A stretch of 63,966 bases of DNA from IMG/VR virus record IMGVR_UViG_3300046457_000167, positions 1 through 63,966 of that record; one strand, given 5' to 3'. Made by a program: the position numbers and the translations under genes. This DNA comes from a virus. Positions 1 through 63,966 of the stretch are shown one piece after another. Position 1 is the first letter of the stretch. Each line of letters opens with the position of its first letter. The notes under the pieces are model-generated. The model did no database searches, was not told the origin of the DNA, and saw only the letters and a program-made list of their open reading frames with translations.

Positions 1-127
1 CGCTCGACCGCAACGTGCCGGAAATGCTTTGCCTGATTCATTCCGAGATCAGCGAAGCAATGGAGGGCTATCGAAAGAATCTGCAGGACGACAAGTTGCC
101 TGCCCGCAAGATGATCGAAGTCGAGCT
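1..127. repeat. Terminal direct repeat, left copy
   Basis: This 127-bp stretch is identical to 63840-63966. An exact overlap of 127 bp at both ends of a contig is the usual sign of a circular (or circularly permuted) genome assembled with a k-mer of 127. It lies inside a coding gene that reads across the junction without a break, so it is an assembly overlap rather than a biological long terminal repeat. Confidence 0.95.
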
Positions 128-272
128 CGCCGACGCGTTGATCCGCATAGGTGACCTGGCTGTCTTCCTTGGCTGTGATCTCGGAGGGGCGGTCGTCGAA
201 AAAATGGCCTTCAACGCCGTTCGAGAAGATCACAAGATCGAAGCGCGCAAAGCTGGCGGGAAGGCATTCTGA
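1..272 (+). CDS. MazG-like nucleotide pyrophosphohydrolase, C-terminal part (gene crosses the contig junction)
   Basis: This is the 3' part of the gene that starts at 63608; joined across the junction it encodes 167 aa. MazG-type enzymes hydrolyse nucleoside triphosphates to monophosphates and pyrophosphate. The metal-binding pattern is visible as the helix EISEAMEG followed by EVELADALIRI, the E-x2-E plus E-x3-D arrangement of the all-alpha NTP pyrophosphatase fold. The stop overlaps the next start. Phage MazG proteins are thought to adjust nucleotide or ppGpp pools; here it sits with DUF1937 and dNMP kinase genes, which supports a nucleotide-metabolism role. Confidence 0.85.
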   Translation, partial: LDRNVPEMLCLIHSEISEAMEGYRKNLQDDKLPARKMIEVELADALIRIGDLAVFLGCDLGGAVVEKMAFNAVREDHKIEARKAGGKAF

Positions 273-949
273 TGGTTTATCTCAAAGACGCTAGATTTCG
301 TCACCCATACGACCGCGGGCAAGAACGCCCAATCGCAGCCAACGACAACATCCCGCAGGACGAGAGCGGCGCGTCGGCGGGGTTTGGTGTGTCCAACGTG
401 ATGAATAGCCCGCTCAATGGCGGCGTGCAATGGGTGGCCGGCCAATCGCCGACGGCTCATCACGAACGTGGCCAGTACATCGGCCTCACCAGACAGCAAA
501 CCCACGAGCGCTTCACCGCCGACGTCATCAAGTGGCGGCAGGACGACACACCGGCATTTCGCCAGCAGCAAGGGCTGGAAGCGCTAGCCGAACTCAAAGG
601 CTACGTCTATGTCGGCTCGCCGTACGCCAAGTACCCTGCTGGCCTGGAGGACGCGGCGCGCGTTGCATCGGCGTGCGCTGGCGAACTCATGAAGATGGGT
701 ATCAAGGTGTACTGCCCGATTGCCCACGGTCATGCGGTATCGCAGCAGGTCGAACTGCCTCGCGACTGGGATTTTTGGAAATCGCGGGACCAGCCGCTTA
801 TCGATGGCGCATCCGCGATTGTGGTTCTAGAGATGCGCGGCTGGTACGATTCGGTCGGCCTGACCTACGAGATTGAGGAGTTCATGAAGGCCAACAAGCC
901 GATCCTTTATATCGAGCCGATTGCCTTGGGTGTGGAGGAGCGGAAGTGA
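272..949 (+). CDS. DUF1937 family protein (nucleoside deoxyribosyltransferase-like fold)
   Basis: The protein has 225 aa. The C-terminal 130 residues carry the DUF1937 pattern: YVYVGSPYAKYPAG, then CPIAHGHAV, DWDFWKSRDQPLIDGAS and GWYDSVGLTYEIEEF. Members resemble nucleoside 2-deoxyribosyltransferases in fold, but their reaction is unproven. The N-terminal 90 residues are low-complexity and contain an AANDN motif. Start and stop are coupled to the neighbours by 1-4 bp overlaps, so it belongs to the same early operon as the MazG and dNMP kinase genes. Confidence 0.8.
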   Translation: MVYLKDARFRHPYDRGQERPIAANDNIPQDESGASAGFGVSNVMNSPLNGGVQWVAGQSPTAHHERGQYIGLTRQQTHERFTADVIKWRQDDTPAFRQQQGLEALAELKGYVYVGSPYAKYPAGLEDAARVASACAGELMKMGIKVYCPIAHGHAVSQQVELPRDWDFWKSRDQPLIDGASAIVVLEMRGWYDSVGLTYEIEEFMKANKPILYIEPIALGVEERK

Positions 950-1176
950 AGCTAGATCAAATATACATCATGAGGGTCGCGGAAGATTTCTCGGGCCGAT
1001 ACCCCAAGACCAGCCCGCTTATTCCAATCGAGCTAGCGATTGGTGGTGAGATCACACGGTGCGCCGAGATAGCGAAGAATCTGGCGGCGCAGGCGGAGTT
1101 CTTCGGGAATGACGAGATGCGCAAGGCCGCACTTTTCATTCATCGCGCAATCATGAAGCCGAGGGCAACACTATGA
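946..1176 (+). CDS. Small phage protein, 76 aa, unknown
   Basis: The GTG start at 946 overlaps the upstream stop (GTGA), and the stop overlaps the next ATG. The protein is mixed alpha in character with no recognised motif. Its place in a tightly packed early operon supports it being real. Confidence 0.6.
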   Translation: MKLDQIYIMRVAEDFSGRYPKTSPLIPIELAIGGEITRCAEIAKNLAAQAEFFGNDEMRKAALFIHRAIMKPRATL

Positions 1177-1382
1177 CCAACTGGATAGACTGGCCCGGCG
1201 GCGAATGCCCAGTGCCTCCCACGACCATCATCGACATTCGCCTGGTGAATGGCGACGAAATTCTCGGCCAAGCCGCTGGCGTGTGGATATGGGAGAAGCC
1301 GCGCGTCGAGGTGCTGAACGGCACACTTACCGGCACGTTCTACAATGGCGGCGCGGTTGCGGCGTATCGGGTGCCGGCATGA
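1173..1382 (+). CDS. Small WPGGECPV...AYR family protein (paralog 1 of 3)
   Basis: The protein has 69 aa. It starts with WIDWPGGECPVPP and ends with GGAVAAYRV. The same layout (W-x-G-G-x-C-P-V near the start, an aromatic-rich middle, AYR at the end) recurs in the genes at 1585-1812 and 20940-21164. Function is unknown; similar short proteins are frequent in the early regions of proteobacterial phages. Confidence 0.65.
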   Translation: MTNWIDWPGGECPVPPTTIIDIRLVNGDEILGQAAGVWIWEKPRVEVLNGTLTGTFYNGGAVAAYRVPA

Positions 1383-1588
1383 GCCTAACCATGGAAAAGC
1401 TCATGGAGATGGGCCGGGACGCAAGCGTTCAGATAGCTTGCCATCCAGCCTACTTGCACGACGGCCAGCGGTTAGAGCCAGCACAATGGGAGGCGCTGCG
1501 CGTCGAAATGCAAAAGCGGTATCGGCGCGCGACTGGCGAGGAATTCGCCGTGCTGACCGTAGACAACAATCCGAGGGAGGCAGCATGA
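1379..1588 (+). CDS. Small phage protein, 69 aa, unknown
   Basis: ATG at 1379 overlaps the previous stop (ATGA) and the stop overlaps the next start at 1585. A longer reading from 1205 is possible but would overlap paralog 1 completely. There is a helical N-terminus (KLMEMGRDAS) and no recognised domain. Confidence 0.6.
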   Translation: MSLTMEKLMEMGRDASVQIACHPAYLHDGQRLEPAQWEALRVEMQKRYRRATGEEFAVLTVDNNPREAA

Positions 1589-1812
1589 CCGGCGTTAAGG
1601 GATGGACCGGACACAATGGCGACGACTGCCCGGTAAACGAAAAGGCTGTTGTCGATATCCGTATGCGCAGCGGCAAGGTCGTCGAAAACGCTGTGGCGGG
1701 CCGCTGGCTTTGGAATAGGCCGCGTCGCGAGGAGACCGGCGTTTTCGTTGCCAGCAAGTTTGAAAATGGCGGGATGGTGATCGCCTATCGGGAAGTGGAG
1801 GAGATGGCGTGA
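1585..1812 (+). CDS. Small GDDCPV...AYR family protein (paralog 2 of 3)
   Basis: The protein has 75 aa. It carries GWTGHNGDDCPVNEKAVVDI, a basic middle (WLWNRPRRE) and GGMVIAYREV, and aligns along its whole length with the product of 1173-1382. The two copies are separated by one small gene, which suggests a local duplication. Confidence 0.65.
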   Translation: MTGVKGWTGHNGDDCPVNEKAVVDIRMRSGKVVENAVAGRWLWNRPRREETGVFVASKFENGGMVIAYREVEEMA

Positions 1813-2156
1813 GCATGATTGAGAGGGTGGCGGAAGCCATCAACGAAGCGTCTCTTGGATACAACATCAGCCTTACACGGCTAGTTGATCGCGTTTCGAC
1901 ATACACGCTCACCGACAGCGACAGGCTTGGGCCTATCGAATTCCCTTCTCATAGCGACGCCTTGGAATACATCACGGCCAAGATAAGGCTAGCGAAAGCA
2001 CGTGCCGCAATCAAGGCGATGCGCGAGCCGACTGAGGAAATGGTTCGTGAAGGCCGATTTTCTATCGGGGTGTTCTACGACGATTCCTCAGACGCTGAAG
2101 CAACGTCAGTCTTCACAGCCATGATCGACGCCGCACTCAAGGAGAACTCCAAATGA
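1809..2156 (+). CDS. Phage protein, 115 aa, unknown
   Basis: The likely start is GTG 1809, overlapping the previous stop; ATG 1815 is an alternative. The middle contains AIKAMREPTEEMVREG and the end MIDAALKE, a helical pattern common in small proteins of Rhizobiales and their phages. Function is not known. Confidence 0.6.
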   Translation: MSMIERVAEAINEASLGYNISLTRLVDRVSTYTLTDSDRLGPIEFPSHSDALEYITAKIRLAKARAAIKAMREPTEEMVREGRFSIGVFYDDSSDAEATSVFTAMIDAALKENSK

Positions 2157-2827
2157 CGCCAGCCACGCTACTAAACCAAGAAGGCGACCTCACAACGGCG
2201 CCATGTGCTCGCGACAACCAACTGGCCGCGCTTGCGGAGGCAATCGGCAAGGCCGACTACATGCACCCGGCGAACGATAACAAGCGCGTCGAGGACAACT
2301 ACCCAGACGTGGTCGCCTTTACTGGCGTTGCTGGGAGCGGCAAGTCAACGGCTGCGCAGTTCCTCGTCGACAAGCTCGGCTACACACGCGTGCGGTTCGC
2401 CCAAGGGCTGAAAGACATGATGCGAGTCATTGGCGCGACGGAGGAGGAAATCGAAGGCTCGCTCAAGGAAACGCCAGCGGCTTGGCTTTGCGGCAAGACG
2501 CCTCGCCAGGCTATGCAGGCGCTCGGCACGGCTTGGGGTCGCGACAGCATCGGGGAAGACTTCTGGCTGTCGTTGTGGCGGAGCCGCGCTAACAAGGTCA
2601 TAGGCGAGGGCGGCCGAGTAGTCACAGACGATTGTCGTTTCCCCAACGAGGCGGCGGCCATCCGCAAGTTCGGTGGCGACATCTTCAAGATCGAGGGCAG
2701 GGGCGGCATAGCTGGCGGGCACATGTCCGAAGCGGGCTGCGGCATTGCGGACGCGGTGATTGACAACGGCGGCGAGCTCGACTCGTTGCACAAGAAGGTG
2801 GTGGAGGCGTTGGAAAGGTATGGCTGA
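2153..2827 (+). CDS. Deoxynucleoside monophosphate kinase
   Basis: The protein has 224 aa. A Walker A loop GVAGSGKST lies at about residues 58-66. VVTDDCRFPNEAAAIRKFGG near residue 160 is typical of phage dNMP kinases (T4 gp1 family), which phosphorylate dNMPs to dNDPs for phage DNA synthesis. The first 50 residues are variable and include PANDN. It ends the nucleotide-metabolism operon with MazG and DUF1937. Confidence 0.85.
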   Translation: MTPATLLNQEGDLTTAPCARDNQLAALAEAIGKADYMHPANDNKRVEDNYPDVVAFTGVAGSGKSTAAQFLVDKLGYTRVRFAQGLKDMMRVIGATEEEIEGSLKETPAAWLCGKTPRQAMQALGTAWGRDSIGEDFWLSLWRSRANKVIGEGGRVVTDDCRFPNEAAAIRKFGGDIFKIEGRGGIAGGHMSEAGCGIADAVIDNGGELDSLHKKVVEALERYG

Positions 2828-3083
2828 GGAGATCACCGCAGCCGCGGTGCGATACCAGATGCAGACATTTGCTCTGCCGCCACCGGCACGCCATGGAGAG
2901 TGCATCCGGCTCTTGTTGTCTATCTTTGGGGATGAGTGCATCGCGCAGGAGGAGCAAGGCTTCGTGACATCTGGCAAGAGGTTCGTCGACCGCGAGACGG
3001 CCCGGCAGATCGCCGACGCTGCTGGCCAGACCAGCGACCGCGACAAACACCTGCCGCGGTTGTTTAGTGAAGACCTTTGGTAA
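2820..3083 (+). CDS. Conserved small phage protein (GFVTS...FVDR...LFSEDLW)
   Basis: The protein has 87 aa, with ATG 2820 overlapping the previous stop by 8 bp. It shows the order LPxPARH, QGFVTSGKRFVDRETA, IADAAGQ and a terminal LFSEDLW that recurs in small uncharacterised proteins of many phages. It is the last gene before a terminator. Confidence 0.7.
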   Translation: MAEEITAAAVRYQMQTFALPPPARHGECIRLLLSIFGDECIAQEEQGFVTSGKRFVDRETARQIADAAGQTSDRDKHLPRLFSEDLW

Positions 3084-3114
3084 CCTTCTCGCATCTCAAC
3101 CCCGCGATAGTAAC

Positions 3115-3140
3115 AAGGGCGGCCCGCCAGCCGCCCTTAT
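3115..3140 (+). terminator. Terminator after the early nucleotide operon
   Basis: A perfect 9-bp stem AAGGGCGGC (3115-3123) / GCCGCCCTT (3130-3138) encloses a 6-nt loop and is followed by ATCTT. It lies between convergent genes and its symmetric form could stop transcription from both sides. Confidence 0.7.
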
Positions 3141-3145
3141 CTTCG

Positions 3146-3466
3146 TCAGCCCAACGCCTTACCCAGGATCCAGCGATACGGGCGGCCATAACACTTGCCG
3201 CACACCCACACTTGATAGAGCTCCCGGCCTTGCGCCGTTCGGTGGCGGCTTAAGACGATCACCGACATTTCCACGCTTTTAACTTTCTCCCCCACTCTGT
3301 ATGTCCATTCCGCGTAGTAAACGCGTCGTCTGGAAGGCACCTCGTATCCCAACCCAACTGACATTTTCTGCTTTTTGCCCCACGCACGGCGTTCGTCACC
3401 GTAGCCGGGAGTTGAACACCAGCCGTCTCGACTAGCCAATGCGCCTTTAGAGTAAACCTTGGACAT
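3146..3466 (-). CDS. Hypothetical protein, leftward, doubtful start
   Basis: The frame is open from 3676 down to 3146 (176 aa). I give the shorter start at 3466 (106 aa) because the upstream part looks less protein-like; no good ribosome site supports either start. The product is basic and aromatic (WVCGKCYGRPYRW near the C-terminus) and matches nothing I recognise. It lies next to attP, where accessory genes are common. Confidence 0.35.
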   Translation of the reverse strand: MSKVYSKGALASRDGWCSTPGYGDERRAWGKKQKMSVGLGYEVPSRRRVYYAEWTYRVGEKVKSVEMSVIVLSRHRTAQGRELYQVWVCGKCYGRPYRWILGKALG

Positions 3467-3783
3467 CGGGCACAACGGCATGCCGCTGCACACGGACGGA
3501 AGCATTCCCGCTACCGCGACGCATTGCTCCCGGCCACTCTTGGCCGCGGCAGTGCGCCAGCCGCTAAGCTGCGCATTAGTTCGGTTCGCTTGCGCGAACC
3601 TAGAGACGATCAGGGTGTTCAAGCCCGCCATCATGCTTACGCGATTAAACGTCACACGCAACGGAATATGTGACATTTATTTAACGTTGCGTCAGGTGTT
3701 GCGGTTGGGTGACTATTGTATGTGTGGATCGGCAAAGTTGTATGGAGGGGCGGGTGCTGCAGGAGAACAAAGCGGAACCGACC

Positions 3784-4033
3784 TTGTACAGATTTTGTAC
3801 GAAACCGAGTGATTTCCGGTACATTTTCGTGCTTTGTTCCGCACAGTAGCGCCGCCACGCGCTAGACACCAATTCCGTAAACAATTGAAATCGCTTAAGA
3901 AAACTGGTGCTGCTAGAGAGATTTGAACTCTCGGCCTCTCCCTTACCAAGGGTTTAGTTTAAAGTACAAAAGCGTATATGCAGTAGGGGATGCGCGGGGA
4001 TGGAATATAGGCGTGTACAAGTTTTGTACAGAT
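3784..4033. repeat. TTTTGTAC repeats flanking attP (candidate integrase arm sites)
   Basis: TTGTACAGAT occurs at 3784-3793 and 4024-4033, on either side of the tRNA-like core at 3905-3952. TTTTGTAC occurs at 3793-3800 and 4022-4029, and its inverse GTACAAAA at 3964-3971. Repeats on both arms of an attP core are expected for arm-type sites of tyrosine integrases; excisionase or host factors could also use them. Confidence 0.5.
3905..3952 (-). other. attP: attP core: 3' half of tRNA-Thr(GGT)
   Basis: Read on the minus strand, these 48 bases are the 3' part of a tRNA: the anticodon loop TTGGTAA (anticodon GGT, threonine), the 3' anticodon strand GGGAG, a T-arm GAGAG-TTCAAAT-CTCTC, the acceptor strand TAGCAGC and ACCA. 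The 5' half is absent. Temperate phages often carry such a piece so that integration restores the host tRNA gene. It sits 0.5 kb from the 3' end of the integrase gene. Confidence 0.85.
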
Positions 4034-4051
4034 AGGTCTATTTGACAAAGA

Positions 4052-4073
4052 AGAGCCCGCAATTGCGGGCTCT
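4052..4073 (-). terminator. Terminator of the leftward integrase operon
   Basis: A perfect inverted repeat AGAGCCCGC / GCGGGCTCT with AATT loop lies 4 bp beyond the stop codon at 4077. On the minus strand it is followed by TCTTTGTC. It separates the operon from attP. Confidence 0.75.
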
Positions 4074-4076
4074 ATG

Positions 4077-4478
4077 CTAAGCTGCGGCTAGCGCAGGTTC
4101 GTTGTCATTCGTCGCTACCGACGACAATTGATCAGCAATCCTTGCTAGCAAGCCGTAATCCTCATCGGCTGCGCAGAAGGGGCGCCAGCGAAGTCGGTTC
4201 TGGCCGTAAAGGGCATTAGTGAGCATCTCGTCGGCTTGGAAAGCGCCCCAGTCCAATTCCTCCAAGTCGTCTTCGTCGTCGCAGTTGTCCCACTGCTTCA
4301 ATTCAACTACTTGGCCCATCCCAACGCATATCGCTCCCGCCGTTTGGAGCGCGGCGTATTCGTAACCAAAGGGATCGCCGAACTGATCGAATGTATCCCA
4401 AAGGTCCGCCAAGCGCTCAGCCCAGAAGACTCCCTCGAATGCTTTCGTCTCAATGCTCCTAACCAAAAATACCCTCAT
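4077..4478 (-). CDS. Acidic hypothetical protein downstream of integrase
   Basis: The protein has 133 aa, with the start overlapping the integrase stop by 4 bp. It is acidic (DDEDDLEELDW in the middle) and has a TNDNEPA near the C-terminus. No known domain. The overlap means it is probably translated with the integrase. Confidence 0.6.
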   Translation of the reverse strand: MRVFLVRSIETKAFEGVFWAERLADLWDTFDQFGDPFGYEYAALQTAGAICVGMGQVVELKQWDNCDDEDDLEELDWGAFQADEMLTNALYGQNRLRWRPFCAADEDYGLLARIADQLSSVATNDNEPALAAA

Positions 4479-5644
4479 GCTATCTCCTCCTTCTTCAAAT
4501 CGTTTCGCTTGCCAGTACCCTCAATCAGCTTACCAGACCACGCTAAGGGATCATCTAGCCATGGCAAGAAACGCCATGCATCTGGAACGGGCAGCTTGTT
4601 GATGGCTTCAATAAGCGGCGCCTGCGGCACGTTGGTGTAGTGGCGCGACATGTCGTCAGTCGCGTGGCCAAGTATCTGGTCCTTGATGTGCGGGTGCACG
4701 CCGGCGACCACCAACCCAGTCGAGCATGTATGGCGACCGGTGTAGGGCGCAACGTCCTTTATGCCGCTTCGGCGCCGCGCTCCATTGATTGCACTCTTTA
4801 GCCCGCCGCCGCCTTTGCCAATCTCGTCGGTGAAAATCACCTCATACGGTTCACCGCGCGGGGTTCGGAACAAGCGAGGGTCGCCAGCTAGAGAATTGCG
4901 CTTAAGCAGCGATTCAAGGATAGGGGCGAGGAAGTCGTGAATCGGCACGCCACGCGGCTCGCCCGTCTTGGTCTTCGTCAGCGTGATCCATCGACCAGCC
5001 ACGTTTACCTCGCCCGCCTCTAGCGCGAAAAGTTCTATCGGCCTCATGCCGGTATAGAAAAGCGTAGTGAGCAGCATGGCAGGTCCAGGTGACATAGCAG
5101 CAACGAAGCGCGCCGCATGATCGTACTCGACGGGAAACGTGCCCGCGCGTCGCTTGCCAAGGCGGACGACGTTCGTCCCCTTCGCCCTCTTCGGTCGAGA
5201 CCATTGGCGCAGGTCGGCCCATCCGTTCTTCACGGCATGGTTCCACACGGCAATGAACGGCGTGTAGCACTGGCGATTGCGCGTCTCTGGCTGCCCTTTC
5301 GGGTAGAGCGTCCGCGCGGCGTCATCGAGATCGTTCTGCTTTATGTCTTTTAGCTTATGGTCATAGAAGTGGCCGAGCAAACCGTCGCGGGTTCCGTCAT
5401 CATACTCGGATCCGGTGAAGCGGTTGTCGCCCCCGGCTTTCCAGTAGGACTCGAGCGCCTGCGCAAATGTCCTTGTCGCCTTCGGCCCAAAGACGTGATC
5501 GCTTATTAGCCCTGCTTCGCGATTGACGCGGATCGCTTCGGCGACTTCTTTTTGCTCAGCGCGCGTAGACTCACGGACAGCTTGTCCATGGACGGAGCCG
5601 CTAATCCACCAGACTTTGCCGCGCTTGTAGAGTTTGAGGGGCAT
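4475..5644 (-). CDS. int: Tyrosine site-specific integrase
   Basis: The protein has 389 aa. The N-terminal arm-binding segment (MPLKLYKRGKVWW), a SAM-like core-binding domain around residues 55-150 and a C-terminal catalytic domain are visible. Catalytic residues are R201 (TGMRPIELF), a lysine near 225, R304 (YTGRHT), H327 (LGHATDD) and the nucleophile Y336 (RHYTNV). The usual first His of the HxxR box is Tyr301. It should recombine attP at 3905-3952 with a host tRNA-Thr(GGT) gene. Confidence 0.92.
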   Translation of the reverse strand: MPLKLYKRGKVWWISGSVHGQAVRESTRAEQKEVAEAIRVNREAGLISDHVFGPKATRTFAQALESYWKAGGDNRFTGSEYDDGTRDGLLGHFYDHKLKDIKQNDLDDAARTLYPKGQPETRNRQCYTPFIAVWNHAVKNGWADLRQWSRPKRAKGTNVVRLGKRRAGTFPVEYDHAARFVAAMSPGPAMLLTTLFYTGMRPIELFALEAGEVNVAGRWITLTKTKTGEPRGVPIHDFLAPILESLLKRNSLAGDPRLFRTPRGEPYEVIFTDEIGKGGGGLKSAINGARRRSGIKDVAPYTGRHTCSTGLVVAGVHPHIKDQILGHATDDMSRHYTNVPQAPLIEAINKLPVPDAWRFLPWLDDPLAWSGKLIEGTGKRNDLKKEEIA

Positions 5645-5832
5645 CTTAGGACATCCTTTATGGCTTCGATATCAGCTTCGGTGAATAGTATGTCACGGCC
5701 ACGCACCATGCATAGGCCGTGCTGTTTGGCGATCTTGGCTACGCCTCGGTTGGTGAGGCGGAGGTGGGCCGCGGCCTCGTCTAGGGTGTAGACCTTACCG
5801 GATGGTGAGTTATCATTATCGTGCGATCTCAT
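5506..5832 (-). CDS. Excisionase-like HTH protein overlapping integrase
   Basis: The protein has 108 aa from ATG 5832, which overlaps the preceding stop (ATGA). KVYTLDEAAAHLRLTNRGV and VRGRDILFTEADIEAIKD form a MerR/excisionase-type winged helix (residues about 12-65). The last 45 residues, rich in Ser and Lys, overlap the integrase start by 139 bp in another frame. Its place directly before int suggests a directionality factor or a regulator of int. Confidence 0.75.
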   Translation of the reverse strand: MRSHDNDNSPSGKVYTLDEAAAHLRLTNRGVAKIAKQHGLCMVRGRDILFTEADIEAIKDVLRCPSNSTSAAKSGGLAAPSMDKLSVSLRALSKKKSPKRSASIAKQG

Positions 5833-6035
5833 TGGCTGGCCTCCAACTTCGCCAGAGCCCGCAACAGTTCGTAGCGGTAAACGTTGGCTGCGTGGTCGGC
5901 CCACGTGCCGGCATCCTGGCCGCGCAATTCGCGGGCTCGCGCATCCTGCTGCGCGCGCTTATAAGAAAGCGCGCGCACGAGTTTGACTGCAGATTCGACC
6001 GCCTGCGCCGGCGTGACGTGTGCGGGGATGGTCAT
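5829..6035 (-). CDS. Small helical protein, 68 aa, unknown
   Basis: ATG 6035 and the stop at 5829 both overlap neighbouring genes by 4 bp, which fixes the start. The protein is Ala/Arg-rich and helical. It belongs to the leftward operon leading to integrase. Confidence 0.6.
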   Translation of the reverse strand: MTIPAHVTPAQAVESAVKLVRALSYKRAQQDARARELRGQDAGTWADHAANVYRYELLRALAKLEASQ

Positions 6036-6289
6036 GGTTGCACCGGAGGCGTGGGTAGCGGCATCCAGTGAGTAGGCTGCCGGCAAGGATAAATCTCCTC
6101 GTTGGATTCGTATTCCTCATACCAACCCTCTGGCGCGTAGCCGCTTTCCTCGTCGCCTGTATAATCATCGAGGGAGTTTGCGACATAATAACGGGCCGTG
6201 ATGGTCCGCCATTTACCGTGGTCATTCCAGTATCCGGCTATGACCTTCCGCTTTTTAGGTGCGCTCTCAATCGTCTGCCACTCCGCCAT
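6032..6289 (-). CDS. DUF551-like protein
   Basis: The protein has 85 aa. It begins with MAEWQTIESAPK and ends with PTHWMPLPTPP, the two ends of the DUF551 family found in many phages. ATG 6289 follows AGGGGA at a suitable distance; a TTG two codons upstream is less likely. The role of DUF551 is unknown. Confidence 0.75.
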   Translation of the reverse strand: MAEWQTIESAPKKRKVIAGYWNDHGKWRTITARYYVANSLDDYTGDEESGYAPEGWYEEYESNEEIYPCRQPTHWMPLPTPPVQP

Positions 6290-6423
6290 CAGCAAGTCCC
6301 CTGTTCAGCGCAGACGGCCATCCACAAGTCTTGGCCGGGCGGCTGGTGGCTCTGGCAAGCAGCAAGCCCGACGCACGCCCAGAACGCGAGGCAGGCGGCG
6401 AACACGATGCAGCGCGGGCTCAC
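6289..6423 (-). CDS. Predicted 44-aa lipoprotein
   Basis: A GTG start at 6423 overlaps the preceding stop (GTGA) and the stop overlaps the next ATG (TGATG). The product begins MSPRCIVFAACLAFWACVGL and then AACQS, a signal sequence with lipobox LAAC and the acylated cysteine at residue 23, leaving a mature peptide of about 22 residues. This resembles tiny phage lipoproteins that block superinfection or modify the envelope, but no role is shown. Confidence 0.65.
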   Translation of the reverse strand: MSPRCIVFAACLAFWACVGLAACQSHQPPGQDLWMAVCAEQGTC

Positions 6424-6689
6424 GCTGCCACCTGCATGTCAGTCCGGTATCCCAACAGATCCAACTTGTCGGCAATTGCCACGAGGTTGGCCGCCTGGCG
6501 CTCAAGGCGCGTGTTCCGGCCGTCGGCTGACTTGCGGTTGGCCTGCGCGACCTGCCGCAGTTGCAGGGGCGATATAGCGTCGGCGATTGCGCGCTCGATG
6601 GTGAGGAGGGCGGGTGCGACGAAGGCGCGTCGGCGGGCCGTGTATGCGCCGGTAGTGGCGCCGGTAACGAGTACGGGTCTCTGGGGCAT
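6420..6689 (-). CDS. Hypothetical protein, 89 aa
   Basis: ATG 6689 is preceded by GGAGACC. The product is basic and helical with no recognised domain; the stop overlaps the lipoprotein start. Longer readings into upstream sequence lack a ribosome site. Confidence 0.6.
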   Translation of the reverse strand: MPQRPVLVTGATTGAYTARRRAFVAPALLTIERAIADAISPLQLRQVAQANRKSADGRNTRLERQAANLVAIADKLDLLGYRTDMQVAA

Positions 6690-6721
6690 TGTGGTCTCCT
6701 TCTTGTGGTGGGTGGTGGTGG

Positions 6722-6913
6722 TTAGGCGTAAATGTCGATACCGGCGCGCTCGCAAATGAGGCGCAGGACTTCCTTCATCTCGTGGAGGCTGTCGGCTTCA
6801 TCGATGCGGTTGGACAGCGATAGGTTGTTGACTCGTCGGCGCTCTTGGTCTTGCCGTTCACACTCGGCTTCCCATTCGGCGCGCTTCTCGGCTTTTCGTT
6901 CCCTGCTGCTCAT
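6722..6913 (-). CDS. Small charged helical protein, 63 aa
   Basis: ATG 6913 overlaps the stop of the next upstream gene. The N-terminal half is highly charged (SSRERKAEKRAEWEAECERQ) and probably a coiled coil, followed by EMKEVLRLICERAGI. Unknown function. Confidence 0.55.
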   Translation of the reverse strand: MSSRERKAEKRAEWEAECERQDQERRRVNNLSLSNRIDEADSLHEMKEVLRLICERAGIDIYA

Positions 6914-7074
6914 CAAACCCCCATCCCGATCTGATACCCAAGCCAGAACACGATCACGCCGCACAGCGCGAACTCGACGCAGCGAGCGCGCAAGCCTGCT
7001 GTGACACGGAAGTGCTCGACGTGGGCGTCGACGCATGTCATGGGGCGGATGTAGGTAGCGGAGAGGGCGGTCAT
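6913..7074 (-). CDS. Small membrane protein, 53 aa
   Basis: Both ends overlap the adjacent genes by 4 bp. A single hydrophobic segment (CVEFALCGVIVFWLGYQIGM) occupies the C-terminus, so it is probably a single-pass inner-membrane protein. Unknown function. Confidence 0.55.
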   Translation of the reverse strand: MTALSATYIRPMTCVDAHVEHFRVTAGLRARCVEFALCGVIVFWLGYQIGMGV

Positions 7075-7493
7075 GCTGCGCCTCCATGCTTGGCAAGGAG
7101 GTCGGCGATTGTCTTGCTTGCGGAGAATATCTGGCCGTAGCCGAGGCAACGATCGATCTCGCGGAGACCGGCGAGCAATTCCTCGTGGGCGTTCGCGGCC
7201 TTGACCATGAAGGCGGCATGCTCGCTTGCGTCGGTGAACGGTAGGGGCTTGGACGTGCCGCCGTTGCGAACCGATGCTGACGACGGGTCAGACATTGCGT
7301 AGAAGTCACAGACCGTCGTACCCCATGAGGTGCAGACGTACGGGCCGTGATGTTCGGTGGCCTCGACGAGTTCGTAGGGGGTCGTCGGCTCCCACTTCTT
7401 AGGGCGGCCAGCAAGGAGGCGACGCGCGTCGGCGTGCATCTCGAGGGTTGCCATCTTGGCGCGGGCTACTGCGCCTTCCCCTTCGCCGCTCAT
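7071..7493 (-). CDS. Hypothetical protein, 140 aa
   Basis: The ATG at 7493 overlaps the upstream stop; an internal ATG at 7454 is an alternative. The product has a soluble alpha/beta character with GPKK/GRPKKWEPTTPYEL near the start and HEELLAGLREID near the end. No domain recognised. Confidence 0.55.
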   Translation of the reverse strand: MSGEGEGAVARAKMATLEMHADARRLLAGRPKKWEPTTPYELVEATEHHGPYVCTSWGTTVCDFYAMSDPSSASVRNGGTSKPLPFTDASEHAAFMVKAANAHEELLAGLREIDRCLGYGQIFSASKTIADLLAKHGGAA

Positions 7494-7672
7494 TCGCCCG
7501 ACTCCAAGAACACAACAGCGTCGTGGCGACGACGGCATACATGCCCACCGCGCGGCCTACTATGGCGCTTGGCCTTATGGTCGGCGCGGCGGAATGGTTC
7601 AGCACTGCCAGCCGCTACTGCGGCCGGGACATACTCTTCTTCGACAACAACGAGATTGGGTCTGATAAACAC
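7490..7672 (-). CDS. Small basic protein, 60 aa
   Basis: The GTG start at 7672 is chosen because AGGAGACCAGCC lies just upstream and the stop is ATGA-coupled to the next gene. The product begins with a Val/Glu-rich stretch and ends with an Arg/His-rich part. Other frames here are open, so the call rests on the signals rather than on homology. Confidence 0.45.
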   Translation of the reverse strand: MFIRPNLVVVEEEYVPAAVAAGSAEPFRRADHKAKRHSRPRGGHVCRRRHDAVVFLESGE

Positions 7673-7725
7673 GGCTGGTCTCCTCAAGTGGTGGTGGTGG
7701 TGATTGGTGGTTAGGCGCGTTGGAA

Positions 7726-8010
7726 TTAGGCTGCGTATGCCTCAAGGGCGCGGTTCTTCTTCGCCTCAGCCTCGTCGAGGGTGGCAATCTGCTTGCGAGC
7801 TACATTGAAGAACGCGAGGCCGAAATTGGCCATAAGCAAGGAACGGGCGTCGGCCAGCGTTTCGGCGACGGCGGTCTGATAATCGACGATGATGCCAGCC
7901 TTAACGGCCAAGTCTCCGAAGTGCTGCGCCGTCGAGCGGGCGTTTCCTTCTGTGAGGATAACCCGCTTGGCTCCATTAGCCTTAACTGACGCGTAAATCG
8001 TGTAGGTCAT
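7726..8010 (-). CDS. Hypothetical protein, 94 aa, first gene of the leftward operon
   Basis: The ATG follows GAGGAGACGGGCA. The product is alpha/beta (MTYTIYASVKANGAKRV) with no family I recognise. A promoter with consensus-like boxes lies at 8074-8102, so this is the leading gene of the run towards int. Confidence 0.6.
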   Translation of the reverse strand: MTYTIYASVKANGAKRVILTEGNARSTAQHFGDLAVKAGIIVDYQTAVAETLADARSLLMANFGLAFFNVARKQIATLDEAEAKKNRALEAYAA

Positions 8011-8073
8011 TGCCCGTCTCCTCTATGCTGCGGCGTACCGCGGTGGTGTCGGCCATGGTGCGGCCGTGAGGAG

Positions 8074-8102
8074 ACTATAGGTTTATAGGTTTACGGAGTC
8101 AA
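8074..8102 (-). promoter_or_regulatory. Leftward promoter with tandem TATAGGTT repeats
   Basis: On the minus strand TTGACT (8102-8097) and TATAGT (8079-8074) are separated by exactly 17 bp. The spacer and -10 contain TATAGGTT twice in tandem, a possible operator. It drives the leftward lysogeny operon. Confidence 0.65.
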
Positions 8103-8118
8103 CTATAAAATGATGCGA

Positions 8119-8871
8119 CTAATATTTTCCCGATAACACTATAGGATGGACGGAAACAACGTCATCCCGATCAAAGCGAATTTGCGAATCCGGATTGTGC
8201 TGGCGCAGCGTGAGGTGATCGCCCTGCCACCCGATAAATTCCTTTATGAACCCATATGGCGGCACTCCTTCTTCATCGGGGTGGACCTGAACAATAACGT
8301 CGTCGCCCCGGCGTGCGGGCTTGTGCGGGTGGACCCATACGACCTCACCTGGCCGGTATCGCGGCGACATTGACTCACCGTCCACATAAACCGCGTATGC
8401 CCCTGGTACGCCCTCTAGGGAAGGCGGGCAGGCTACATAATCAATGACGCTGCCATTGAATTGATAGCGGCCATCAATCCCACCGACAGCCTCGCCAAGG
8501 ACCGGAATAAGCTTGCCGGGGCGTATAGATGCTGGAATCGGTGTGTTTCGATCGACTCGGCCGTTCGGTTCATCGAAGTTGCGCAAGTCCTGCCTGCGCA
8601 GAAGAACGTCTATCGGCACCTTTGATATGCTACGCGGCAAGCGGGTCGTCTTGCCGGACTCTCGTCCAGCTTCAATCATCATCTGCCGCATCTCTTCTTC
8701 TGGTATCTGCAACGCCATTGCGATCTCTCGCCATTTCCTCGGCGAAGCAACGCCTCCTGAAAACAGCTCGCTGATACTTGGCTGTGCAATTCCTACCTTG
8801 TCGGCCAATTCTGTCTGGCTAATACCCAGTTCTGCGGCTCGTGCGGAAAGCGTCTCTGAAAGCTTGCTCAT
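8119..8871 (-). CDS. CI/LexA-like repressor with S24 peptidase domain
   Basis: The protein has 250 aa. An XRE-type helix-turn-helix (ISQTELADKVGIAQPSISEL) lies near residues 18-37. The C-terminal half is an S24 autopeptidase domain with the Ser box VDGESMSPRYRPGEVVW and a lysine in FIKEF, so the Ser-Lys dyad is intact, and GEAVGG upstream is a plausible self-cleavage region. It should keep lysogeny and be inactivated by RecA-stimulated cleavage. It is divergent from the gene at 9050 across an AT-rich operator region. Confidence 0.88.
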   Translation of the reverse strand: MSKLSETLSARAAELGISQTELADKVGIAQPSISELFSGGVASPRKWREIAMALQIPEEEMRQMMIEAGRESGKTTRLPRSISKVPIDVLLRRQDLRNFDEPNGRVDRNTPIPASIRPGKLIPVLGEAVGGIDGRYQFNGSVIDYVACPPSLEGVPGAYAVYVDGESMSPRYRPGEVVWVHPHKPARRGDDVIVQVHPDEEGVPPYGFIKEFIGWQGDHLTLRQHNPDSQIRFDRDDVVSVHPIVLSGKY

Positions 8872-8961
8872 AATTTATCCCTTAATTTATCAATTAGTTA
8901 CCAGATTTAGTATCATTTCGCAACATATTTTTGTTGACCTATAAATTGATAACTTATAACA
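8872..8961. promoter_or_regulatory. Operator/promoter region between the first repressor and the rightward gene
   Basis: This stretch is AT-rich. TTATCAATT (8887-8895) and its inverse AATTGATAA (8944-8952) face each other; AATTTATC is also repeated at 8872-8879 and 8884-8891. TATAAATTGATAACTTATA is an imperfect palindrome with 8 matching outer positions per side. A rightward promoter TTGACC - 15 bp - TATAAC overlaps it. These are the likely sites of the adjacent CI-like repressor. Confidence 0.6.
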
Positions 8962-9049
8962 AATGGGACGTCAAAAGGGCATAGCTTACGAGTTCAGCGT
9001 TAGAAACAGAAAGTTTACCGGCGCGGCGGCCGGAAGAGGAGATAAAACA

Positions 9050-9266
9050 ATGCGGCACACATTGGACGGACGCGGAAGAAGAGTTTCGACGAAAGGTCGT
9101 GATCCACCGAGAAGATACACGCTGGCCGCAGGATATGCGGCTGGCGATTTTTGCGTTCTACAAAGCCGGGGGAACAGCGCACAGGAAAACAATAATCTCC
9201 CGAAGCCGACCTGAAGGCCACCACCACGTGCTTGCGCGATTTCGGGAGATTAGTTCGTACTCTTAA
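9050..9266 (+). pseudogene. Rightward gene opposite the first repressor, probably frameshifted
   Basis: GAGGAGATAAAACA precedes ATG 9050, the position expected for a Cro-like gene. Read straight on, the product is Arg/Gly-rich and looks like a shadow. If one T of the TT at 9062-9063 is removed, the frame gives MRHTWTDAEEEFRRKVVIH and about 50 further protein-like residues to a TAA at 9264-9266. Either the gene carries a one-base insertion, an unusual shift is used, or the frame starts at a non-standard codon. Confidence 0.35.
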
Positions 9267-9345
9267 GGGGAGGAGACCATCAAAAAACGATCGACCCAAA
9301 ATTTCCATATCGCCACCACAGCGACGCCAAACGTCTATCACCACT

Positions 9346-9361
9346 TTGACAAATTTGTCAA
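9346..9361. promoter_or_regulatory. 16-bp operator palindrome at the 3' end of the second repressor
   Basis: TTGACAAATTTGTCAA here overlaps the stop codon of the leftward repressor gene 9358-9942. Unlike the other copies it has only a poor -10 (CACGCT) at 17 bp. It could be an auxiliary binding site that supports looping, or block transcription entering from the left. Confidence 0.7.
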
Positions 9362-9942
9362 GAGGGAACACGCTCGGAAAGGACTATGACATGAATATCT
9401 TCAACGTCCTTAACCTCGCGCTGCCCGGTCGGTCGGTCGATAACCGCGATGCCTTCGGCCACGCTCACGAAGTGGCCGAGCCAAGCGGACCCGCCTTTAG
9501 CGTGAACCAGAACCTCGTTGCCAGGCTTCGGCCAGACCCCCGGCTCTGCCCACGCAAGCCCGCCCACGATAAGCGCAGGCTCCAGGATTTTGGTGTCGAC
9601 GCGGAAAGCATAGCGGACGCGGGGAGTGCGCTGGCCGTCAACGAGGTCGAAATGGAACTTGCCGTCCTTCCGATCGACGACCTTGCCGAAGACGGCAGGC
9701 TGCATCTTGGGAATCTTCGTGTTGCCGGTACTGGTGCGCGCTTCCTCGACAAGCATCTCGACATCCTCAAGGTTGATCTTGAGGAATTCGGCAATCTTCC
9801 GATGCCACTGATCGCGGGGAATCGAGCCTTGGATCCAAGTGTAGAAAGACTGTTTCGACCAGCCGAACTCGCGGGATAGGTCGGATACCGAACGCTCGCG
9901 CTTCTTCGCTTCAACTGCGAGCATCTGAGAAAGTCGTGACAT
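9358..9942 (-). CDS. Second repressor: HTH protein with a degenerate S24-like C-terminus
   Basis: The protein has 194 aa. The N-terminal HTH is SVSDLSREFGWSKQSFYTWI (about residues 18-37). The C-terminal half aligns with S24 repressors around EPGVWPKPGNEVLVHA, but where cleavable repressors have G-x-S-M it reads LAWAEPG, without a serine. It is flanked by three copies of TTGACAAATTTGTCAA, two of them in its own promoter region, so it is the best candidate to bind all seven genomic copies. Loss of the serine suggests it does not cleave itself. Confidence 0.8.
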   Translation of the reverse strand: MSRLSQMLAVEAKKRERSVSDLSREFGWSKQSFYTWIQGSIPRDQWHRKIAEFLKINLEDVEMLVEEARTSTGNTKIPKMQPAVFGKVVDRKDGKFHFDLVDGQRTPRVRYAFRVDTKILEPALIVGGLAWAEPGVWPKPGNEVLVHAKGGSAWLGHFVSVAEGIAVIDRPTGQREVKDVEDIHVIVLSERVPS

Positions 9943-9967
9943 AAGTTACCTGTATGGTTTGTCCATC

Positions 9968-10022
9968 TTGACAAATTTGTCAAATAGCCATACAGTCTAA
10001 TCTATCATGACAAATTTGTCAA
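9968..10022. promoter_or_regulatory. Divergent promoters with two operator palindromes
   Basis: The palindrome at 9968-9983 supplies the -35 (TTGACA) of a rightward promoter with TACAGT at 9991-9996, spacer 17. The palindrome at 10007-10022, read leftward, supplies TTGACA for the repressor promoter with TAGACT at 9999-9994, spacer 17. The two -10 boxes overlap, so polymerase can use only one direction at a time, and repressor on either site hides a -35. This is the main early switch. Confidence 0.85.
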
Positions 10023-10079
10023 ACTGACCGCAGCTTACCTGGCTGCGTTTGTACTGCCACCACAGAAGAGGAGACCAAC

Positions 10080-10367
10080 TTGCAGCTAAGAAGTGAAGCG
10101 GCCACGGCCGACATGTATGCCCGAAAAGAAGAGGGCGCAACAATCGAACAGATTGCCGCCGACTACGGGATGACGAAGGACGCGGTATACCACCGCCTCA
10201 ACCGCGCCGGGCTTGAAACGCCACGCAGGCTGCCCGGCGCAGCAAACGACAACAACCCCAACATCGTGACACGCATGACGCCGCACAACGGCGGGTGCTC
10301 AACCACGTCAGGCATGATGCCGGTAAGCGTGCGGCGCACATCGGCTGATGAGCAGGTGGCAGCATGA
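10080..10367 (+). CDS. Small HTH regulator, first gene of the rightward early operon
   Basis: The protein has 95 aa from TTG 10080, placed 7 bases after GAGGAGACC. ATIEQIAADYGMTKDAVYHR is a resolvase/sigma-type helix-turn-helix at about residues 20-39. PGAANDNNP follows. By position just after the switch it may act like a Cro or CII regulator; this is inference. Confidence 0.65.
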   Translation: MQLRSEAATADMYARKEEGATIEQIAADYGMTKDAVYHRLNRAGLETPRRLPGAANDNNPNIVTRMTPHNGGCSTTSGMMPVSVRRTSADEQVAA

Positions 10368-10513
10368 GAGACTGGTATAAAGTTTTCCAGTCGGTTGTCA
10401 TCCTCTTCTGCATGATAGCAGCGACCGTTGACGCGTTCTACGGAGATAAGCTTTCCGCCGTATATCTTCTGGCTTGGGCGATCCTGATCCAGCGCAGCGA
10501 GGTGGCAGCATGA
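10364..10513 (+). CDS. Small membrane protein, 49 aa
   Basis: ATG 10364 overlaps the previous stop and the stop overlaps the next ATG at 10510. Two hydrophobic stretches (VVILFCMIAA and AVYLLAWAILI) are separated by a short loop. The coupling at both ends is the main support. Confidence 0.6.
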   Translation: MRDWYKVFQSVVILFCMIAATVDAFYGDKLSAVYLLAWAILIQRSEVAA

Positions 10514-10809
10514 CCTGCCCTGATTGCAATTGCATCGAGATCGGCGACGTCGTCGAGCACAAAATGAACACCAACGTCTTCGGCATCGTCATCGGCTTTT
10601 CCGGCAGCTTGATTTTGATCCGAGTCAGCCCGTCGCTCGAGGTTCTGCAGTTCCACGAGTGGGAGCTTGACGTTGTCGATGACGACGACGTGCCGCCGAA
10701 CGAGGCCGCAGAGGCAGACGACCTGCCCGGTACGGGCAACGTTGTGCGTGTGGATTTCACCAAGGGCGCTCTCTTGCGTCGGGATAGCAAAACGGAAGGA
10801 GCGGCGTGA
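10510..10809 (+). CDS. Hypothetical protein, 99 aa, with N-terminal cysteines
   Basis: It begins MTCPDCNCIEIGDVVEHK, with three cysteines in CPDCNC, followed by a beta-rich part (GIVIGFSGSLILIRVSP) that could be an SH3-like barrel, and a run of Asp residues. The next gene also has VGDRV-type barrels. Confidence 0.6.
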   Translation: MTCPDCNCIEIGDVVEHKMNTNVFGIVIGFSGSLILIRVSPSLEVLQFHEWELDVVDDDDVPPNEAAEADDLPGTGNVVRVDFTKGALLRRDSKTEGAA

Positions 10810-11951
10810 TGGGTAAGTTTAAAATCGGGGATCGGGTGAAGATGGCCCACAAGGTCGACGGCAACATTGCGACATGCGCAGCCACAGTCGTTCACGACGA
10901 CATCAGCGGTTCGTATCCGCTCGCCATTGAGTTCGACGAAAAGCAGGAGTTCGGCCACGGCGCCAGCCGCCATGCAAAAGAAGGCTTTGGTTGGTGGGTC
11001 GACCACGATGACCTCATCCCGCTCGCCCTAGCACCTGCCGTCGCCAAGTGGGAGCCGAAGGTCGGCGACCGGGTGCGGGTGGTGAAGCACTGCAACTGGC
11101 ATGGCGCGACCATTCCAATGCAGCTTGCGGTCGGCAGCGAGCACACCATCGAGAAAGAAACCGCACAACTCGAAGAACGCGGCATCAAAACCTACCTTCT
11201 TTCGGGAGGCGAGAACAACTTTTACACGGCGCAGAATCTCGAACTCGTCACGCCACCCGCCACCATCACCATCGAGGCCGGCCGTTATTATAAGACCCGC
11301 GACGGTCGCAAGGTCGGGCCGACAACGAAGTCCGGTGACTGGTGCCAGGCGGTCTATGCGTTCCGTATCGGCGACTGGTATGTGCGCAAAGATGGCGTGG
11401 TAAATCTCGGCTTCGCCCTCTCACCTGAAAGCGACCTCGTCGCCGAATGGGTTGAACCTGTCAAGCCTGCGGTGCCCGCCGCCAAGTTCAAGGTTGGAGA
11501 TCGGGTGCGCGGCGTTATCAACCCGATCGAATATGTCATCATCGGAGTTCGCGCCGACGGTAGCGTAGACGTGCGTCAACCTGGGAGTTGGTGCCAATAT
11601 ACCAATCAGCGCGCTCAGGATTTCGAGCCAATCGTCACCGCCTCCACCGCCATCGTCGCCCTGATCGAGAACGGCGTGCCGAAGCCCTCAGAACGTCCGT
11701 TCGTTCACCAGAGCGAAGAGGCCGCAACCAAGGAAGCGGAACGGTTGGCCGGTAAGCATCGTGGCCAACGGTTTGGCATCTACGTCCTCGCCGATACGCG
11801 CGAGACAGACCAGCCGAACTACGACCACGAATGGCAGCGGATGGCTGCTGAAGGGCAGAAGATATACGCGATCAAAGAGCTGCGCGGACTCACGGGCCAA
11901 AGCTTGAAATCTGCCAAGGACGCCGTCGAGTACTTCCTCGCCGCCGCCTAA
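10809..11951 (+). CDS. Multi-barrel protein with an L7/L12-like C-terminal motif
   Basis: The protein has 380 aa (ATG 10809; GTG 10806 also possible). Three segments start with a K-x-G-D-R-V motif (FKIGDRVKM, PKVGDRVRV, FKVGDRVRG), as in small KOW/SH3-like barrels. The last 30 residues, KELRGLTGQSLKSAKDAVEY, follow the pattern of the C-terminal domain of ribosomal protein bL12 (V-I-K-x-V-R-x-I-T-G-L-x-L-K-E-A-K-x-L-V-E). In bL12 this surface contacts translation factors. A link to host translation is speculative. Confidence 0.65.
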   Translation: MGKFKIGDRVKMAHKVDGNIATCAATVVHDDISGSYPLAIEFDEKQEFGHGASRHAKEGFGWWVDHDDLIPLALAPAVAKWEPKVGDRVRVVKHCNWHGATIPMQLAVGSEHTIEKETAQLEERGIKTYLLSGGENNFYTAQNLELVTPPATITIEAGRYYKTRDGRKVGPTTKSGDWCQAVYAFRIGDWYVRKDGVVNLGFALSPESDLVAEWVEPVKPAVPAAKFKVGDRVRGVINPIEYVIIGVRADGSVDVRQPGSWCQYTNQRAQDFEPIVTASTAIVALIENGVPKPSERPFVHQSEEAATKEAERLAGKHRGQRFGIYVLADTRETDQPNYDHEWQRMAAEGQKIYAIKELRGLTGQSLKSAKDAVEYFLAAA

Positions 11952-12011
11952 CACCAACCACCATCACCACAACAAGCCCGCTGCTTCGGCAGTGGGCCAG
12001 AGGAGACCATT

Positions 12012-12245
12012 ATGTCGAGACAGACAGACCGCGCCGACCTGCGTTACGCCGCAAAGGTCAACAAGGCAGAAGACCGCGTCGCTAGCCGTGTTGCTACGCG
12101 CAAGGATAAGCGACTCACGCCGCTGTCAGCAGACCAGTTGGTGGCGTATCCGGCAGCTTTCACAGTCCCATATCAGCCACGCGGCAAGACCTACGCGAAC
12201 AGCAATGTTCCCATGATCTTGGACAACATGCAGGCCGCAGCATGA
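12012..12245 (+). CDS. Small basic protein, 77 aa
   Basis: ATG 12012 follows AGGAGACCATT. The N-terminal half is basic and helical (RQTDRADLRYAAKVNKAEDR). Unknown function; the stop overlaps the next gene. Confidence 0.6.
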   Translation: MSRQTDRADLRYAAKVNKAEDRVASRVATRKDKRLTPLSADQLVAYPAAFTVPYQPRGKTYANSNVPMILDNMQAAA

Positions 12246-12568
12246 CCGAAACACTCTCCGCATCACCCCTCGACTACGTGCCGCTATCACGGCTCGCCAA
12301 CCCAACAAACCACAAGCCAACCACCTTCAAGCCACCCGCCCTAGCGCGGGCCATCAAGGCGGCCGGCGTCGTTCTCTTGTTCGGGCTGGTCAGTCTGGCG
12401 CCAGCCGCAACACTCGGCGTGCTGGCCATGTGCGGGGCCGTCTGGTTCGGCGGGAAAATGGCAACCCGCGGCGACCTTGCCGACACCGACCAGCCGCCGT
12501 TTGATTGGCGGCTCGTGATTGCCTTCGCCGCGCTGCTCGTTGTGCTGGCGCTCGTGTTTCATAATTAG
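12242..12568 (+). CDS. Membrane protein, 108 aa
   Basis: About 35 soluble residues are followed by hydrophobic segments at roughly residues 38-55, 57-72 and 91-107. No family recognised. It precedes the recombination genes in the operon. Confidence 0.6.
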   Translation: MTETLSASPLDYVPLSRLANPTNHKPTTFKPPALARAIKAAGVVLLFGLVSLAPAATLGVLAMCGAVWFGGKMATRGDLADTDQPPFDWRLVIAFAALLVVLALVFHN

Positions 12569-12577
12569 GAGGAATGA

Positions 12578-13351
12578 ATGGCTATATCGCTTGGGAGTTT
12601 GAACTCCACAAAGAACAACAAGCCGCCCTTGGGCTTGCTATACGGCGTGCACGGCGTCGGCAAGACGGCGCTCGCTGCTGAGTTTCCGGATCCATACTAT
12701 CTGCCGACACTCGGCGAAGAGCCGCCGGACGACATCGAAATGCCTTCGCCTGGCACCGCGGAAACGCTGGAAGACATCCGTGATGTCATCGGCTGGCTGC
12801 TGACCGAAGAGCATGATCGCAAGACCTTCATTCTCGACAGCATCGACGGCACGGAAAGCCTCGTCTGGGCAGCAACGTGCAAACGCCTTGGCCTGAACAG
12901 CATCGAGGAGGCCGGATTCGGAAAAGGGTATGTCGAGGCCGACACGGAGTGGCGCGACCTTATCGCTGGGCTGCAGGCGCTGCGTGACAATGGCATTGCC
13001 GTCCTGATGATCGCCCATACCGAAATCACGCGATTCGATTCGCCGACCAGCGACCCGTACTCGCGATATTCTCCGAAGCTTCACAAGCGCGCGAACGCCT
13101 TGATCCAAGAGGCTGCGCAGTTTGTCGGGTTCCTGAACTATCGCCACACCATCAAGGAAAAGGAAGTTGGCTTCAACAAGAAGGTCGGGCACGCCGAAGG
13201 TAGCGGCGAGCGTCAAATCCACCTCGAGGAAAGGCCCGGTTTTCTGGCCAAGTCGCGATACGGCACGCCGCCATCCATCACGTTCAAGAAGGGGAAGGGC
13301 TGGGAAGAGCTTTCAAAGTACATGCCGGCGCCAGTCGGGATCGCCGCGTAA
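12578..13351 (+). CDS. Sak4-like RecA-fold ATPase (single-strand annealing/recombination)
   Basis: The protein has 257 aa. Walker A GVHGVGKT lies at residues 23-30 and a Walker B-like strand TFILDSIDG near 83-91; VLMIAHTEITRF resembles the sensor strand. This is the phage nucleotide-binding (AAA_24/Sak4) family, which assists homologous recombination together with an SSB-like protein. A DUF669 protein follows one gene later, the usual partner. Confidence 0.82.
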   Translation: MAISLGSLNSTKNNKPPLGLLYGVHGVGKTALAAEFPDPYYLPTLGEEPPDDIEMPSPGTAETLEDIRDVIGWLLTEEHDRKTFILDSIDGTESLVWAATCKRLGLNSIEEAGFGKGYVEADTEWRDLIAGLQALRDNGIAVLMIAHTEITRFDSPTSDPYSRYSPKLHKRANALIQEAAQFVGFLNYRHTIKEKEVGFNKKVGHAEGSGERQIHLEERPGFLAKSRYGTPPSITFKKGKGWEELSKYMPAPVGIAA

Positions 13352-14088
13352 TGGAGCCAGCCAACGATAACGAGCTTCCGCGAAGTCGCGCGAAGGCTAA
13401 AGCGGTAGGGTCAAAAAGGTATTTTACTGGGAAACCATGCAAACACGGACACATTGAAATTCGAGATACGGTAACTGGCGCGTGCATGGAATGCTCCAGA
13501 ATTCGAACTAGGAATTTCAACCTGCGGCACCCAGAAAAGAAAAAGGAGTGGGACCGACTGTATGGCGCGGCAAACAAAGAAAAGATTGCCGAAAACATGC
13601 AGCGGTGGCTGGAGAAGAACCCAGACGGTCGGAAGAAGTGGAGGGAGGCGAATCCAGATTACGACCGCGAATGGAAGGCGGCGAACCCTGATAAAGTAAG
13701 GTTGTATTCCCGCATTAGCTACGAACGTCTAAGGCAGAAGCCATCAGGTAGACTTGCGGCATCAATCAGGGCTGGCATAGTAAAGGGCATAAAGAAGGGA
13801 TCGAAATCAAGCAGAAAGACTTTCGATATCCTCGGCTATACACTCGAGGAATTGATGCGGCATATCGAAAAACAGTTCTTACCTGACATGACGTGGGAGA
13901 ATTATGGGGACTGGCACATCGATCACAAAGTCCCTCTTTCAGTACACAACTATGAGACGCCAGACGACTTGGATTTCAAGTTAGCTTGGGCGCTAAAGAA
14001 CCTTAAGCCACTATGGGCTTTCGATAACATCAGTAAACACGCCAAGCTTACCGCACCTTTTCAACCAAGCTTGGCACTAGGCATCTAA
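13351..14088 (+). CDS. HNH endonuclease inserted in the recombination operon
   Basis: The protein has 245 aa. An N-terminal CKHGHIEIRDTVTGACMEC looks like a zinc-binding knuckle, the middle is charged and helical, and the C-terminal GDWHIDHKVPLS plus NLKPLWAFDNISKHAKL is an HNH nuclease. Base composition is visibly more AT-rich than the neighbours and it separates sak4 from the DUF669 gene, so it may be a free-standing homing endonuclease. Confidence 0.8.
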   Translation: MEPANDNELPRSRAKAKAVGSKRYFTGKPCKHGHIEIRDTVTGACMECSRIRTRNFNLRHPEKKKEWDRLYGAANKEKIAENMQRWLEKNPDGRKKWREANPDYDREWKAANPDKVRLYSRISYERLRQKPSGRLAASIRAGIVKGIKKGSKSSRKTFDILGYTLEELMRHIEKQFLPDMTWENYGDWHIDHKVPLSVHNYETPDDLDFKLAWALKNLKPLWAFDNISKHAKLTAPFQPSLALGI

Positions 14089-14117
14089 CTAACCACCACA
14101 GAAGGAGACTACTCAAC

Positions 14118-14669
14118 ATGGCCGCACTCGGAAAAGCCTTTAATTCGCAAGAACACGACACCACCCAGGCCGATTACTCCACCCTTCCGCTGGGCATCTA
14201 TCAGCTCGAGGTGACCGCAAGCGACGTGGTTCCTACGAAGGCGGGAACAGGCACCATCCTCAAGCTGACCTACGACGTAATGGCGCCGGAAGAGTTCAAG
14301 TCTCGTAAAGTCTTCGGGAACATGAACTTGGAGAATCCAAATATCCAGGCGGCCGAGATAGGCCAGCGCGAACTTGCCAGCCTTTGCAGAGCCGTCGGCA
14401 TCGAAGCGCTGGAAAATTCCGAGGAGTTGCACTTTATCGGCTTCACCGCAAAGGTCGGCCTCGAAAAGCCGCAAGCCGGTTACGCGGCAAAAAACAAGAT
14501 CGTCCGCTTCTACTTCCCGGATGAGGGAGAAATCCCAGACGCTGCGATTGATCCGACGCAGCCCGCCGCAGCCGCACCTGTAGCCCGCGCCCAAGCTCCT
14601 GCCAACGACAACAAGGCTGCGCCGGCAGCAAAGGCGGCTGGTTCGAAGCCATGGGGTGCGAAAAAATAG
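14118..14669 (+). CDS. DUF669 protein, SSB-like
   Basis: The protein has 183 aa. The N-terminal 130 residues (LPLGIYQLEVTASDVVPTKA, LKLTYDVMAPEEFKSRKVF, NPNIQAAEIGQRELASLCRA) match DUF669, a family found next to Sak4-type recombinases and thought to bind single-stranded DNA. The C-terminal tail is disordered, Ala/Pro-rich, with PANDN. Confidence 0.8.
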   Translation: MAALGKAFNSQEHDTTQADYSTLPLGIYQLEVTASDVVPTKAGTGTILKLTYDVMAPEEFKSRKVFGNMNLENPNIQAAEIGQRELASLCRAVGIEALENSEELHFIGFTAKVGLEKPQAGYAAKNKIVRFYFPDEGEIPDAAIDPTQPAAAAPVARAQAPANDNKAAPAAKAAGSKPWGAKK

Positions 14670-14696
14670 CACTACCCACCAACGGAAGTTAAGTGC

Positions 14697-14730
14697 GGCG
14701 TGCGTTCCACACAACAACGGAACGCACGCC
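14697..14730 (+). other. Strong intergenic hairpin
   Basis: GGCGTGCGTTCC (14697-14708) and GGAACGCACGCC (14719-14730) form a perfect 12-bp stem with a 10-nt loop. No T-tract follows, so it is a weak terminator at best. It may protect the upstream mRNA end or be a processing site. Confidence 0.6.
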
Positions 14731-14781
14731 TTCGCAACAGCATGGCAACCAACCATGCTGGCACCACAAGAGGAGAGATTA

Positions 14782-15597
14782 ATGACCGACTACAGAGCCG
14801 AGGCTCGCAAGATCACGAAAATATGCGCACCAATCCCCGGCGCGTTCGCAGCCGGCGGAGCGGTGACCAGCGTCTTCACCGGCAAGGACATCAACGACGT
14901 CGATGTATACTTCAAGAGCCGGAACGACTTCGAATATCAAGTCGCGATGGCCTACGAGAACGGCTGGTGGTGCGTTTCATCTAGCAAGCGAGCCGTGACG
15001 TTCAGCGAGCAGAACGGCAAGCCAATCCAGTTCATGCACTTCGATTTCTTCCCGACGGCGCAGCGCATCTTTGACGCGTTCGATTTTACCGCCGTGATGG
15101 GCGCCTACGACTTCGATATCGGCGAGTTCGTCTTCCACGATGACTTCCTGAAGCACAACTCGCAGCGGTTCCTGCGCTTCCATCCCTGCACTCGTTACCC
15201 GCTGGCGTCGGCAACCCGCGTTCTGAAATACCAAGATCGCGGCTACACCATCGGCAAGGGCGACATCCTCAAGATCGTGCTGGCTGGCCGCAAGGTCAAG
15301 ATCGACACCTGGGAAGAACTGAAAGACCAGATCGGCGGGGCTTATGGCGAGAAGGTCATCTTGGCCGGCGAGACGCAGGAGTTTTCGCTCGACGCCGCCA
15401 TCGAAGCGCTGACCGTTGATGATGCTGGCCGCGATACGTTCATTGCCAACGACAACGAGGAGCAGCCCGGAGATGCCATGTCCCTCCTGCGCAAGCTGGC
15501 GGTGATGAAGGGCGAGGAGTTCGACGAGAGCCGCTTCGATGAAGACGGTTGGCTTCACGGTTATGTGCCGCCAGAACTTAAGAACTGGGCCGCCTAA
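14782..15597 (+). CDS. Nucleotidyltransferase-fold protein
   Basis: The protein has 271 aa; ATG 14782 follows AGGAGAGATTA. FAAGGAVTSVFTGKDINDVD then VYF shows the G-G motif plus D-x-D pair of the DNA polymerase beta-like nucleotidyltransferase fold. The rest contains FVFHDDFLKHNSQRFLRFHP and FIANDNEEQPG. Similar phage proteins are known but their substrate is not. It precedes the sliding clamp. Confidence 0.65.
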   Translation: MTDYRAEARKITKICAPIPGAFAAGGAVTSVFTGKDINDVDVYFKSRNDFEYQVAMAYENGWWCVSSSKRAVTFSEQNGKPIQFMHFDFFPTAQRIFDAFDFTAVMGAYDFDIGEFVFHDDFLKHNSQRFLRFHPCTRYPLASATRVLKYQDRGYTIGKGDILKIVLAGRKVKIDTWEELKDQIGGAYGEKVILAGETQEFSLDAAIEALTVDDAGRDTFIANDNEEQPGDAMSLLRKLAVMKGEEFDESRFDEDGWLHGYVPPELKNWAA

Positions 15598-15652
15598 CCC
15601 CTACGGGCCGCTCCACCAAGGCGGCCCGACCACCACCACAAGAGGAGAAACC

Positions 15653-16708
15653 ATGAAACTTTCCATCGCGAAAACAGACCTGGCGCGCGTCATGACCAAC
15701 GTCGGACGTGTGGTCGAGGCTCGTACGACCGTGCCAATCCTGTCGTCGGTTCTGCTAACCGCCAGCGGGGGCCGCCTGTCGGTCGCAGGCACCGATCTCG
15801 ACATCCTGGCTACGGCAAGCGCAGAAGCTGACGTAACCACGCCAGGCGCCATCTGCGTCGATGCCAAGCTGTTGTCGGATATCGTCAAGAAGAGCGCAGG
15901 CGAAACCATCGATATGTCACTAGAAGGTGACAAGCTTATCGTGAAGTCGGGTCGTAGCCGGTTCACGCTGGCTGCGTTGGATGCGGCGGACTTTCCGGAC
16001 CTCAAGGACAGCAACTACGACGCCGAATTTGAGTTGGACATCGCCGCGCTGTTTGCGCCCTGCACCTTCGCAATCTCGACCGAGGAGACCCGCTATTATT
16101 TGAACGGCGTGTTCTTCCGTGGTGGCGAATCCGTTGCTGTCGCAACAGACGGCCACAGACTGGCGCGCAACCAAGGCCCGACGCTACCCGCATTTGAAGG
16201 CGTCATCGTGCCACGCAAGACCGTCGGCATCATTCCCAAGGGTGTGGTTACCGTCTCGGTATCGCAGCAGAAAATCCGCATCCAGTCGGGCGACTTCACG
16301 CTGATCTCCAAACTCATCGACGGGACATTCCCAGACTACGAGCGCGTTATTCCCAAAAGCAACGACAAAATCATTGTGTTCGGTAGCGACGACATGCGAC
16401 AGGCCGCCGGCCGAGTGCTGGTTATCTCGTCGGCTGGTAGCAAGGCAGTCAAGCTTTCGTTCGCCGACGGCGCCGCCGCCCTATCGGCAAGCAATGTCGG
16501 ACAGGGTACGGCGTCCGATGAAATCTTCATCCAGTACGGGGGCGAGCCAGTCGAAATCGGGTTCAATGCTGGCTACCTTGGCGAGTTGGTCGGCATCTTT
16601 CCAGCTGGCGACATCAATCTGGCGATTGGCGATAGCGGTTCTCCGGCCGTCTTTACGTCGGACAAAGCCGACGGTCTGCTGGCCGTACTCATGCCTATGC
16701 GTGTTTGA
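15653..16708 (+). CDS. dnaN: DNA polymerase III beta sliding clamp
   Basis: The protein has 351 aa, close to bacterial DnaN (about 366-372). The start MKLSIAKTDLARVMTNVGRV, the repeated domains (RYYLNGVFFRGGESVAVATD, DGTFPDYERVIP) and the C-terminus LLAVLMPMRV are all DnaN-like. The start is 15653, just after AGAGGAGAAACC. The clamp tethers polymerase to DNA; the genome shows no polymerase of its own, so it may recruit host Pol III or repair enzymes. Confidence 0.93.
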   Translation: MKLSIAKTDLARVMTNVGRVVEARTTVPILSSVLLTASGGRLSVAGTDLDILATASAEADVTTPGAICVDAKLLSDIVKKSAGETIDMSLEGDKLIVKSGRSRFTLAALDAADFPDLKDSNYDAEFELDIAALFAPCTFAISTEETRYYLNGVFFRGGESVAVATDGHRLARNQGPTLPAFEGVIVPRKTVGIIPKGVVTVSVSQQKIRIQSGDFTLISKLIDGTFPDYERVIPKSNDKIIVFGSDDMRQAAGRVLVISSAGSKAVKLSFADGAAALSASNVGQGTASDEIFIQYGGEPVEIGFNAGYLGELVGIFPAGDINLAIGDSGSPAVFTSDKADGLLAVLMPMRV

Positions 16709-16710
16709 CC

Positions 16711-16983
16711 ATGGCATGGCCACACAAGGACGGCACGCCATACATGCCTGCCAACGGTACGGAAGGCGAGTTCTTCGACGAGGGCTGGTGCTCGCACTGC
16801 TCTCGTGATGCTGCCTTTCGTCTCGATATGGTCAACAACGACGGCTGCGAAATCCTCGCGGCCGCCTATCGCGGCGAACAACAGGCGGCTTGGTCATGGA
16901 TGAAGGGCGCGCCGACTTGCGCAAACTTTAGCGACGACCCGGCCAATCCTGTCCGCTGCCGCCTTACGAAGGAGATGTTTTAA
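16711..16983 (+). CDS. Conserved small phage protein with CxxC motif
   Basis: The protein has 90 aa (ATG 16711; TTG 16705 overlaps the dnaN stop). PANGTEGEFFDEGWCSHCSRD and APTCANFSDD match a frequent phage family of unknown function that carries a small zinc-knuckle-like cysteine pair. Confidence 0.7.
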   Translation: MAWPHKDGTPYMPANGTEGEFFDEGWCSHCSRDAAFRLDMVNNDGCEILAAAYRGEQQAAWSWMKGAPTCANFSDDPANPVRCRLTKEMF

Positions 16984-17165
16984 TGGCGCTATATCGCGAT
17001 AAATATAAAGGCCATTCCATCGACTTCTGGGAAAAGTCGTTCAGCGTCGACGGCGGCCCTGTTTTTATGTTCGGCAGTAGCGGTCAGAATGACGTCTATC
17101 GGATGATTGACGCTATCGAGGCGGAAACCAAGAAGCAAATTCGCCTCATGCTTGGTGCGGTATAA
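16983..17165 (+). CDS. Small phage protein, 60 aa
   Basis: ATG 16983 and the stop at 17165 each overlap neighbours. GHSIDFWEKSFSVDGGPVF and a helical DVYRMIDAIEAETKK suggest a small alpha/beta protein. Unknown function. Confidence 0.6.
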   Translation: MALYRDKYKGHSIDFWEKSFSVDGGPVFMFGSSGQNDVYRMIDAIEAETKKQIRLMLGAV

Positions 17166-18097
17166 TGGCCCCCATCCCACGCCCAACCCCATCAACTCTA
17201 CGCGCGGTTCAGGCCGCGCTAGAGGCTGACCGCGACGAGTGGGAATCCGTTGGCGTACCGGCGGGCGATATCGGCGTGGAATGCGACCGCGCAATCTGGC
17301 TGGCGTTCCGTCGCGCTTCCGTTCCTGAGACGATTGACTGGCGAAAACGCCGGATTTTCGAAAGGGGAAATATTGAAGAAACCCGCTTGCTCGACTTACT
17401 GCGCATGGTCGGTTGCGAAGTGTGGGGCGAGCAGGACCGCGTCAGCGCGGCAGGCGGCCATCTGCGCGGGAAGATCGACGGTCGCGCTCTCGGACTACTA
17501 GAGGCACCGAAGACTGAGCACATCGTCGAGTGCAAGTCGGCGAAGGACGAGTATTTCAAGCCCGTCAAGAAGAACGGCGTCAAGATCGGCATGCCGAAGC
17601 ACTATGCAACTTTTCAGTTTTATATGCATGGGCTCGGTATCGATCGCGTCTACTACATGATGTCCAATAAAAACGACGAGGATCTGCATTTCGAGCGCGT
17701 CAACTACGACGCAGACTTCGCCATCCGGCAGGTTGCCAGGATCGAGCGCATTATCAACATGGCCGAGCCGCCGAGCAGGTTGTGTAGCAAGCGCGACGAC
17801 TTTCGCGGGATGTTCTGCCGTCAAGCAGGGGTGTGCTGGGGCGAGGTCATGCCGCGCTCACACTGTCGCACGTGCCTCCATAGCACTCCGCTCATGGACG
17901 GGAACGCGGGATGGGATTGCAGTCGACATTCAAAACCTTTGTCCTTGGTGGAGCAGGACGCCGGTTGTCCGGCTCATTTGTACGTGCCGAGCTTGTTGGT
18001 CGGTCTCGAGCAAATAGAAGTCGATGAGGATCGGGAAGAAATCACCTATCGCAGACCGGACGGCAGCATCTGGATAGACGGCGCCACCAACGCCTAG
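17165..18097 (+). CDS. PD-(D/E)XK nuclease (Cas4/YqaJ-like)
   Basis: The protein has 310 aa. The nuclease core is visible as GGHLRGKIDGRALG followed by HIVECKSAKDEYF (the D ... E-x-K motif) and HYATFQFYMHGLG. The C-terminal part has cysteines in HCRTCLHS and WDCSRHSKPL plus GCPAHLYVP, a zinc-binding tail common in phage members. It probably acts as an exonuclease in recombination-dependent replication with the Sak4 and DUF669 proteins. Confidence 0.8.
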   Translation: MAPIPRPTPSTLRAVQAALEADRDEWESVGVPAGDIGVECDRAIWLAFRRASVPETIDWRKRRIFERGNIEETRLLDLLRMVGCEVWGEQDRVSAAGGHLRGKIDGRALGLLEAPKTEHIVECKSAKDEYFKPVKKNGVKIGMPKHYATFQFYMHGLGIDRVYYMMSNKNDEDLHFERVNYDADFAIRQVARIERIINMAEPPSRLCSKRDDFRGMFCRQAGVCWGEVMPRSHCRTCLHSTPLMDGNAGWDCSRHSKPLSLVEQDAGCPAHLYVPSLLVGLEQIEVDEDREEITYRRPDGSIWIDGATNA

Positions 18098-18148
18098 CCA
18101 CCCACTAGCATTCGGCCTCACCAGCCACACCACAGAGGAGACCACAAG

Positions 18149-18643
18149 ATGACAAGCGGCCCGCAGCACGCACGACCAGCTAACACCAACCGCACACCTG
18201 GCTTTGACGCCAACGTACTCGCGCAAATACCGCGGCTACGCAAGGTGGCGAGCCTTCTGGTGCCAGCGTGCGACAAAGAAGACCTCGTTCAGTCGACCGT
18301 CGAACAAGGGTTGAGATACTGGCGCAACTACGACCCCAGCAAGAGCCTTGGCGGGTGGCTGGTCTATCAGATGCGCAATATCGCCTTCAAGCAGCGCCAC
18401 TCCATCGTGCCGCGCGGTTCGGACGCATCGTTGGCCTTCATCCCCGTAGCCCCTCGCCAGGACGATTTCCTCGTGGCTGCGGAGCTACTGCGTTCCGTAG
18501 ACGAAAGCCCGTACGCGGACACCATGCGGCTGGTGGCGACGGGGCATACGAGTGAGGAGATAGCGGAGCGACACGGGATTAGTCGGCAGCGCGTCCACCA
18601 GAAGATCACGGCGTTTCGTCGTTCGTTTAAGAGGGCGGCGTGA
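18149..18643 (+). CDS. ECF-like RNA polymerase sigma factor
   Basis: The protein has 164 aa; ATG 18149 follows GAGGAGACC. DKEDLVQSTVEQGLRYWRNY with WLVYQMRNIAFKQR looks like sigma region 2 (helices that bind core polymerase and the -10), and GHTSEEIAERHGISRQRVHQ like the region 4 helix-turn-helix. Size and order fit an ECF sigma factor. It could redirect host polymerase to middle or late phage promoters; no target promoter is proven. Confidence 0.7.
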   Translation: MTSGPQHARPANTNRTPGFDANVLAQIPRLRKVASLLVPACDKEDLVQSTVEQGLRYWRNYDPSKSLGGWLVYQMRNIAFKQRHSIVPRGSDASLAFIPVAPRQDDFLVAAELLRSVDESPYADTMRLVATGHTSEEIAERHGISRQRVHQKITAFRRSFKRAA

Positions 18644-18987
18644 TGCGCCTAGTTGTAACCGGCGGCCGAGACTATTGCCATACCGACCGCAGCTTCGCGG
18701 CCCTCGACGAACTGCACGCTCGCCTCCCTGTGTCTTTGCTTATCGAAGGCGAGGCGCGCGGCGTGGACCTGCGGGCGAAGGCATGGGCAAAGAGGCGCGG
18801 CATTGAAGTCAAGGAATTCTATGCCGAATGGGAGAAGTACGACAAGGCGGCTGGCGGCATTCGTAACCAGCAGATGATCGACGAGGGCGCGCCGGACTAC
18901 GGTCTTGCGTTCCCCGGTGGCGTCGGGACGGCTGACATGAAGCGTCGACTCGCGAAGGCTGGCGTTCCGTTTGAGGAGGTTCGCTGA
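18643..18987 (+). CDS. DUF2493 / SLOG family protein
   Basis: The protein has 114 aa (ATG 18643, overlapping the previous stop). MRLVVTGGRDY and the following EGEARGVDLRAKAWAKRRGI and GLAFPGGVGTADMKR match the YspA/DUF2493 branch of the SLOG superfamily, Rossmann-like proteins that bind nucleotides or nucleotide-derived ligands. The role in phages is unknown. Confidence 0.8.
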   Translation: MRLVVTGGRDYCHTDRSFAALDELHARLPVSLLIEGEARGVDLRAKAWAKRRGIEVKEFYAEWEKYDKAAGGIRNQQMIDEGAPDYGLAFPGGVGTADMKRRLAKAGVPFEEVR

Positions 18988-20732
18988 TGGCAGCATTTGA
19001 CCCTAGATATTATCAGTTCGAATCAGTCGATGCTGTGTTCGATTACTGGAGCGAAGAGCCTGGCCACCCGCTCATAGAAATGGCTGGCGGCTCTGGTAAA
19101 AGTGGCACCATGTCCATGCTTATCCAGCGATTGTTGGATGGGTGGCCAGACATGCGTGTGCTGTCGTGCGTTCACGTCGAAGAACTCGTTGAAGGAAACT
19201 TCAAGGAGTTCATTGGCATGAACCCGTTTGCTCCAGCAGGTATTTATGCGGCAAGCCTTGGGAGGCGTGACAGAAAAGCGCAAGTCATATTTGCCCAACT
19301 TCAAACAGTTTGGGACAAAGCGATCGAGATAGGCCACGTCGACGTTATGCTTATCGACGAGGTACATCTTGTGCCAAACGATGGCAATACGATGTACCGA
19401 AAGCTTATCGCGGCCCTACTTCTCATCAATCCTGACATGAAGATCGTTGGCTACTCTGCGACGCTGTTTCGACTTGATTTTGGCAGGTTAGATGAAGGCG
19501 ACGACCGCCTCTTCGATAAAACAGTCTACTCATATCCCTTGGCCAAGGGCATCGAAGACGGATATCTTACTCGGCTCACCAGCAAGCCGTGTGATTTTAG
19601 CTACGATATGAAAGGCGTGCGTCGTCTTGGTGGGGACTTTAAAAAGTCAGATCTAGCCAAAGCCACTGATAAGGAGGAGCTGACTCGCGCCGCCGTAGCG
19701 GAAATGATGGCCACAGCACATGCAGAAAACCGCACCACAGCAATCATATTTTGCAACGGCATTGAACATGCGACACACGTCCGTGATGAAATTAGAATGT
19801 ACGGTAAGACATGCGAAGTCCTAAGCGGCAAGACTCCGAAAGGTGAGCGACGCAAGATCATTGCTGACCTGAAGGCTGGCCGCTTATGGGGTTGCACCAA
19901 CGACAACGTCCTTTCGACTGGGACCAATATTCCGCGCGTGGATCTTGTCGTCGACATGGCCCCGACTGAAAGTACAAACAGGTACGTGCAGAGAGCCGTG
20001 CGCGGCACGCGCGTGGTGTGGCCACCGGGTTTTGATCCAGAAAAGTCAGACGCGGAAGGCAGGAAAGCGGCAATCGCGCGTGGGCCGAAGCCTAATTGCC
20101 GCTACATGAATTTTGCAGGCAACATCGAACGCCACGGCCCCGTTGATTGTGTCACGCCTAAGAAGCCGGGATCCGGAACTGGCGAGCCGCCGATCAAGCT
20201 CTGCATGCAGTGCGAGGAAATCTGCGCGGCTGGCGCACGCGTCTGCCCGAACTGCGGGTCGGAATTCGTATTTGAGGAAAAGCCGAAGTTCACGGCCCGC
20301 CCCACTGACGTTGCTATCCTGGCGACGGTGGCCGAGGAAGATTGGCGGAAGGTGTCGTCGCGGACATTTCTTAATCACCCAGGCAAGCAAGGAAAGCCCG
20401 ACTCGGTAAAGGCCGTCTACTTGACCGGATACACGGTTATCAATGAGTGGATCTGCCCTGCACACAGTGGTTTTGCGAAGACGAAGGCAGACCGTTATTG
20501 GATATCTCATTCTGGATTGCGGCCCATGCCTAAGTCGCCACTCGAATGGTTGCAAAGGCAGGCAGAGCTTAAGCCGACGGCAGAAATCAGCGTCGTTCCA
20601 CACGAGAAATATTGGAACATCAAGGAGTATCGAGTCGGCGCAGTGGCCGCAAATGATAACGCGCCAGAACCCGCAAACGATAACAAGAAGCACGATTGGG
20701 AATGGGAGATGGACGACGCCGTGCCATTTTAG
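18987..20732 (+). CDS. SF2 DEAH-type helicase with zinc ribbon
   Basis: The protein has 581 aa. Walker A MAGGSGKSG is at residues 32-40, the DEVH box at 124-127 and SAT at 157-159; VQRAVRGTR serves as motif VI. After the two RecA-like domains a zinc ribbon (CMQCEEICAAGARVCPNCGS) is followed by a beta-rich C-terminal part and two ANDN motifs. It should unwind DNA or remodel forks during phage replication or recombination. Confidence 0.88.
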   Translation: MAAFDPRYYQFESVDAVFDYWSEEPGHPLIEMAGGSGKSGTMSMLIQRLLDGWPDMRVLSCVHVEELVEGNFKEFIGMNPFAPAGIYAASLGRRDRKAQVIFAQLQTVWDKAIEIGHVDVMLIDEVHLVPNDGNTMYRKLIAALLLINPDMKIVGYSATLFRLDFGRLDEGDDRLFDKTVYSYPLAKGIEDGYLTRLTSKPCDFSYDMKGVRRLGGDFKKSDLAKATDKEELTRAAVAEMMATAHAENRTTAIIFCNGIEHATHVRDEIRMYGKTCEVLSGKTPKGERRKIIADLKAGRLWGCTNDNVLSTGTNIPRVDLVVDMAPTESTNRYVQRAVRGTRVVWPPGFDPEKSDAEGRKAAIARGPKPNCRYMNFAGNIERHGPVDCVTPKKPGSGTGEPPIKLCMQCEEICAAGARVCPNCGSEFVFEEKPKFTARPTDVAILATVAEEDWRKVSSRTFLNHPGKQGKPDSVKAVYLTGYTVINEWICPAHSGFAKTKADRYWISHSGLRPMPKSPLEWLQRQAELKPTAEISVVPHEKYWNIKEYRVGAVAANDNAPEPANDNKKHDWEWEMDDAVPF

Positions 20733-20768
20733 CAGCTGTCCCATTATGGGATTAATCAGATTTCCACC

Positions 20769-20797
20769 TTGACAAATTTGTCAAGCGGACAAATATA
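20769..20797 (+). promoter_or_regulatory. Operator-promoter for the 20.9 kb operon
   Basis: The palindrome TTGACAAATTTGTCAA is at 20769-20784; its TTGACA is followed 17 bp later by AATATA (20792-20797). A hairpin CCTCATTGGAAACAACGAGG lies just downstream at 20799-20818 in the leader. Expected to be repressed by the product of 9358-9942. Confidence 0.8.
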
Positions 20798-20939
20798 TCC
20801 CTCATTGGAAACAACGAGGGCGGCAAGATGAGAAGAAGACGGCCAGCGCGGTAGGGCGCACGAATACAGGAAAGTGCGTGCCGTACGGCAGGAAGTGCAG
20901 TGCAGGAATACCGACCACCACCACATAGAGGAGATTGAT

Positions 20940-21164
20940 ATGAGAAGACCGGAAGACATTGGCATGAGCGGATATCTCCGCAAGGAAGACATGCCGGCCG
21001 CAACTGACGAAGCGGCGGGCTGGATTGAATGGGATGGGGGCGAGTGCCCCGTAGCGGATGGAGCGCGGGTAGAGGTGCGAAGCGCCAAAGGATGGACGAT
21101 AACTGCTGATGCATGGGCGCTAAAGTGGGCTAACATAATCGCCTACCGCGTAGTGCAAGCATGA
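20940..21164 (+). CDS. Small WDGGECPV...AYR family protein (paralog 3 of 3)
   Basis: The protein has 74 aa; ATG 20940 follows GAGGAGATTGAT. WIEWDGGECPVADGARVEVR and NIIAYRV align with the two copies at 1173 and 1585, with an extra N-terminal extension. It leads the operon behind the 20.8 kb operator. Confidence 0.65.
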   Translation: MRRPEDIGMSGYLRKEDMPAATDEAAGWIEWDGGECPVADGARVEVRSAKGWTITADAWALKWANIIAYRVVQA

Positions 21165-21580
21165 GCGACACCCAAGAATTCACACTTAGAGCTATGGCGA
21201 CGAACTACAGCGGCGGCCATTCATGGGACCATCTCGACGGGGAGGCTTGCTTGAAAGCTGCCGACGAGATCAAGGAACTTCGAGCAAAGCTTTTCCCATA
21301 CGCAGACGCCACCGAAATCGCCGGCATCTCTTGGGACGGCAAGTACCTCATCGGCGACAAGGCCAGTATCGGCTTCTTCCGCGAAATGAAGAATAGGGGC
21401 GAACAGATCGACGTCTATAAGCGGGCATACGATCAGAATCTTGCCGCCAAGGATGCGGAGATTGATCGGCTTCGGGAGACGCTTTCCGTGATTGCCAGTG
21501 GGGACGACGACGGGTTCACCAGTGATGGCCACGAGCGGGCATTCGAATGGGCTACTCGTGCATTGGAGGGCCGCGCATGA
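21161..21580 (+). CDS. Hypothetical protein, 139 aa, partly coiled coil
   Basis: The start overlaps the previous stop. AKDAEIDRLRETL near residue 100 is likely a coiled coil; the end HERAFEWATRALEGR is helical. No recognised domain. Confidence 0.6.
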   Translation: MSDTQEFTLRAMATNYSGGHSWDHLDGEACLKAADEIKELRAKLFPYADATEIAGISWDGKYLIGDKASIGFFREMKNRGEQIDVYKRAYDQNLAAKDAEIDRLRETLSVIASGDDDGFTSDGHERAFEWATRALEGRA

Positions 21581-22305
21581 CCGACTTTGACCCCACAGCC
21601 ATCGCCACCATCGGCCACAACCGCAGCCCTTTCGACGCCATCAAGGCTGAGATAGAAGACCTGTTCGACGAAGCCAAGAATTTCTGTGATGGCGGAGCCA
21701 TCGACAGTCCAGAGCTTGCCGCCGCTATCACCGAACTCCACGACAAGATTCATGCCGCCGGCCAACGCGCCGATGACCTGCGCATCGAGGAGAAGCGCCC
21801 GCTCGACGAGCAGGTGGCCGCCATCCAGACGCGCTACCATAGCCTGATCGGCAACACCAAGGGCGGCAAGGGCAAGGTCGTGCTGGGCAAGGATGCCTGC
21901 CAGTCGTTGCTAACGCCGTGGCGCGTTAAAGTCGCTTCTGCAGCCCGCGCTGAAGCCGACCGCATAGCCGCCGAGGCCGCCGAAGCCACCCGCCTGGCAA
22001 CCGAGGCCATTCGTGCCTCCGCTGGAAACCTGGCTGAGCGAGAGGCCGCCGAAGAACTACTCGCCGACGCCAAGAAGCTGGAGAAGACAGCGGCCCGGAG
22101 TTGGAAGGCGGCGACGACGGGGACGGGGTTGCGGACAACGTGGCGCGCGGACTTGGTCGATATCGATCTGGCGCTCGACCATTACTGGAAAACGCACCAG
22201 TCATCTTTCGAAGACTTGGTGCGCGAGCTCGCCGCGACCGACGTGCGGGCCGATAAGCGCGGCGTGCCGGGTTTCAATGTTGTTGAGATCAAGGTGGCGG
22301 CGTGA
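21577..22305 (+). CDS. Long coiled-coil phage protein
   Basis: The protein has 242 aa; ATG 21577 overlaps the preceding stop. The first 190 residues are Ala/Glu-rich helix (ARAEADRIAAEAAEATRLA), then a compact end (LRTTWRADLVDIDLALDHYW, KRGVPGFNVVEIK). Similar proteins occur in many phage replication regions; function is not established, though a nuclease-inhibitor or recombination accessory role has been guessed for such coiled coils. Confidence 0.65.
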   Translation: MTDFDPTAIATIGHNRSPFDAIKAEIEDLFDEAKNFCDGGAIDSPELAAAITELHDKIHAAGQRADDLRIEEKRPLDEQVAAIQTRYHSLIGNTKGGKGKVVLGKDACQSLLTPWRVKVASAARAEADRIAAEAAEATRLATEAIRASAGNLAEREAAEELLADAKKLEKTAARSWKAATTGTGLRTTWRADLVDIDLALDHYWKTHQSSFEDLVRELAATDVRADKRGVPGFNVVEIKVAA

Positions 22306-22499
22306 AGCAGTCCCTAACTAGCCAGATGATTGACGGCGTCTTTCCCACCAAGGCAGTCGATATCGGCGCGCTGTCGAAGGTCGCACGGTCGCGACGTTGC
22401 CCAAAATGCAAGGCGACTAGCGGCGACGACTGGTCTCAGTGTCGAGGTGATTGCCCCATGCCTATGTCGCCGCACTACAGCACCACTGTCGCGCCCTAG
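22302..22499 (+). CDS. Small zinc-finger-like protein, 65 aa
   Basis: The GTG start at 22302 overlaps the previous stop. CPKCKATSGDDWSQCRGDC holds four cysteines in a CxxC...CxxxC pattern, suggesting zinc binding. Confidence 0.6.
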   Translation: MKQSLTSQMIDGVFPTKAVDIGALSKVARSRRCPKCKATSGDDWSQCRGDCPMPMSPHYSTTVAP

Positions 22500-22566
22500 C
22501 GCACAGTCACCACCACCACCCACCAAGCGCCACCAACGCGCGGTGACCACCACAGAGGAGATGAGT

Positions 22567-23853
22567 ATGATTGAGCCAAGAGCATTCTTGGACGGAAAGG
22601 TCACCTTATATGGTGGTGACAACCGCGATGTTCTCAAGCAGCTAGCCGACAACAGTGTAGATTCCATCGTCACCGACCCGCCGTACGCCCTTGTCTCCAT
22701 AGTCAAGCGCTTCGGCGGCGCCAATGCTGCGCCAGCTTCGGGCAACGATGCTTATCAGCGCGCTTCGGCCGGCTTCATGGGCAAGCAATGGGATACAGGC
22801 GAGGTCGCGTTCAGCGAGGTGTTCTGGGCCGAGTGCCTTCGCGTCCTAAAGCCTGGCGGCCATGTCGTCGCGTTCTCCGGCACGCGAACATATCATCGCA
22901 TGACGGTTGCCATCGAAGATGCTGGCTTTGAAATCCGCGACCAACTGGCGTGGGTCTATGGGTCTGGCTTTCCGAAGAGCCATGACGTGTCGAAGGCAAT
23001 GGATAAGGCTGCTGGCAAAAAGGGCGTCGACCACTATACCGGCGCCAACAATCTTAACGAAGTCTATGGCGAGGGGATGGGCGGCGGACAGACTACAGCG
23101 GCATACGAGCCAGCCACCGACGACGCTCGCGAATGGCAAGGATGGGGCACCGCTCTAAAACCAGCATGGGAGCCGATCGCTCTAGGTCGCAAGCCACTTA
23201 TTGGCACGGTCGTCGACAACGTGCTGACCCACGGAACAGGCGCGATCAACGTGGATGGGTGTCGGGTGGAAGGAGAGGACGCGCAGGCTGGCCGCACTAG
23301 GCATGGCGGCGGTGTGGCGGGCGAGGGCACTAGTTATGAGTTGCCTGACAGCGTTTCATCCATGCCCGCCGGCCGCTGGCCCGCCAATATCATCCACGAC
23401 GACTCGCCTGAAGGCACCGGAGCCTTCCCCGATGGGTCGGCCCGCTTCTTCTATTCCGCCAAAGCAGACAAGCAGGACCGCATCGGTAGCAAGCACCCGA
23501 CCGTAAAGCCCGTCGACCTGATGCAATGGCTGGTTCGGCTCATCACGCCGAAGGGCGGCGTTGTGCTGGATCCGTTCGCCGGCAGCGGTAGCACTGGCGA
23601 GGCGGCGTGGCGCGAGGGCATGCAGTGCATCCTTGTCGAGCGTGAGGATGAATATCAGGCCGACATTGCCGAACGGCTACGTCTTGCCGACGCTGGCCCC
23701 GTCGCCCGCAGAGCGCGCGCAATCAAACAGGTGGCCACGCTCGGCCCGCTGTTCGGCGATAACGACAATGAAGCCAGCGGGGGGGCAGGCAGATCTACGG
23801 AAAGTTCGCGGATCAACAACCGGACTATCGGGCCAATCGGTCTCAGGAAGTGA
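22567..23853 (+). CDS. DNA (N4/N6-amino) methyltransferase
   Basis: The protein has 428 aa. Motif IV TDPPY lies at residues 36-40 and the AdoMet motif DPFAGSGST near 335-343, the order of beta-class amino-methyltransferases. ATG 22567 is used because ATG 22561 touches the ribosome site. A long central target-recognition region separates the motifs. It may protect phage DNA from host restriction or mark it; the target sequence cannot be read from the gene. GDNDNEASG is near the end. Confidence 0.9.
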   Translation: MIEPRAFLDGKVTLYGGDNRDVLKQLADNSVDSIVTDPPYALVSIVKRFGGANAAPASGNDAYQRASAGFMGKQWDTGEVAFSEVFWAECLRVLKPGGHVVAFSGTRTYHRMTVAIEDAGFEIRDQLAWVYGSGFPKSHDVSKAMDKAAGKKGVDHYTGANNLNEVYGEGMGGGQTTAAYEPATDDAREWQGWGTALKPAWEPIALGRKPLIGTVVDNVLTHGTGAINVDGCRVEGEDAQAGRTRHGGGVAGEGTSYELPDSVSSMPAGRWPANIIHDDSPEGTGAFPDGSARFFYSAKADKQDRIGSKHPTVKPVDLMQWLVRLITPKGGVVLDPFAGSGSTGEAAWREGMQCILVEREDEYQADIAERLRLADAGPVARRARAIKQVATLGPLFGDNDNEASGGAGRSTESSRINNRTIGPIGLRK

Positions 23854-23862
23854 GGTAGCGGC

Positions 23863-24246
23863 ATGACAAAGCTCCCAAACCTAAACAAACCCCTGCTACC
23901 CATAACCCCAACCCAAGACGCCACCGGCCAGCCGACCGTATGCCACTGCTGCGGTCGGCGTGCATGGGGCATCGGAATGAACAAGGCCAAGGGCGACCCG
24001 CAGTACCTCTGCGGCGAGTGTGTCCTGCTTATCGAAGACCTGCGGAAAGTGCGGAGGTGGGACGTCTACGAACTCCAGGCGCTGGACGGAGCCGTGGAAG
24101 AGATGGGCAACTTCATCGGCGAGAAGGGGCTGACCGATTTGGCGTTTTACGATGAGCTAGACCAACGGTTGCTCGCGAAGTCCGCGGTGGTTGGGTTTGT
24201 GGACCGACTGCGACAGTTGGTTCGGGATGGGGCGGCACCGTTTTGA
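23863..24246 (+). CDS. DUF6511-like protein
   Basis: The protein has 127 aa. CHCCGRRAWGIG and YLCGECVLLIEDL supply four cysteines for zinc; the end (KGLTDLAFYDELDQ, GAAPF) fits the DUF6511 pattern common in alphaproteobacterial phages. Unknown role. Confidence 0.7.
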   Translation: MTKLPNLNKPLLPITPTQDATGQPTVCHCCGRRAWGIGMNKAKGDPQYLCGECVLLIEDLRKVRRWDVYELQALDGAVEEMGNFIGEKGLTDLAFYDELDQRLLAKSAVVGFVDRLRQLVRDGAAPF

Positions 24247-24261
24247 CGTCGGTTGTCCATC

Positions 24262-24290
24262 TTGACAAATTTGTCAAGTTAGTGCATAGT
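24262..24290 (+). promoter_or_regulatory. Operator-promoter for the cytosine methyltransferase
   Basis: TTGACAAATTTGTCAA at 24262-24277 provides the -35; CATAGT follows at 24285-24290 after 17 bp. The upstream context TTGTCCATC is also shared with the site at 9968. Confidence 0.8.
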
Positions 24291-24325
24291 GATCGACCAC
24301 CACCACCACATTAGAGGAGATGCTT

Positions 24326-24358
24326 ATGAGGGTCACGACGATGTTGGTTGCCGAATAG
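24326..24358 (+). CDS. Leader peptide of 10 aa coupled to the methyltransferase
   Basis: GAGGAGATGCTT precedes ATG 24326, which opens a 10-codon frame (MRVTTMLVAE) ending in TAG at 24356-24358. The TAG shares its G with a GTG that starts the methyltransferase frame (TAGTG). No other ribosome site serves that GTG, so translation of the enzyme probably depends on reinitiation after this peptide. Confidence 0.5.
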   Translation: MRVTTMLVAE

Positions 24359-25362
24359 TGCGCGTCCTTGACCTGTTCAGCGCGGCGGCCGGCGGGTGGT
24401 CCCTTGGGATGCACCGCGCCGGATACCGCACGATAGCCGCCTGCGAAGTCATTGATTGGCGCCGCACCCTTTATTCAGAGAACAACCCGGGAGTGCCCGT
24501 TTATGACGACGTCACAACTCTTACCGCAGACCGACTTATTCGGGACGGTATTGGACTTCCCGATATCGTCGTCGGCAGCCCGCCGTGTCAGGATATCAGT
24601 AGCGCCAACACCAAAGGCAAAGGCGTCGACGGAGAGCGAAGCGGTCTCTACTTCGAGGCCATCCGACTTATCGACGAATGCCGCCCTCGTTGGTTCGCTC
24701 TTGAGAATAGCGCTAATCTCAGAACTAGAGGCGCAGACAGGGTCATCGATGCGCTGGAGGCCATCGGCTACACCTGCTGGCCGTTTGTGGTCAGTGCTGG
24801 AGATATCGGCGCGAACCACGAGCGAAAGCGAAGCTGGCTTATCGGGTTTGATGGGAACGCCGACTGCAAATCCGGCTCCGCGTGGCTCGGTGCTGCGGCG
24901 GATGAAGGGGCGCATGACGAGTGCGGAAGACGACTTCGCGGAAATGCTCGGCACTCCGACCAAGACATCGAAGCGCCGGTCGGAGGAGTTCATGGATGGT
25001 CGGTCGCCAACAATGGTGGAGGCGCTGCAGGGCCTGGCGTCGGAGAAATGGGCGGGAGCGCGAGCGCTAGCAGCCATATTGCAGAGCCATGGGCTGACTG
25101 GAACGGCGGCCTTGCCGGTCACCTACGGGTGGATGATGGGATATCCGGATGGGTGGCTGGCACGCGCATTGCGGTCGGCGGTCCAAAAGGGACATCTGCA
25201 GCTTCCCTCATCGTCGAAGCGTTCGGCGACGCCGTCTGCCCGCAAATCCCGGAAGCCATTGGTCGAGCCATCTTGAGGGTGGAGCGCGCCTTGGCTGCTA
25301 TCCATGGCGACAACGACAACTACCAGCTAGCATCCAGCGCCCGCAGCGTCTCCCATGCGTGA
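24358..25362 (+). CDS. DNA (cytosine-5) methyltransferase with an apparent frameshift
   Basis: From GTG 24358, motif I VLDLFSAAAGGWSLG, motif IV GSPPCQDIS (near residue 75) and the ENS motif (near 114) are clear. After about 24850 this frame becomes Gly/Ala-rich, while the +1 frame gives LMGTPTANPAPRGS, MLGTPTKTSKRRSEEF and YGWMMGYPDGW, typical of the target-recognition part of phage cytosine methyltransferases, ending at 25276. The original frame still reads FGDAVCPQIPEAIGRAI (motif X-like) near its end. A shift at GGGTTT (24844-24849) would join the parts. Activity of the uninterrupted frame is uncertain. Confidence 0.7.
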   Translation: MRVLDLFSAAAGGWSLGMHRAGYRTIAACEVIDWRRTLYSENNPGVPVYDDVTTLTADRLIRDGIGLPDIVVGSPPCQDISSANTKGKGVDGERSGLYFEAIRLIDECRPRWFALENSANLRTRGADRVIDALEAIGYTCWPFVVSAGDIGANHERKRSWLIGFDGNADCKSGSAWLGAAADEGAHDECGRRLRGNARHSDQDIEAPVGGVHGWSVANNGGGAAGPGVGEMGGSASASSHIAEPWADWNGGLAGHLRVDDGISGWVAGTRIAVGGPKGTSAASLIVEAFGDAVCPQIPEAIGRAILRVERALAAIHGDNDNYQLASSARSVSHA

Positions 25363-25514
25363 AGCAGCGCGTTCACCCATGCTGGTATCTCACGGTCTCC
25401 AGCCTTCCACCGACGAACGGTTCGCGCGTCAACGCCAGAGTGGCGCGCGAGTGCCGTCTGCCATTTCGGGCCAAATAGGGCAAGCGCACGCTTCTCAAGT
25501 TCGGTGGGTGTCAC
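25320..25514 (-). CDS. Small HTH protein, leftward
   Basis: The protein has 64 aa. WQTALARHSGVDARTVRRWK is a helix-turn-helix pattern typical of small phage DNA-binding proteins. The start overlaps the stop of 25511-25738. It may regulate its own promoter at 25772-25800. Confidence 0.65.
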   Translation of the reverse strand: MTPTELEKRALALFGPKWQTALARHSGVDARTVRRWKAGDREIPAWVNALLHAWETLRALDASW

Positions 25515-25738
25515 AGCGCAGCAACGTAGACATCGACAACGCGAACAGTAGCATTGGTCTCGCGGTTGATCAGGTCACGACCAACCTTCCGGCGTTCGCC
25601 GGTCGCGTAGTTCTCTGCCTGACCGCGCGTCTCAGTCTGGTAGCTGCGCGACGTGCCGTCTGCGAAGAGCGTCACGACTTCGAACTGCTTCGGAGCGGCA
25701 AGGCGGCGGGCGATAAGAGCGGCGATTTCGGGGTTCAT
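25511..25738 (-). CDS. Small phage protein, 75 aa, leftward
   Basis: ATG 25738 follows AGGAGACATTGAT. MNPEIAALIARRLAAPKQFE then a beta-rich half (RSYQTETRGQAENYA, VRVVDVYVA). Similar short proteins are found in Rhizobiales phages; function unknown. It leads a two-gene operon against the main transcription direction. Confidence 0.65.
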   Translation of the reverse strand: MNPEIAALIARRLAAPKQFEVVTLFADGTSRSYQTETRGQAENYATGERRKVGRDLINRETNATVRVVDVYVAAL

Positions 25739-25771
25739 ATCAATGTCTCCTCATGTGGTGTTGGTAAATAC

Positions 25772-25800
25772 AAACTAGGGCCATTGGTCCGTAATGTCAA
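25772..25800 (-). promoter_or_regulatory. Leftward promoter of the two-gene HTH operon
   Basis: On the minus strand TTGACA (25800-25795) and TAGTTT (25777-25772) are 17 bp apart. It lacks the palindrome found at the other TTGACA promoters, so it should be free of the second repressor and may act in the prophage state. Confidence 0.65.
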
Positions 25801-25821
25801 CAGCTATTTTCACCGCACATT

Positions 25822-25851
25822 ATGCGGAGAATACAGCGCTAATCTCCGCAT
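25822..25851. promoter_or_regulatory. Inverted repeat upstream of the HTH operon
   Basis: ATGCGGAGA (25822-25830) and TCTCCGCAT (25843-25851) form a 9-bp perfect inverted repeat with 12-bp centre, between the leftward promoter and the start of the rightward HNH gene. It could be an operator of the small HTH protein or a structured RNA element. Confidence 0.45.
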
Positions 25852-25874
25852 CGATCGGGAGGGATGAAAACTAG

Positions 25875-26456
25875 ATGGCTACACCAAAGCGAAAGCCAAT
25901 TCCGCAGGGGATTAGGTTTGATGTCTTCCGACGGGACGAATTCACGTGTCGCTACTGCGGCGGGCGGTCTCCGGAGGTTGTGCTTGAATGCGACCACGTC
26001 ACAGCCGTCGCCAATGGTGGGGGCGATGATATGGGCAATCTTGTCACGTCGTGTTGGGATTGCAATCGAGGCAAGGGGACAAAAACAGTGCGCAAGATGA
26101 GGGCAAATTCACGTATGTCACCAGTAAATGACAATGGGCTTATCGGTCTGTACGGTCACCGGTTGGACGAGGAAGGCGATATCCACAATCAGTTTCAGAT
26201 TACAGGAATGGTCGGCGAATCCTCCTGCGTTATTCAGCTTTTCTCATTCTTGGATGGATGCGCGACAAAGGTGGAAATCGTCGCCGCGAACGACCTGACA
26301 ACGTCATCCTATGTTCTCTACCCGTCGCAGTCGGCGTTCAAGATGGCCTACTGGAAAGACAAAGAGAGGCGTGGTGACCTTAGAGGGAAAACGGCGGAAG
26401 AGGCGTACGCGCAAGACCAATGGTTTGCTCGCGTGATGAACGGAGAAGCAGCATGA
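25875..26456 (+). CDS. HNH endonuclease
   Basis: The protein has 193 aa. IRFDVFRRDEFTCRYCGG, LECDHVTAVANGG and NLVTSCWDCNRGKG form a complete HNH domain with two CxxC pairs in the first 75 residues. The remainder is an unidentified domain that includes VNDNG. It is coupled to the primase gene downstream by a 4-bp overlap. Confidence 0.8.
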   Translation: MATPKRKPIPQGIRFDVFRRDEFTCRYCGGRSPEVVLECDHVTAVANGGGDDMGNLVTSCWDCNRGKGTKTVRKMRANSRMSPVNDNGLIGLYGHRLDEEGDIHNQFQITGMVGESSCVIQLFSFLDGCATKVEIVAANDLTTSSYVLYPSQSAFKMAYWKDKERRGDLRGKTAEEAYAQDQWFARVMNGEAA

Positions 26457-28849
26457 CCAATCAGACGACCACCCCGCGCCAATCGCCCCGCGATCTGGCG
26501 CTTTCATACGTAGCGGCCAACGTCCCAGTATTCCCCTGCAGAGCGGCAGACCAGCCTACCGACACCTATGACGAAGACGGCGTCGAGATCGTCTTTAAGG
26601 CAAAGACACCACTTATTTCTTCGGGATTTAAAGGAGCATCCAAGAATGTTCGCAATACCGGAATCCTATGGGATCGCAACCCGACCGCGATGGTGGGGAT
26701 TCCGACGGGCGAACAAATTGGTGCCTGGGTATTGGACGTCGATGTGCACAAGGACGATGACGGGAATGTCATCAACGGTTTTGAAACGCTTGCCGGTCTA
26801 GAGGCGAAGTACGGCGCGCTGCCTGAGACCGCAACGGCCAGAACCGCAGGTGGTGGCGAACACAGGTACTTCGCCCACGTGTCTGGCGTCAGAAACCGCG
26901 GCAAGCTAGGCGCGGGACTCGACGTCCGCGGGAGCGGTGGATACGTCATCGCCCCTGGAAGCGTCACGGCAGAGGGCAATGAGTACGTCTGGATTGACTA
27001 TGACGGGGAGGGACTGCCGCCACTTGCCGACGCGCCACAATGGCTACTTGATTTCGTGTTGCCGCCACCAGTCGTTGCCACCACGGCGTCGGCATACTCC
27101 TATCCGTCCGGCGAAAATGAGTTGTACGTCGAGCGCGCAGTCGAAAAGGAGCTCGACTTGCTGGCGTCGGCTATGCAGGGCGAGCGGGGCAAGCAGGTCA
27201 ACACTTCGGCTTTCTCATTGGGCACGTTGGTCGGCGCGGGCGCGCTATCTCGGTCGGAGGCCGAAGCTGGGTTGTTCGATGCAGCATACGCAAACGGCGT
27301 CGTTGCAAAAGACGGAGAGAAGGAAATCCGCGCCAAGATAAAGCGTGGCCTTGATGCCGGCATAAAGCAGCCGCGCGCCATTCCCGAACGTGAGTATCAG
27401 CAAGACAACACGCGGCCGGTGGACGTCCAGCCGTTGGTCGGCGGCGCGAAGCGAAAGGCTGACAAGGCGGCCAAGGAAGCCGCGGCGCTCACCCCCGAAG
27501 CCACCCCGACACCGGCACCCACACCAGAACCCACCCCAGAGCACGACGAGGACACGCCCGAATATAAGCTCGAGGCCGTGGCCGATCTGGAAAGCCTGAC
27601 ATATCCTGGCGGGCTAGTCGAAGACCTCATCGACTGGATTGTGTCGTCAGCCGAACAGCCGTCGCGTGCGCTTGCGCTGGCCGCGGTGCTGCCGTTGGTG
27701 TCCGCTCTATGCGGTGCGCGGTACTCGACGACCAAGCGTGACACCCGCCCAAACATCTACACGGTAGCGCTCGCCGACTCAGGCTTTGGCAAGGAGCACG
27801 CCCGCAGCCAGATCAAGCGGCTTTTCATGTCTGACCAAGGCATGTTCGAGAAATACAGCGGCCCGGCGCGTATCATGTCGGCGTCGGCGTTGCGTGAAGT
27901 CTTGGAAAACCACCAGTCTGTACTGTGCCAGATCGACGAGTTCGGTGGCTTCGTTCGTGAGATCACCGACCGAAAGGCAGGCTCACACCAGCGCGCCATC
28001 TCCACAGACCTGCGCGATTACTACTCGGCGTCGACAACATTCTTCGAAGGCGCGGCTTACCGCGGCACGCCACCCAAGCGCATATACAACCCTAATCTCT
28101 GTGTGCACGGCACGTCTACACCAGAGCAATTCTGGTCGGCTCTATCGTCTAGCAGCGCCGAGGACGGGCTACTGCCGCGATTGATACTGTTCCACATCAC
28201 AGGCAAGAAGCCGCCAACGGTGTCACCGGAGCGGGATGTGCGCTGGCTTCCTTTGAAGTTGCTGGAAAGGATGTCAGACGTCGCGGGAATCGACGTGGTG
28301 GCTAAGCGTACAGCGACAATACCGAAAGTCGAAGTGAAGATGCCATCTCGAGAGATCAAGCCGCACATAGTGCCGTGGACGGCTGATGCAGAAGGCATAC
28401 TGCGGTCGGTAAAAGAGACGATCGAAGCCAAGGAGGCGCTGGTGGCTGCGGAATCGCAACCGTTCGTCAGGCGTATCATTGAGAACTCCATCAAGCTGGC
28501 AATCATCGCGGCCGTCGGCATCGACCCGAAAGAACCTATTATAACGGAGGCCGTATTCGAATGGGCGGTCTGTGTTGCGTGGACGTGCGCTGCCGCCATG
28601 CTTGCCGAAGTAGGCGAGCGCCTTGCCGACAACCAGCGTGAGGCGAACTACAAGAAGATATCCGCAATGATCAAGAAGGCGGGCGTCAAGGGCATGACGG
28701 AGGGAAAGATTGCAGACCGATGCAAGGCGATCGATGGGTGGCAGCGTGACGAGATTCTGAAAGATCTGCAGAAGACTGGTCAGGTAGAATATGCGGCAAA
28801 TGACAGCAAGCCTGGGCGGCCGGTTCGGCGCCTGATGTGGGTTGGTTGA
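26453..28849 (+). CDS. PrimPol-DUF3987 primase/helicase
   Basis: The protein has 798 aa. The N-terminal bifunctional primase/polymerase domain has the DVD pair (residues 95-97), GGGEHRYF (133-140) and SGGYVIAPGS (161-170). A Pro/Glu-rich linker (about 340-370) leads to a DUF3987 ATPase-like domain; its P-loop reads DSGFGKEHA (442-450), lacking the usual Ser/Thr after GK, with QIDEFGGF as a Walker B-like strand. It should prime and help unwind phage DNA. A repeat-rich origin candidate follows immediately. Confidence 0.85.
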   Translation: MTNQTTTPRQSPRDLALSYVAANVPVFPCRAADQPTDTYDEDGVEIVFKAKTPLISSGFKGASKNVRNTGILWDRNPTAMVGIPTGEQIGAWVLDVDVHKDDDGNVINGFETLAGLEAKYGALPETATARTAGGGEHRYFAHVSGVRNRGKLGAGLDVRGSGGYVIAPGSVTAEGNEYVWIDYDGEGLPPLADAPQWLLDFVLPPPVVATTASAYSYPSGENELYVERAVEKELDLLASAMQGERGKQVNTSAFSLGTLVGAGALSRSEAEAGLFDAAYANGVVAKDGEKEIRAKIKRGLDAGIKQPRAIPEREYQQDNTRPVDVQPLVGGAKRKADKAAKEAAALTPEATPTPAPTPEPTPEHDEDTPEYKLEAVADLESLTYPGGLVEDLIDWIVSSAEQPSRALALAAVLPLVSALCGARYSTTKRDTRPNIYTVALADSGFGKEHARSQIKRLFMSDQGMFEKYSGPARIMSASALREVLENHQSVLCQIDEFGGFVREITDRKAGSHQRAISTDLRDYYSASTTFFEGAAYRGTPPKRIYNPNLCVHGTSTPEQFWSALSSSSAEDGLLPRLILFHITGKKPPTVSPERDVRWLPLKLLERMSDVAGIDVVAKRTATIPKVEVKMPSREIKPHIVPWTADAEGILRSVKETIEAKEALVAAESQPFVRRIIENSIKLAIIAAVGIDPKEPIITEAVFEWAVCVAWTCAAAMLAEVGERLADNQREANYKKISAMIKKAGVKGMTEGKIADRCKAIDGWQRDEILKDLQKTGQVEYAANDSKPGRPVRRLMWVG

Positions 28850-28867
28850 CGACCTGATACCAGCGCG

Positions 28868-29114
28868 GAGTTTCGTCCATAAATGCCAAAAGACGAAATA
28901 GTTTCGTCCATGGACGAAACTTAGTTTCATCCTTTTCGTCCGAGTTTCGTCCATGGGTAAAAAAGACGAAACTCGGACGAAAAAAGTCAATGAAATCAAT
29001 GGTATAATATACCTATATATAGTTTCATCATTAAATCCTTAACGTTATAAGAAGTACCTATTTTCTTATGTTTCTGTCTTCTGTGTAGAATATAGAGCCG
29101 AAACGGACGAAACC
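28868..29114. other. Candidate replication origin: TTTCGTCC repeats plus AT-rich stretch
   Basis: The motif TTTCGTCC or its inverse occurs at least seven times. One pair forms the perfect 20-bp palindrome GTTTCGTCCATGGACGAAAC (28901-28920). Another forms a 19-bp stem (28933-28951 with 28965-28983) around a 13-nt loop. A very AT-rich stretch (about 28982-29095) follows, then a last GGACGAAAC near 29104-29112. Iterated sites beside an AT-rich element directly after the primase-helicase gene is a classical origin layout. Confidence 0.6.
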
Positions 29115-29155
29115 CCAAATTGCCCTCACCAGGCACCCACCACAAGGAGACCACC

Positions 29156-29683
29156 ATGGCCCGCACCCCAACTAAGCAACCCGGCAAGACCACCACCCAG
29201 ACGACCCGCCTGAACGGAGCCAAAGTTCGGCTCGTTACGAGCGCAGCCGCAGACGGACGGACGGTAGTCACCATCAAGCCTGCACCGATCGACGAGTGGG
29301 AATTGCAAGCTGAAGCCGTCCGTCAGTTGCGCACGCTTCCTGGCTATGCGGATAGCGTCGACAAGCTGGCGCCGAACGGCTTCACCATCGCGGGCGACAT
29401 GAACGGGGACTATCGTAGCAAGCGCGCGGCGATGAAAGCCAAGGCAACCGGCATTGCCGCTGGGGATCCTGATTTGCGCGTCTACGCGGCAAGCGGCAGG
29501 TTGCTGCTCATCGAGTACAAGGGCGAGGAAGGTGTGCTTACGGCCAGCCAGAAGATACGGCACCCCCTGTTGCGTGCTCTTGGCTACACGGTGCTGGTCA
29601 TCAAGGCGAAGACGAGGGAGGAATGCGCTGCGGCTAGCGTCGATGCGGTGAACGGATGGCTGGCCCTAGCAGAAGCCGCTTAG
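29156..29683 (+). CDS. VRR-NUC domain nuclease
   Basis: The protein has 175 aa; ATG 29156 follows AAGGAGACCACC. After a basic N-terminus, EWELQAEAVRQL, AAGDPDLRVYAASGRLLLIE and YKGEEGVLTASQKI give the E ... PD ... E-x-K residues of VRR-NUC (PD-(D/E)XK superfamily). Such phage proteins cut branched or flap DNA and often lie in replication modules. Confidence 0.82.
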   Translation: MARTPTKQPGKTTTQTTRLNGAKVRLVTSAAADGRTVVTIKPAPIDEWELQAEAVRQLRTLPGYADSVDKLAPNGFTIAGDMNGDYRSKRAAMKAKATGIAAGDPDLRVYAASGRLLLIEYKGEEGVLTASQKIRHPLLRALGYTVLVIKAKTREECAAASVDAVNGWLALAEAA

Positions 29684-29700
29684 TGCCGACGGTTTCCACC

Positions 29701-29729
29701 TTGACAAATTTGTCAAACTAGACTACATT
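29701..29729 (+). promoter_or_regulatory. Operator-promoter for the 29.8 kb operon
   Basis: TTGACAAATTTGTCAA at 29701-29716 supplies the -35 and TACATT at 29724-29729 the -10, spacer 17. TTTCCACC directly upstream is shared with the site at 20769. Confidence 0.82.
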
Positions 29730-29757
29730 GCGCGTATGCAAATCAGCGGGGGAATTT

Positions 29758-30855
29758 ATGAGCGAACTTATCAAGATTGCAGCGCGACTGGCTCGGCGTG
29801 AAGGCTTGCCAGATGGCACAGCATCCATCGTTTACGATTGGCTAGGCGCGGAAGCTGTCGCCCTTCGCAAAGTTCACACAGACCACATAGCCGCTCTCGA
29901 AGCCGTGAAGGCGACGGTGAAGCCATTGGAGTGGGAAGAACCGAGTGCGAGCACAAATCAGTGCTGGACAGCGAAAAGCCCGTTCGGAACCTATTCTGTC
30001 GTTAACGAGGATGGATGGTACGCCGCCAGAGAGCCGGAAGGCTTTTGGGAATGGAACGGCGATCGGATAATAGACACTCGGCACACAGCGTTTACCGCCT
30101 GCCAAGCAGACTACGAGCGGCGCATCCTTTCCACCATCGTTCCATCTCCCGCTCTCGAAGCCAATCCGATGTCGTTTACCAGCGACGATGATGCGACCGA
30201 GTTCCTGAAGCTCTACGGCCACGAGGAAACGCGCAACGGCGTTATCTCAGGCGACTGGCGGTCATTCGACGCGGATTGCCGAGCAGCGGTACAGTACCTC
30301 TGCGACGAGTGGGACTTTGTTTTCGAAGATGCCGCTCTCGAAGCCAATCAGCAAGACGTTGAGCAGAAACGGCGGGAAAGTGAAAACGAGGCTTTCCATG
30401 TGTGGTGGCAGGAGAGTGGCCACGCCGCTGACCCAGTTTTTACGCTGACAACGGAGAATTGCGCCCATGCCGCATGGCAGGCACGCGCCGCTCAAGAGGC
30501 TAATCAGAGCACGCCTGAAGTGCTGGCTGACCACGAGCGTGGGTGCCAAGGCCGCGAATACACATGCACCTGCGGTTACGACGAAGCCAATAAGCAGGTT
30601 ATCGAAACACTCAAAGCCGAACACCGCGCACAGATGGCCGACATGTCCGAGCGGTTCCGTGAAGTGAATGTCTCGGAAGCACTACGCCAGATGGGCAACG
30701 ACAAGCAGGTTATCGAAACACTGCGGGCGGCGCTGACGGCAATTGAGGATGCGATCCTTGCAAGCGAGGATGGGCATTTTGTGGGCGACGTCCTAGCCAA
30801 CTATCGAGCGGTCAGACGCGACATCCAGGATCGTCGCGCCGCTCTATCCATCTAA
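29758..30855 (+). CDS. Mosaic phage protein, 365 aa, unknown
   Basis: ATG 29758 follows GGGGGAATTT. The segment VKPLEWEEPSASTNQCWTAK with YERRILSTI is a small domain often found in phage proteins of unknown role. Later parts include HAAWQARAAQEAN and a duplicated NKQVIETLKAE / DKQVIETLRAA, giving a coiled-coil C-terminus. CQGREYTCTCGYD holds three cysteines. It looks assembled from several short modules. Confidence 0.6.
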   Translation: MSELIKIAARLARREGLPDGTASIVYDWLGAEAVALRKVHTDHIAALEAVKATVKPLEWEEPSASTNQCWTAKSPFGTYSVVNEDGWYAAREPEGFWEWNGDRIIDTRHTAFTACQADYERRILSTIVPSPALEANPMSFTSDDDATEFLKLYGHEETRNGVISGDWRSFDADCRAAVQYLCDEWDFVFEDAALEANQQDVEQKRRESENEAFHVWWQESGHAADPVFTLTTENCAHAAWQARAAQEANQSTPEVLADHERGCQGREYTCTCGYDEANKQVIETLKAEHRAQMADMSERFREVNVSEALRQMGNDKQVIETLRAALTAIEDAILASEDGHFVGDVLANYRAVRRDIQDRRAALSI

Positions 30856-30890
30856 CCCACCGCATGCACCACATACGAGGAGGCCGAATT

Positions 30891-31226
30891 TTGGCAACGC
30901 CGATTGAGAAGACAATCACGCTAAGAACGTACGGATACGGCGAAGACACGGTTGGTTATCCGCCGCATGGTCTAGTCGAAGCAATCGACGCCCTCCAAGA
31001 GGCGTTTTTTGAAATCCCAACAGAATACCGCGAATCGGCAGAAGTCGATTTCTCGGCGCAGTGGGAACACGGCGAAACTTTCGACCGCATCCGCATCACG
31101 TATAGCCGCCTGGAGACGCAGGAAGAGGCGGACGCTCGCGAACTGCAGGAACGGCAGGCCACGCTGAAATGGATCGAAGAGCAAGAAACGCTTATCCGTC
31201 GTCGCAAAGCGGAGCTCGGTATCTGA
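30891..31226 (+). CDS. Hypothetical protein, 111 aa
   Basis: TTG 30891 is taken as start because GAGGAGGCC precedes it. The product has IRITYSRLETQEEADARELQ and a charged helical end (KWIEEQETLIRRRKAEL). No known domain. Coupled to the next gene. Confidence 0.55.
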   Translation: MATPIEKTITLRTYGYGEDTVGYPPHGLVEAIDALQEAFFEIPTEYRESAEVDFSAQWEHGETFDRIRITYSRLETQEEADARELQERQATLKWIEEQETLIRRRKAELGI

Positions 31227-32170
31227 TGACCGATGACGACCAGATTTTGGATCTAACCGGCCGCGTGCTGTTCACTGGCGATCAGCCGCACCCATACCGC
31301 ACCAATACTCGTTTTCACAAAGTAGACGGCCAGTGGGTCGCAATCGCGGATGTCGCTACTACGAGCGCCAAGCGGCGCTTCTCGACACCAGAAGATCGTA
31401 GCGCTGCCCGGTTGCGGGTAGCGAAGAAAGCAAAGGCGGAGCGGCTAGCCATGGCGAAGATCACGAAGGTTATTGCAAGGCGCCAGGATATCGGCGACCC
31501 ACGCACGGTGCAGAGTCGTAGCGAAGACTTCCCGCTTATGGAGGCTTTGCGGCGTGACGAGAAGCACGAAGCTATCGCGGTCATTCTTCGCTATCGCAAG
31601 CTAGTGGCCTTATGTGAAGCGGAGCCGCTCAAGGGACTTGATTACAGCAAGTCAGACGGCGGCGAGGTAGTGCGCGTCAGCAAGCAGCTTACGCCAGATG
31701 CTGACATCGATAAGGCTCAGGCCAGCGGGTGGACGGTTATCCCAGACGGCGAGATTAAGCAATCATCGAAGATCAAGAAGAGTAGAGGCTCCTATGCGTC
31801 GCCAGCAAAAAGAACCGTCGTAGCCGATAACGACAACGTGGCCACAGGCAGCGTTATCAAAACGGAAAGCCTGCACGTCAAACTAACTGACGAAGTTCTG
31901 AATGCGCACATAGACGCCAAGCCTATCCTGGCAGAATTGCGTTCATCCCTCGGGCCACTGGTCGAGCCATTCGAGGACGCCGTGCTTGGCGGCAAGTCAT
32001 ACACAGACATTGGGAGAGGCGGCGGGGAGAAGACGCAGCCTTCCGTTGGCGGGCGCATTCTTGTTGGGATGGCTATCGGTAGCATATCCGTAAAATGGCA
32101 GGAGATTGATAGGCGGGAAAAACATCTGGAGTCCGTTGCATTGTCGCGTTTTCGCAGCCGAGCCGCATAG
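31226..32170 (+). CDS. Hypothetical protein before the late region, 314 aa
   Basis: ATG 31226 overlaps the previous stop. The product is basic with a central disordered segment (KQSSKIKKSRGSYAS, VADNDNVATG) and a C-terminal part (GGKSYTDIGRGGGEKTQPSV) that could bind DNA. It is the last early gene before the structured RNA, tRNAs and packaging genes, the position where late activators sit in many phages; that role is only inferred. Confidence 0.55.
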   Translation: MTDDDQILDLTGRVLFTGDQPHPYRTNTRFHKVDGQWVAIADVATTSAKRRFSTPEDRSAARLRVAKKAKAERLAMAKITKVIARRQDIGDPRTVQSRSEDFPLMEALRRDEKHEAIAVILRYRKLVALCEAEPLKGLDYSKSDGGEVVRVSKQLTPDADIDKAQASGWTVIPDGEIKQSSKIKKSRGSYASPAKRTVVADNDNVATGSVIKTESLHVKLTDEVLNAHIDAKPILAELRSSLGPLVEPFEDAVLGGKSYTDIGRGGGEKTQPSVGGRILVGMAIGSISVKWQEIDRREKHLESVALSRFRSRAA

Positions 32171-32202
32171 GACCGTATGCCATGCGCACTCAAGTCACCA
32201 AG

Positions 32203-32555
32203 GGTTGAGAGGACTAATTAGTTAGCCCTCAACCGTTTGCGCTTACGAGCGCCCCGCCGTCATGCTGCATTTAGTGCAGCCGCTGAACGCTGCGGGTAAC
32301 TATTGCATGAAGGGCCAGAGGGTCGAAAGACCAAGATATAGCAGTGGACGCCCCAGTGAAAGCGACCTGCCGTCGGCGGCCTTGTGGCCTTAACCTCTGT
32401 GAGGGGATACGGCGACTGGACCAGTGACCGAGATAACGGGCTACTGACCTTCATGCATACCAATCCCCATTGCCCCTCGCGCGCCTCCTCCGCAGCGTTG
32501 GGTGATCGTGCGGCGAGTAGAGCTTGTTATGCAGGCTCCTCGCCGCTTTTGTTTT
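32203..32555 (+). ncRNA. Structured non-coding RNA candidate
   Basis: No convincing coding frame is present. Pairings seen: GGTTGAG/CTCAACC (32203, 32228); GCGC hairpin (32239-32252); GCTGCA/TGCAGC hairpin (32264-32280); GGTC-GAAA-GACC (32321-32332); TGCATGAAGG/CCTTCATGCA (32304, 32448); CCAGT/ACTGG (32353, 32415); GCCGT/ACGGC (32369, 32409); GGCC-TTGT-GGCC (32378); CCTC-TGT-GAGG (32394); CCG/CGG (32428). AACGCTGCGG/CCGCAGCGTT (32286, 32490) is a 10-bp long-range stem. An alternative core with AGTTAgCCC/GGGTAACT and CGCTGC/GCAGTG around AAGATATA resembles P3-P8-P7 of group I introns. A terminator ends the unit. Confidence 0.55.
32510..32555 (+). terminator. Terminator between the structured RNA and the tRNAs
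   Basis: GCGGCGAG (32510-32517) and CTCGCCGC (32539-32546) form an 8-bp stem with a 21-nt loop, followed by TTTTGTTTT. The first tRNA starts two bases later. Confidence 0.75.
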
Positions 32556-32556
32556 C

Positions 32557-32633
32557 TGCGCGGTAGAGAAGCCCGGTATCTCGCATGGCTCATAACCATG
32601 AAATCGTCCGTTCGAATCGGACCTGCGCAACCA
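32557..32633 (+). tRNA. tRNA-Met (anticodon CAT)
   Basis: A full cloverleaf of 77 nt with encoded CCA: acceptor TGCGCGG/CTGCGCA (one G-T pair), D-stem GAGA/TCTC, anticodon stem CATGG/CCATG with loop CTCATAA, T-arm GTCCG-TTCGAAT-CGGAC, then ACCA. CAT could also be a lysidine-modified Ile tRNA; the T1-A72 pair argues against initiator tRNA. Confidence 0.9.
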
Positions 32634-32637
32634 ACAT

Positions 32638-32715
32638 CTGTGTGTAGCTCAGCCTGGCCAGAGTACCGCACTTGGACCGCGGGAGTCGTTGGTTCGAATC
32701 CAACCACGCAGACCA
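32638..32715 (+). tRNA. tRNA-Pro (anticodon TGG)
   Basis: The gene is 78 nt with encoded CCA: acceptor CTGTGTG/CACGCAG, anticodon loop CTTGGAC (TGG), T-arm GTTGG-TTCGAAT-CCAAC. The anticodon stem CCGCA/CGCGG has an A-C mismatch next to the loop; the rest is regular. Confidence 0.88.
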
Positions 32716-32723
32716 TCATCATC

Positions 32724-32799
32724 GCCGACATAGCTCAGTAGGAAGAGCGCCTCACTTGTAATGAGGATGTCGCGGGTTAGACTCCTGCTGCTAGCTCCA
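32724..32799 (+). tRNA. tRNA-Thr (anticodon TGT), partly degenerate
   Basis: The 76-nt gene has a good D-arm and anticodon arm CCTCA-CTTGTAA-TGAGG (TGT). The acceptor GCCGACA/TGCTAGC has two mismatches and one G-T pair, and the T-loop reads TTAGACT in place of the usual TTCGANT, losing the C56 that pairs with G19. It may be decaying or unusually folded. It ends in TCCA. Confidence 0.7.
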
Positions 32800-32809
32800 T
32801 AGGTGGCCC

Positions 32810-33178
32810 ATGCCAACGCGTCCACCACGATATGCACCTACTACGCAGCGCACAACGATAGAGCGAAGGCGAGATGTCGACCGTACACGGGCAGCCACGC
32901 CATGGCGAGCATGGTATGGCAAGGCCAGATGGAAGGCGATACGCGAAACGCAACTGTCTACTCATCCGCTGTGCATCATGTGCTTAGACGATGACGAGAC
33001 TATTACTGCGGCTAGCGTATGTGACCACGTCACGCCTCACAGAGGCGACGAGATGCTCTTCTGGTCTGGTCCTTTTCAGTCACTCTGCGCCCATCATCAC
33101 AACAGCGACAAGCATCGCGAGGAGATGATGACGGAAAAGCGGATAAACATCAACGATATCAATGGCTTGCTCGAATGA
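32810..33178 (+). CDS. HNH endonuclease of the packaging module
   Basis: The protein has 122 aa. WYGKARWKAIRETQLSTHPL then CIMCLDDD, CDHVTPHRGD and LCAHHHNSDKHRE form a compact HNH domain. HNH nucleases directly upstream of P27/HK97 terminase genes assist terminase cleavage in several phages. ATG 32810 follows AGGTGG. Confidence 0.88.
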   Translation: MPTRPPRYAPTTQRTTIERRRDVDRTRAATPWRAWYGKARWKAIRETQLSTHPLCIMCLDDDETITAASVCDHVTPHRGDEMLFWSGPFQSLCAHHHNSDKHREEMMTEKRININDINGLLE

Positions 33179-33279
33179 TGGGGAGGGGTGTATCATTTTT
33201 GACGCACCTGCCGCCCCAACAACCGTCGGCCTAACGAAATTTGTTCATCCACAAAATAGCGAATCCGGAGACTGGCTCA

Positions 33280-33663
33280 ATGGCGAGACCGAGGAAGCCG
33301 ACCGCGGCCCTCGAGTTGAAGGGCGCATTCAAGCAGAACCCTTCCCGTAAGGCCGAGAGGAAGAGCGAGCCAAAGCCTGACACGGCAGTCGGCCCGCCAC
33401 CTAATTCTTTACCGGGCGACGCATCGATTATCTGGCACGAATTATCCTCGCACGGATTCTGGCTCACTGGAGCCGACCGACTTCTGCTGGAAATAGCGTG
33501 CCGTTTGTTTGCTGACTTCCGTGGCGACAAGTTGGACGGCGGCGGCCTTTCCAGGCTTATCACTGCGCTCGCGAAGCTTGGCTTTAGCCCGACCGATCGC
33601 AGCAAGGTTCAGGCGCCGGGCGCCAAGGAGCCAGAGGCCGACCCGTTCGCAGACTTTAAGTGA
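33280..33663 (+). CDS. Terminase small subunit, P27 family
   Basis: The protein has 127 aa. MARPRKPTAALELKGAFKQN is the typical P27 N-terminus (basic, HTH-adjacent), with WHELSSHGFWLTGADRLLLE and PTDRSKVQA further on. It recognises phage DNA and loads the large subunit. Confidence 0.85.
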   Translation: MARPRKPTAALELKGAFKQNPSRKAERKSEPKPDTAVGPPPNSLPGDASIIWHELSSHGFWLTGADRLLLEIACRLFADFRGDKLDGGGLSRLITALAKLGFSPTDRSKVQAPGAKEPEADPFADFK

Positions 33664-33666
33664 TTC

Positions 33667-35373
33667 ATGGAAATCAATGTTCTGAAATATCCGCATGTAG
33701 CGGCTGGCTACGGCTATGCGCTCGACGTTGTAGCTGGCAAGATTATCGTCTGCGAGTACGTCAAGCAGGCATGCCAGCGGCAACTAGATGACTTAGCCCG
33801 AGCAAAGGATGGCTGGGCTTATTATTTCGACCATGAGGCGGCGCAGAAGGTTTGCACCTTTACCTGCTTCCTGCCGCACATCAAGGGACCGCTAGCCGGC
33901 CAGAGCCTTACGCTAGAGCCGTGGCAGTCGTTCATTCTGACGGTAGCCTTCGGCTGGTTACGGCACGACAACAGCAAGCGACGCTTTCGTCGCGCTTACA
34001 CTGAGGTGCCTCGCGGTAACGGCAAGACCACGCTTTCCGACGGCCCGGCACTTTACTGCGGGTTCGGCGAGAAAGAGGGCGGCGCCGAAATCTACAGCGC
34101 GGCCCGTACGCGCGATCAGGCAAAGGTTGCCTTCGCCGCTGCGCAAGCAATGCTGCGGCGCGCTACCGGCCTGCGTAAGGCCCTTGGCATTGATGTCGAA
34201 GCCCACCGCATCATTCAGATGCGGTCAAACAGCTATTTCGAGGCGCTGTCCGCGGATGCCGACTCGCTTGACGGTAAGAACGTCCACTTCGCATTGATCG
34301 ACGAGCTCCATGCCCACCGAGACCGTAGTGTTTACGACGCCATCGAGACAGGGGCAGGGAAGCGCAACCAGTCAATGGTTTGGGCGATTACCACGGCAGG
34401 CGCCGACAAGACCGGCATTTGCTACGAGCACCGCGCCTATACGATCAATCTGCTGAAGAAGACGGCCGAAGACGATACCTACTTCGGCATCATCTACACG
34501 ATCGATAAGGACGACGACTGGACCGAGGAATCCACCTGGCGCAAGGCGAATCCCAACTACGGGGTTTCCGTAGAGCCAGAACATGTCGCCGCTCTATGCC
34601 GCAAGGCCATGTCATCGCCTGCTTCGCAAGCAAACTTTCTGACCAAGCACTTGAACGTCTGGATCCAGACGAACGAGGCGCTCTACGATATGCGCGCTTG
34701 GGACCGGTGCATCGACAAGACGTTGGAGATCGAGGACTTTCTCGGCTGCCCATGTCGCGTCGCGGTGGACTTGGCATCGAAGATCGACGTTGCCGCGGTT
34801 GTCGCTCTATTTGAGCGAGATAATAAGGTCTACCCGTTCGCTTGGTTTTATGTGCCAGAGCAGGCAATTATCGAGAGCCGCAACGACTCCTACAAGGGGT
34901 GGGAAGCGGAGGGCAAGCTGATCACAACGCCTGGCGATGTCATCGACATTGACCGCATCGAAGCTGACATCATTGAGTTGTCTAGCCGCTTTGAGGTTCT
35001 CGAGATTGCGTACGACCCATGGCAAGCCCAGCAGATGGCAAACCATCTGACGGAGCAGGGCGCCAACGCGGTTGAATATCGCCAGACGGTTCAGAACTTC
35101 TCAGAGCCGACCAAGGAACTGGACGCACTCATGCGCTCCGGCAAGATCGCGCATCGTTACGGCCCGCGCGACCCTTTGTCTTGGATGATCGGCAACGTCG
35201 TCGGCCACTATGACGCAAAAGAAAACGTCTACCCACGCAAAGAGCGGCCCGAAAACAAGATAGATGGCGCAATCGCCCTCATCATGGCTCTCGGTCTGCA
35301 TCTTCGGTCGGTAGGCGAACCTGTCGCGGTCGACCCATGGGCAGACCCAGAATTCAAGTTAGCGGTGATTTAA
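33667..35373 (+). CDS. Terminase large subunit
   Basis: The protein has 568 aa. Walker A VPRGNGKT (114-121) and Walker B FALIDELH mark the packaging ATPase; VAVDLASKIDVAAV, YDPWQAQQ and NKIDGAIALIMA mark the C-terminal nuclease. It is a Terminase_1 (HK97/P27-associated) enzyme that pumps DNA into the prohead. Confidence 0.95.
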   Translation: MEINVLKYPHVAAGYGYALDVVAGKIIVCEYVKQACQRQLDDLARAKDGWAYYFDHEAAQKVCTFTCFLPHIKGPLAGQSLTLEPWQSFILTVAFGWLRHDNSKRRFRRAYTEVPRGNGKTTLSDGPALYCGFGEKEGGAEIYSAARTRDQAKVAFAAAQAMLRRATGLRKALGIDVEAHRIIQMRSNSYFEALSADADSLDGKNVHFALIDELHAHRDRSVYDAIETGAGKRNQSMVWAITTAGADKTGICYEHRAYTINLLKKTAEDDTYFGIIYTIDKDDDWTEESTWRKANPNYGVSVEPEHVAALCRKAMSSPASQANFLTKHLNVWIQTNEALYDMRAWDRCIDKTLEIEDFLGCPCRVAVDLASKIDVAAVVALFERDNKVYPFAWFYVPEQAIIESRNDSYKGWEAEGKLITTPGDVIDIDRIEADIIELSSRFEVLEIAYDPWQAQQMANHLTEQGANAVEYRQTVQNFSEPTKELDALMRSGKIAHRYGPRDPLSWMIGNVVGHYDAKENVYPRKERPENKIDGAIALIMALGLHLRSVGEPVAVDPWADPEFKLAVI

Positions 35374-36632
35374 TGTGGCCATTTAATAGACAGGCGGCGG
35401 AGACGCGCGCCAGCCTAGAGAACCCGTCCGTGCCGCTTTCCGACGTTGGAGCCTGGCGCACACTGATGAATGAATGGCACGGCGTGGCGGGCGTTACGGT
35501 CACGTACGAGACCGCGCTTGAGGTTCCAGCCATCTGGTGCGCTGTGAACGTCTTGGCCGGCACGATCGCCAGCTTGCCGTTGCAGGTCTTCAAAAAGGAC
35601 GCGACCGGCCGCGAACTTGCTGATAGCGACACGCTTTACGGCATCCTACACGATGCGCCGAACGAGGAATTGACTTCGTTTTCCTGGCGCAAGGGGATGA
35701 TGATTAGCACTTTGCTCCGCGGTCGCGGCGTTTCGTTCATAGAGCGAAACAAGGCTGGCCGCGTGATGAACCTATGGCCTCTGGAAACGGACAAGCTGAC
35801 GGTCGAGCGCAAGGACGGGCGGAAGGTCTACACTTACCGCGACGGCACTCGGACGGTTGAGTACAAGGCAAGCGAAGTTATCGACCTTGTGTTCATGCTG
35901 CGCCCCGACGGCGTGACGCATGTTGACCCCATATCTAAGCTCCGTGGCGTTGTCGGTCTATCTCTGGCGCTAGAACAGCATGCGCAGAAGCACTTCTTAA
36001 ATGGCGGCGTTCCTCCATTGGCGCTTTATGGCCCCATGAAGTCACCGGCATCTGCAACCAGGGCTTCTTCAGACGTAACGCAGGCGATTCGAGAGGCTAA
36101 CTCTGAACGCCGAAACGTCTTGATAATGCCCGACGGGCACGAACTAAAGCCGGTTGGCATAGACCCTGACAAATCGCAGATGGAAGAGGCCCGCAGGTTC
36201 CAGATTGAGGAAGTTGCTCGCGTTTTCAGCATTCCGCCTAGCTTTCTGCAGGATTTAACCAACGGATCGTTCGCCAACACCGAACAGCAAGATCTGGCTT
36301 TCACGAAACACACGCTTGGCCCATGGCTGAAGCTTTGGGAGCAGGAGCTTAATCTGAAGCTATTCACGGCTCGGAATAAGTCGAAGTTCTGCGAATTCAA
36401 CGTCGACGGATTGCTTCGCTCCGATGTCACGGCTCGCTTTGAAGCTTACGCGACCGGAATTCAGAACGCGATCTACACTCCGAATGAAGTTCGGGCGATG
36501 GAGAATTGGCCGACGCAGCCTGGCGAGGCTGACAAGCTTCATATCCAAGGCGCGACCGTCCCTCTTGGTATGCAGAGCATGTCTACCGCTACGCCTCCGC
36601 CGGCTAAAATCAAGAAAGACAAGCCCGCATGA
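35373..36632 (+). CDS. Portal protein (HK97 family)
   Basis: The protein has 419 aa. YETALEVPAIWCAVNVLAGT, LPLQVFKKD, PFXX-type segments such as VFSIPPSFLQDLTNGSFANT and TLGPWLKLWEQELN match HK97 portals. ATG 35373 overlaps the terminase stop (TAATG). Confidence 0.94.
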   Translation: MWPFNRQAAETRASLENPSVPLSDVGAWRTLMNEWHGVAGVTVTYETALEVPAIWCAVNVLAGTIASLPLQVFKKDATGRELADSDTLYGILHDAPNEELTSFSWRKGMMISTLLRGRGVSFIERNKAGRVMNLWPLETDKLTVERKDGRKVYTYRDGTRTVEYKASEVIDLVFMLRPDGVTHVDPISKLRGVVGLSLALEQHAQKHFLNGGVPPLALYGPMKSPASATRASSDVTQAIREANSERRNVLIMPDGHELKPVGIDPDKSQMEEARRFQIEEVARVFSIPPSFLQDLTNGSFANTEQQDLAFTKHTLGPWLKLWEQELNLKLFTARNKSKFCEFNVDGLLRSDVTARFEAYATGIQNAIYTPNEVRAMENWPTQPGEADKLHIQGATVPLGMQSMSTATPPPAKIKKDKPA

Positions 36633-37282
36633 CGAACAAGATTGAGAAGCGCAGTCATGTTGCTGCGGTGGAAACGCGCGCTAACGATGGCAAACGCACC
36701 CTCGTTGGGTATGCGGCCGTCTTCGAGCGACTGGCCGACATCGGCGGGTGGTTTCAGGAGCAGATCGCCCCCGGCGCATTTACGGACGCCATTGCTGGCG
36801 ACATTCGCGCGCTGGTCGACCATGACCCCGGCCGTGTGATCGGGCGCACAAAGTCCGGCACGCTCCGCCTGTCGGAAGACGGCGTCGGCCTCAAAGTGGA
36901 AATCGATGTTCCGGACACAAGCGACGGCAATGACCTTTGGGTGCTTGTCGAGCGCGGTGACATCAGTGGCATGAGTTTCGGCTTCTATGTCACCAAGGAG
37001 CTTTGGGATGAAACTGGGGCTATCCCGGTTCGCACCATCCAGGCTCTCGAGTTGATGGAAGTCTCGGCTGTCGCTTGGCCCGCCTACGACGACACCACGA
37101 TCGGCGTTCGTTCGCTTGAAGAGTGGCGGTCGGCGCACCCAGCGGACGAGCCGGTCATCGACCCCGTTATCGACCCACCAGAACAAATTCCAGATCCGGC
37201 GGCAGCGCCGGTAAATCGGGCTGCGCTCATCAGAGCTCGCCTGAAAATGGGTCTTGAGCAAAAGACCCGCAGCACGCGCTGA
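36629..37282 (+). CDS. Prohead maturation protease (HK97 gp4-like)
   Basis: The protein has 217 aa. GYAAVFERLAD, ALVDHDPGRVIGRT (catalytic His about residue 64) and ISGMSFGFYV (catalytic Ser about 114) are the usual S78 protease motifs. The C-terminus is Pro/Asp-rich. It trims capsid proteins during maturation. Confidence 0.92.
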   Translation: MTNKIEKRSHVAAVETRANDGKRTLVGYAAVFERLADIGGWFQEQIAPGAFTDAIAGDIRALVDHDPGRVIGRTKSGTLRLSEDGVGLKVEIDVPDTSDGNDLWVLVERGDISGMSFGFYVTKELWDETGAIPVRTIQALELMEVSAVAWPAYDDTTIGVRSLEEWRSAHPADEPVIDPVIDPPEQIPDPAAAPVNRAALIRARLKMGLEQKTRSTR

Positions 37283-37312
37283 CTAGCGCTGCCATCCTCC
37301 ACCCACCCATAC

Positions 37313-37336
37313 AGCCCGCCATTGAGCGGGCTTTTT
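37313..37336 (+). terminator. Hairpin with T-tract before the capsid gene
   Basis: AGCCCGC (37313-37319) / GCGGGCT (37326-37332) plus TTTTT lies 14 bp before the capsid start. It may terminate part of the transcripts or form a processed 5' end. Confidence 0.65.
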
Positions 37337-37349
37337 CAATGGAGCATAC

Positions 37350-38588
37350 ATGTCCACAATTCTCGAATTGCGCGAAAAGCAGCAGAAGCTCGTAGCGGAC
37401 GGCCGCGCTCTTCTGGCTGAAATCAAGGACGATACCGCAGAAGCGCGCGTCGCCGAACTCGAAGGCCAGCACGACGCTGCAATGGCGGAATTCGACAAGC
37501 TCGAAGCCCGCATCAAGCGCGAAGAAGCTGCAGAAGCCCGCGAAGCCGCTCTGAATGCCGCCGACGCTCGCCGTCCGGCTGCTGATGTACGCGCTGGTGG
37601 CAATGTCACCGAAAAGACCGACGCTGAAAAGCATGATGCTGCGTTCCGTTCTTGGCTTGCTGGCGGTGTTGCCAACCTTTCGGTTGAGCAGCGCGCGTTC
37701 ATGAAGGCCGTCGAAGAGCGCGGCCAGTCCGTCGGCTCGCAGACGCAGGGCGGCTACCTCGTACCCGGTACTTTTCAGGCTGAACTCTTCAAGTCCCTGA
37801 AGGCTTGGGGTCCGATGCTTGATCCTGGCGTTACCCGCGTCCTTCAGACTGGCACTGGCGCCACGATCACGATGCCAACGATGAACGATACCGCGAATGA
37901 AGGTTCGCTGATCGGCGAAAATCAGCAGGTTGCCCTTGCTGAGGTCGCATTCGGCACTCGTTCGCTCGATGCATATAAGTACACGTCCAACGTGGTACTC
38001 ATCTCCGATGAGCTTCTGCAGGATGCAGTTATGGACGTTGAAGGCATTGTTCGCGACGCCATGGCCGAGCGCATTGGCCGCATCGCCAACCGCCATTTGA
38101 CCACTGGTGACGGCGCCTCCAAGCCGAACGGCATTGTTACTGCCGCCGGTACGACTGCCGCTGCAGGCGCCGCCGCCATCACCTTCGACGACATGATCAA
38201 CCTCGAGCACTCGGTTGACCCCGCCTACCGTTCTGACCCGTCCAGCGCCTGGATGTTTAACGACGGCACGCTGAAAGCCCTTAGAAAATTGAAGGATCTG
38301 CAGGGAAATTACATCTGGCAACCAGCAGATGTAAAGGGTGGCGCTCCTGCAACCATCCTGACCTACAAGTACTCGATCAACCAGGCTGTTGCCGACATCG
38401 CAACCGGCGCAAAGTCGGTCGTCTTCGGTGCCATGAACAAGTACATTGTTCGTGCCGTTCAGGAGTTCGCCATCAAGCGTCTCGTTGAGCGTTATGCCGA
38501 CTTCGGTCAGGTTGGCCTCATCGGCTTCACTCGTCTCGATGGCGAGCTGATGGACGTTGCTGCTGTGAAGACCCTTCTGCACCCATAA
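37350..38588 (+). CDS. Major capsid protein (HK97 fold)
   Basis: The protein has 412 aa. The first 110 residues are coiled-coil delta/scaffold domain, probably removed by the upstream protease; GSQTQGGYLVPGTFQAELF starts the capsid core. EGSLIGENQQVALAEVAFGT, GDGASKPNGIVTAA and WQPADVKGGAPATILTY are typical of HK97-type capsids. Confidence 0.95.
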   Translation: MSTILELREKQQKLVADGRALLAEIKDDTAEARVAELEGQHDAAMAEFDKLEARIKREEAAEAREAALNAADARRPAADVRAGGNVTEKTDAEKHDAAFRSWLAGGVANLSVEQRAFMKAVEERGQSVGSQTQGGYLVPGTFQAELFKSLKAWGPMLDPGVTRVLQTGTGATITMPTMNDTANEGSLIGENQQVALAEVAFGTRSLDAYKYTSNVVLISDELLQDAVMDVEGIVRDAMAERIGRIANRHLTTGDGASKPNGIVTAAGTTAAAGAAAITFDDMINLEHSVDPAYRSDPSSAWMFNDGTLKALRKLKDLQGNYIWQPADVKGGAPATILTYKYSINQAVADIATGAKSVVFGAMNKYIVRAVQEFAIKRLVERYADFGQVGLIGFTRLDGELMDVAAVKTLLHP

Positions 38589-38595
38589 TAAACGA

Positions 38596-38628
38596 GGCGT
38601 CGCTCGCGAGGGCGACGCCTTCCTTTTG
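38596..38628 (+). terminator. Terminator after the capsid gene
   Basis: GGCGTCGC (38596-38603) / GCGACGCC (38612-38619) with an 8-nt loop, then TTCCTTTT. The next gene starts 12 bp later. Confidence 0.75.
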
Positions 38629-38639
38629 AGGAGGCAGAT

Positions 38640-38867
38640 ATGATTGTCAAAGTGAATACCAGTCTTGCCGGAGACGGCTTTAGTTTCAATTTCGGCGCCG
38701 AAGTCGACAGCGACGAATTCTCCGCTCTAGTTGGCAACGGCTGGGAAACGCTCTGTGACCCAGTCGCTGCCGAACCCGCAGACGAGCCGGAATTCGAAAC
38801 TACCGACTTGCTGCAGGGCGCCGAAACGACTGATGCCGCACCATCTCGCCGAGGTCGCCGAAAATGA
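38640..38867 (+). CDS. Small acidic protein after capsid, 75 aa
   Basis: ATG 38640 follows GAGGAGGCAGAT. The product is acidic with a basic tail (PSRRGRRK). Position suggests a head or connector accessory protein. Confidence 0.6.
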   Translation: MIVKVNTSLAGDGFSFNFGAEVDSDEFSALVGNGWETLCDPVAAEPADEPEFETTDLLQGAETTDAAPSRRGRRK

Positions 38868-39463
38868 ACGAATGGACACGGCTGGTAATGACGGTTCCGC
38901 CGACGGCGCCAGTCGTGACCCTAGACGAGGCCAAAAGGCACCTTCGCGTTTTCCATAACGATGACGACGCAGACATCACGGCCATGGTTGCCGCGGCACA
39001 AGCGGCTATCGAAGGCCCGACTGGCATTGGTATCGCGCTGTCGCCTCAGACTTGGCGCCTTTCGCTAGACAGTTTCTTTTCGCAGTCTAACTGGTATCGC
39101 CAAGAGATCGTCATTCCTCTTGGCCCGGTAACGGCGGTTGCATCCGTCACGTACCGCGATGCCAATGGCACGGACCAGCCCGTAACCGGTCTGCGATACG
39201 ATCTCGCCGAAAGCCCCCTGCGCATCTGGCCAGCCCGCGATACGGCATGGCCGCTAGTGTGGTGCGAGCCTGGCGCCGTCAAGGTGACGTTCGTTTGCGG
39301 CTACGCGACGCTACCGCAGGATTTGCGGTGGGCAATTCTTCTTATGGTCGGCGGCTACTATGAAAATAGGGAGGCGTTCACGACCAGCCTTAAAGGGCTT
39401 GCTGAGCTTCCGCTTGGCGTCTCATCCATTCTTGAAAGATATCGAGTGGGCCGCGTCGCTTAG
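38864..39463 (+). CDS. Head-tail connector (gp6-like)
   Basis: The protein has 199 aa. PVVTLDEAKRHLRV, DDDADITAMVAAAQAAIEG and LRWAILLMVGGYYENREA are the hallmarks of HK97 gp6/SPP1 gp15-type adaptors that bind beneath the portal. Confidence 0.88.
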   Translation: MNEWTRLVMTVPPTAPVVTLDEAKRHLRVFHNDDDADITAMVAAAQAAIEGPTGIGIALSPQTWRLSLDSFFSQSNWYRQEIVIPLGPVTAVASVTYRDANGTDQPVTGLRYDLAESPLRIWPARDTAWPLVWCEPGAVKVTFVCGYATLPQDLRWAILLMVGGYYENREAFTTSLKGLAELPLGVSSILERYRVGRVA

Positions 39464-39493
39464 CCGACTGTCGCCACAGCAAAGGAACTCAAC

Positions 39494-39928
39494 ATGCCTA
39501 ATCGCGAAATTCACAATCAGCTTCACTTCGTCCCACTGTTCGAGCCAAAAGCCGCAACGACCGACAACACTCCTTGGGTCTCTGCCATTATTGACCTTTC
39601 CGGCTACAACGCCGCCGAGTTCGTCATCGAGACCGGCACGCTTACTGACGCGGACGCAACGTTTGCTGTCACGATCGAGCACGGCGACGCGGCCAACCTG
39701 TCCGATACTGCGGCCGTACCGGCTTCGCAGCTTGTCGGCACGCTTGCTCTCGCCAGCTTCGACTTCGCGACCGACGTCAAGGCGCGTAAGATCGGTTACA
39801 TCGGCTCCAAGCGTTATGCGAGAGTCACAGTGACGCCAGCCGCGAATACCGGCAACGTATTCCTCGGCGGCTTTGCCGTTCTTGGCTACCCGGCCGTCGC
39901 ACCGACACCGAATCCTCCGCAGGCTTAA
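39494..39928 (+). CDS. Structural protein, likely head decoration or connector
   Basis: The protein has 144 aa and is beta-rich. TFAVTIEHGDAANLSD, KARKIGYIGSKRYARVTVTP and GNVFLGGFAVLGYP follow the pattern of a virion protein commonly placed after the capsid in siphoviruses. Exact position in the virion is unknown. Confidence 0.7.
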   Translation: MPNREIHNQLHFVPLFEPKAATTDNTPWVSAIIDLSGYNAAEFVIETGTLTDADATFAVTIEHGDAANLSDTAAVPASQLVGTLALASFDFATDVKARKIGYIGSKRYARVTVTPAANTGNVFLGGFAVLGYPAVAPTPNPPQA

Positions 39929-39936
39929 TCATGAGT

Positions 39937-39963
39937 GGCTGGCAATCGCCAGCCCTCCATTTT
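39937..39963 (+). terminator. Hairpin before the next structural gene
   Basis: GGCTGGC (39937-39943) / GCCAGCC (39948-39954) with AATC loop, then CTCCATTTT. It lies 16 bp before ATG 39979. Confidence 0.6.
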
Positions 39964-39978
39964 GGATAGGAAAAACTC

Positions 39979-40383
39979 ATGGTTGACATAGTAATCACCC
40001 CAGCGAACGTCATCGCTGGCGGCAATTCCACACGCGATTCCGGCATTGCGGGCGAAGCCCTGCTGGCCGGCAAGACCGTATTTTTGAATACCACCACGAA
40101 TAAATGGATGCTTTCCGATAACAACGGTTCAGGCACACGCTCTGTCGGCGGCATTGCGCTTGTCGGCGCTTCGCTTAACCAGCCCGTCACGTTCATCAAG
40201 AGCGGTGACCTTGCGCTCGGCGCAACGTTGGTTGCTGGCACCGCATATTACCTCTCCGGCACCCCAGGCGGAATCTGCCCCGTTGCCGACCTTGTGACCG
40301 GCATGGATCCGGTTCTGATCGGTATCGCTACCTCCACGACCAACATCAACGTCAGCATCCAAGACGTCGGCGTTACTCTGTAA
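39979..40383 (+). CDS. Structural protein, 134 aa
   Basis: MVDIVITPANVIAGGNSTRD, AGKTVFLNTTTNKWMLSD and GTAYYLSGTPGGICP resemble short beta-rich virion proteins (decoration or spike type). Probably a capsid-associated protein. Confidence 0.65.
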   Translation: MVDIVITPANVIAGGNSTRDSGIAGEALLAGKTVFLNTTTNKWMLSDNNGSGTRSVGGIALVGASLNQPVTFIKSGDLALGATLVAGTAYYLSGTPGGICPVADLVTGMDPVLIGIATSTTNINVSIQDVGVTL

Positions 40384-40384
40384 C

Positions 40385-40567
40385 ATGTGGGTGCTCTTCA
40401 CGCAGGTTTTTGCGTTCGCGCCGACGCCTGCCGTGACCATCGTTTACCAGCCAGATGGCGGCCCGCACAAAGATGGCCGCCACTTGGTTCTACGCAAGTG
40501 CGGCGAGGCGGCTATAGCGGCTGGCAAGGCTGTGGCGTGCGAACGGCCGAAGGGGTGGCGACAATGA
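40385..40567 (+). CDS. Small protein, 60 aa
   Basis: ATG 40385 follows one base after the previous stop. Content: hydrophobic N-terminus (WVLFTQVFAFAPTPAV) and a basic C-terminus. Unknown. Confidence 0.5.
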   Translation: MWVLFTQVFAFAPTPAVTIVYQPDGGPHKDGRHLVLRKCGEAAIAAGKAVACERPKGWRQ

Positions 40568-40695
40568 AAGCGTGGTTTTTGGCTGTGCCAGGCAATCTTT
40601 GGCACTTCCTGCTCGACTTTAAGATCGGACTCGATCTCGGCCGCACTTGGCGCAAGTCGTTTCAGGTTGCTCGTATTATGTACGGAGTGCGGTGA
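40564..40695 (+). CDS. Small protein, 43 aa
   Basis: ATG 40564 overlaps the previous stop (ATGA) and the stop TGA shares a base with the next ATG. It reads MKAWFLAVPGNLWHFLLDFK and further basic residues. The coupling on both sides supports translation. Confidence 0.5.
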   Translation: MKAWFLAVPGNLWHFLLDFKIGLDLGRTWRKSFQVARIMYGVR

Positions 40696-41042
40696 TGGTT
40701 ATTGGAGCTGGCGCGCTTAGGGAGAAAATTTCCTTCCAGCGAAGAGTTGGGGCGGCAGATGAGTACGGGAACGAGCAAACAACTTGGCAAACCGTCTTCA
40801 CGACAGCGGCGCAACTATCTCCAAAGGTCGGCTCTGAGCCGGTTATCGCCGCAAGGCTAACCGGTGTTCAGCCATACAAGGTGGTCATTCGGTCGAACGA
40901 GCAATCTAGGACCATGGATACATCATGGCGAATTGTCGACGCGCGAAATACAAGTCGTGTGTTCAACATTCTCACCATAATAAACGCAGACGAAAAGAAC
41001 GCGTACCTTGAGATGCTGGCCGTTCAGGGGGTTGCTACCTGA
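40695..41042 (+). CDS. Head closure / head-tail joining protein
   Basis: The protein has 115 aa. GALREKISFQRRVGAADEYG, WQTVFTTAAQL and SWRIVDARNTSRVFNI match the phage head-tail joining family (SPP1 gp16-like). Confidence 0.85.
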   Translation: MVIGAGALREKISFQRRVGAADEYGNEQTTWQTVFTTAAQLSPKVGSEPVIAARLTGVQPYKVVIRSNEQSRTMDTSWRIVDARNTSRVFNILTIINADEKNAYLEMLAVQGVAT

Positions 41043-41536
41043 TGGCACTGAAGGCGCAAATGCTCGGCCGCGACAAGTTAGAAGCCAAGCTCAACGCCAT
41101 CGCGCCGAAGGCCGCAGTCTACGCTGCCGCGGCAAAGTTGCAGATCGCCGAAGATGCGGCCAGCAAGATAGCGCAGGGCGCACCTCGAGGCGCGACGCTG
41201 GAATATGCGGAAAGCATTGAAGGCGACTTCCTTAAGAATCGACCGAAGCAAAGCCAAGTCGGTATTCGCGACACCAAAGACCTAGATGCGGCAGGCATAT
41301 TCGCTCCGTTTATTTGGAGGTTCTTGGAATGGGGGACCGCGCCTCATAATACAGTCAAAGGCGGTGGGACGAAGGTAGGCCAAAGACAGACTCGCGCTCA
41401 GGGTGCCCAAATGCACCCAGGCACGCGTGCGCAGCCGCATATCTTCAACGTTTGGCGCTCCATGCGAGCCGGCGCCAAGAAGAAAATTCAGGCCGCGGTC
41501 AATAAGGCCGTGCGGGAAGTCATGAAGGGCGGATAA
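41042..41536 (+). CDS. HK97 gp10-like tail component
   Basis: The protein has 164 aa. GRDKLEAKLNAIAPKA, PFIWRFLEWGTAPHNTVKGG and HPGTRAQPHIFNVWR match the gp10 (HK97-gp10_like) tail terminator-associated family. Confidence 0.85.
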   Translation: MALKAQMLGRDKLEAKLNAIAPKAAVYAAAAKLQIAEDAASKIAQGAPRGATLEYAESIEGDFLKNRPKQSQVGIRDTKDLDAAGIFAPFIWRFLEWGTAPHNTVKGGGTKVGQRQTRAQGAQMHPGTRAQPHIFNVWRSMRAGAKKKIQAAVNKAVREVMKGG

Positions 41537-41537
41537 C

Positions 41538-41948
41538 ATGGCTTCAGTCGATCTAGAGCTCCAAAGCGCGATGGCCGCCCGCCTGAAGGCGGATGCAGCG
41601 CTTACGGCGCTGGTTGCAGGACGCATCTATGACCAGCCGCCCACGCCAGTCACGTTTCCATATGTAGAACTTGGCGAGGCGCAAGTCTTACGAGCCGACG
41701 CCACCTGCATCAGTGCAGGCGAGGTCTACCTGACATTACATGGGTGGTCGACAAAGGTTGGCTATCCAGAGGTGAAGGCGATTGCCGACGCCGTTGCGGA
41801 GTCGCTCCACCACGCGCCTCTAAATCTGCCTACCAACAGACTAATTTCCATCAGCCATCGTCAGACGCGCGTGTTTCGCGATGCCGACGGCCTGACGTCG
41901 CACGCGGTCATAGAACTCGTTGCGTATGTCGAGAAACCGCTGAACTAG
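41538..41948 (+). CDS. DUF3168 tail completion protein
   Basis: The protein has 136 aa. LQSAMAARLKADAALTALVA, GRIYDQPPTPVTFPYVELGE and TLHGWSTKVGYPEVKAIADA are typical of DUF3168 tail terminator proteins that end tail-tube growth. Confidence 0.88.
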   Translation: MASVDLELQSAMAARLKADAALTALVAGRIYDQPPTPVTFPYVELGEAQVLRADATCISAGEVYLTLHGWSTKVGYPEVKAIADAVAESLHHAPLNLPTNRLISISHRQTRVFRDADGLTSHAVIELVAYVEKPLN

Positions 41949-41998
41949 CCGTCACTAGCTACGGCCAGCGTCCTTTGTCCTAGGACACCATCACCACG

Positions 41999-42021
41999 CC
42001 CGGCCATGTGCCGGGTTTTTT
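41999..42021 (+). terminator. Hairpin with T-tract before the tail tube gene
   Basis: CCCGGC (41999-42004) / GCCGGG (42010-42015) plus TTTTTT, ending 22 bp before ATG 42043. An additional GTCCTAGGAC palindrome lies 15 bp upstream. Confidence 0.65.
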
Positions 42022-42042
42022 CATACATGAAGGAACCATCAC

Positions 42043-42480
42043 ATGGTAACGACCCCCGGCCAACAGGTTGGTAGACTGCTGCTCATTCAGTTGGGTGACG
42101 GCAATAGCCCAGAGACGTTTTCTAACCTTTGTGGCCTCAAAACCCGCAGCTTCGACCTGACCACTGCGTCAGTCGATACGACTATTCCAAGCTGCACCAA
42201 TCCTGGCGACGTTGTCCAGAAGACTGGCCGTCCGGGGCAGGCTTCGCGCTCGTTCACTGGTTCAGGCGCCTACGTTGCTGGCGCCAACATGTCGGCGTTC
42301 ATGACCCACGTCATCGGCGCGACCGTGTTCAACGCTAACGTCATCGTACCGGGACTGGGAACCTTTACGGGAAGTTTCTTCGTATCTTCGTTTACCGTTT
42401 CTGGTGACGTCGACCCGAATATGGAGTTCAACGCCACGTTTGAAGCTGCCGCACCTCTCGCCTTTACGGCCGAGGCATAA
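42043..42480 (+). CDS. Major tail (tube) protein
   Basis: The protein has 145 aa and is beta-rich. FSNLCGLKTRSFDLTTASVD, GRPGQASRSFTGSGAYVA and GSFFVSSFTVSGDVDPNMEF fit TP901-1/GTA-type tail tube proteins, which stack as hexamers. Confidence 0.85.
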   Translation: MVTTPGQQVGRLLLIQLGDGNSPETFSNLCGLKTRSFDLTTASVDTTIPSCTNPGDVVQKTGRPGQASRSFTGSGAYVAGANMSAFMTHVIGATVFNANVIVPGLGTFTGSFFVSSFTVSGDVDPNMEFNATFEAAAPLAFTAEA

Positions 42481-42483
42481 TCC

Positions 42484-42879
42484 ATGGCTAAAGGGGAGAA
42501 AACTACCATGGCATCTACTGAAGTCGAAGCGCCAAAAGCGCCTGTCTACAAACACGCAGTCAACGGGGCGCGCGGAGAAGTGCGCCTCGTTATCGCCGAC
42601 GTCGAGTTGGTGATTGCTGCGGAGATGGCCGGCCTGTCTGCCGTGTCGACACGGCTGGAATGCAAGTCTATGGGCGACCTGTTCGTACGCCTCAGCAACG
42701 TTGAGGTTGCAGCTACCGTCGCCGGTATCGAATTACTCACAGTCAAAGGCGACTGGGCTGCGGCAATTGATAAGTTGCGGCTGGTCCACTTTGCTGCGGT
42801 TAAGGACGCGTTTTTGGCGGCTCTTTCTCACCACGTTGGCGGTGACGAGGGAAACGGCGAAGCCGCGAAAGCGGCATAA
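42484..42879 (+). CDS. Tail assembly chaperone, first part
   Basis: The protein has 131 aa from ATG 42484; ATG 42511 has a better ribosome site (GGGGAG). VYKHAVNGARGEVRLVIADV, LSAVSTRLECKSMGDLFVRL and KDAFLAALSHH match the GTA-like tail assembly chaperone family placed between tube and tape measure. A second frame continues after it. Confidence 0.75.
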   Translation: MAKGEKTTMASTEVEAPKAPVYKHAVNGARGEVRLVIADVELVIAAEMAGLSAVSTRLECKSMGDLFVRLSNVEVAATVAGIELLTVKGDWAAAIDKLRLVHFAAVKDAFLAALSHHVGGDEGNGEAAKAA

Positions 42880-43097
42880 AAGAAAACGACGAGCCGTTTC
42901 CGTGGCGACGCTGGATGAAGACGGCAATCGGCGGCCTTGGGTGGCGGCCGGCTGACTTCTGGCAGGCTACCGTTACCGAGTATTTCGCTGGCGTGAACGG
43001 TCACAACGAGGCTAACAGCCCCGGCGAAGCCTCGGAATCGCCGCCGAACAAGGACGAGATGTCTGAGCTGGTGGCGCGGTACGGCAATAACGGCTAG
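42846..43097 (+). CDS. Tail assembly chaperone, second frame (possible -1 frameshift product)
   Basis: In the -1 frame, open from 42846 to the stop at 43095-43097, the sequence gives ENDEPFPWRRWMKTAIGGLG then WRPADFWQATVTEYF, the pattern of the C-terminal chaperone partner (GTA gp10-like). The only ATG, at 42915, falls inside that pattern, and no GTG or TTG precedes it, so expression probably needs a -1 frameshift between 42846 and 42879 as in lambda G/GT. Confidence 0.6.
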   Translation, partial: RGKRRSRESGIKENDEPFPWRRWMKTAIGGLGWRPADFWQATVTEYFAGVNGHNEANSPGEASESPPNKDEMSELVARYGNNG

Positions 43098-43414
43098 CCG
43101 ACGCAGTCCGAAAGGTTCTGGTCAACGAGCAGGTTGCCGTACTTGGTATTGAAGCCGAATGGCTTGAATCCAGTGTATCCGCCGTAACCATTTTTCAGGT
43201 TGACCATGCCGCACACCAACTCCGGACGGCTCTTGGAGAATTTCAGGTCCGCGATCTGGGCGGAATAGGGGTCGGTCGCTGCTCCCACGAGGGCGGCGAA
43301 CACTGACTTCTTTATGTCGTCGCCGATGCCAGACCCGGAGCCGTCCATTATCTGCTGCGCGTTAGCCGCGCCGCCCACGAGTAGGGCCATTACAAAAGCT
43401 GCTTGTTTCAGCAT
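43094..43414 (-). CDS. Secreted protein on the opposite strand (moron)
   Basis: The protein has 106 aa. MLKQAAFVMALLVGGAANAQ is a Sec signal peptide with cleavage after ANA (residue 19). AAHXXX-type motifs are absent; LVCGMVNLKNGYGGYTGFKP and a C-terminal cysteine suggest a disulphide. AGGAGGTG precedes the start. Encoded against the tail genes, it looks like a moron expressed in lysogens; the fold resembles uncharacterised periplasmic proteins. Confidence 0.75.
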   Translation of the reverse strand: MLKQAAFVMALLVGGAANAQQIMDGSGSGIGDDIKKSVFAALVGAATDPYSAQIADLKFSKSRPELVCGMVNLKNGYGGYTGFKPFGFNTKYGNLLVDQNLSDCVG

Positions 43415-43428
43415 TTCACACCTCCTTT

Positions 43429-43454
43429 AGCCCTCACCTAGCGGGCTCTTTTTG
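43429..43454 (+). terminator. Rightward hairpin before the tape measure gene
   Basis: AGCCC (43429-43433) / GGGCT (43443-43447) followed by CTTTTTG. It could stop transcripts from the tail tube side or be part of the recurrent late hairpin series. Confidence 0.5.
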
Positions 43455-43473
43455 CATTTAGGAACATAGCTCG

Positions 43474-46400
43474 ATGGCTGACAATACAGACGATCTGGTC
43501 ATCAGCATTAGCACTGATACCACAACCATCAAGCGAGCGCTAACGAAATTAGTTGGCGACGTTGACGCAGCGTCGGGCCAGATCAGCCGAAAGTTTGATT
43601 CCGTCGGAAAGTCGCTCGACAACTCAATGACATCGGCGCTTCAAGCGCGAGTCAATGCGCTCGTCGGCATCGGCACATCGGCCACAAAAGAGTGGAGCGG
43701 CGCGCTATCCGACCAGGGCAAACAGCTTGATCAGTTGCGGGCCAAATACAACCCATTGTTCGCGACGATCACTCAGTACAAGAAGAACATTTCGGATATC
43801 AAGACGCTCTATAGGAGCGGCGTTACCGACGTCAACGAATACACCGCAGCACTATCGCGTGAGCGGCAGGCAACGCTTGCAAACATCGCCGCGCAGAAGG
43901 GTCAGAACAACCCGCAGCCGCAGCCCGGCAACCCTAATGTTCGCACGTATCAGACGGCTAATATCGTAGCGCAGCTGCAGGATACTTTTGTGTCAGCGCT
44001 TGGCGGCCAGAAGGCCAGCACGATCGGCTTTCAGCAGGGCACGCAGTTGGCCGACGTCATTCAGACGATGGGTAACGGCAAGAGCGTCATCTCGGGCCTC
44101 GGCGCTGCTTTCGCTTCAGTAGTTAGCCCGGTTTCGCTCATTACCATTGGCTTGGTTGCAGGTGGTGCGGCTGCAGTTCAGTTCGGCGCCAAGTTGCTTG
44201 GCTCGCTCAATGAGACAAAGAGCCTAACTGACGCGCTCGCCGACCAAGAAAAGGTTCTGAAGCGCATCGTTGATGCGTACGGAAGCGTTGCGGAGACAGC
44301 GGCAAAGGCAGGGCAGGCCGAAAACAAAAGCCTTGTCGACGCTCTTGGCGCACGCAGCCAGGCCGCGCTCAAACTCTCTACCAGTATCGAGGCCGGCAAC
44401 TTCTTCTCGAGCAAGGACGTTGGCTCCGCCAGATCCGGCGGCCGGTTCGGTCAGGCGCAAACGCAGTTCGTTGCCGCCGTTCCTGCGTTTCAGGACGCCA
44501 TCAACAAACTTAAGGCAGATGTAAAAGCCGGCAAGGCCGACTTCGACGAGTTCTATCTTTCAATAGCGCAACAAGTAGCTATCGATCCGAGCCTATCCAA
44601 GGCAGCTGACAAGATCGTATCGGAAAGCGAAAAACTAAAGCAGGCGACCGACGCGCTGAAAGAATACCAGCGCATTCGTGATGCCGTCTTCAATGACCAA
44701 GGCCCGAACGGTCGACTGTTGTCGCAAGGCAAATCCAGTCAGGCCGATGCTGGCAACCTTGCCGCCTTTGAAGCAGAGCAGCGCGTAGCCAAATCCAGAT
44801 CCGCCCAAGCATTCGCAGCACAAACGGCGGGCGTCAATGCCCGCTCACCATATGAACGAGCCAACGCCGCTCGTCAGGCCGCAGCGGCTCAATATAACGA
44901 CAGTGAGACACCGGACGCACGCAAGCAGCGTATCCAGCAAGCTGGTACAATGGTGCAAATCCAGTCGCAACATGACTTGGCGGAGGCGCAGCGTGACCGC
45001 GGAGTAGCACTCAGTAAGCTACTCACCGACGAACAGACCGACATCAATCTAATCGGCAAAACAGGCGGCGAGATTGCTGCGCTTCGCAACGAATATCAGC
45101 TAACCACTCAGTTGCGCATCGACGCCGCGAAGAACGGCACGAAAGTTGACGAATCTGAAATCGAACTGATCAAGCAGAAGTCGCAAGAACTCGGAAAGCT
45201 TACGGACGCCTACAATAAGGCGAACCTGAAGAAAGACTTGTCATTCGAGCGCGATCAGTTGTTTCGGACGTCTCAGCAGCAAGAAGTCGCATCAAGGCTT
45301 CAGGGTGCTGGTCAGGCTGTCGACTTCAATTCTCCGCTTGCAAAGCAAATTCAGCAAAATCAGAAGATTGCTGAAGCGCAAGATACCGTAAAAGGCTTCA
45401 TGACCAGCTTTCGCGATAATATCGTGAAGGATGGCGGCAACATCGGCAAGGCGTTTGGGGAAAGTGTCAAAGACACGTTTCTTAATGTCTTAACCAAGGC
45501 CAGCGACAAGGCGATTGAATCGCTGACAAATTCGATTGTCGGCGCGCTCTTTAATACTGGCGGGAGCGGCGGCGCAGGCGGAGCAGCGGCTGGCGCAGTT
45601 GGTGTTGCCGGGAAACTATTCGGCGGGTCAACATCTGCGGGTAGCAGCGGCGTTTCCTCCGTAGGCTCAGCCGTCGACAAGGCATCATCGCTTCTCGGCT
45701 CGAATGAGAGCAGCCCAGGCCAGATCAACAGCTTCTTGAAGGCTGGTGGCGTGGACATCAATGCCGCTCAAACGGCTTGGTGCGCTGGCTTCGTCAACTC
45801 TTCGCTGGCGCAGGTTGGAGTCAAAGGAAGCGGGTCACTTACCGCCAATTCATTCCTGAATTGGGGATCGAAGATAGATCCGTCTCAGATACTGAAGGGC
45901 GACGTCCTCGTTCAAAACAGGGGACTTGGTACCGACCAGATGGGTGGCCACGTCGGCTTCGCTACTGGTGCAACCCGAATGTCTGGCGGCGCACAACAGC
46001 TTCAAATGTTGTCTGGAAATTCCAGCAACGGTGTGAACAACACTTGGGTCAATGCCATGGACGTGCAGGCGAGGCGGGCAACCGACGCGTCAGCCGCACT
46101 TGGTAAGCTAGCCGGTTCGTCCGGCGCAGCCACGCAGGGTCTCGATAAGATCGGCCAGTTATCTTCCAGCTTCTTCCCAGCGGCGCCGACAGGCGGTGGC
46201 GGGGGAGGCGGCTTTGGCGGATTCCTTAGCTCGATATTCGGTGGTGCCTTCAAACCTAACGGCGCGCAAGCAACGCTAGCCGCAAGCGGCGGCATCGGCC
46301 TATTCGCAGACGGCGGCTACACCGGCCCCGGCGGCAAGCATACGCCAGCCGGTATCGTCCACGCTGGCGAGTTTGTCATTCCAAAGAACGTCGTCGATAA

Positions 46401-46689
46401 GGTCGGGCTACCGGCTCTTGGCATGATGTTGAAGGGCTATGCGGACGGCGGCCTTGTTACGCCAGTCATGGCCCCAACAGGCCCAGCCTTAGCATCGCGC
46501 AACACCTCCACCGCACAAGGCGGCGGTCCAGGCGTTCTGCAGGTCCACATTACCGGAGCGAACGGCGACGACCATATCCGCACCCTCGTAAAGCAGGGCG
46601 TCGGCGAAGGTCTCAACCAGTACAACGATTCGCAGGTCCGCGGCGGGTTCGGCACAAATCAAAACCGCTGGCAGGCTCGCAAGGGCTGA
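43474..46689 (+). CDS. Tail tape measure protein with embedded cysteine peptidase domain
   Basis: The protein has 1071 aa. Long helical regions with hydrophobic segments (near residues 200-250) set tail length. Around residues 750-860, AWCAGFVNSSLAQVGVKGSG, FLNWGSKIDPSQILKGDVLV and GGHVGFATG form a CHAP-like (TIGR02594-type) domain with Cys near 769 and His near 825, probably for cell-wall digestion during injection. The C-terminus has the common FADGGYTGPGGKHTPAGIVH and GEFVIPKNVV motif. Confidence 0.9.
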   Translation: MADNTDDLVISISTDTTTIKRALTKLVGDVDAASGQISRKFDSVGKSLDNSMTSALQARVNALVGIGTSATKEWSGALSDQGKQLDQLRAKYNPLFATITQYKKNISDIKTLYRSGVTDVNEYTAALSRERQATLANIAAQKGQNNPQPQPGNPNVRTYQTANIVAQLQDTFVSALGGQKASTIGFQQGTQLADVIQTMGNGKSVISGLGAAFASVVSPVSLITIGLVAGGAAAVQFGAKLLGSLNETKSLTDALADQEKVLKRIVDAYGSVAETAAKAGQAENKSLVDALGARSQAALKLSTSIEAGNFFSSKDVGSARSGGRFGQAQTQFVAAVPAFQDAINKLKADVKAGKADFDEFYLSIAQQVAIDPSLSKAADKIVSESEKLKQATDALKEYQRIRDAVFNDQGPNGRLLSQGKSSQADAGNLAAFEAEQRVAKSRSAQAFAAQTAGVNARSPYERANAARQAAAAQYNDSETPDARKQRIQQAGTMVQIQSQHDLAEAQRDRGVALSKLLTDEQTDINLIGKTGGEIAALRNEYQLTTQLRIDAAKNGTKVDESEIELIKQKSQELGKLTDAYNKANLKKDLSFERDQLFRTSQQQEVASRLQGAGQAVDFNSPLAKQIQQNQKIAEAQDTVKGFMTSFRDNIVKDGGNIGKAFGESVKDTFLNVLTKASDKAIESLTNSIVGALFNTGGSGGAGGAAAGAVGVAGKLFGGSTSAGSSGVSSVGSAVDKASSLLGSNESSPGQINSFLKAGGVDINAAQTAWCAGFVNSSLAQVGVKGSGSLTANSFLNWGSKIDPSQILKGDVLVQNRGLGTDQMGGHVGFATGATRMSGGAQQLQMLSGNSSNGVNNTWVNAMDVQARRATDASAALGKLAGSSGAATQGLDKIGQLSSSFFPAAPTGGGGGGGFGGFLSSIFGGAFKPNGAQATLAASGGIGLFADGGYTGPGGKHTPAGIVHAGEFVIPKNVVDKVGLPALGMMLKGYADGGLVTPVMAPTGPALASRNTSTAQGGGPGVLQVHITGANGDDHIRTLVKQGVGEGLNQYNDSQVRGGFGTNQNRWQARKG

Positions 46690-46726
46690 ACGACGCGGCG
46701 TGGCAGCCATGGGTTACGAACTTTCT

Positions 46727-46764
46727 GTGGCCGCGCCGTTCACTGCGCATGTAGTGGCGGCCAC
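46727..46764 (+). other. Hairpin between tape measure and distal tail genes
   Basis: GTGGCCGC (46727-46734) pairs with GCGGCCAC (46757-46764), and CACT/AGTG inside extends it. No T-tract follows. It lies 22 bp before ATG 46786. Confidence 0.5.
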
Positions 46765-46785
46765 CTCTCCAGTCAAGGGCTCATC

Positions 46786-47649
46786 ATGGCATCCTATCTG
46801 AATAACCCGACGCTGGCGGCTAATTTCCTCTCCCCGGTGCGTACGACCTATGATGTACTCGGCTCTTCGGTGGACGGTGGTCGCAACGGGGTTGGCGAAA
46901 GCCAGACTATCGAGATGAGCGGTGGCGGTATCGTCACCGCCACATATGAAGATTGTAAAATAAAAGACCCCGAACAGTATGAGTACGTCAACTGGCTTGG
47001 AGCCCGCCTGAACGGCGGGTTCCGCTTTATCAACGTGCCGATTATTACCGACTGGTTCGGCCCGTTCCCAAAGATCGGGGGGCTGCCGACGCCAATCATT
47101 GATCATATTAGGCACGCACCAGCAACTGCCGCGCAGGCTGCGAATATTGCATGGTCTGATGCCGGTGACCTCGATCAGCAATTGGTGTGGGATGACGGCG
47201 CGGGTGTTGCGCAGAATATCGCGTGGGACACGGATCAAACTTATCCCTTATCCCAAGGCGCTCTATTCTCCGATGGCTCTGGTTACAGCCAGGCAACGGT
47301 ACGGGGCGAGATCACCGAAGCGGCGGGCGGTAACGCCGGCATCATCTCCATGCGCGTCTACGGCCTATCCAGGCCGCTGCGTTGGTCCGACTGGTTCTCG
47401 ATCTGCCACCCGACCAAGGGCTGGCGCGCTTACCGCTACTGGGAAGTGCTGGACAAGAGCGACGAAGAAAACCCTGTCTATCGGCTAGCGCTCGCGCCGC
47501 CTCTTCGTGAGGCTGTCACGGTCGGCCAACGTGTCGAGTTCGCGCGACCGCGCTTCGTCGCCAAGTTCAAGGCAGACTTCACCCTTCCATCTGTTGTCGA
47601 AGCGTTCTTCGTGACGCAGCAAACCATTCAATTTTCAGAGGCGTTCTAG
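46786..47649 (+). CDS. Distal tail protein
   Basis: The protein has 287 aa. NWLGARLNGGFRFINVPIIT, RVYGLSRPLRWSDWFSICHP and LREAVTVGQRVEFARPRFVA are beta-rich and typical of tail-tip proteins behind the tape measure. Corresponds in position to the first tail-tip protein of gene transfer agents. Confidence 0.75.
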   Translation: MASYLNNPTLAANFLSPVRTTYDVLGSSVDGGRNGVGESQTIEMSGGGIVTATYEDCKIKDPEQYEYVNWLGARLNGGFRFINVPIITDWFGPFPKIGGLPTPIIDHIRHAPATAAQAANIAWSDAGDLDQQLVWDDGAGVAQNIAWDTDQTYPLSQGALFSDGSGYSQATVRGEITEAAGGNAGIISMRVYGLSRPLRWSDWFSICHPTKGWRAYRYWEVLDKSDEENPVYRLALAPPLREAVTVGQRVEFARPRFVAKFKADFTLPSVVEAFFVTQQTIQFSEAF

Positions 47650-48393
47650 ATGGCAGACAACATTAAAAGCGGTCCTTTGCTGACGCTGACACATCTAGTC
47701 GGCAATGACGCAACTGGCAGGGGCGGCAGGAAGGCTGTATCTGATTTTGCTACGGCCGCGCAGGGTGCAAAGGCTGACACGGCTTTGCAGCCAGCGACGT
47801 CTGCCGACAACATCACGGACGGGACGACCAACAAGGCGTTTTTAGCCACAGAACGGACCAAGCTTGCCGGCGTGGCGACTGGGGCGACGGCGAATTCTAC
47901 CGACGCAGTCCTGCTTGCTCGTGCCAACCACACCGGCACGGAAAGCGCTGACGTTCTGACAGACGGGACGACGAACAAAGCCTTCTTGGCGACGGAACGC
48001 ACGAAATTGGCTGGTGTTGCAGCTTCGGCTACAGCCAACCCTGTTACGTCCGGATCGTGGACTCCGACCCTGTCGGCCTCGGGTGGCACCATCACCACTT
48101 CGTCCGCTTCTGGTCAGTGGATTTCCCGCGATGGTATTAGATACTGTCAAATGACCGCGACTATCACGACGGTAGGCACTGCAACAGGATCGCTTATCTT
48201 CTCACTACCAGTGGCAGCGAATGCGTCTAAGGGTTCAGCCGCAGTTACCGGCAAGGAAACTAGCGTCTCTGGTAAGGCTGTTGCGGGAGTTATTGCTCAA
48301 GGCGCCTCTCTTTGCGGTGTTACCGATTATAATAACGCTACAATCTTGGCCTCTGGCGCGGTTGTAACTGTCAGCTTTTCTTACTTCGAGTAA
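47650..48393 (+). CDS. Tail fibre-like protein with internal repeats
   Basis: The protein has 247 aa. DGTTNKAFLATERTKLAGVA occurs twice (about residues 57 and 106) as in many phage fibres whose repeats form a triple beta-structure; the C-terminal 90 residues (SGSWTPTLSASGGTIT) are a C1q/knob-like beta domain. Probably a trimeric fibre at the tail tip. Confidence 0.75.
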   Translation: MADNIKSGPLLTLTHLVGNDATGRGGRKAVSDFATAAQGAKADTALQPATSADNITDGTTNKAFLATERTKLAGVATGATANSTDAVLLARANHTGTESADVLTDGTTNKAFLATERTKLAGVAASATANPVTSGSWTPTLSASGGTITTSSASGQWISRDGIRYCQMTATITTVGTATGSLIFSLPVAANASKGSAAVTGKETSVSGKAVAGVIAQGASLCGVTDYNNATILASGAVVTVSFSYFE

Positions 48394-48422
48394 GCCTGCC
48401 ACGCCGCTAACCCATCACCTTC

Positions 48423-48444
48423 AAGGCTCGATCGCGCGGGCCTT
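48423..48444 (+). terminator. Hairpin before the 48.5 kb gene
   Basis: AAGGCTCG (48423-48430) / CGGGCCTT (48437-48444) with one G-T pair, followed by TTCG; weak as a terminator and part of the late hairpin series. Confidence 0.45.
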
Positions 48445-48464
48445 TCGCATTTCTAGGAGTCTCC

Positions 48465-48701
48465 ATGGGCGAACGTGAATGGTACCGAATTTACGGCTCT
48501 GACAACATTGACGACGAGATAGCCTACCCGATCTCGGTAAATGAAGACGGCACCATCATGGCCCGCGTCGGAGACACCGACAAAGTTGTCAAGCTTTACA
48601 AAGACTGCCCCGGACCAATGGCTGGAGGCTGGCGCGGCGTTCTCGATGAGATGAACGCCTACGGTGATGGCGATGGCCACGGAAACTATCCGGAGGAATA
48701 A
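48465..48701 (+). CDS. Hypothetical protein in tail-tip region, 78 aa
   Basis: MGEREWYRIYGSDNIDDEIA and RVGDTDKVVKLYKDCPGP suggest a small alpha/beta protein. Located between a fibre and a baseplate protein and coupled to the next gene; unknown role. Confidence 0.6.
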   Translation: MGEREWYRIYGSDNIDDEIAYPISVNEDGTIMARVGDTDKVVKLYKDCPGPMAGGWRGVLDEMNAYGDGDGHGNYPEE

Positions 48702-49300
48702 TGGGCTGGGTTCCAGACAACGTCATCGCGGCCACGCGAGGAAGTCACCAGTTGGGGATATTCCTGCGCATCGACACCGACCCGGCGCTGCACATCTGGT
48801 TCGGCGTCAACGATATCCCGGTCGGCTTCGATAGCATCGACCCCGATGGCACGGTCTATCTTGGGGGCGGCAGGCTTATCGGCGTGCCGACCCTCGAGGT
48901 GCTGGTAAACGGCACGTCGGACAGCGTAGATTTCACCATTTCCGGCATAGACGCCCAAGCCGGCGCCAAAGTGCTCGACACGATACCAGCCGTCCGCGGC
49001 TGCGCTGTCCAGATGGGCGTTACCACGCTCGACGACTACTTCCAGCCGATGAGCAAGGTTGTCCCGCTCTGGTCCGGCACGGCTTCGCACATCGGGGAGT
49101 CAGGTCAGGCTGCGCAAGGGGAAACCTCGCCAGTGATTACGCTTAGCCTGTCCGTTGTGACCGGCGAAGCAACGCGCTCGCGCCCATCCCGCACGCTCTG
49201 GTCATCTGCGCAGCAGAAGGCGATTTCTCCGACCGACCTGTTCTGCGACGCAACGGCTAGATTGAGCCGCGGCGTCATTCCGGTCTGGCCAAATTATTGA
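48701..49300 (+). CDS. Tail-tip / baseplate protein
   Basis: The protein has 199 aa. FLRIDTDPALHIWFGVNDIP, GRLIGVPTLEVLVNGTSDSV and LWSSAQQKAISPTDLFCDAT look like the GTA-type tail proteins (DUF2163-like position) that join tube to hub. Confidence 0.72.
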   Translation: MGWVPDNVIAATRGSHQLGIFLRIDTDPALHIWFGVNDIPVGFDSIDPDGTVYLGGGRLIGVPTLEVLVNGTSDSVDFTISGIDAQAGAKVLDTIPAVRGCAVQMGVTTLDDYFQPMSKVVPLWSGTASHIGESGQAAQGETSPVITLSLSVVTGEATRSRPSRTLWSSAQQKAISPTDLFCDATARLSRGVIPVWPNY

Positions 49301-49316
49301 AGCCGAAAGGCAGACC

Positions 49317-49724
49317 ATGACATTGCACGAATTCTTGGCGCTCCCGCATCGCTTTCGATGGGGCGGTGTAGGCGGCGACGACTGCACAACATTCTGCGCA
49401 ACTTGGGTCGATGAACAGATTGGCGTGGATCCAGCCGAACGGCTGCGCGGCACGTATCGCGACGCCGACGGCGCCCACGCAATTCTAGACGAAGCTGGCG
49501 GCCTTGTCGCCTTCATAGACGCCCACCTGACGCCGTTCTGCTACGAGCGCGTTGACGACCCGACCGATGGCGACATCGGCGCGGTGCTGGCGCCCGTCGG
49601 GCTTGGAGACGAAATCAAAGAGGTCGCAGCTATCAGGTTCGGGCCGCTCTGGTCGATCCTTGGTCCCGGCGGCGTCGTTGGCAAGAAAACAGAATTCATC
49701 GCAGCTTGGAGGCGGCAAGTATGA
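49317..49724 (+). CDS. NlpC/P60-like tail peptidase (DUF6950-like)
   Basis: The protein has 135 aa. RFRWGGVGGDDCTTFCATWV carries the likely nucleophilic Cys; the region DGDIGAVLAPVGLGDEIK follows as in phage tail-associated cysteine peptidases. The place before the hub matches the NlpC/P60 gene of gene transfer agents. It may open peptidoglycan during entry. Confidence 0.78.
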   Translation: MTLHEFLALPHRFRWGGVGGDDCTTFCATWVDEQIGVDPAERLRGTYRDADGAHAILDEAGGLVAFIDAHLTPFCYERVDDPTDGDIGAVLAPVGLGDEIKEVAAIRFGPLWSILGPGGVVGKKTEFIAAWRRQV

Positions 49725-51901
49725 GCATGCACCACCAGCGCATGATGCAGCGCTATGGGTTGGCGCACACGACTTCTCTTTATAGTCAGGTCGTTTTTGA
49801 CCCATTTTTCACGCCGCTTTTTCTAGCGGCAGGTCTTACCGGAAGTATTGGCTCGGTTTCCCTCGCATCGATCGCCTCCGCAATCACGGTTACAGCTCTA
49901 AGCATCGGCGCGCAGTTGCTGCTAACGCCCGGCGTCAAGACGCCGAAGCCGGAGGACGGCAAATCCCCAAAGACGCAGCCGATTCCCTTTCGCGTTTGGG
50001 GAGTTGGCCGAACACGGCTTGCCGGAGCATACATGCTCTGGGAGGCAAAAGGCAGCAAGCTTTACGCTGTGCAGGCGCTGGCCGGTCATCGCATCAAGTC
50101 GGTCAACCGTTACTGGCTTCACGATGACGAGGTGTTTCTCGACGGCACTGGCACGACCACCAATGATGACAACGGCCGCTACGGCAATAACGTGGTTATC
50201 CATTATAATCTCGGCTTACCTACCGAGACTGCATTTTCGCATATCACGGCTGGCCTAGCAGCCGACGGCGTCTGGACTTCCGCGCACCGCGGCGACGGCC
50301 AAGCATCGCTTGGTATGACCGCTGGTGGCGCCGCTGCGAAAGACCAGCAGTCGCGCTTCCCCTACGGCCCGCCGTCTCTGTCTGTCGAAGCAGACCTTAC
50401 ATATTGCTGGGATTTCCGAGACCCCGCGCAAAGCCCGACAAATCCAGCGACTTGGACATGGACGCAAAATAGCGCGCTTATTCTTTGCTGGCATCAGTGC
50501 TTCAATGAGTTCGGCCAGCGTCGCGACTATACCAAGGCCATTCTTCCGGTCCTCGATATGTGGATCGAAGAAGCCAACATCTGCGACGAGAACGTGCCAC
50601 TAAAAGGCGGCGGTACTGAAAAACGCTACCAGTGCAACGGATGGGATACGACAGAGAACGGACCAAAGGCCGGCACTAATTCCATCCTAGCTACATGCGA
50701 TGGATGGATGTGCGAGCGCGGCGACGGAGCTTTGCTCTTTACCGTCGGCAAGTTTCGCGAGACGCGTGTTGCGACTCTGACTGACGCCGATATCATCGGC
50801 AGGCAGATTCAATATGACGTTCTTTTCGAGGATGAATGCAATCGGCTGGTTCCGAAGTTTACTTATCCACAGACCGATTACACCAGCACGGATACGGACT
50901 TCTTCGAAGATAGCGCCGCTCAGTTAACCGCTGGCCGCGTACTTTCTCAGGACGCCGAATATGGCTGGGTTCACCAATGGCGGCAGGCTCGGCGCCTCGG
51001 TAAGCGCGACTGGCTTCGTATCCAGCAGAAGGTCAAAGGGTCGATCGACGTTCGGCTTTCCGGCATCAATGCAATTTACAGCCGGTGGGTTCGCCTATCA
51101 ACGCCGAATCTTCTGCCGCGCCTAGATGGAAAGCTCATCGAAAACCGCCGCGCCGTTCTCGCCCTTACGAAGGGCGGCTTCAGCATGGATATCGTGCAAC
51201 ATCCCGAAGACATCGACGCATGGGATCCAACAGTAGACGAGGGCGCGCAGCCACCCGTTCCGCCGGCTCCTGGCAATGCCGGGCTTGTTACGCCAGTCAT
51301 CAACAGCATTGTCGCAACGGCTTCGTCTGGGTCCGTCTATCTTCAGGTCAAGATTGTAGACCCCGCAGACGACGCCCTGACGCCAACCGTCCGCTACCGC
51401 ATCCATGACATAGGTGGCGGGGTATCTGGAGGGTGGTCTGAAAAGGTCAATCCAGACGCGGCGCCATCTGGTGGTTTCATTACGCTCATAACTGACGTGG
51501 TTCCATCAGACCAATTGCTTGATGTTGAGGCTGCATTCATCAGCACCAAGGGCAAGTATTCAGATTGGTCGCCGGTTCAAACGGTGACGTCTACTAGCGA
51601 CCCGACTCCTCCGGGTGTCGTCACAGCCGTCACCAAGACGGGTGGCGTTGGTCAGGTCACTCTTGGATGGACGGCGCCTAATAGTCCCAACTATGCCGGC
51701 GCTCGTCTCTATTGGAACACCGTTAACACGTTCAGCAGCGCGACCGCCGTCAGCCCTCCGGAATACGGCTCGCCGGGTCTTGTCGATAGCCGCATCGTAA
51801 CCGGCATTTCCGCAGGCACCCGTTACGCGTGGGTAGTCGCCATCAATCGCGCAGGCGTCGCAGCGACAGAAGTCGCGTCCGGCTCATTCGTCGTCACATA
51901 G
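49721..51901 (+). CDS. Central tail hub / host specificity protein with fibronectin III-like end
   Basis: The protein has 726 aa. An N-terminal hydrophobic part (ITVTALSIGAQLLLTPGVKT), PIPFRVWGVGRTRLAGAYML, QCNGWDTTENGPK and LTDADIIGRQIQYDVLFEDE resemble lambda J-type hubs. The last 95 residues (PPGVVTAVTKTGGVGQVTLG, RYAWVVAINRAGV) form an FN3 domain. Confidence 0.85.
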   Translation: MSMHHQRMMQRYGLAHTTSLYSQVVFDPFFTPLFLAAGLTGSIGSVSLASIASAITVTALSIGAQLLLTPGVKTPKPEDGKSPKTQPIPFRVWGVGRTRLAGAYMLWEAKGSKLYAVQALAGHRIKSVNRYWLHDDEVFLDGTGTTTNDDNGRYGNNVVIHYNLGLPTETAFSHITAGLAADGVWTSAHRGDGQASLGMTAGGAAAKDQQSRFPYGPPSLSVEADLTYCWDFRDPAQSPTNPATWTWTQNSALILCWHQCFNEFGQRRDYTKAILPVLDMWIEEANICDENVPLKGGGTEKRYQCNGWDTTENGPKAGTNSILATCDGWMCERGDGALLFTVGKFRETRVATLTDADIIGRQIQYDVLFEDECNRLVPKFTYPQTDYTSTDTDFFEDSAAQLTAGRVLSQDAEYGWVHQWRQARRLGKRDWLRIQQKVKGSIDVRLSGINAIYSRWVRLSTPNLLPRLDGKLIENRRAVLALTKGGFSMDIVQHPEDIDAWDPTVDEGAQPPVPPAPGNAGLVTPVINSIVATASSGSVYLQVKIVDPADDALTPTVRYRIHDIGGGVSGGWSEKVNPDAAPSGGFITLITDVVPSDQLLDVEAAFISTKGKYSDWSPVQTVTSTSDPTPPGVVTAVTKTGGVGQVTLGWTAPNSPNYAGARLYWNTVNTFSSATAVSPPEYGSPGLVDSRIVTGISAGTRYAWVVAINRAGVAATEVASGSFVVT

Positions 51902-51913
51902 CGCAATGCGCAG

Positions 51914-51936
51914 GCCCGCCGTTGTGCGGGCTTTTT
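51914..51936 (+). terminator. Terminator-like hairpin before the tailspike gene
   Basis: GCCCGC (51914-51919) / GCGGGC (51926-51931) plus TTTTTCCTTT. The next start (TTG 51953) is 17 bp downstream. Confidence 0.65.
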
Positions 51937-51952
51937 CCTTTGAGGTTTCCCC

Positions 51953-54001
51953 TTGGTACAGCTTGCCGCAAACATCTGGGCCGATGGTCCTACCAGCGCG
52001 CCTTCTCAGCCCTACAAGCCCGACATTCGTTCGTGGGGCACGTGGGTCGAAGGTATCATCAACGCCTTCACCTCGAACGGCGGCCTAATCTACACCAGCC
52101 GCGCAGCGCTGTTCGCCGATCTCGCCTACGCCGCACCCGCTATGGCATGGGTGCTTGGCGATACTACGACCGCCTACAACGGCATCTACGTCAAGTCTGG
52201 CGCCAGCGGAGTAGGCTCGTGGAACCGCGTCGGCGATCTGCCGTATTCGTTCATCGTTGCGGCTGATGCTGGCGTAGGGACTGCCAACGCTATTCAGGCT
52301 ACTTCGACGATTCCGGTAAGCGGATCGGCGTTGGTTGTCGCCAACATTTTCTACACCACAACGGCGTTCCCCGTCACGATTCAGTTTAACGGCGGACCGG
52401 TTCTGACGGTACAGACTGCGTCTGGCGTCAACATCCCGGTCGGTGGCCTGACGGCAGGCATGCTAGTCGCCGGCTACGTGTCTGGTTCAACGTTCAGGCT
52501 GACGACTGACATTTCCTCGGCGGCTATCCAGGCTGCCGCTGCTGCAAGCGCTGCTGCTGCTGCGGCGAGTGCTGCCGGCGTGTCCCTGCCGGCCGTGACC
52601 GCCAACACGATGCTTGTCGACAATTCGATCGGCACTGCGCGCCAGGCCAAGACGTTTTCGCAGGTCATGGCTTTTCTTTCTGGTTCCGTCAGTGCCATTG
52701 CATCTCTCTTCGCTCTTGATGACGGGACGCTGTACAAAGCAAGAAGTCTTGTAGAGAGATTTTTTGCTCGCGGATATGCGCTTGCAGATGAGAAAAATTA
52801 CACAAGCGGCGGTGTCGTAGCTACAAACGCAGCGGTTCTTCAAGCCCTTTACAATAGAATTCAGACGGCTGGTAAGCCAGCGCGAATTCTTCTTCCGGCT
52901 GAAGTTATCAAACTAGAAACTCAAGTAAATCTGGTTGGCAGCGTTCCGGTTCAATTCATTGGACAGGGGGACGGTGTTACCGTCTTCGAAAACACAAGTG
53001 CAGGACAAGTATTTTTCAGCGTTGGCGATCTTGCATTAGCGTTGACAAAAAACATAGTTTTCAAGGATTTGTCAACGCGCGCAGCAGTTGCTATGAATTC
53101 TTCTGGTTCTATGTTCCGCCATTTGAACACGTCTGATATCTATTATAGGCGCGTCACCTTCCTTGGTGCGGCCTGCGCTCTTGATCTGGCATCAACCATT
53201 ACCGGTGTCGATAACAGCGCTGTCTATACCTTCTTGGAAGGGTGCGGCGGCACGTCAGGATTCTCCGCTGCTTCACCCTCGCCAGCGGCTTTCATCCACC
53301 TTGGTTCAAGCGGCATTCTGCACATCACCGGAGGCGGAAATCGATGGAACGGGAATGGCGGCCATAACTTCATTGAACATGACAACCCTTCGCGTAATCA
53401 TGACGGCATTTATATCATCGGTCAGTTCTTTGAAAATTGGCTGAGATACATTTACTCCCACGGCAAGGGCATCGTGAACCTTGAGTGGACGGGCGGTCAA
53501 ATGGACCGCGCCGCATTCTTTTTTCATGCGCAGCCTGACGGGGTGATTGTCGGAACGAACAATAACTGGCTTATTCACGACACCCAGTTCCTTGGCTTCG
53601 GCGCACTGGATGCGGCGGGTAATGATGCTGGCGGCATTGGTGTCTTCTTGGCGCCAGGTGCAAGTGGCGGCCAATGTTTTGACGTTCAAGTTTCCAACAA
53701 CAAGTTTAAAGGTTTGCGTAAGCAAGCCTTGTTCGCTGCTGTAGGAAGTTGCGTTAAATTTATCGGCAATCAAATAGTAAACTGCGGAAACTCAGGAACT
53801 GATTGCGCCCATATTGAGAGCGTCGGTTCGGGTGGGTTTATATCCATCTCGAATAACGACATTTACCTGGGACCAAGTCCGTATGGTAGCAACTATACGT
53901 ACGGATTGAATTTCACCACTTCAACAACGCCCACCACGCGCTTCAATGAAAACAATCATATCATTACAGGGTCGTCGGGGACGGTGAATGGCACGGCTTA
54001 G
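51953..54001 (+). CDS. Tail spike / receptor-binding protein
   Basis: The protein has 682 aa from TTG 51953 (GAGG about 10 bp upstream). The first 270 residues attach to the virion; an Ala-rich helix (residues about 187-204) follows, and from about residue 280 the sequence becomes a beta-helix (KNIVFKDLSTRAAV, GGGNRWNGNGGHNF, DVQVSNNKFKGLRKQ). At about 52730 the DNA becomes distinctly more AT-rich, consistent with a swapped receptor-binding module. No catalytic motif recognised. Confidence 0.8.
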   Translation: MVQLAANIWADGPTSAPSQPYKPDIRSWGTWVEGIINAFTSNGGLIYTSRAALFADLAYAAPAMAWVLGDTTTAYNGIYVKSGASGVGSWNRVGDLPYSFIVAADAGVGTANAIQATSTIPVSGSALVVANIFYTTTAFPVTIQFNGGPVLTVQTASGVNIPVGGLTAGMLVAGYVSGSTFRLTTDISSAAIQAAAAASAAAAAASAAGVSLPAVTANTMLVDNSIGTARQAKTFSQVMAFLSGSVSAIASLFALDDGTLYKARSLVERFFARGYALADEKNYTSGGVVATNAAVLQALYNRIQTAGKPARILLPAEVIKLETQVNLVGSVPVQFIGQGDGVTVFENTSAGQVFFSVGDLALALTKNIVFKDLSTRAAVAMNSSGSMFRHLNTSDIYYRRVTFLGAACALDLASTITGVDNSAVYTFLEGCGGTSGFSAASPSPAAFIHLGSSGILHITGGGNRWNGNGGHNFIEHDNPSRNHDGIYIIGQFFENWLRYIYSHGKGIVNLEWTGGQMDRAAFFFHAQPDGVIVGTNNNWLIHDTQFLGFGALDAAGNDAGGIGVFLAPGASGGQCFDVQVSNNKFKGLRKQALFAAVGSCVKFIGNQIVNCGNSGTDCAHIESVGSGGFISISNNDIYLGPSPYGSNYTYGLNFTTSTTPTTRFNENNHIITGSSGTVNGTA

Positions 54002-54007
54002 TTGATG

Positions 54008-54030
54008 GGGCGGCTTCGGCCGCCCTTTTT
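54008..54030. terminator. Terminator with UUCG loop after the tailspike
   Basis: GGGCGGC (54008-54014) - TTCG - GCCGCCC (54019-54025) followed by TTTTT. It lies between convergent genes and probably serves the tailspike; it also ends the leftward gene. Confidence 0.8.
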
Positions 54031-54419
54031 CAGCCCCTCTTGAACGCAATGCCGCTGGCGATTAGCGCCGACCAGCAGTTCTTCATCATTGGTGATGGAT
54101 CTGGCTTTACATCGACAGAATACACAGCGTTGTAGCCTCGCTCCGCCGCTTGCCGCTTCATCAGGTTGATGGCGTTGTCTTTGCTGGGCGCCGGATCCCA
54201 CGCTTTGTTTTTGCATGATGTGCCGACGACTTTCTGGTTATCGCTCGCCGGAGCGGGACCAGTGGGCACGATGGCAACATCCGCAACCGGCGCGATAGTC
54301 TTGACGCCAGCAACATGAACTAAGCCGATATCGGAATTTGGCGAAGACGTGCCGCAGTTTGCTAGACCAACGGCCAAGCCGGATATGACGGTAGCAACGG
54401 CCAAGATGTTATTTTTCAT
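54030..54419 (-). CDS. RcsF-like lipoprotein (moron)
   Basis: The protein has 129 aa. MKNNILAVATVISGLAVGLA plus NCGTS is a lipoprotein signal with acylated C22. The C-terminal domain VGTSCKNKAWDPAPSKDNAI, AAERGYNAVYSVDV and KNCWSALIASGIAFK has the cysteine spacing and GxNAV pattern of RcsF, the envelope-stress sensor that activates the Rcs phosphorelay. It has its own promoter and terminator and faces the late genes, as lysogeny-expressed morons do. Effects on host envelope or superinfection are inferred. Confidence 0.7.
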   Translation of the reverse strand: MKNNILAVATVISGLAVGLANCGTSSPNSDIGLVHVAGVKTIAPVADVAIVPTGPAPASDNQKVVGTSCKNKAWDPAPSKDNAINLMKRQAAERGYNAVYSVDVKPDPSPMMKNCWSALIASGIAFKRG

Positions 54420-54439
54420 AAGACTCCCCTTTTGTCGCG

Positions 54440-54468
54440 ACTAATGCGCGAGTTTCGCGAAAAGTCAA
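54440..54468 (-). promoter_or_regulatory. Promoter of the RcsF-like moron
   Basis: On the minus strand TTGACT (54468-54463) and ATTAGT (54445-54440) are spaced by 17 bp; the spacer contains TTTCGCGAAA, a short palindrome. It is not overlapped by the repressor palindrome, so it could work in a lysogen. Confidence 0.65.
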
Positions 54469-54492
54469 CTCCATATCCCGAGGAAAAACCAA

Positions 54493-54696
54493 ATGAAACT
54501 CGTCCCCAACTGGCGACGGGTGCTGCTGCATTCGTTCGCCTTGTGGTGCGTCTACGCCGCAGGGCTGCTTGAGTTGCTGCCGTACCTCGTCCCGTACCTA
54601 GACGACTACCTGCCGCACTGGCTGTCGATTGCAGCTTTGCTGGCGTCGCCCCTTGGGCGTGTCATCGATCAAGGAAACATCCATGCCGATAAATAA
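54493..54696 (+). CDS. Small membrane protein of the lysis region (DUF7940-like)
   Basis: The protein has 67 aa. NWRRVLLHSFALWCVYAAGL is the first hydrophobic segment and HWLSIAALLASPLGR the second. Proteins of this type precede phage lysozyme genes and may act as holin or antiholin. Confidence 0.65.
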   Translation: MKLVPNWRRVLLHSFALWCVYAAGLLELLPYLVPYLDDYLPHWLSIAALLASPLGRVIDQGNIHADK

Positions 54697-55318
54697 GATT
54701 GTCGCCACCAAGCGCGGGAAGGCGGCCATCGCCGCTGCCATCGTCGCCGCTGCCGTAGGCGGCTGGCACGCTGTTGGGGATAGCTCGCCGACGGTTCATC
54801 CGCCGGCCGTTATCCTTGCGACTGACTCTTTGATCCTGCCTTGGGAGGGCATGGTCCTGCAGTCGCATTGGGATCGCTACGCCAAGATTTACGACATTTG
54901 CGCGGGCATCACTCGCATAGACGGAAAGCCAGTCACCGCGAACATGCGCTTCACCAAGCCTGAATGCATGCAGATGACCCGCGAGCAGATATTCCACGAC
55001 TACTACATCCCGCTGGTCAAGATGGTTCCTGGCTTCGTCAACTTCCCGGTCGGAGTGCAGGCAGCAATGATCTCCGGCGCCTACAACTTCGGCGTGGGGT
55101 CGTACACGAACCACACTGGCATGGCCGGTTCGACCGCGGCCCGTCTCCACGTTGCCGGTCAATACCGCAAGGGCTGCGAGGCTCAGACCAACTTCAACAA
55201 GGCTGGCGGCATCATCGTCGATGGTCTGGTCAAGCGCCGCGAGATGGGCGATCCGCAGCGTCCCGGTGAAGCCGAAATCTGCGTATCGGGGTTGCCTGCC
55301 GATGGAGCCGCTTCATGA
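54683..55318 (+). CDS. SAR endolysin, lysozyme family
   Basis: The protein has 211 aa. Residues 13-31 (KAAIAAAIVAAAVGGWHAV) are a weakly hydrophobic Ala/Gly-rich segment typical of a signal-arrest-release anchor. The catalytic region is LPWEGMVLQSHWDRYAKIYD, with E55 and D64 spaced E-x8-D as in phage lysozymes; the third residue, usually Thr, is uncertain (DICAGIT). FNKAGGIIVDGLVKRREME-like end fits the family (GLVKRREMGDP). It cleaves peptidoglycan after release from the membrane. Confidence 0.88.
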   Translation: MPINKIVATKRGKAAIAAAIVAAAVGGWHAVGDSSPTVHPPAVILATDSLILPWEGMVLQSHWDRYAKIYDICAGITRIDGKPVTANMRFTKPECMQMTREQIFHDYYIPLVKMVPGFVNFPVGVQAAMISGAYNFGVGSYTNHTGMAGSTAARLHVAGQYRKGCEAQTNFNKAGGIIVDGLVKRREMGDPQRPGEAEICVSGLPADGAAS

Positions 55319-55560
55319 ACGCGAACAATATTACCGCGGCCATCAATTATGCGATGGCGTTCCTCGCCGTCATGCTTGCCGGCCTGCAGGGCTTTGACTG
55401 GTTCACGCTGGTGGGTGCCGCAACGGCTCTCAAGATCGTGGCCGGTCTCAACCTCTTCGGCATACTCGTGAAAGCGTGGACAGCTACCGCACAGCAGATG
55501 GCTAAGTCCATGACCGCCGGTACTGCCACAGCGGCCGCCACCACGACAGGTGCGTCATGA
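55315..55560 (+). CDS. Holin-like membrane protein
   Basis: The protein has 81 aa. Two hydrophobic segments (residues about 12-30 and 32-52) and an Ala/Thr-rich tail; ATGA-coupled to endolysin and to the i-spanin. Fits a small holin or pinholin acting with a SAR endolysin. Confidence 0.7.
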   Translation: MNANNITAAINYAMAFLAVMLAGLQGFDWFTLVGAATALKIVAGLNLFGILVKAWTATAQQMAKSMTAGTATAAATTTGAS

Positions 55561-55922
55561 ACATCCAAGCAAAACTCATCATCTACGGCGTCGCCGTCTT
55601 GCTGGCCGTTGCGTCCATATGGGGCCTTTACGACTACGTAGACAACAAGGGCTACCAGCGGGCCGCCGTGGCCTACCAGGCGCAGATCGACACTCTCGTC
55701 GCAGACTACAAGACGAAGTCGCTCGACGAGCTCCACCGCCAACTTGACGCCAACACAGCCGCCAAGACGCGCGAAGCCGACGCCATCGCCGCGGACGACG
55801 CCAAGGAACTAGAAATCCAAAACCTTCGTAAGGAGCTTGCCGATGCGGCTAGTAAAGATCCTGACGCTCGCAAGCCTGCTCTTAATGCTGACAGCGTGCG
55901 GCGCGTTAACAAAGTCCATTAG
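55557..55922 (+). CDS. i-spanin (Rz-like)
   Basis: The protein has 121 aa. N-terminal membrane anchor (IIYGVAVLLAVAS), then a periplasmic coiled coil (DELHRQLDANTAAKTREADA, LEIQNLRKELAD). Its 3' end overlaps the lipoprotein gene in another frame, the classic Rz/Rz1 layout. It completes lysis by fusing inner and outer membranes. Confidence 0.82.
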   Translation: MNIQAKLIIYGVAVLLAVASIWGLYDYVDNKGYQRAAVAYQAQIDTLVADYKTKSLDELHRQLDANTAAKTREADAIAADDAKELEIQNLRKELADAASKDPDARKPALNADSVRRVNKVH

Positions 55923-56160
55923 TGTCGCGCCGGCTCCTCGTCCGGTGATTGCGACACCAGCTAGCCAGTTGATGAAGGCGTGCCTTGGCCCGGTTGTTCT
56001 GGTCGACGGGCCTCTCACCCAAGCGCAAGTCGAAGACTTGTGGTCGACAGACCGCGAGCGGCTTCTGACGTGCGCCCGCCGGCAACTGTCGCTGCGCAAC
56101 TTTGTGCGGGACAGGGATGCTGGACTGACGGCCATTCCTACACCGAGGCCAGCTACATGA
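55843..56160 (+). CDS. o-spanin (Rz1-like lipoprotein)
   Basis: The protein has 105 aa. MRLVKILTLASLLLMLTACG carries a lipobox with C19; a Pro-rich stretch (APAPRPVIATPAS) follows. It overlaps the i-spanin gene by 80 bp and extends beyond it. The length is above that of lambda Rz1. Confidence 0.8.
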   Translation: MRLVKILTLASLLLMLTACGALTKSISVAPAPRPVIATPASQLMKACLGPVVLVDGPLTQAQVEDLWSTDRERLLTCARRQLSLRNFVRDRDAGLTAIPTPRPAT

Positions 56161-56465
56161 GCCCAACAGAATTGATGGGCGTTGTAACTTTCGCCGTGAT
56201 GCTGCTGGCCGCCATATCGGGCGTCTGGTTTCGGGTTGAGGGCAAAATCAATGAGGCCAGAGCGCGCGCCGACAAGGTTGGCGAAGACCTAGCTTCGCAT
56301 CGCCTACATACCGCGGAGACGTACGTTTCGAAGCAGGGGCTGCGCGAAACTACCGATCAGATCATGGAAGCGATTCACGGCGTAAAGGCCGCAGTCGACC
56401 ACATGACCATGCGCGTCGACCGCATCGTCGAAAACCAGATCAAGCGCCCGACACCAAGGGCTTAA
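56157..56465 (+). CDS. Membrane-anchored coiled-coil protein, 102 aa
   Basis: ATG 56157 overlaps the previous stop. MGVVTFAVMLLAAISGVWF is a membrane segment, followed by a helical region (EGKINEARARADKVGEDLAS, AVDHMTMRVDRIVENQ). Common after spanins in phages; function not known. Confidence 0.68.
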   Translation: MSPTELMGVVTFAVMLLAAISGVWFRVEGKINEARARADKVGEDLASHRLHTAETYVSKQGLRETTDQIMEAIHGVKAAVDHMTMRVDRIVENQIKRPTPRA

Positions 56466-56487
56466 CCCCAATTTACAGGAGGCCAGC

Positions 56488-56751
56488 ATGGCCACAGAAC
56501 TTCTCGCGACAGGATCGACTGCGGCCAATTCTGCTGACCTCGTGGTCGCATCCGGCAGCATGGTCACGGTCGCACTAAAGGGTGTCGTCGATGCTACGGC
56601 CCGCGTTCGCATCCTTCTGAAGGACGACACGGCAGCCTATTCGGACGTTGCTGAGCTCAACTCATTCCGCCCTGCGACCGAGATTGTCGCGCCCGGCACT
56701 TACCGCTTTACCCGCGTAGCTGGCGGAGCCTGCGGGGTGTTCAGTGCCTGA
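56488..56751 (+). CDS. Small beta-rich structural protein
   Basis: The protein has 87 aa. ATGSTAANSADLVVASGSMV and PGTYRFTRVAGGACGVF suggest a beta-sandwich virion or accessory protein. Located between lysis and appendage genes. Confidence 0.6.
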   Translation: MATELLATGSTAANSADLVVASGSMVTVALKGVVDATARVRILLKDDTAAYSDVAELNSFRPATEIVAPGTYRFTRVAGGACGVFSA

Positions 56752-57928
56752 ACTAACGCAAGGTTTGTTTCGCGATCTGTTCCAGCCGCTGACGGGGTCG
56801 TGGGCTTCCGCCAGAGGCATTGGTGGTGGTTCTCCGGCGCTCCCCAGCGTCACTCTCCCAACGCCAGCCTTCGGGGCCTCTAATGCACTAGGGTGGTGGG
56901 ACATAACCCAAACCATCCATGACAATGTCAATGGCGATCGCCTAGGCGTTGGCTACGACACCATCGGGTGGAACACAGTGCCCTACCTTCTGGACCTCCT
57001 TGGTCTGGGTAGCGATTGGTGGCAGCCAGTCAAAGACCTCCAGCCCTCCAAGGGGCCTAATGGCGGCCCGATGTTTGACACTGCTGGCCAGTACATGCGG
57101 ATGTTTGGTGACGCTTGGACCTCACCACTCTTCAATGGCCTCTCCCAGTTCTCCATGTACTGGCGTGTAAGGCCACTAGCAGGCACCACCAAGCGAACCA
57201 TCTTATACTCCACACAGGCGGCATCCTCAGGAGCTAAGGCCCTTGGACCCGGCACTATCGTGCCCGGCACCGGATATCGCGTTGGGTCATACCTAACGGT
57301 GGTTGGTGGCACAGGCACGGTGGCTCTCTTCAAGGTCAACGCCATAGATGGCTCCGGTGGAGTCACTGGGGTGGACCTCATAGATGGCGGGGGCTACTCG
57401 GTTGCACCCACCAGCCCAGCCGCAGTGACGGAGACTTACCCCAGCACAGCAGTGACCCCGGCAGGCACTGGATGCACCCTATCGCTGATCATGTCGGCCA
57501 AAGGCAACGGTGGCAACTTCGCACGCGTGATCCATAACATCACCAGCGGCACCGGCACCCGCAAGCAATCCATGGATTACATCTTTGGGGACGTAGGTAC
57601 CACGGTAACCACCTCGGCATCATCCACCACGTCACTGGGAGCACCCAACGGGGCAGCCCTTACGGACACCACCACGTTCCACACGCTGGGCATGGAGGTT
57701 GACTTCGCGGCGGGCACTGTAAACTACCGCTATGATGGCGCAGCAGACGGCTCCCTTTCCATCACCCCCGGAGTTCTCAACAATGCGGACGCAGTCAGCA
57801 TGCTCCTAGGGAACAGCCCGGCATTCACAGCTCTGGGCCTATTTGAGCTTAAGGCTGGCCTGCTTCTCTCGGAGATACCAAGTTCCGGTCGGCGCTCCTC
57901 CATCGAAACCTACATGGGAGCGCTGTGA
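56744..57928 (+). CDS. Tail appendage protein, probably lectin-like
   Basis: The protein has 394 aa from GTG 56744, overlapping the previous stop by 8 bp. The C-terminal half (FHTLGMEVDFAAGTVNYRYD, LFELKAGLLLSE) looks like a laminin-G/concanavalin beta-sandwich; the centre has VKVN-type repeats (GGGYSVAP). Codon choice differs from neighbours (more AGG, GGG, CTA), suggesting recent acquisition with the next gene. Confidence 0.6.
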   Translation: MPELTQGLFRDLFQPLTGSWASARGIGGGSPALPSVTLPTPAFGASNALGWWDITQTIHDNVNGDRLGVGYDTIGWNTVPYLLDLLGLGSDWWQPVKDLQPSKGPNGGPMFDTAGQYMRMFGDAWTSPLFNGLSQFSMYWRVRPLAGTTKRTILYSTQAASSGAKALGPGTIVPGTGYRVGSYLTVVGGTGTVALFKVNAIDGSGGVTGVDLIDGGGYSVAPTSPAAVTETYPSTAVTPAGTGCTLSLIMSAKGNGGNFARVIHNITSGTGTRKQSMDYIFGDVGTTVTTSASSTTSLGAPNGAALTDTTTFHTLGMEVDFAAGTVNYRYDGAADGSLSITPGVLNNADAVSMLLGNSPAFTALGLFELKAGLLLSEIPSSGRRSSIETYMGAL

Positions 57929-57934
57929 TCAGCC

Positions 57935-59098
57935 ATGACCGAATACATTAGGGCGGCTCAAGCCTACCCTGCCACCTCCTCAGTAGTTGCCAACGTGGCC
58001 TCTGACACCCCGATTGACTTGAGGAACCTTCGTAAGAGGGTATCCGACAAGCTGGGGGTCCAGAAGGGCACCACCCAGCCTTGGGTCACAAAGTCTATCC
58101 CGGTGAGTGGCACCAAGTACGCGGCCCTCATAGACGACCGGGTGTATGCTGCGATGATTGCTGCGTCGGTCGACGTATCGGATGCCGTCTACAACTCGGC
58201 TACACCTGAGGGCACATACACGTCCGTCTCGTTGCAGCCTACAAGCCCCCAGCCGGGTTTACACAGGCAGATCGTCCTACAACTTGGGGATAGCATCACT
58301 GCATCCGACATCTCGCCCACCATCTGGAAGGAGTACACCTACGCCCGCAACAAGTTGTGGGCCTCCACGGTGGCTTGCCATTCGGCAGGGCTTGAGGGCG
58401 TATACGTAACGTCTCCAACCACCAATGCCCCCGACTATGCCTACACCAAGAACTCAGTCCATGCTCTCTCTCGGATGGTCTTCAGGTTTGGCGTAGACAG
58501 CTGCAGGTTTGCCAATCAGGCGGGATGGACTTACTCTCTAGGCTTCCCTTGGAATGACAACATGCAGCAGTTGGCAGGCATAGTGCTCGCCTCTACGCAG
58601 CAGATGGTTGCCAACATCCTCCTTGGGACCAACGACGTAGCCTACTCGCTTGATGTCCCCAACGCCGGCCTTTATGCTGTCCCAACAGGTACGCCCGGAT
58701 ACACCTATGCGGGCAGCCCGAATTTCATAGATAACTGCGTGATACCCGGCCTAGCCGCATTGAAGGCCATGTATCCCAGCCTCAAGGTGGTCTTTATGAC
58801 CCCACCGTGCCGGGGCAATGGGACACCAATCAATGCCCGCTTCGTGGAGATCGCCCAGTACATCGTGGCCAATAAGGTGGCTCTTGGTATCGACATCGTG
58901 ATTGACACCAGGCAGATCGCCGCCCTGTCACCCACCGTGGTAGCCAACTCGGCCAACCCTGTGTACTACTACGAGGATGGCGTTCACCTGACTCCATACA
59001 CCACTAAGACACTCGTTGGGCCAGCCTTCGTGGCTGCTGACGACTATCTTCTTGGTATCCCGTTGCCTGCCCAGTGGGCTGGGATCATTATTGTCTAA
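57935..59098 (+). CDS. SGNH/GDSL hydrolase (tail-associated esterase)
   Basis: The protein has 387 aa. Block I LQLGDSITAS (Ser near residue 119), block III NILLGTNDVAY (near 230) and block V DGVHLTPY (Asp and His near 348-351) form an SGNH catalytic set. Such domains on phage tails remove acetyl groups from O-antigen, capsule or exopolysaccharide. The N-terminal 110 residues probably attach it to the virion. Confidence 0.8.
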   Translation: MTEYIRAAQAYPATSSVVANVASDTPIDLRNLRKRVSDKLGVQKGTTQPWVTKSIPVSGTKYAALIDDRVYAAMIAASVDVSDAVYNSATPEGTYTSVSLQPTSPQPGLHRQIVLQLGDSITASDISPTIWKEYTYARNKLWASTVACHSAGLEGVYVTSPTTNAPDYAYTKNSVHALSRMVFRFGVDSCRFANQAGWTYSLGFPWNDNMQQLAGIVLASTQQMVANILLGTNDVAYSLDVPNAGLYAVPTGTPGYTYAGSPNFIDNCVIPGLAALKAMYPSLKVVFMTPPCRGNGTPINARFVEIAQYIVANKVALGIDIVIDTRQIAALSPTVVANSANPVYYYEDGVHLTPYTTKTLVGPAFVAADDYLLGIPLPAQWAGIIIV

Positions 59099-59188
59099 TC
59101 ATTCCCGCCCCAACTCAGGGTGGGTATACACCTCCCGCCTTCCATGCTTAAATACCCACGCTAGACATGTCCGCGTTTAGCCTTTTCA

Positions 59189-59223
59189 GACCCGTCACCC
59201 TAACCGGTGGCGGGTCTTTTTTT
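59189..59223 (+). terminator. Strong terminator at the end of the late operon
   Basis: GACCCGtCACC (59189-59199) pairs with GGTGgCGGGTC (59206-59216), 10 bp around one mismatch, followed by TTTTTTT. It isolates the protease/ExbBD operon from late transcription. Confidence 0.88.
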
Positions 59224-59250
59224 GTTTTAGCCTCATCGCAACAGTCCACC

Positions 59251-59279
59251 TTGACAAATTTGTCAAATTGATCTACAAA
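59251..59279 (+). promoter_or_regulatory. Operator-promoter for the protease-ExbBD operon
   Basis: TTGACAAATTTGTCAA at 59251-59266 supplies the -35; TACAAA at 59274-59279 is the -10, spacer 17. CCACC directly upstream matches other copies. The operon is thus controlled with early genes rather than with lysis. Confidence 0.85.
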
Positions 59280-59351
59280 GGAATCCACTGCACCGAAGCC
59301 CGCCGCTCGTTTACCAGACGACCGGACCACCACAGCAGAGGAGACCAGCCA

Positions 59352-60020
59352 ATGAGATATTACAAATATTCGTTGTTCGGCGTCATTGTGACCGCCGTCG
59401 TGCTTTTCACTGGCGTTGATTACGCCACCAGTCGCCAGCCGACAACCGTTTCCGAAAACGCTGTCGTCAAGGTTACTCTGGCTAACTGCCACGGTTCCGG
59501 CGTCAACATCGGTGATGGCTTCATTGTTACCGCCGCCCACGTCGCTGGCGACGCTACGACGGTCAAAATCAAGACCAGCACCGGCAAAGAAGTTGACGCA
59601 GACGTTCTGTGGATCAACAAGACTTACGACCTCGCGCTATTGCGCACCGCCGACATGATCGGCAAGGGCACGCACATCGATTGCCGCACGGCTAAGGCTG
59701 GCGAGACAATCCAAGCGGCCGGCAATCCCCTAGACTTGGAATTCGTTTCTTCCTTCGGCCGCATCGCTGGCGACGTTCGCGAGATCGGGCCATGGAAAGA
59801 AGCGCTGGTTACCGACATCACTACCGTCATGGGGCAGAGCGGCGGCCCGGTCTTTGAAGCCGACGGGCGCGTCATCGGAATTACGGTGGGCGTGTTCGCT
59901 GCGCCCCTCAAGGGCGGCAAGGATGCGGCTGGCGCTGACATCTACACGCCTACGATGACCGGCTTTGGCATGGTTGTCCCGTCTTCTGCGATATGCCGCT
60001 TGCTGGCTAGGGAGGTGTAG
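59352..60020 (+). CDS. Membrane-anchored trypsin-like (DegP-type) serine protease
   Basis: The protein has 222 aa; ATG 59352 follows GAGGAGACCAGCC. Residues 7-24 (SLFGVIVTAVVLFTGVDY) form an N-terminal signal anchor placing the enzyme in the periplasm. The triad is complete: H63 (VTAAHVAG), D93 (TYDLALLR), S163 (GQSGGPVF). There is no PDZ domain. It leads an operon of membrane proteins; the substrate may be one of its partners or a host envelope protein. Confidence 0.88.
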   Translation: MRYYKYSLFGVIVTAVVLFTGVDYATSRQPTTVSENAVVKVTLANCHGSGVNIGDGFIVTAAHVAGDATTVKIKTSTGKEVDADVLWINKTYDLALLRTADMIGKGTHIDCRTAKAGETIQAAGNPLDLEFVSSFGRIAGDVREIGPWKEALVTDITTVMGQSGGPVFEADGRVIGITVGVFAAPLKGGKDAAGADIYTPTMTGFGMVVPSSAICRLLAREV

Positions 60021-60023
60021 GGG

Positions 60024-60494
60024 ATGGATATGGCAACGCTAGCGGCCAACCGTAACGCGCCGTTCCCTCGCTTCTCTACGGCTACGGCCCGCCTCATCAT
60101 CCTGAACACCTGCTGGGCCGCTCTCGTCATCTGGGCCGCCGTCCTTGGCTACGTGTCCTTCATTTTCACGCATGACATATCGGGGTTGTCGTATGTGATC
60201 ACCGTCTTGTTCACGGCTTCGTTGGTTGCCGTCTTCTTTGGCCGCACGTCGCATCTGGCTCGCATCGAGGTCTGGCTGGTCACGCTTGGCCTCATAGGCA
60301 ATGTCATCGGCTTTCTTCTTGCCTTGCAGCACATCGATACCGGGTCGCTTGCCACGGCGCAGGGCGTCCAGCGCGTTGCGACCGCTTTGCTAGCCGGTAT
60401 GGGCGTGGCGTTCTGCTCGACGCTGGTGGGCGCTGTAGCGGCGCTGTGGACGAGCACGGTGGCGTGGGTTGTTGGTGCGGAGGAGGTGGGTTGA
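60024..60494 (+). CDS. ExbB/TolQ/MotA-like membrane channel protein
   Basis: The protein has 156 aa with hydrophobic segments near residues 25-46, 56-73, 81-100 and 118-148. VWLVTLGLIGNVIGFLLAL and TALLAGMGVAFCSTLVGAVA follow the two conserved ExbB/TolQ/MotA blocks (L-G-L-L-G-T-V-x-G and G-M-x-x-A-L-x-T-T-x-x-G). Those proteins form a proton channel around two ExbD/TolR/MotB helices. The downstream gene supplies such a partner. Confidence 0.75.
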   Translation: MDMATLAANRNAPFPRFSTATARLIILNTCWAALVIWAAVLGYVSFIFTHDISGLSYVITVLFTASLVAVFFGRTSHLARIEVWLVTLGLIGNVIGFLLALQHIDTGSLATAQGVQRVATALLAGMGVAFCSTLVGAVAALWTSTVAWVVGAEEVG

Positions 60495-60640
60495 TGGCTG
60501 AGAAGAAGACGCCAGCGCAACAGCTTGAGATCGCCGCACAATGGCTGGCTGAGGCGGCGGAATCAGTAAGCGACAAAAGCATTCAATCCAACCTGCGGCG
60601 CGTGTCGCGAGAGTGCAAGGCCATGGCGGTGACACCATGA
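60494..60640 (+). CDS. Small helical protein between the ExbB- and ExbD-like genes
   Basis: The protein has 48 aa from ATG 60494, sharing a base with the upstream stop. AEKKTPAQQLEIAAQWLAEA is an amphipathic helix; it ends in a short basic segment. The overlap with both neighbours makes it part of the same translation unit. Confidence 0.6.
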   Translation: MAEKKTPAQQLEIAAQWLAEAAESVSDKSIQSNLRRVSRECKAMAVTP

Positions 60641-61179
60641 CCCATATCCTCGTCCGCGACCTCTTATTAAATATGCTTTTGGGCCTCGTCGCTCTCGTCG
60701 TCCTAGTTCTCGCGCAGGTAAACCCAGCCTCCACCGAACAACAGCTAACCCCGCCCGGCAATCTCATCGCCTCCATATCCTGGCCAGCCGGGCCGGTGGA
60801 CATCGACATCAGGGTCGGCGCTCCGGGAGACGAGGTCGTCGATTACAATCGTAAGTCAGGGAAAATCTGGAGCCTGCTGCGGGACGACCTCGGAACGGCC
60901 AATGACGATACGCCGCTCAACATGGAAGCGGCCTTCACGCGCGGCCTGCCTGACGGCGAGTACGCAGTGAATGTCCGCTGTTACTCGTGCGCCGCCCACG
61001 TACCGGTTCCGGTGGCCGTCGAAGTGCGGCTGGCCGAAGGAGGTTTGGTGTTTAGTGGGTCGGTGAATTTGCTGGCCGATAAACAAGAAAGGACCGCGAT
61101 TCGGTTTATCCTGAAAGATGGGCGGGCTGTGGTCGGTAGTGAAAGCAGTGTTTTTAAGCAGATGAAGGGGGATAAGTGA
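60637..61179 (+). CDS. ExbD/TolR-like protein with periplasmic domain
   Basis: The protein has 180 aa. The single N-terminal membrane helix LVRDLLLNMLLGLVALVVLV begins with an Asp (residue 8), and LAQVNP follows, as in ExbD/TolR/MotB-type stators where an Asp carries protons. The periplasmic part (PGNLIASISWPAGPVDIDIR, LLRDDLG, GLPDGEYAVNVRCYS, PVPVAVEV) is a beta-rich domain and not the usual ExbD fold or OmpA-like peptidoglycan binder. Confidence 0.72.
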   Translation: MTHILVRDLLLNMLLGLVALVVLVLAQVNPASTEQQLTPPGNLIASISWPAGPVDIDIRVGAPGDEVVDYNRKSGKIWSLLRDDLGTANDDTPLNMEAAFTRGLPDGEYAVNVRCYSCAAHVPVPVAVEVRLAEGGLVFSGSVNLLADKQERTAIRFILKDGRAVVGSESSVFKQMKGDK

Positions 61180-61180
61180 G

Positions 61181-61372
61181 ATGGCGCTGGATGACAAGAA
61201 GATTGTTGGACTAGCTTGGGCGCACTTCGGGGAAAGCGTGTTCATAATGCTCACGCGCGAGAAGTCTCCTCCGATGATACCGCAAGAAACGTATGACGTT
61301 CCAACATTGGCATTGCGCCGGTTCGTTGATGCGATATGCGCCGCAGCCTTGGAGGGACCAGGCGATGCGTAG
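61181..61372 (+). CDS. Small protein, 63 aa, in the ExbBD operon
   Basis: ATG 61181 is two bases after the previous stop. KIVGLAWAHFGESVFIMLTR and VPTLALRRFVDAICAAAL; soluble, no known family. Confidence 0.55.
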   Translation: MALDDKKIVGLAWAHFGESVFIMLTREKSPPMIPQETYDVPTLALRRFVDAICAAALEGPGDA

Positions 61373-61682
61373 GGAAGATTTCCCTGTTGCATTCAACGGC
61401 GGTTTTCGCCCTGCGGTCACGAAGATTCGATGCCCGAAGTGCCGCTGCAAGAACATCCAACTGACAGAGTTCGTTGAGGCATCAACCACGTTCCAAGTAA
61501 CTGATGGAAAGCTCAACCGCGAGGATGGCATCCACGAACTCGGTAATTTCATCGGGCGAATGGCTGGAAAATGCGATGGCTGCGGACATCTCTGGGCCCT
61601 ACGGAAGGCCAGCGAGATAGAGACGGTAGTCACCGAGCTTGACCCGAAAACCTTTCGGCCACTTTACGAGGACATCCCATGA
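61365..61682 (+). CDS. Zinc-ribbon protein
   Basis: The protein has 105 aa. Cysteine pairs CPKCRCKN and CDGCGHLW, about 45 residues apart, would hold one zinc. The start is ATG 61365, overlapping the previous gene by 8 bp. Function unknown. Confidence 0.6.
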   Translation: MRREDFPVAFNGGFRPAVTKIRCPKCRCKNIQLTEFVEASTTFQVTDGKLNREDGIHELGNFIGRMAGKCDGCGHLWALRKASEIETVVTELDPKTFRPLYEDIP

Positions 61683-62104
61683 CAGCCACCATCACCCTAT
61701 GGCTCACCTTCATCCTGGCATCCGCCACCATCGCGTGGCTCGGCAGCAAGCGGCAGGCCATCGCCCTCGCCATTGTCGCCGCACTCACGTTGCCAGCCGC
61801 ATTCCTTACATTGGGCTACCCATCGCCCACATCGCCACCATCTGGGCGATCCATCGTACTCGGCTCGCGCATCGATGTGGATGTGGCGATCTACGTGCTG
61901 ATCGATGACCAGCCGGAACCGCGCTACTACCGCCTGCCGTATTCAGCGGCGACGGCCAACGCACTGCAGGCCGCTCAAGACGAGGCGGAAGGCACTGGCG
62001 GCGCTGTTGTCATGAATACCGGTAGTGGCACGGCTGGCTTTTCCGAGGAACACGACGCCAGCAACGACCGACCGAAGCAGGCGGAAACGCCGATGCTGCA
62101 ATGA
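61679..62104 (+). CDS. Membrane protein with periplasmic YYRLPYS motif
   Basis: The protein has 141 aa. Two hydrophobic segments (residues about 5-20 and 24-43) are followed by VLGSRIDVDVAIYVLIDDQP and PRYYRLPYSAATANALQAAQ. Similar two-pass proteins with a Y-x-L-P motif occur beside ExbD-like genes in some phages. It may be a structural partner of the channel. Confidence 0.6.
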   Translation: MTATITLWLTFILASATIAWLGSKRQAIALAIVAALTLPAAFLTLGYPSPTSPPSGRSIVLGSRIDVDVAIYVLIDDQPEPRYYRLPYSAATANALQAAQDEAEGTGGAVVMNTGSGTAGFSEEHDASNDRPKQAETPMLQ

Positions 62105-62259
62105 GCCAAATGAGCGACATAGAATTGGGTCTACTGAAAATAGGCTTAGCGTTCGTCGCGTTGTTCACGACAGTATTGACCGGGTGCATCGTTGGTCTAC
62201 GGCAACTTGGGCCGGAACCGGAAGATGATGTGCCAGGCTCACAAAAGAAGGAATCCTAA
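62101..62259 (+). CDS. Small single-pass membrane protein, 52 aa
   Basis: ATG 62101 overlaps the previous stop. GLLKIGLAFVALFTTVLTGC is a membrane helix; a short acidic C-terminus (GPEPEDDVPG) follows. The LTGC could be read as a lipobox, but the N-terminus lacks the usual basic residues. The stop overlaps the next start. Confidence 0.6.
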   Translation: MSQMSDIELGLLKIGLAFVALFTTVLTGCIVGLRQLGPEPEDDVPGSQKKES

Positions 62260-63524
62260 TGCCTACACCTAAGATGACACAAGAGCAGATGCAGGAGGCG
62301 GTCTCGCTGCTCGAGCTATACGGCACGGCTTCGGCAGTGCAGGAGGCTACAGGCATTCCGCGCACTACTATCCAGTCGCGGGTGAAGCGGGCCGCTGAGT
62401 CTGGGTTGATGGGGACGCGGCCGGTCCTTCCCGGCTTTGCCATCAAGTCCGTGTCCAGCAAGACGGAAGACGGCGCGTGGGTGAAGCAAACGAAAGCGCC
62501 AGGCGAAGTCTTCGAGATGCCGGAAGGGTTTGCGCACAAGCGCATATCGAACCTGTCTGACGGGCAAGGCAGGACGCTGGCGAGATGGGACATAGTCGAG
62601 CAGGATAAGGCTGCGCAGATGGTGGCCATGCGGGCGGCCGTCGATGCGCTCAAGGAAGACTTGCCGCGCGCAAGCATCGCGTTGCCACCGGCCAGCGTTG
62701 AGGCCGATCTGCTTAACTTTTACGGAGTTTCCGACAATCATTTCGGCATGCTTGCGTGGCGCGAGGAGACAGGATCGGACTACGACCTGCGGCTGGCAGA
62801 GCAGATATTCATCGACTGGTTTGCTGCAGCCATCGCCCAAAGTCCGCAGGCGCATACCGCCGTCTTTGGGCAGCTCGGGGATCTGATGCATCACGATTCG
62901 CTTGAATCGGTGACGCCAGCACACCGGCACGTACTAGACGCGGACTCGAGATTACAGAAAATCATCAGAGTCGTCATTCGGTGTATGCGGCAGGTTATCG
63001 ACATGCTCTTGCAGAAGCATCAGCACGTTCACGTCATCATGGCATCCGGCAATCACGACCCAGCGTCGTCGGCTTGGTTGAGAGAGATGTTCGCTACTAT
63101 CTACGAAAACGAGCCGCGGATCTCTGTCGATAACAGCCCATCGCTTTACTACGCCTATGAGTGGGGTGACACCGCGCTCTTTATGCATCATGGCCACAAA
63201 CGCAACATCAGCAACGTCGACGTGACATTCGCCGGGATGTTCAGGGAAATGTTCGGACGGTCTAAGTATGCGTACGGCCACATCGGCCACCTGCACAGCG
63301 ACGAAGGCCGCAAGTCGGGCCTGATGTATATTGAGCGCCATGAAACGCTGGCGGCGCCTGACGCCTATGCTGCGGGCGGCGGGTGGCTATCAGGACGCTC
63401 CGCCAAGGTGATCACTTACAGCAAGCGTTTCGGGGAAGTAGGAAGGCACATCCTACGTCCGGAAATGGTTGCTGGTGCTTACCGTGCAGCCAATGACAAC
63501 CAGCCACAAGCTAAAGCCGCCTGA
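62259..63524 (+). CDS. HTH plus metallophosphoesterase
   Basis: The protein has 421 aa. A winged-helix/HTH (QEAVSLLELYGTASAVQEAT, PRTTIQSRVKRA) spans residues 8-45; from residue 150 a calcineurin-like phosphoesterase follows with GVSDNHFGM, GQLGDLMHHD, ASGNHD, MHHGHKR and GHIGHLH. Such phage proteins may hydrolyse phosphodiester bonds in nucleic acid or nucleotides. AANDN near the end. Confidence 0.85.
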   Translation: MPTPKMTQEQMQEAVSLLELYGTASAVQEATGIPRTTIQSRVKRAAESGLMGTRPVLPGFAIKSVSSKTEDGAWVKQTKAPGEVFEMPEGFAHKRISNLSDGQGRTLARWDIVEQDKAAQMVAMRAAVDALKEDLPRASIALPPASVEADLLNFYGVSDNHFGMLAWREETGSDYDLRLAEQIFIDWFAAAIAQSPQAHTAVFGQLGDLMHHDSLESVTPAHRHVLDADSRLQKIIRVVIRCMRQVIDMLLQKHQHVHVIMASGNHDPASSAWLREMFATIYENEPRISVDNSPSLYYAYEWGDTALFMHHGHKRNISNVDVTFAGMFREMFGRSKYAYGHIGHLHSDEGRKSGLMYIERHETLAAPDAYAAGGGWLSGRSAKVITYSKRFGEVGRHILRPEMVAGAYRAANDNQPQAKAA

Positions 63525-63525
63525 T

Positions 63526-63570
63526 ACATTATAACGAATAAACCCACCGTCTTATACATTATACGGAATA
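63526..63570 (+). repeat. Two direct repeats ACATTATAmsGAATA
   Basis: ACATTATAACGAATA (63526-63540) and ACATTATACGGAATA (63556-63570) are 30 bp apart, three helical turns. They lie between the phosphoesterase and MazG genes. A related ACATTATGCGGAGAATAC lies near 25817. This could be a promoter or binding site, perhaps for a phage factor. Confidence 0.5.
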
Positions 63571-63607
63571 CTGGCCTCACCAGCCAAAAACACCACAAGA
63601 GGAGAGA

Positions 63608-63966
63608 ATGATGACAGACCTAACAGTAGGCCGAATTGAGTTCAGCAACCCCTACAATCCACAACTGCTAAGCCCGCTTGGCAAAATGGCGTTTCTTGGC
63701 GAAGACGGCAAGTTAACCCCCATCGCTAACGACAATCCCGCGCCATACAGCCACGCCTCCGCCATCAACCTGTTTGCCGCCGACTGCCATGCGGCAAGCC
63801 GCAAAGCCGGCTGGTATACGGACCTGGCAACTGGCAAGGCGCTCGACCGCAACGTGCCGGAAATGCTTTGCCTGATTCATTCCGAGATCAGCGAAGCAAT
63901 GGAGGGCTATCGAAAGAATCTGCAGGACGACAAGTTGCCTGCCCGCAAGATGATCGAAGTCGAGCT
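63608..63966 (+). CDS. MazG-like nucleotide pyrophosphohydrolase, N-terminal part
   Basis: ATG 63608 (or 63611) follows GAGGAGAGA. The frame runs off the end of the window and continues at base 1 (from the equivalent of position 63840). The N-terminal 60 residues include IANDNPAPYS; the first catalytic helix EISEAMEG lies in the repeated segment. Joined product 167 aa. Confidence 0.85.
   Translation, partial: MMTDLTVGRIEFSNPYNPQLLSPLGKMAFLGEDGKLTPIANDNPAPYSHASAINLFAADCHAASRKAGWYTDLATGKALDRNVPEMLCLIHSEISEAMEGYRKNLQDDKLPARKMIEVE
63840..63966. repeat. Terminal direct repeat, right copy
   Basis: Identical to 1-127; see the left copy. Removing one copy gives a circle of 63839 bp. Confidence 0.95.

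Follow-up and report, generated by a model that had tools for sequence, protein, structure and literature searches.

Introduction

Stators of the superfamily that contains MotA, TolQ, ExbB and ZorA are known from flagella, nutrient (iron) uptake, envelope constriction, gliding and phage defence. In Zorya, the phage defence system, the cytoplasmic tail of ZorA is essential (PMC11890865).

The window, i.e. the whole stretch of 63,966 nucleotides analyzed here, is 64-kb DNA of a temperate phage, a relative of Rhizobium phage 16-3 with root-nodule bacteria as hosts, and an integrase gene is also found in it. A sequence-only reading had described a repressor-controlled operon in this DNA, coding for a protease, an ExbB/ExbD-like pair and several small proteins, and all of the features it listed are found in the window. 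The parts described here are:

59188–59217, + strand: terminator-like hairpin (12-pair stem, then a T run) dividing the operon from the tail/SGNH region upstream
59251–59266, + strand: putative repressor operator TTGACAAATTTGTCAA, found in seven strong copies across the window
59352–60020, + strand: membrane-anchored trypsin-like (S1C/HtrA-type) protease, predicted to be periplasmic (Pfam Trypsin_2, E=1.7e-20; phrog_9683 'protease', E=1.9e-53)
60024–60494, + strand: gene A, ring subunit of MotA/TolQ/ExbB/ZorA type in a minimal form (156 aa with four helices and hardly any cytoplasmic loop)
60494–60640, + strand: 48-aa protein, outside the conserved core
60637–61179, + strand: gene B, a single Asp8-bearing TM helix joined to a beta sandwich that is related to DUF2135 and has a TerD-like fold
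61181–61372, + strand: 63-aa protein, not conserved
61365–61682, + strand: non-conserved protein resembling a zinc ribbon (two CxxC pairs)
61679–62104, + strand: gene C, obligate third member, a predicted two-TM hairpin plus periplasmic domain
62101–62259, + strand: 52-aa single-TM protein, non-core
62259–63524, + strand: DNA repair exonuclease (phrog_704, E 2.3e-125), the next conserved gene and the end of the membrane module
8119–8871, − strand: CI-like repressor that may bind the operators (match to phrog_4, 'transcriptional repressor', at E=2.8e-27)

The frames had been described as nearly all overlapping; this holds, by a few bases, for A/48-aa, 48-aa/B, zinc-ribbon/C, C/52-aa and 52-aa/exonuclease, and not for the protease and A, which lie 3 bases apart. 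No published description of the A-B-C system was found in the open-access literature, and it is seemingly unnamed in the databases searched.

Genes A and B as a stator-type pair

When the PDB was searched with a profile of 71 A proteins, the top 23 matches were all 5:2 stator rings (MotA, PomA, TolQ, ZorA and ExbB), with MotA the best (4e-7). The window protein alone scores E=1.2e-4 and 22.2 bits against Pfam MotA_ExbB (PF01618), slightly below the cut-off of 22.9 that its relatives exceed (31.3, 30.1 and 25.4 bits; also 37.7 and 32.2 bits). Both pore positions of TolQ align with A: T178 corresponds to T133, a threonine in 69/71 A proteins, and T145 corresponds to N93, which is Asn in the window and T in 63 of the 71. 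The AlphaFold model of A (pLDDT 90.9) has its last helix ending at residue 150, and VIA places it closest to ZorA, ExbB and TolQ (Z 10.9, 10.5 and 10.2), the top 30 structural matches being stator rings. The VIA scores against about 26 stator chains (Z 8–11) lie above those of unrelated rows, with the proviso that high scores may arise by chance for helical bundles. Foldseek E-values are weak (best 0.66), and the case for A is built from profile matches, conserved residues and the alignment by VIA. By profile, predicted ring-subunit fold and pore positions A is assigned to the MotA/TolQ/ExbB stator superfamily, as the sequence-only reading had proposed for 60024–60494. Because A is almost without a cytoplasmic part, contact with a rotor is not obvious.

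The partner protein B combines a familiar helix with a different periplasmic domain. A single TM segment is predicted in 82/83 B proteins, and Asp8 is kept in 78 of the 83 relatives; five chromosomal B proteins have no Asp at the aligned position and carry one 4–5 residues earlier. The periplasmic domain of the window protein has no direct Pfam match, and an ExbD/TolR domain was found neither in it at E up to 1 nor in its relatives. An OmpA-like peptidoglycan-binding domain was likewise considered and rejected on the missing Pfam match and on the AlphaFold model (pLDDT 92.2), which shows a DUF2135/TerD-like sandwich. Profile alignment with hhalign relates this domain to DUF2135 (PF09906; 97.1%, E 7.4e-11), a homologous beta sandwich that in the known members examined is not fused to a stator helix. 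Comparison with TerD (PF02342) by VIA gives Z values of 11.8, 10.5, 10.3 and 9.5, most other rows being at or below 6.5, although hhalign stays below 1% against both shallow and deeper TerD alignments, so that fold alone agrees and sequence homology to TerD was rejected. Acidic residues D55, D57, D83, D84 and E97 are conserved in B and are suggestive, though only that, of calcium binding. The proposal that B is ExbD/TolR-like therefore stands for the helix with Asp8 and fails for the periplasmic domain. PDB profile matches, pore residues, the Asp helix and VIA nevertheless all point to A and B as a stator-type pair.

Comparison with known stator systems

Three known stator systems each share part of this architecture. 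With Zorya ZorAB the pair has in common the ring-subunit fold, the pore residues and a B helix with a membrane Asp, ZorA being the top structural match of A; however, A is without the ZorA cytoplasmic tail, B is without a peptidoglycan-binding domain, ZorC, ZorD and ZorE are missing, and A-B-C is phage-borne with an additional obligate subunit. Consistent with this, NCBIfam ZorA models score A at 12–16 bits versus cut-offs of 250–700, and when the eight proteins of the operon were scanned with PADLOC, the only matches among Zorya models were weak ones of A to ZorA. Strict Zorya membership is rejected on the missing tail and effectors and on the B domain. TolQR/ExbBD share the ring fold, the T145/T178-type positions and the partner's single N-terminal helix with Asp, but in A the four helices come without a large cytoplasmic loop, no ExbD/TolR domain is found in B, and C is not TolA/TonB-like. 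MotAB/PomAB share the four-helix layout of A, but A lacks the FliG-engaging cytoplasmic loop and B lacks the OmpA-like domain. Strict membership of ExbBD/TolQR or MotAB is thus rejected on the periplasmic domain of B.

Gene C and the conserved module

The order A-B-C is fixed in 276/287 fetched loci from very diverse genomes, most exceptions lying at contig ends, and in 20/20 further stretches of Rhizobiales chromosomes. Co-occurrence of A and B in related phages, which had been anticipated, is thus borne out by locus comparison, and hundreds of phages carry the three-gene form, as do many bacterial chromosomes (Pseudomonadota). The unit is not the pair plus accessories that had been envisaged, because C is present just as regularly as the other two. 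Among 30 16-3-like loci, homologues of the 48-aa protein occur in 5 and of the 52-aa protein in 7, and the 63-aa and zinc-ribbon proteins (the latter with a sub-threshold Pfam Zn_ribbon_16 match, E=0.007) in the window only; on these counts all four were rejected as core members. In phage 16-3 a stretch homologous to the 48-aa protein is joined to the protease as a C-terminal extension. The exonuclease follows the membrane module in the same gene order in phage 16-3.

Gene C, previously overlooked as the third member, would by this conservation be an essential, obligate partner. Two TM segments are predicted in 48/54 members of its family, and the connecting loop is positive in 52/52 hairpins; the hairpin of the window protein is predicted N-out by the positive-inside rule. 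A search of the PDB with the C profile gave no convincing relative.

The protease

The protease carries the triad H63/D93/S163 (numbering from the ATG at 59352) and a membrane anchor, as had been noted, and in 30 relatives the H and S are invariant (30/30 each) while the remaining triad residue is Asp in 23 and Glu in 7. The Trypsin_2 domain with its triad and the membrane anchor are shared with HtrA/DegP-type S1C proteases; the phage protease differs in having no PDZ match in the Pfam search. Its proposed link to the stator genes holds within one lineage: it lies next to A-B-C in 30/30 16-3-like loci, with variable genes between, and is absent beside A-B-C outside that lineage. In other phage lineages the module has genes for ClpP, Hsp20 or ClpS as its neighbours. 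A coupling of motor and protease may be read from this gene order.

Early repressor control

Seven strong copies of the operator TTGACAAATTTGTCAA (6 exact, 1 with one mismatch) occur in the whole window, where 0.13 would be expected by chance, together with an additional weak copy with three mismatches. The first half of the copy at 59251 is a perfect −35 hexamer, and a −10 hexamer, TACAAA (59274–59279, 4/6 match), lies 17 nt downstream of it; the same spacing recurs at the operators at 9968, 24262 and 29701. The copies and the −35/−10 spacing uphold the earlier claim of an early operator upstream of the operon, and the seven copies lend support to early repressor control of the membrane genes. 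In a lysogen this operator would be expected to keep the operon silent, and exclusion of superinfecting phages by a resting prophage, one of the roles suggested earlier, is therefore disfavoured.

Proposed mechanism

The best explanation as a whole, and one that we regard as probable, is that A and B form a compact ion-driven stator with C, joined in 16-3-like phages by the protease as a fourth component and acting on the host envelope. A ring of A subunits would surround B helices in the inner membrane, in a 5:2 ratio by analogy; Asp8 in the B helix and the threonine T133 in the A ring would be the two sites between which protons (or other ions) move. Torque or movement would reach the periplasm, where B presents its sandwich in place of a peptidoglycan-binding domain and C its own domain. 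In 16-3-like phages the HtrA-type protease, in the same membrane, would probably be regulated by, or act on, the same periplasmic target. Because the operon is expected to be silent in lysogens and switched on at an early stage of the lytic cycle, the machine would most likely maintain or remodel the host envelope during infection. We propose more tentatively, as a rather unlikely extension, that A-B-C represents a class of ion-driven envelope machines not described before, with a DUF2135/TerD-like domain as its working part in the periplasm. Phages would be the main agents of its spread, and in 16-3-like phages it would act directly on the membrane-anchored protease during infection, driving or gating it. 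The sequence-only reading is thus upheld in part, for the stator pair, its co-occurrence and the early operator, and set aside for the pair-only unit, the ExbD-like periplasmic domain and prophage exclusion.

Alternative explanations

An auxiliary energiser, in which the A-B motor drives C as a TonB/TolA analogue and powers uptake or placement of some substance across the envelope for the infected cell in the manner of ExbBD-TonB, would accord with C being an obligate partner that sits in the membrane and has a domain in the periplasm, and in Burkholderiales A-B-C lies near genes for PQQ-dependent alcohol dehydrogenases (37/80 loci) and a lipoprotein (41/80). Some A-B-C copies adjoin TonB receptors. 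We consider this explanation unlikely: C is a two-helix hairpin rather than of the single-helix TonB/TolA type, the phage operon contains no outer-membrane receptor, and the dehydrogenase association falls to 2/20 in Rhizobiales stretches, a count that led to rejection of any general association with PQQ/lanthanide alcohol dehydrogenases. Chromosomal neighbourhoods are widely different and indicate no single role.

The retained ion-channel residues, with hardly any cytoplasmic part able to turn a rotor, would also be consistent with a controlled ion leak through A-B that tunes either the membrane potential or the moment at which lysis occurs. However, the operon stands behind an early operator and away from the endolysin gene (54629–55318), and the conservation of a periplasmic domain in both B and C would be left unexplained, which makes such a regulator quite improbable. 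Even less probable is a counter-defence decoy, in which truncated ZorA-like rings poison host Zorya or other stators; the VIA ranking of ZorA and the PADLOC result for A speak for it, but the intact trio is also found in bacterial chromosomes, B and C are unlike ZorB or any Zorya part, and a decoy would have no need of ion-channel residues. That there is no motor, and that A reflects general membrane-protein similarity, is hardly credible and largely refuted, since the near-threshold Pfam score and weak Foldseek values are set against uniform stator-ring matches by profile and structure, two aligned pore positions, an Asp in the partner helix and a fixed A-B order.

Significance

The compact A-B stator with C, as preferred here, would mean that hundreds of phages carry a minimal stator that includes a third subunit and, in the periplasm, a domain of a new kind, whereas the known stators of the superfamily serve cells. 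The same trio is found in many Pseudomonadota chromosomes and is therefore a cellular system as well. In phage 16-3, a classical laboratory phage, genes p036, p038, p040 and p042 are open to deletion, and A-B-C offers a test of why a virus would need an ion-driven motor.

Organization and control of the operon

The window, a virus record of 63,966 bases, encodes an integrase and a CI-like repressor, and its operon region finds its closest annotated relatives in Rhizobium phage 16-3 and further siphophages of rhizobia; by this gene content and kinship it is classed as a 16-3-type temperate phage. Every gene named in a sequence-only reading, which had proposed a repressor-controlled operon joining a protease to an ExbB/ExbD-like pair, is present at the position given for it. 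The operon comprises:

59352-60020 (+), DegP-like protease
60024-60494 (+), gene A (156 aa)
60494-60640 (+), 48-aa protein
60637-61179 (+), gene B
61181-61372 (+), 63-aa protein
61365-61682 (+), zinc-ribbon protein
61679-62104 (+), gene C
62101-62259 (+), 52-aa protein

The window contains seven strong copies of a palindromic putative operator, one of them at 59251 (0.13 expected by chance). A perfect -35 hexamer forms the first half-site of this operator. Exactly 17 bases beyond it, at 9968, 24262, 29701 and 59251 (four of the seven copies), stands a hexamer that matches the -10 consensus at 4 of 6 positions, and a terminator-like hairpin lies immediately upstream of the 59251 copy. Because of this excess over chance, the promoter arrangement and the hairpin, repressor control of the operon is likely. 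The operon is grouped with early metabolism genes, apart from the endolysin (54629-55318). Other copies of the operator immediately precede a DNA methyltransferase gene (24262-25362; phrog_363, E 1.2e-53) and, as an exact copy with the same -10 spacing, a gene for a 375-aa protein without PHROG match (29701-30855).

A stator ring subunit and its partner

Gene A of the window scores 22.2 bits against Pfam MotA_ExbB (cut-off 22.9), and its relatives exceed the cut-off. When a profile of 71 A relatives was compared with all PDB sequences, the first 23 matches were stator rings (MotA, PomA, TolQ, ZorA, ExbB). The essential TolQ residues T145 and T178 correspond to Thr in 63/71 and 69/71 aligned proteins (Asn93 and Thr133 in the window). 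The AlphaFold model (pLDDT 90.9) aligns with type I and II ZorA at Z 10.9 (8vvi: 2.0 Å, 95 residues), with ExbB at 10.5 and with TolQ at 10.2; the top 30 rows of the structural search are stators without exception. Foldseek E-values were weak. Unlike MotA, A has no large cytoplasmic loop (its loop is 74-82). Profile, predicted fold and pore-position residues agree with stator rings, bearing out the ExbB/TolQ/MotA-like assignment and identifying A, by sequence and model, as a stator ring subunit.

B has a single N-terminal helix with Asp8, and Asp occupies the aligned position in 78 of 83 relatives; the other five are chromosomal, with an Asp 4-5 residues earlier. In a chromosomal subgroup (L150, L157, L167, L198, L207) Val replaces the ion-binding Asp at this position, again with an Asp 4-5 residues earlier (FDPF..VMLFK). 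A Pfam search of B found no ExbD, TolR or OmpA domain, and its AlphaFold model (pLDDT 92.2) is an eight-stranded sandwich best matched by TerD proteins (Z 11.8, 10.5, 10.3 and 9.5; most other rows ≤6.5). Sequence-profile comparison links this domain to DUF2135 (97%, E 7e-11) and detects no relationship to TerD. Its nearly invariant acidic positions (D55, D57, D83, D84, E97) would fit metal binding, as a guess from sequence. The ExbD-like description thus holds for the helix and fails for the head, which is DUF2135-related with a TerD-like fold; B is a stator partner whose periplasmic head is unusual.

A conserved trio

C, overlooked in the sequence-only reading, is the third member, with two predicted helices joined by a positively charged loop and, at its C-terminus, a periplasmic domain. 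A, B and C lie in this order on one strand in 276 of 287 loci (fetched by B or A queries, near-duplicates included), in keeping with the expected co-occurrence of the pair in related phages; B and C are equally well represented in the 80 A-selected loci. In eight of the 11 exceptions the trio sits at the end of a contig or close to it (L064, L095, L147, L190, L154, L257, L265, L273), two (L042, L073) represent a single contig whose candidate C has diverged, and in L149 no C was detected.

The trio spans 16-3-like phages, large rhizobial phages (e.g. RL38J1), contigs >300 kb and bacterial chromosomes. Viral contig scans found B in 215 and A in 296, and B occurs in 31 of 297 genomes sampled from the order to which Hyphomicrobium facile belongs. 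A search of 50,697 annotated phage records found the B gene in Rhizobium and Sinorhizobium phages only; in metagenomic viral contigs it is widespread.

A phylogeny of 83 B proteins unites the 16-3-like set in a single, well-supported clade with a long branch. Of the 16 bacterial rows, 15 likewise group together, in a clade nested within phage diversity. The tree suits exchange between phages and bacteria, in one direction or the other. Chromosomal A (L128-L207, L346-L365) is longer. Burkholderiales neighbours include a PQQ-dependent alcohol dehydrogenase (37/80 loci) and a lipoprotein (41/80); Rhizobiales stretches have the dehydrogenase in only 2/20, and mostly two-component systems or a Sel1-like protein. 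These neighbours indicate no single role.

The protease and other linked genes

The protease has the complete triad claimed for it (H63/D93/S163). It lies upstream of A in all 30 loci of the 16-3-like lineage, with His and Ser kept throughout and Asp replaced by Glu in seven; outside this lineage the trypsin-like protease does not adjoin the trio. Its proposed linkage to the pair is constant within the lineage and does not extend to others. In other phage lineages (L063, L075, L085, L088, L106, L107, L116; L066, L084, L096, L240, L280) the trio adjoins a ClpP-type protease, or Hsp20 upstream and ClpS downstream; a few jumbo-phage-like contigs have an SbmA/BacA-like transporter. Such neighbours hint at protein quality control, or may follow from gene clusters that these phages often carry.

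The A-end-to-B-end distance varies from 523 to 1459 bases across 16-3-like loci because small genes and homing endonucleases are gained and lost; homologues of the 48-aa, 63-aa, zinc-ribbon and 52-aa proteins occur in 5, 1, 1 and 7 of the 30. The phage 16-3 protease p036 (L002:6190-7089) has a C-terminal stretch homologous to the window's separate 48-aa protein.

Relation to known systems and possible role

Homology, residues, fold and gene order are direct observations; fold and residues place the system in the stator superfamily, with stator-like working suggested by analogy. Tests for membership of ExbBD/TolQR, MotAB and Zorya, each narrowly defined, were negative. Zorya depends on the ZorA tail and on ZorB binding peptidoglycan (PMC11890865); the trio has neither. 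No curated family (Pfam, PHROG, NCBIfam) covers B or C, annotated phage records label these two hypothetical, and no description of the trio was found in the open-access literature.

Superinfection exclusion by a resting prophage, as earlier suggested, is unlikely because the putative operator should silence the operon in the lysogen; other phages may be excluded during lytic growth. The reading adopted is that A-B-C would form an envelope machine, powered by ions and at work early in infection, and that the protease would be its lineage-specific partner; we infer its assembly, its ion flow, its coupling to the protease and its benefit.
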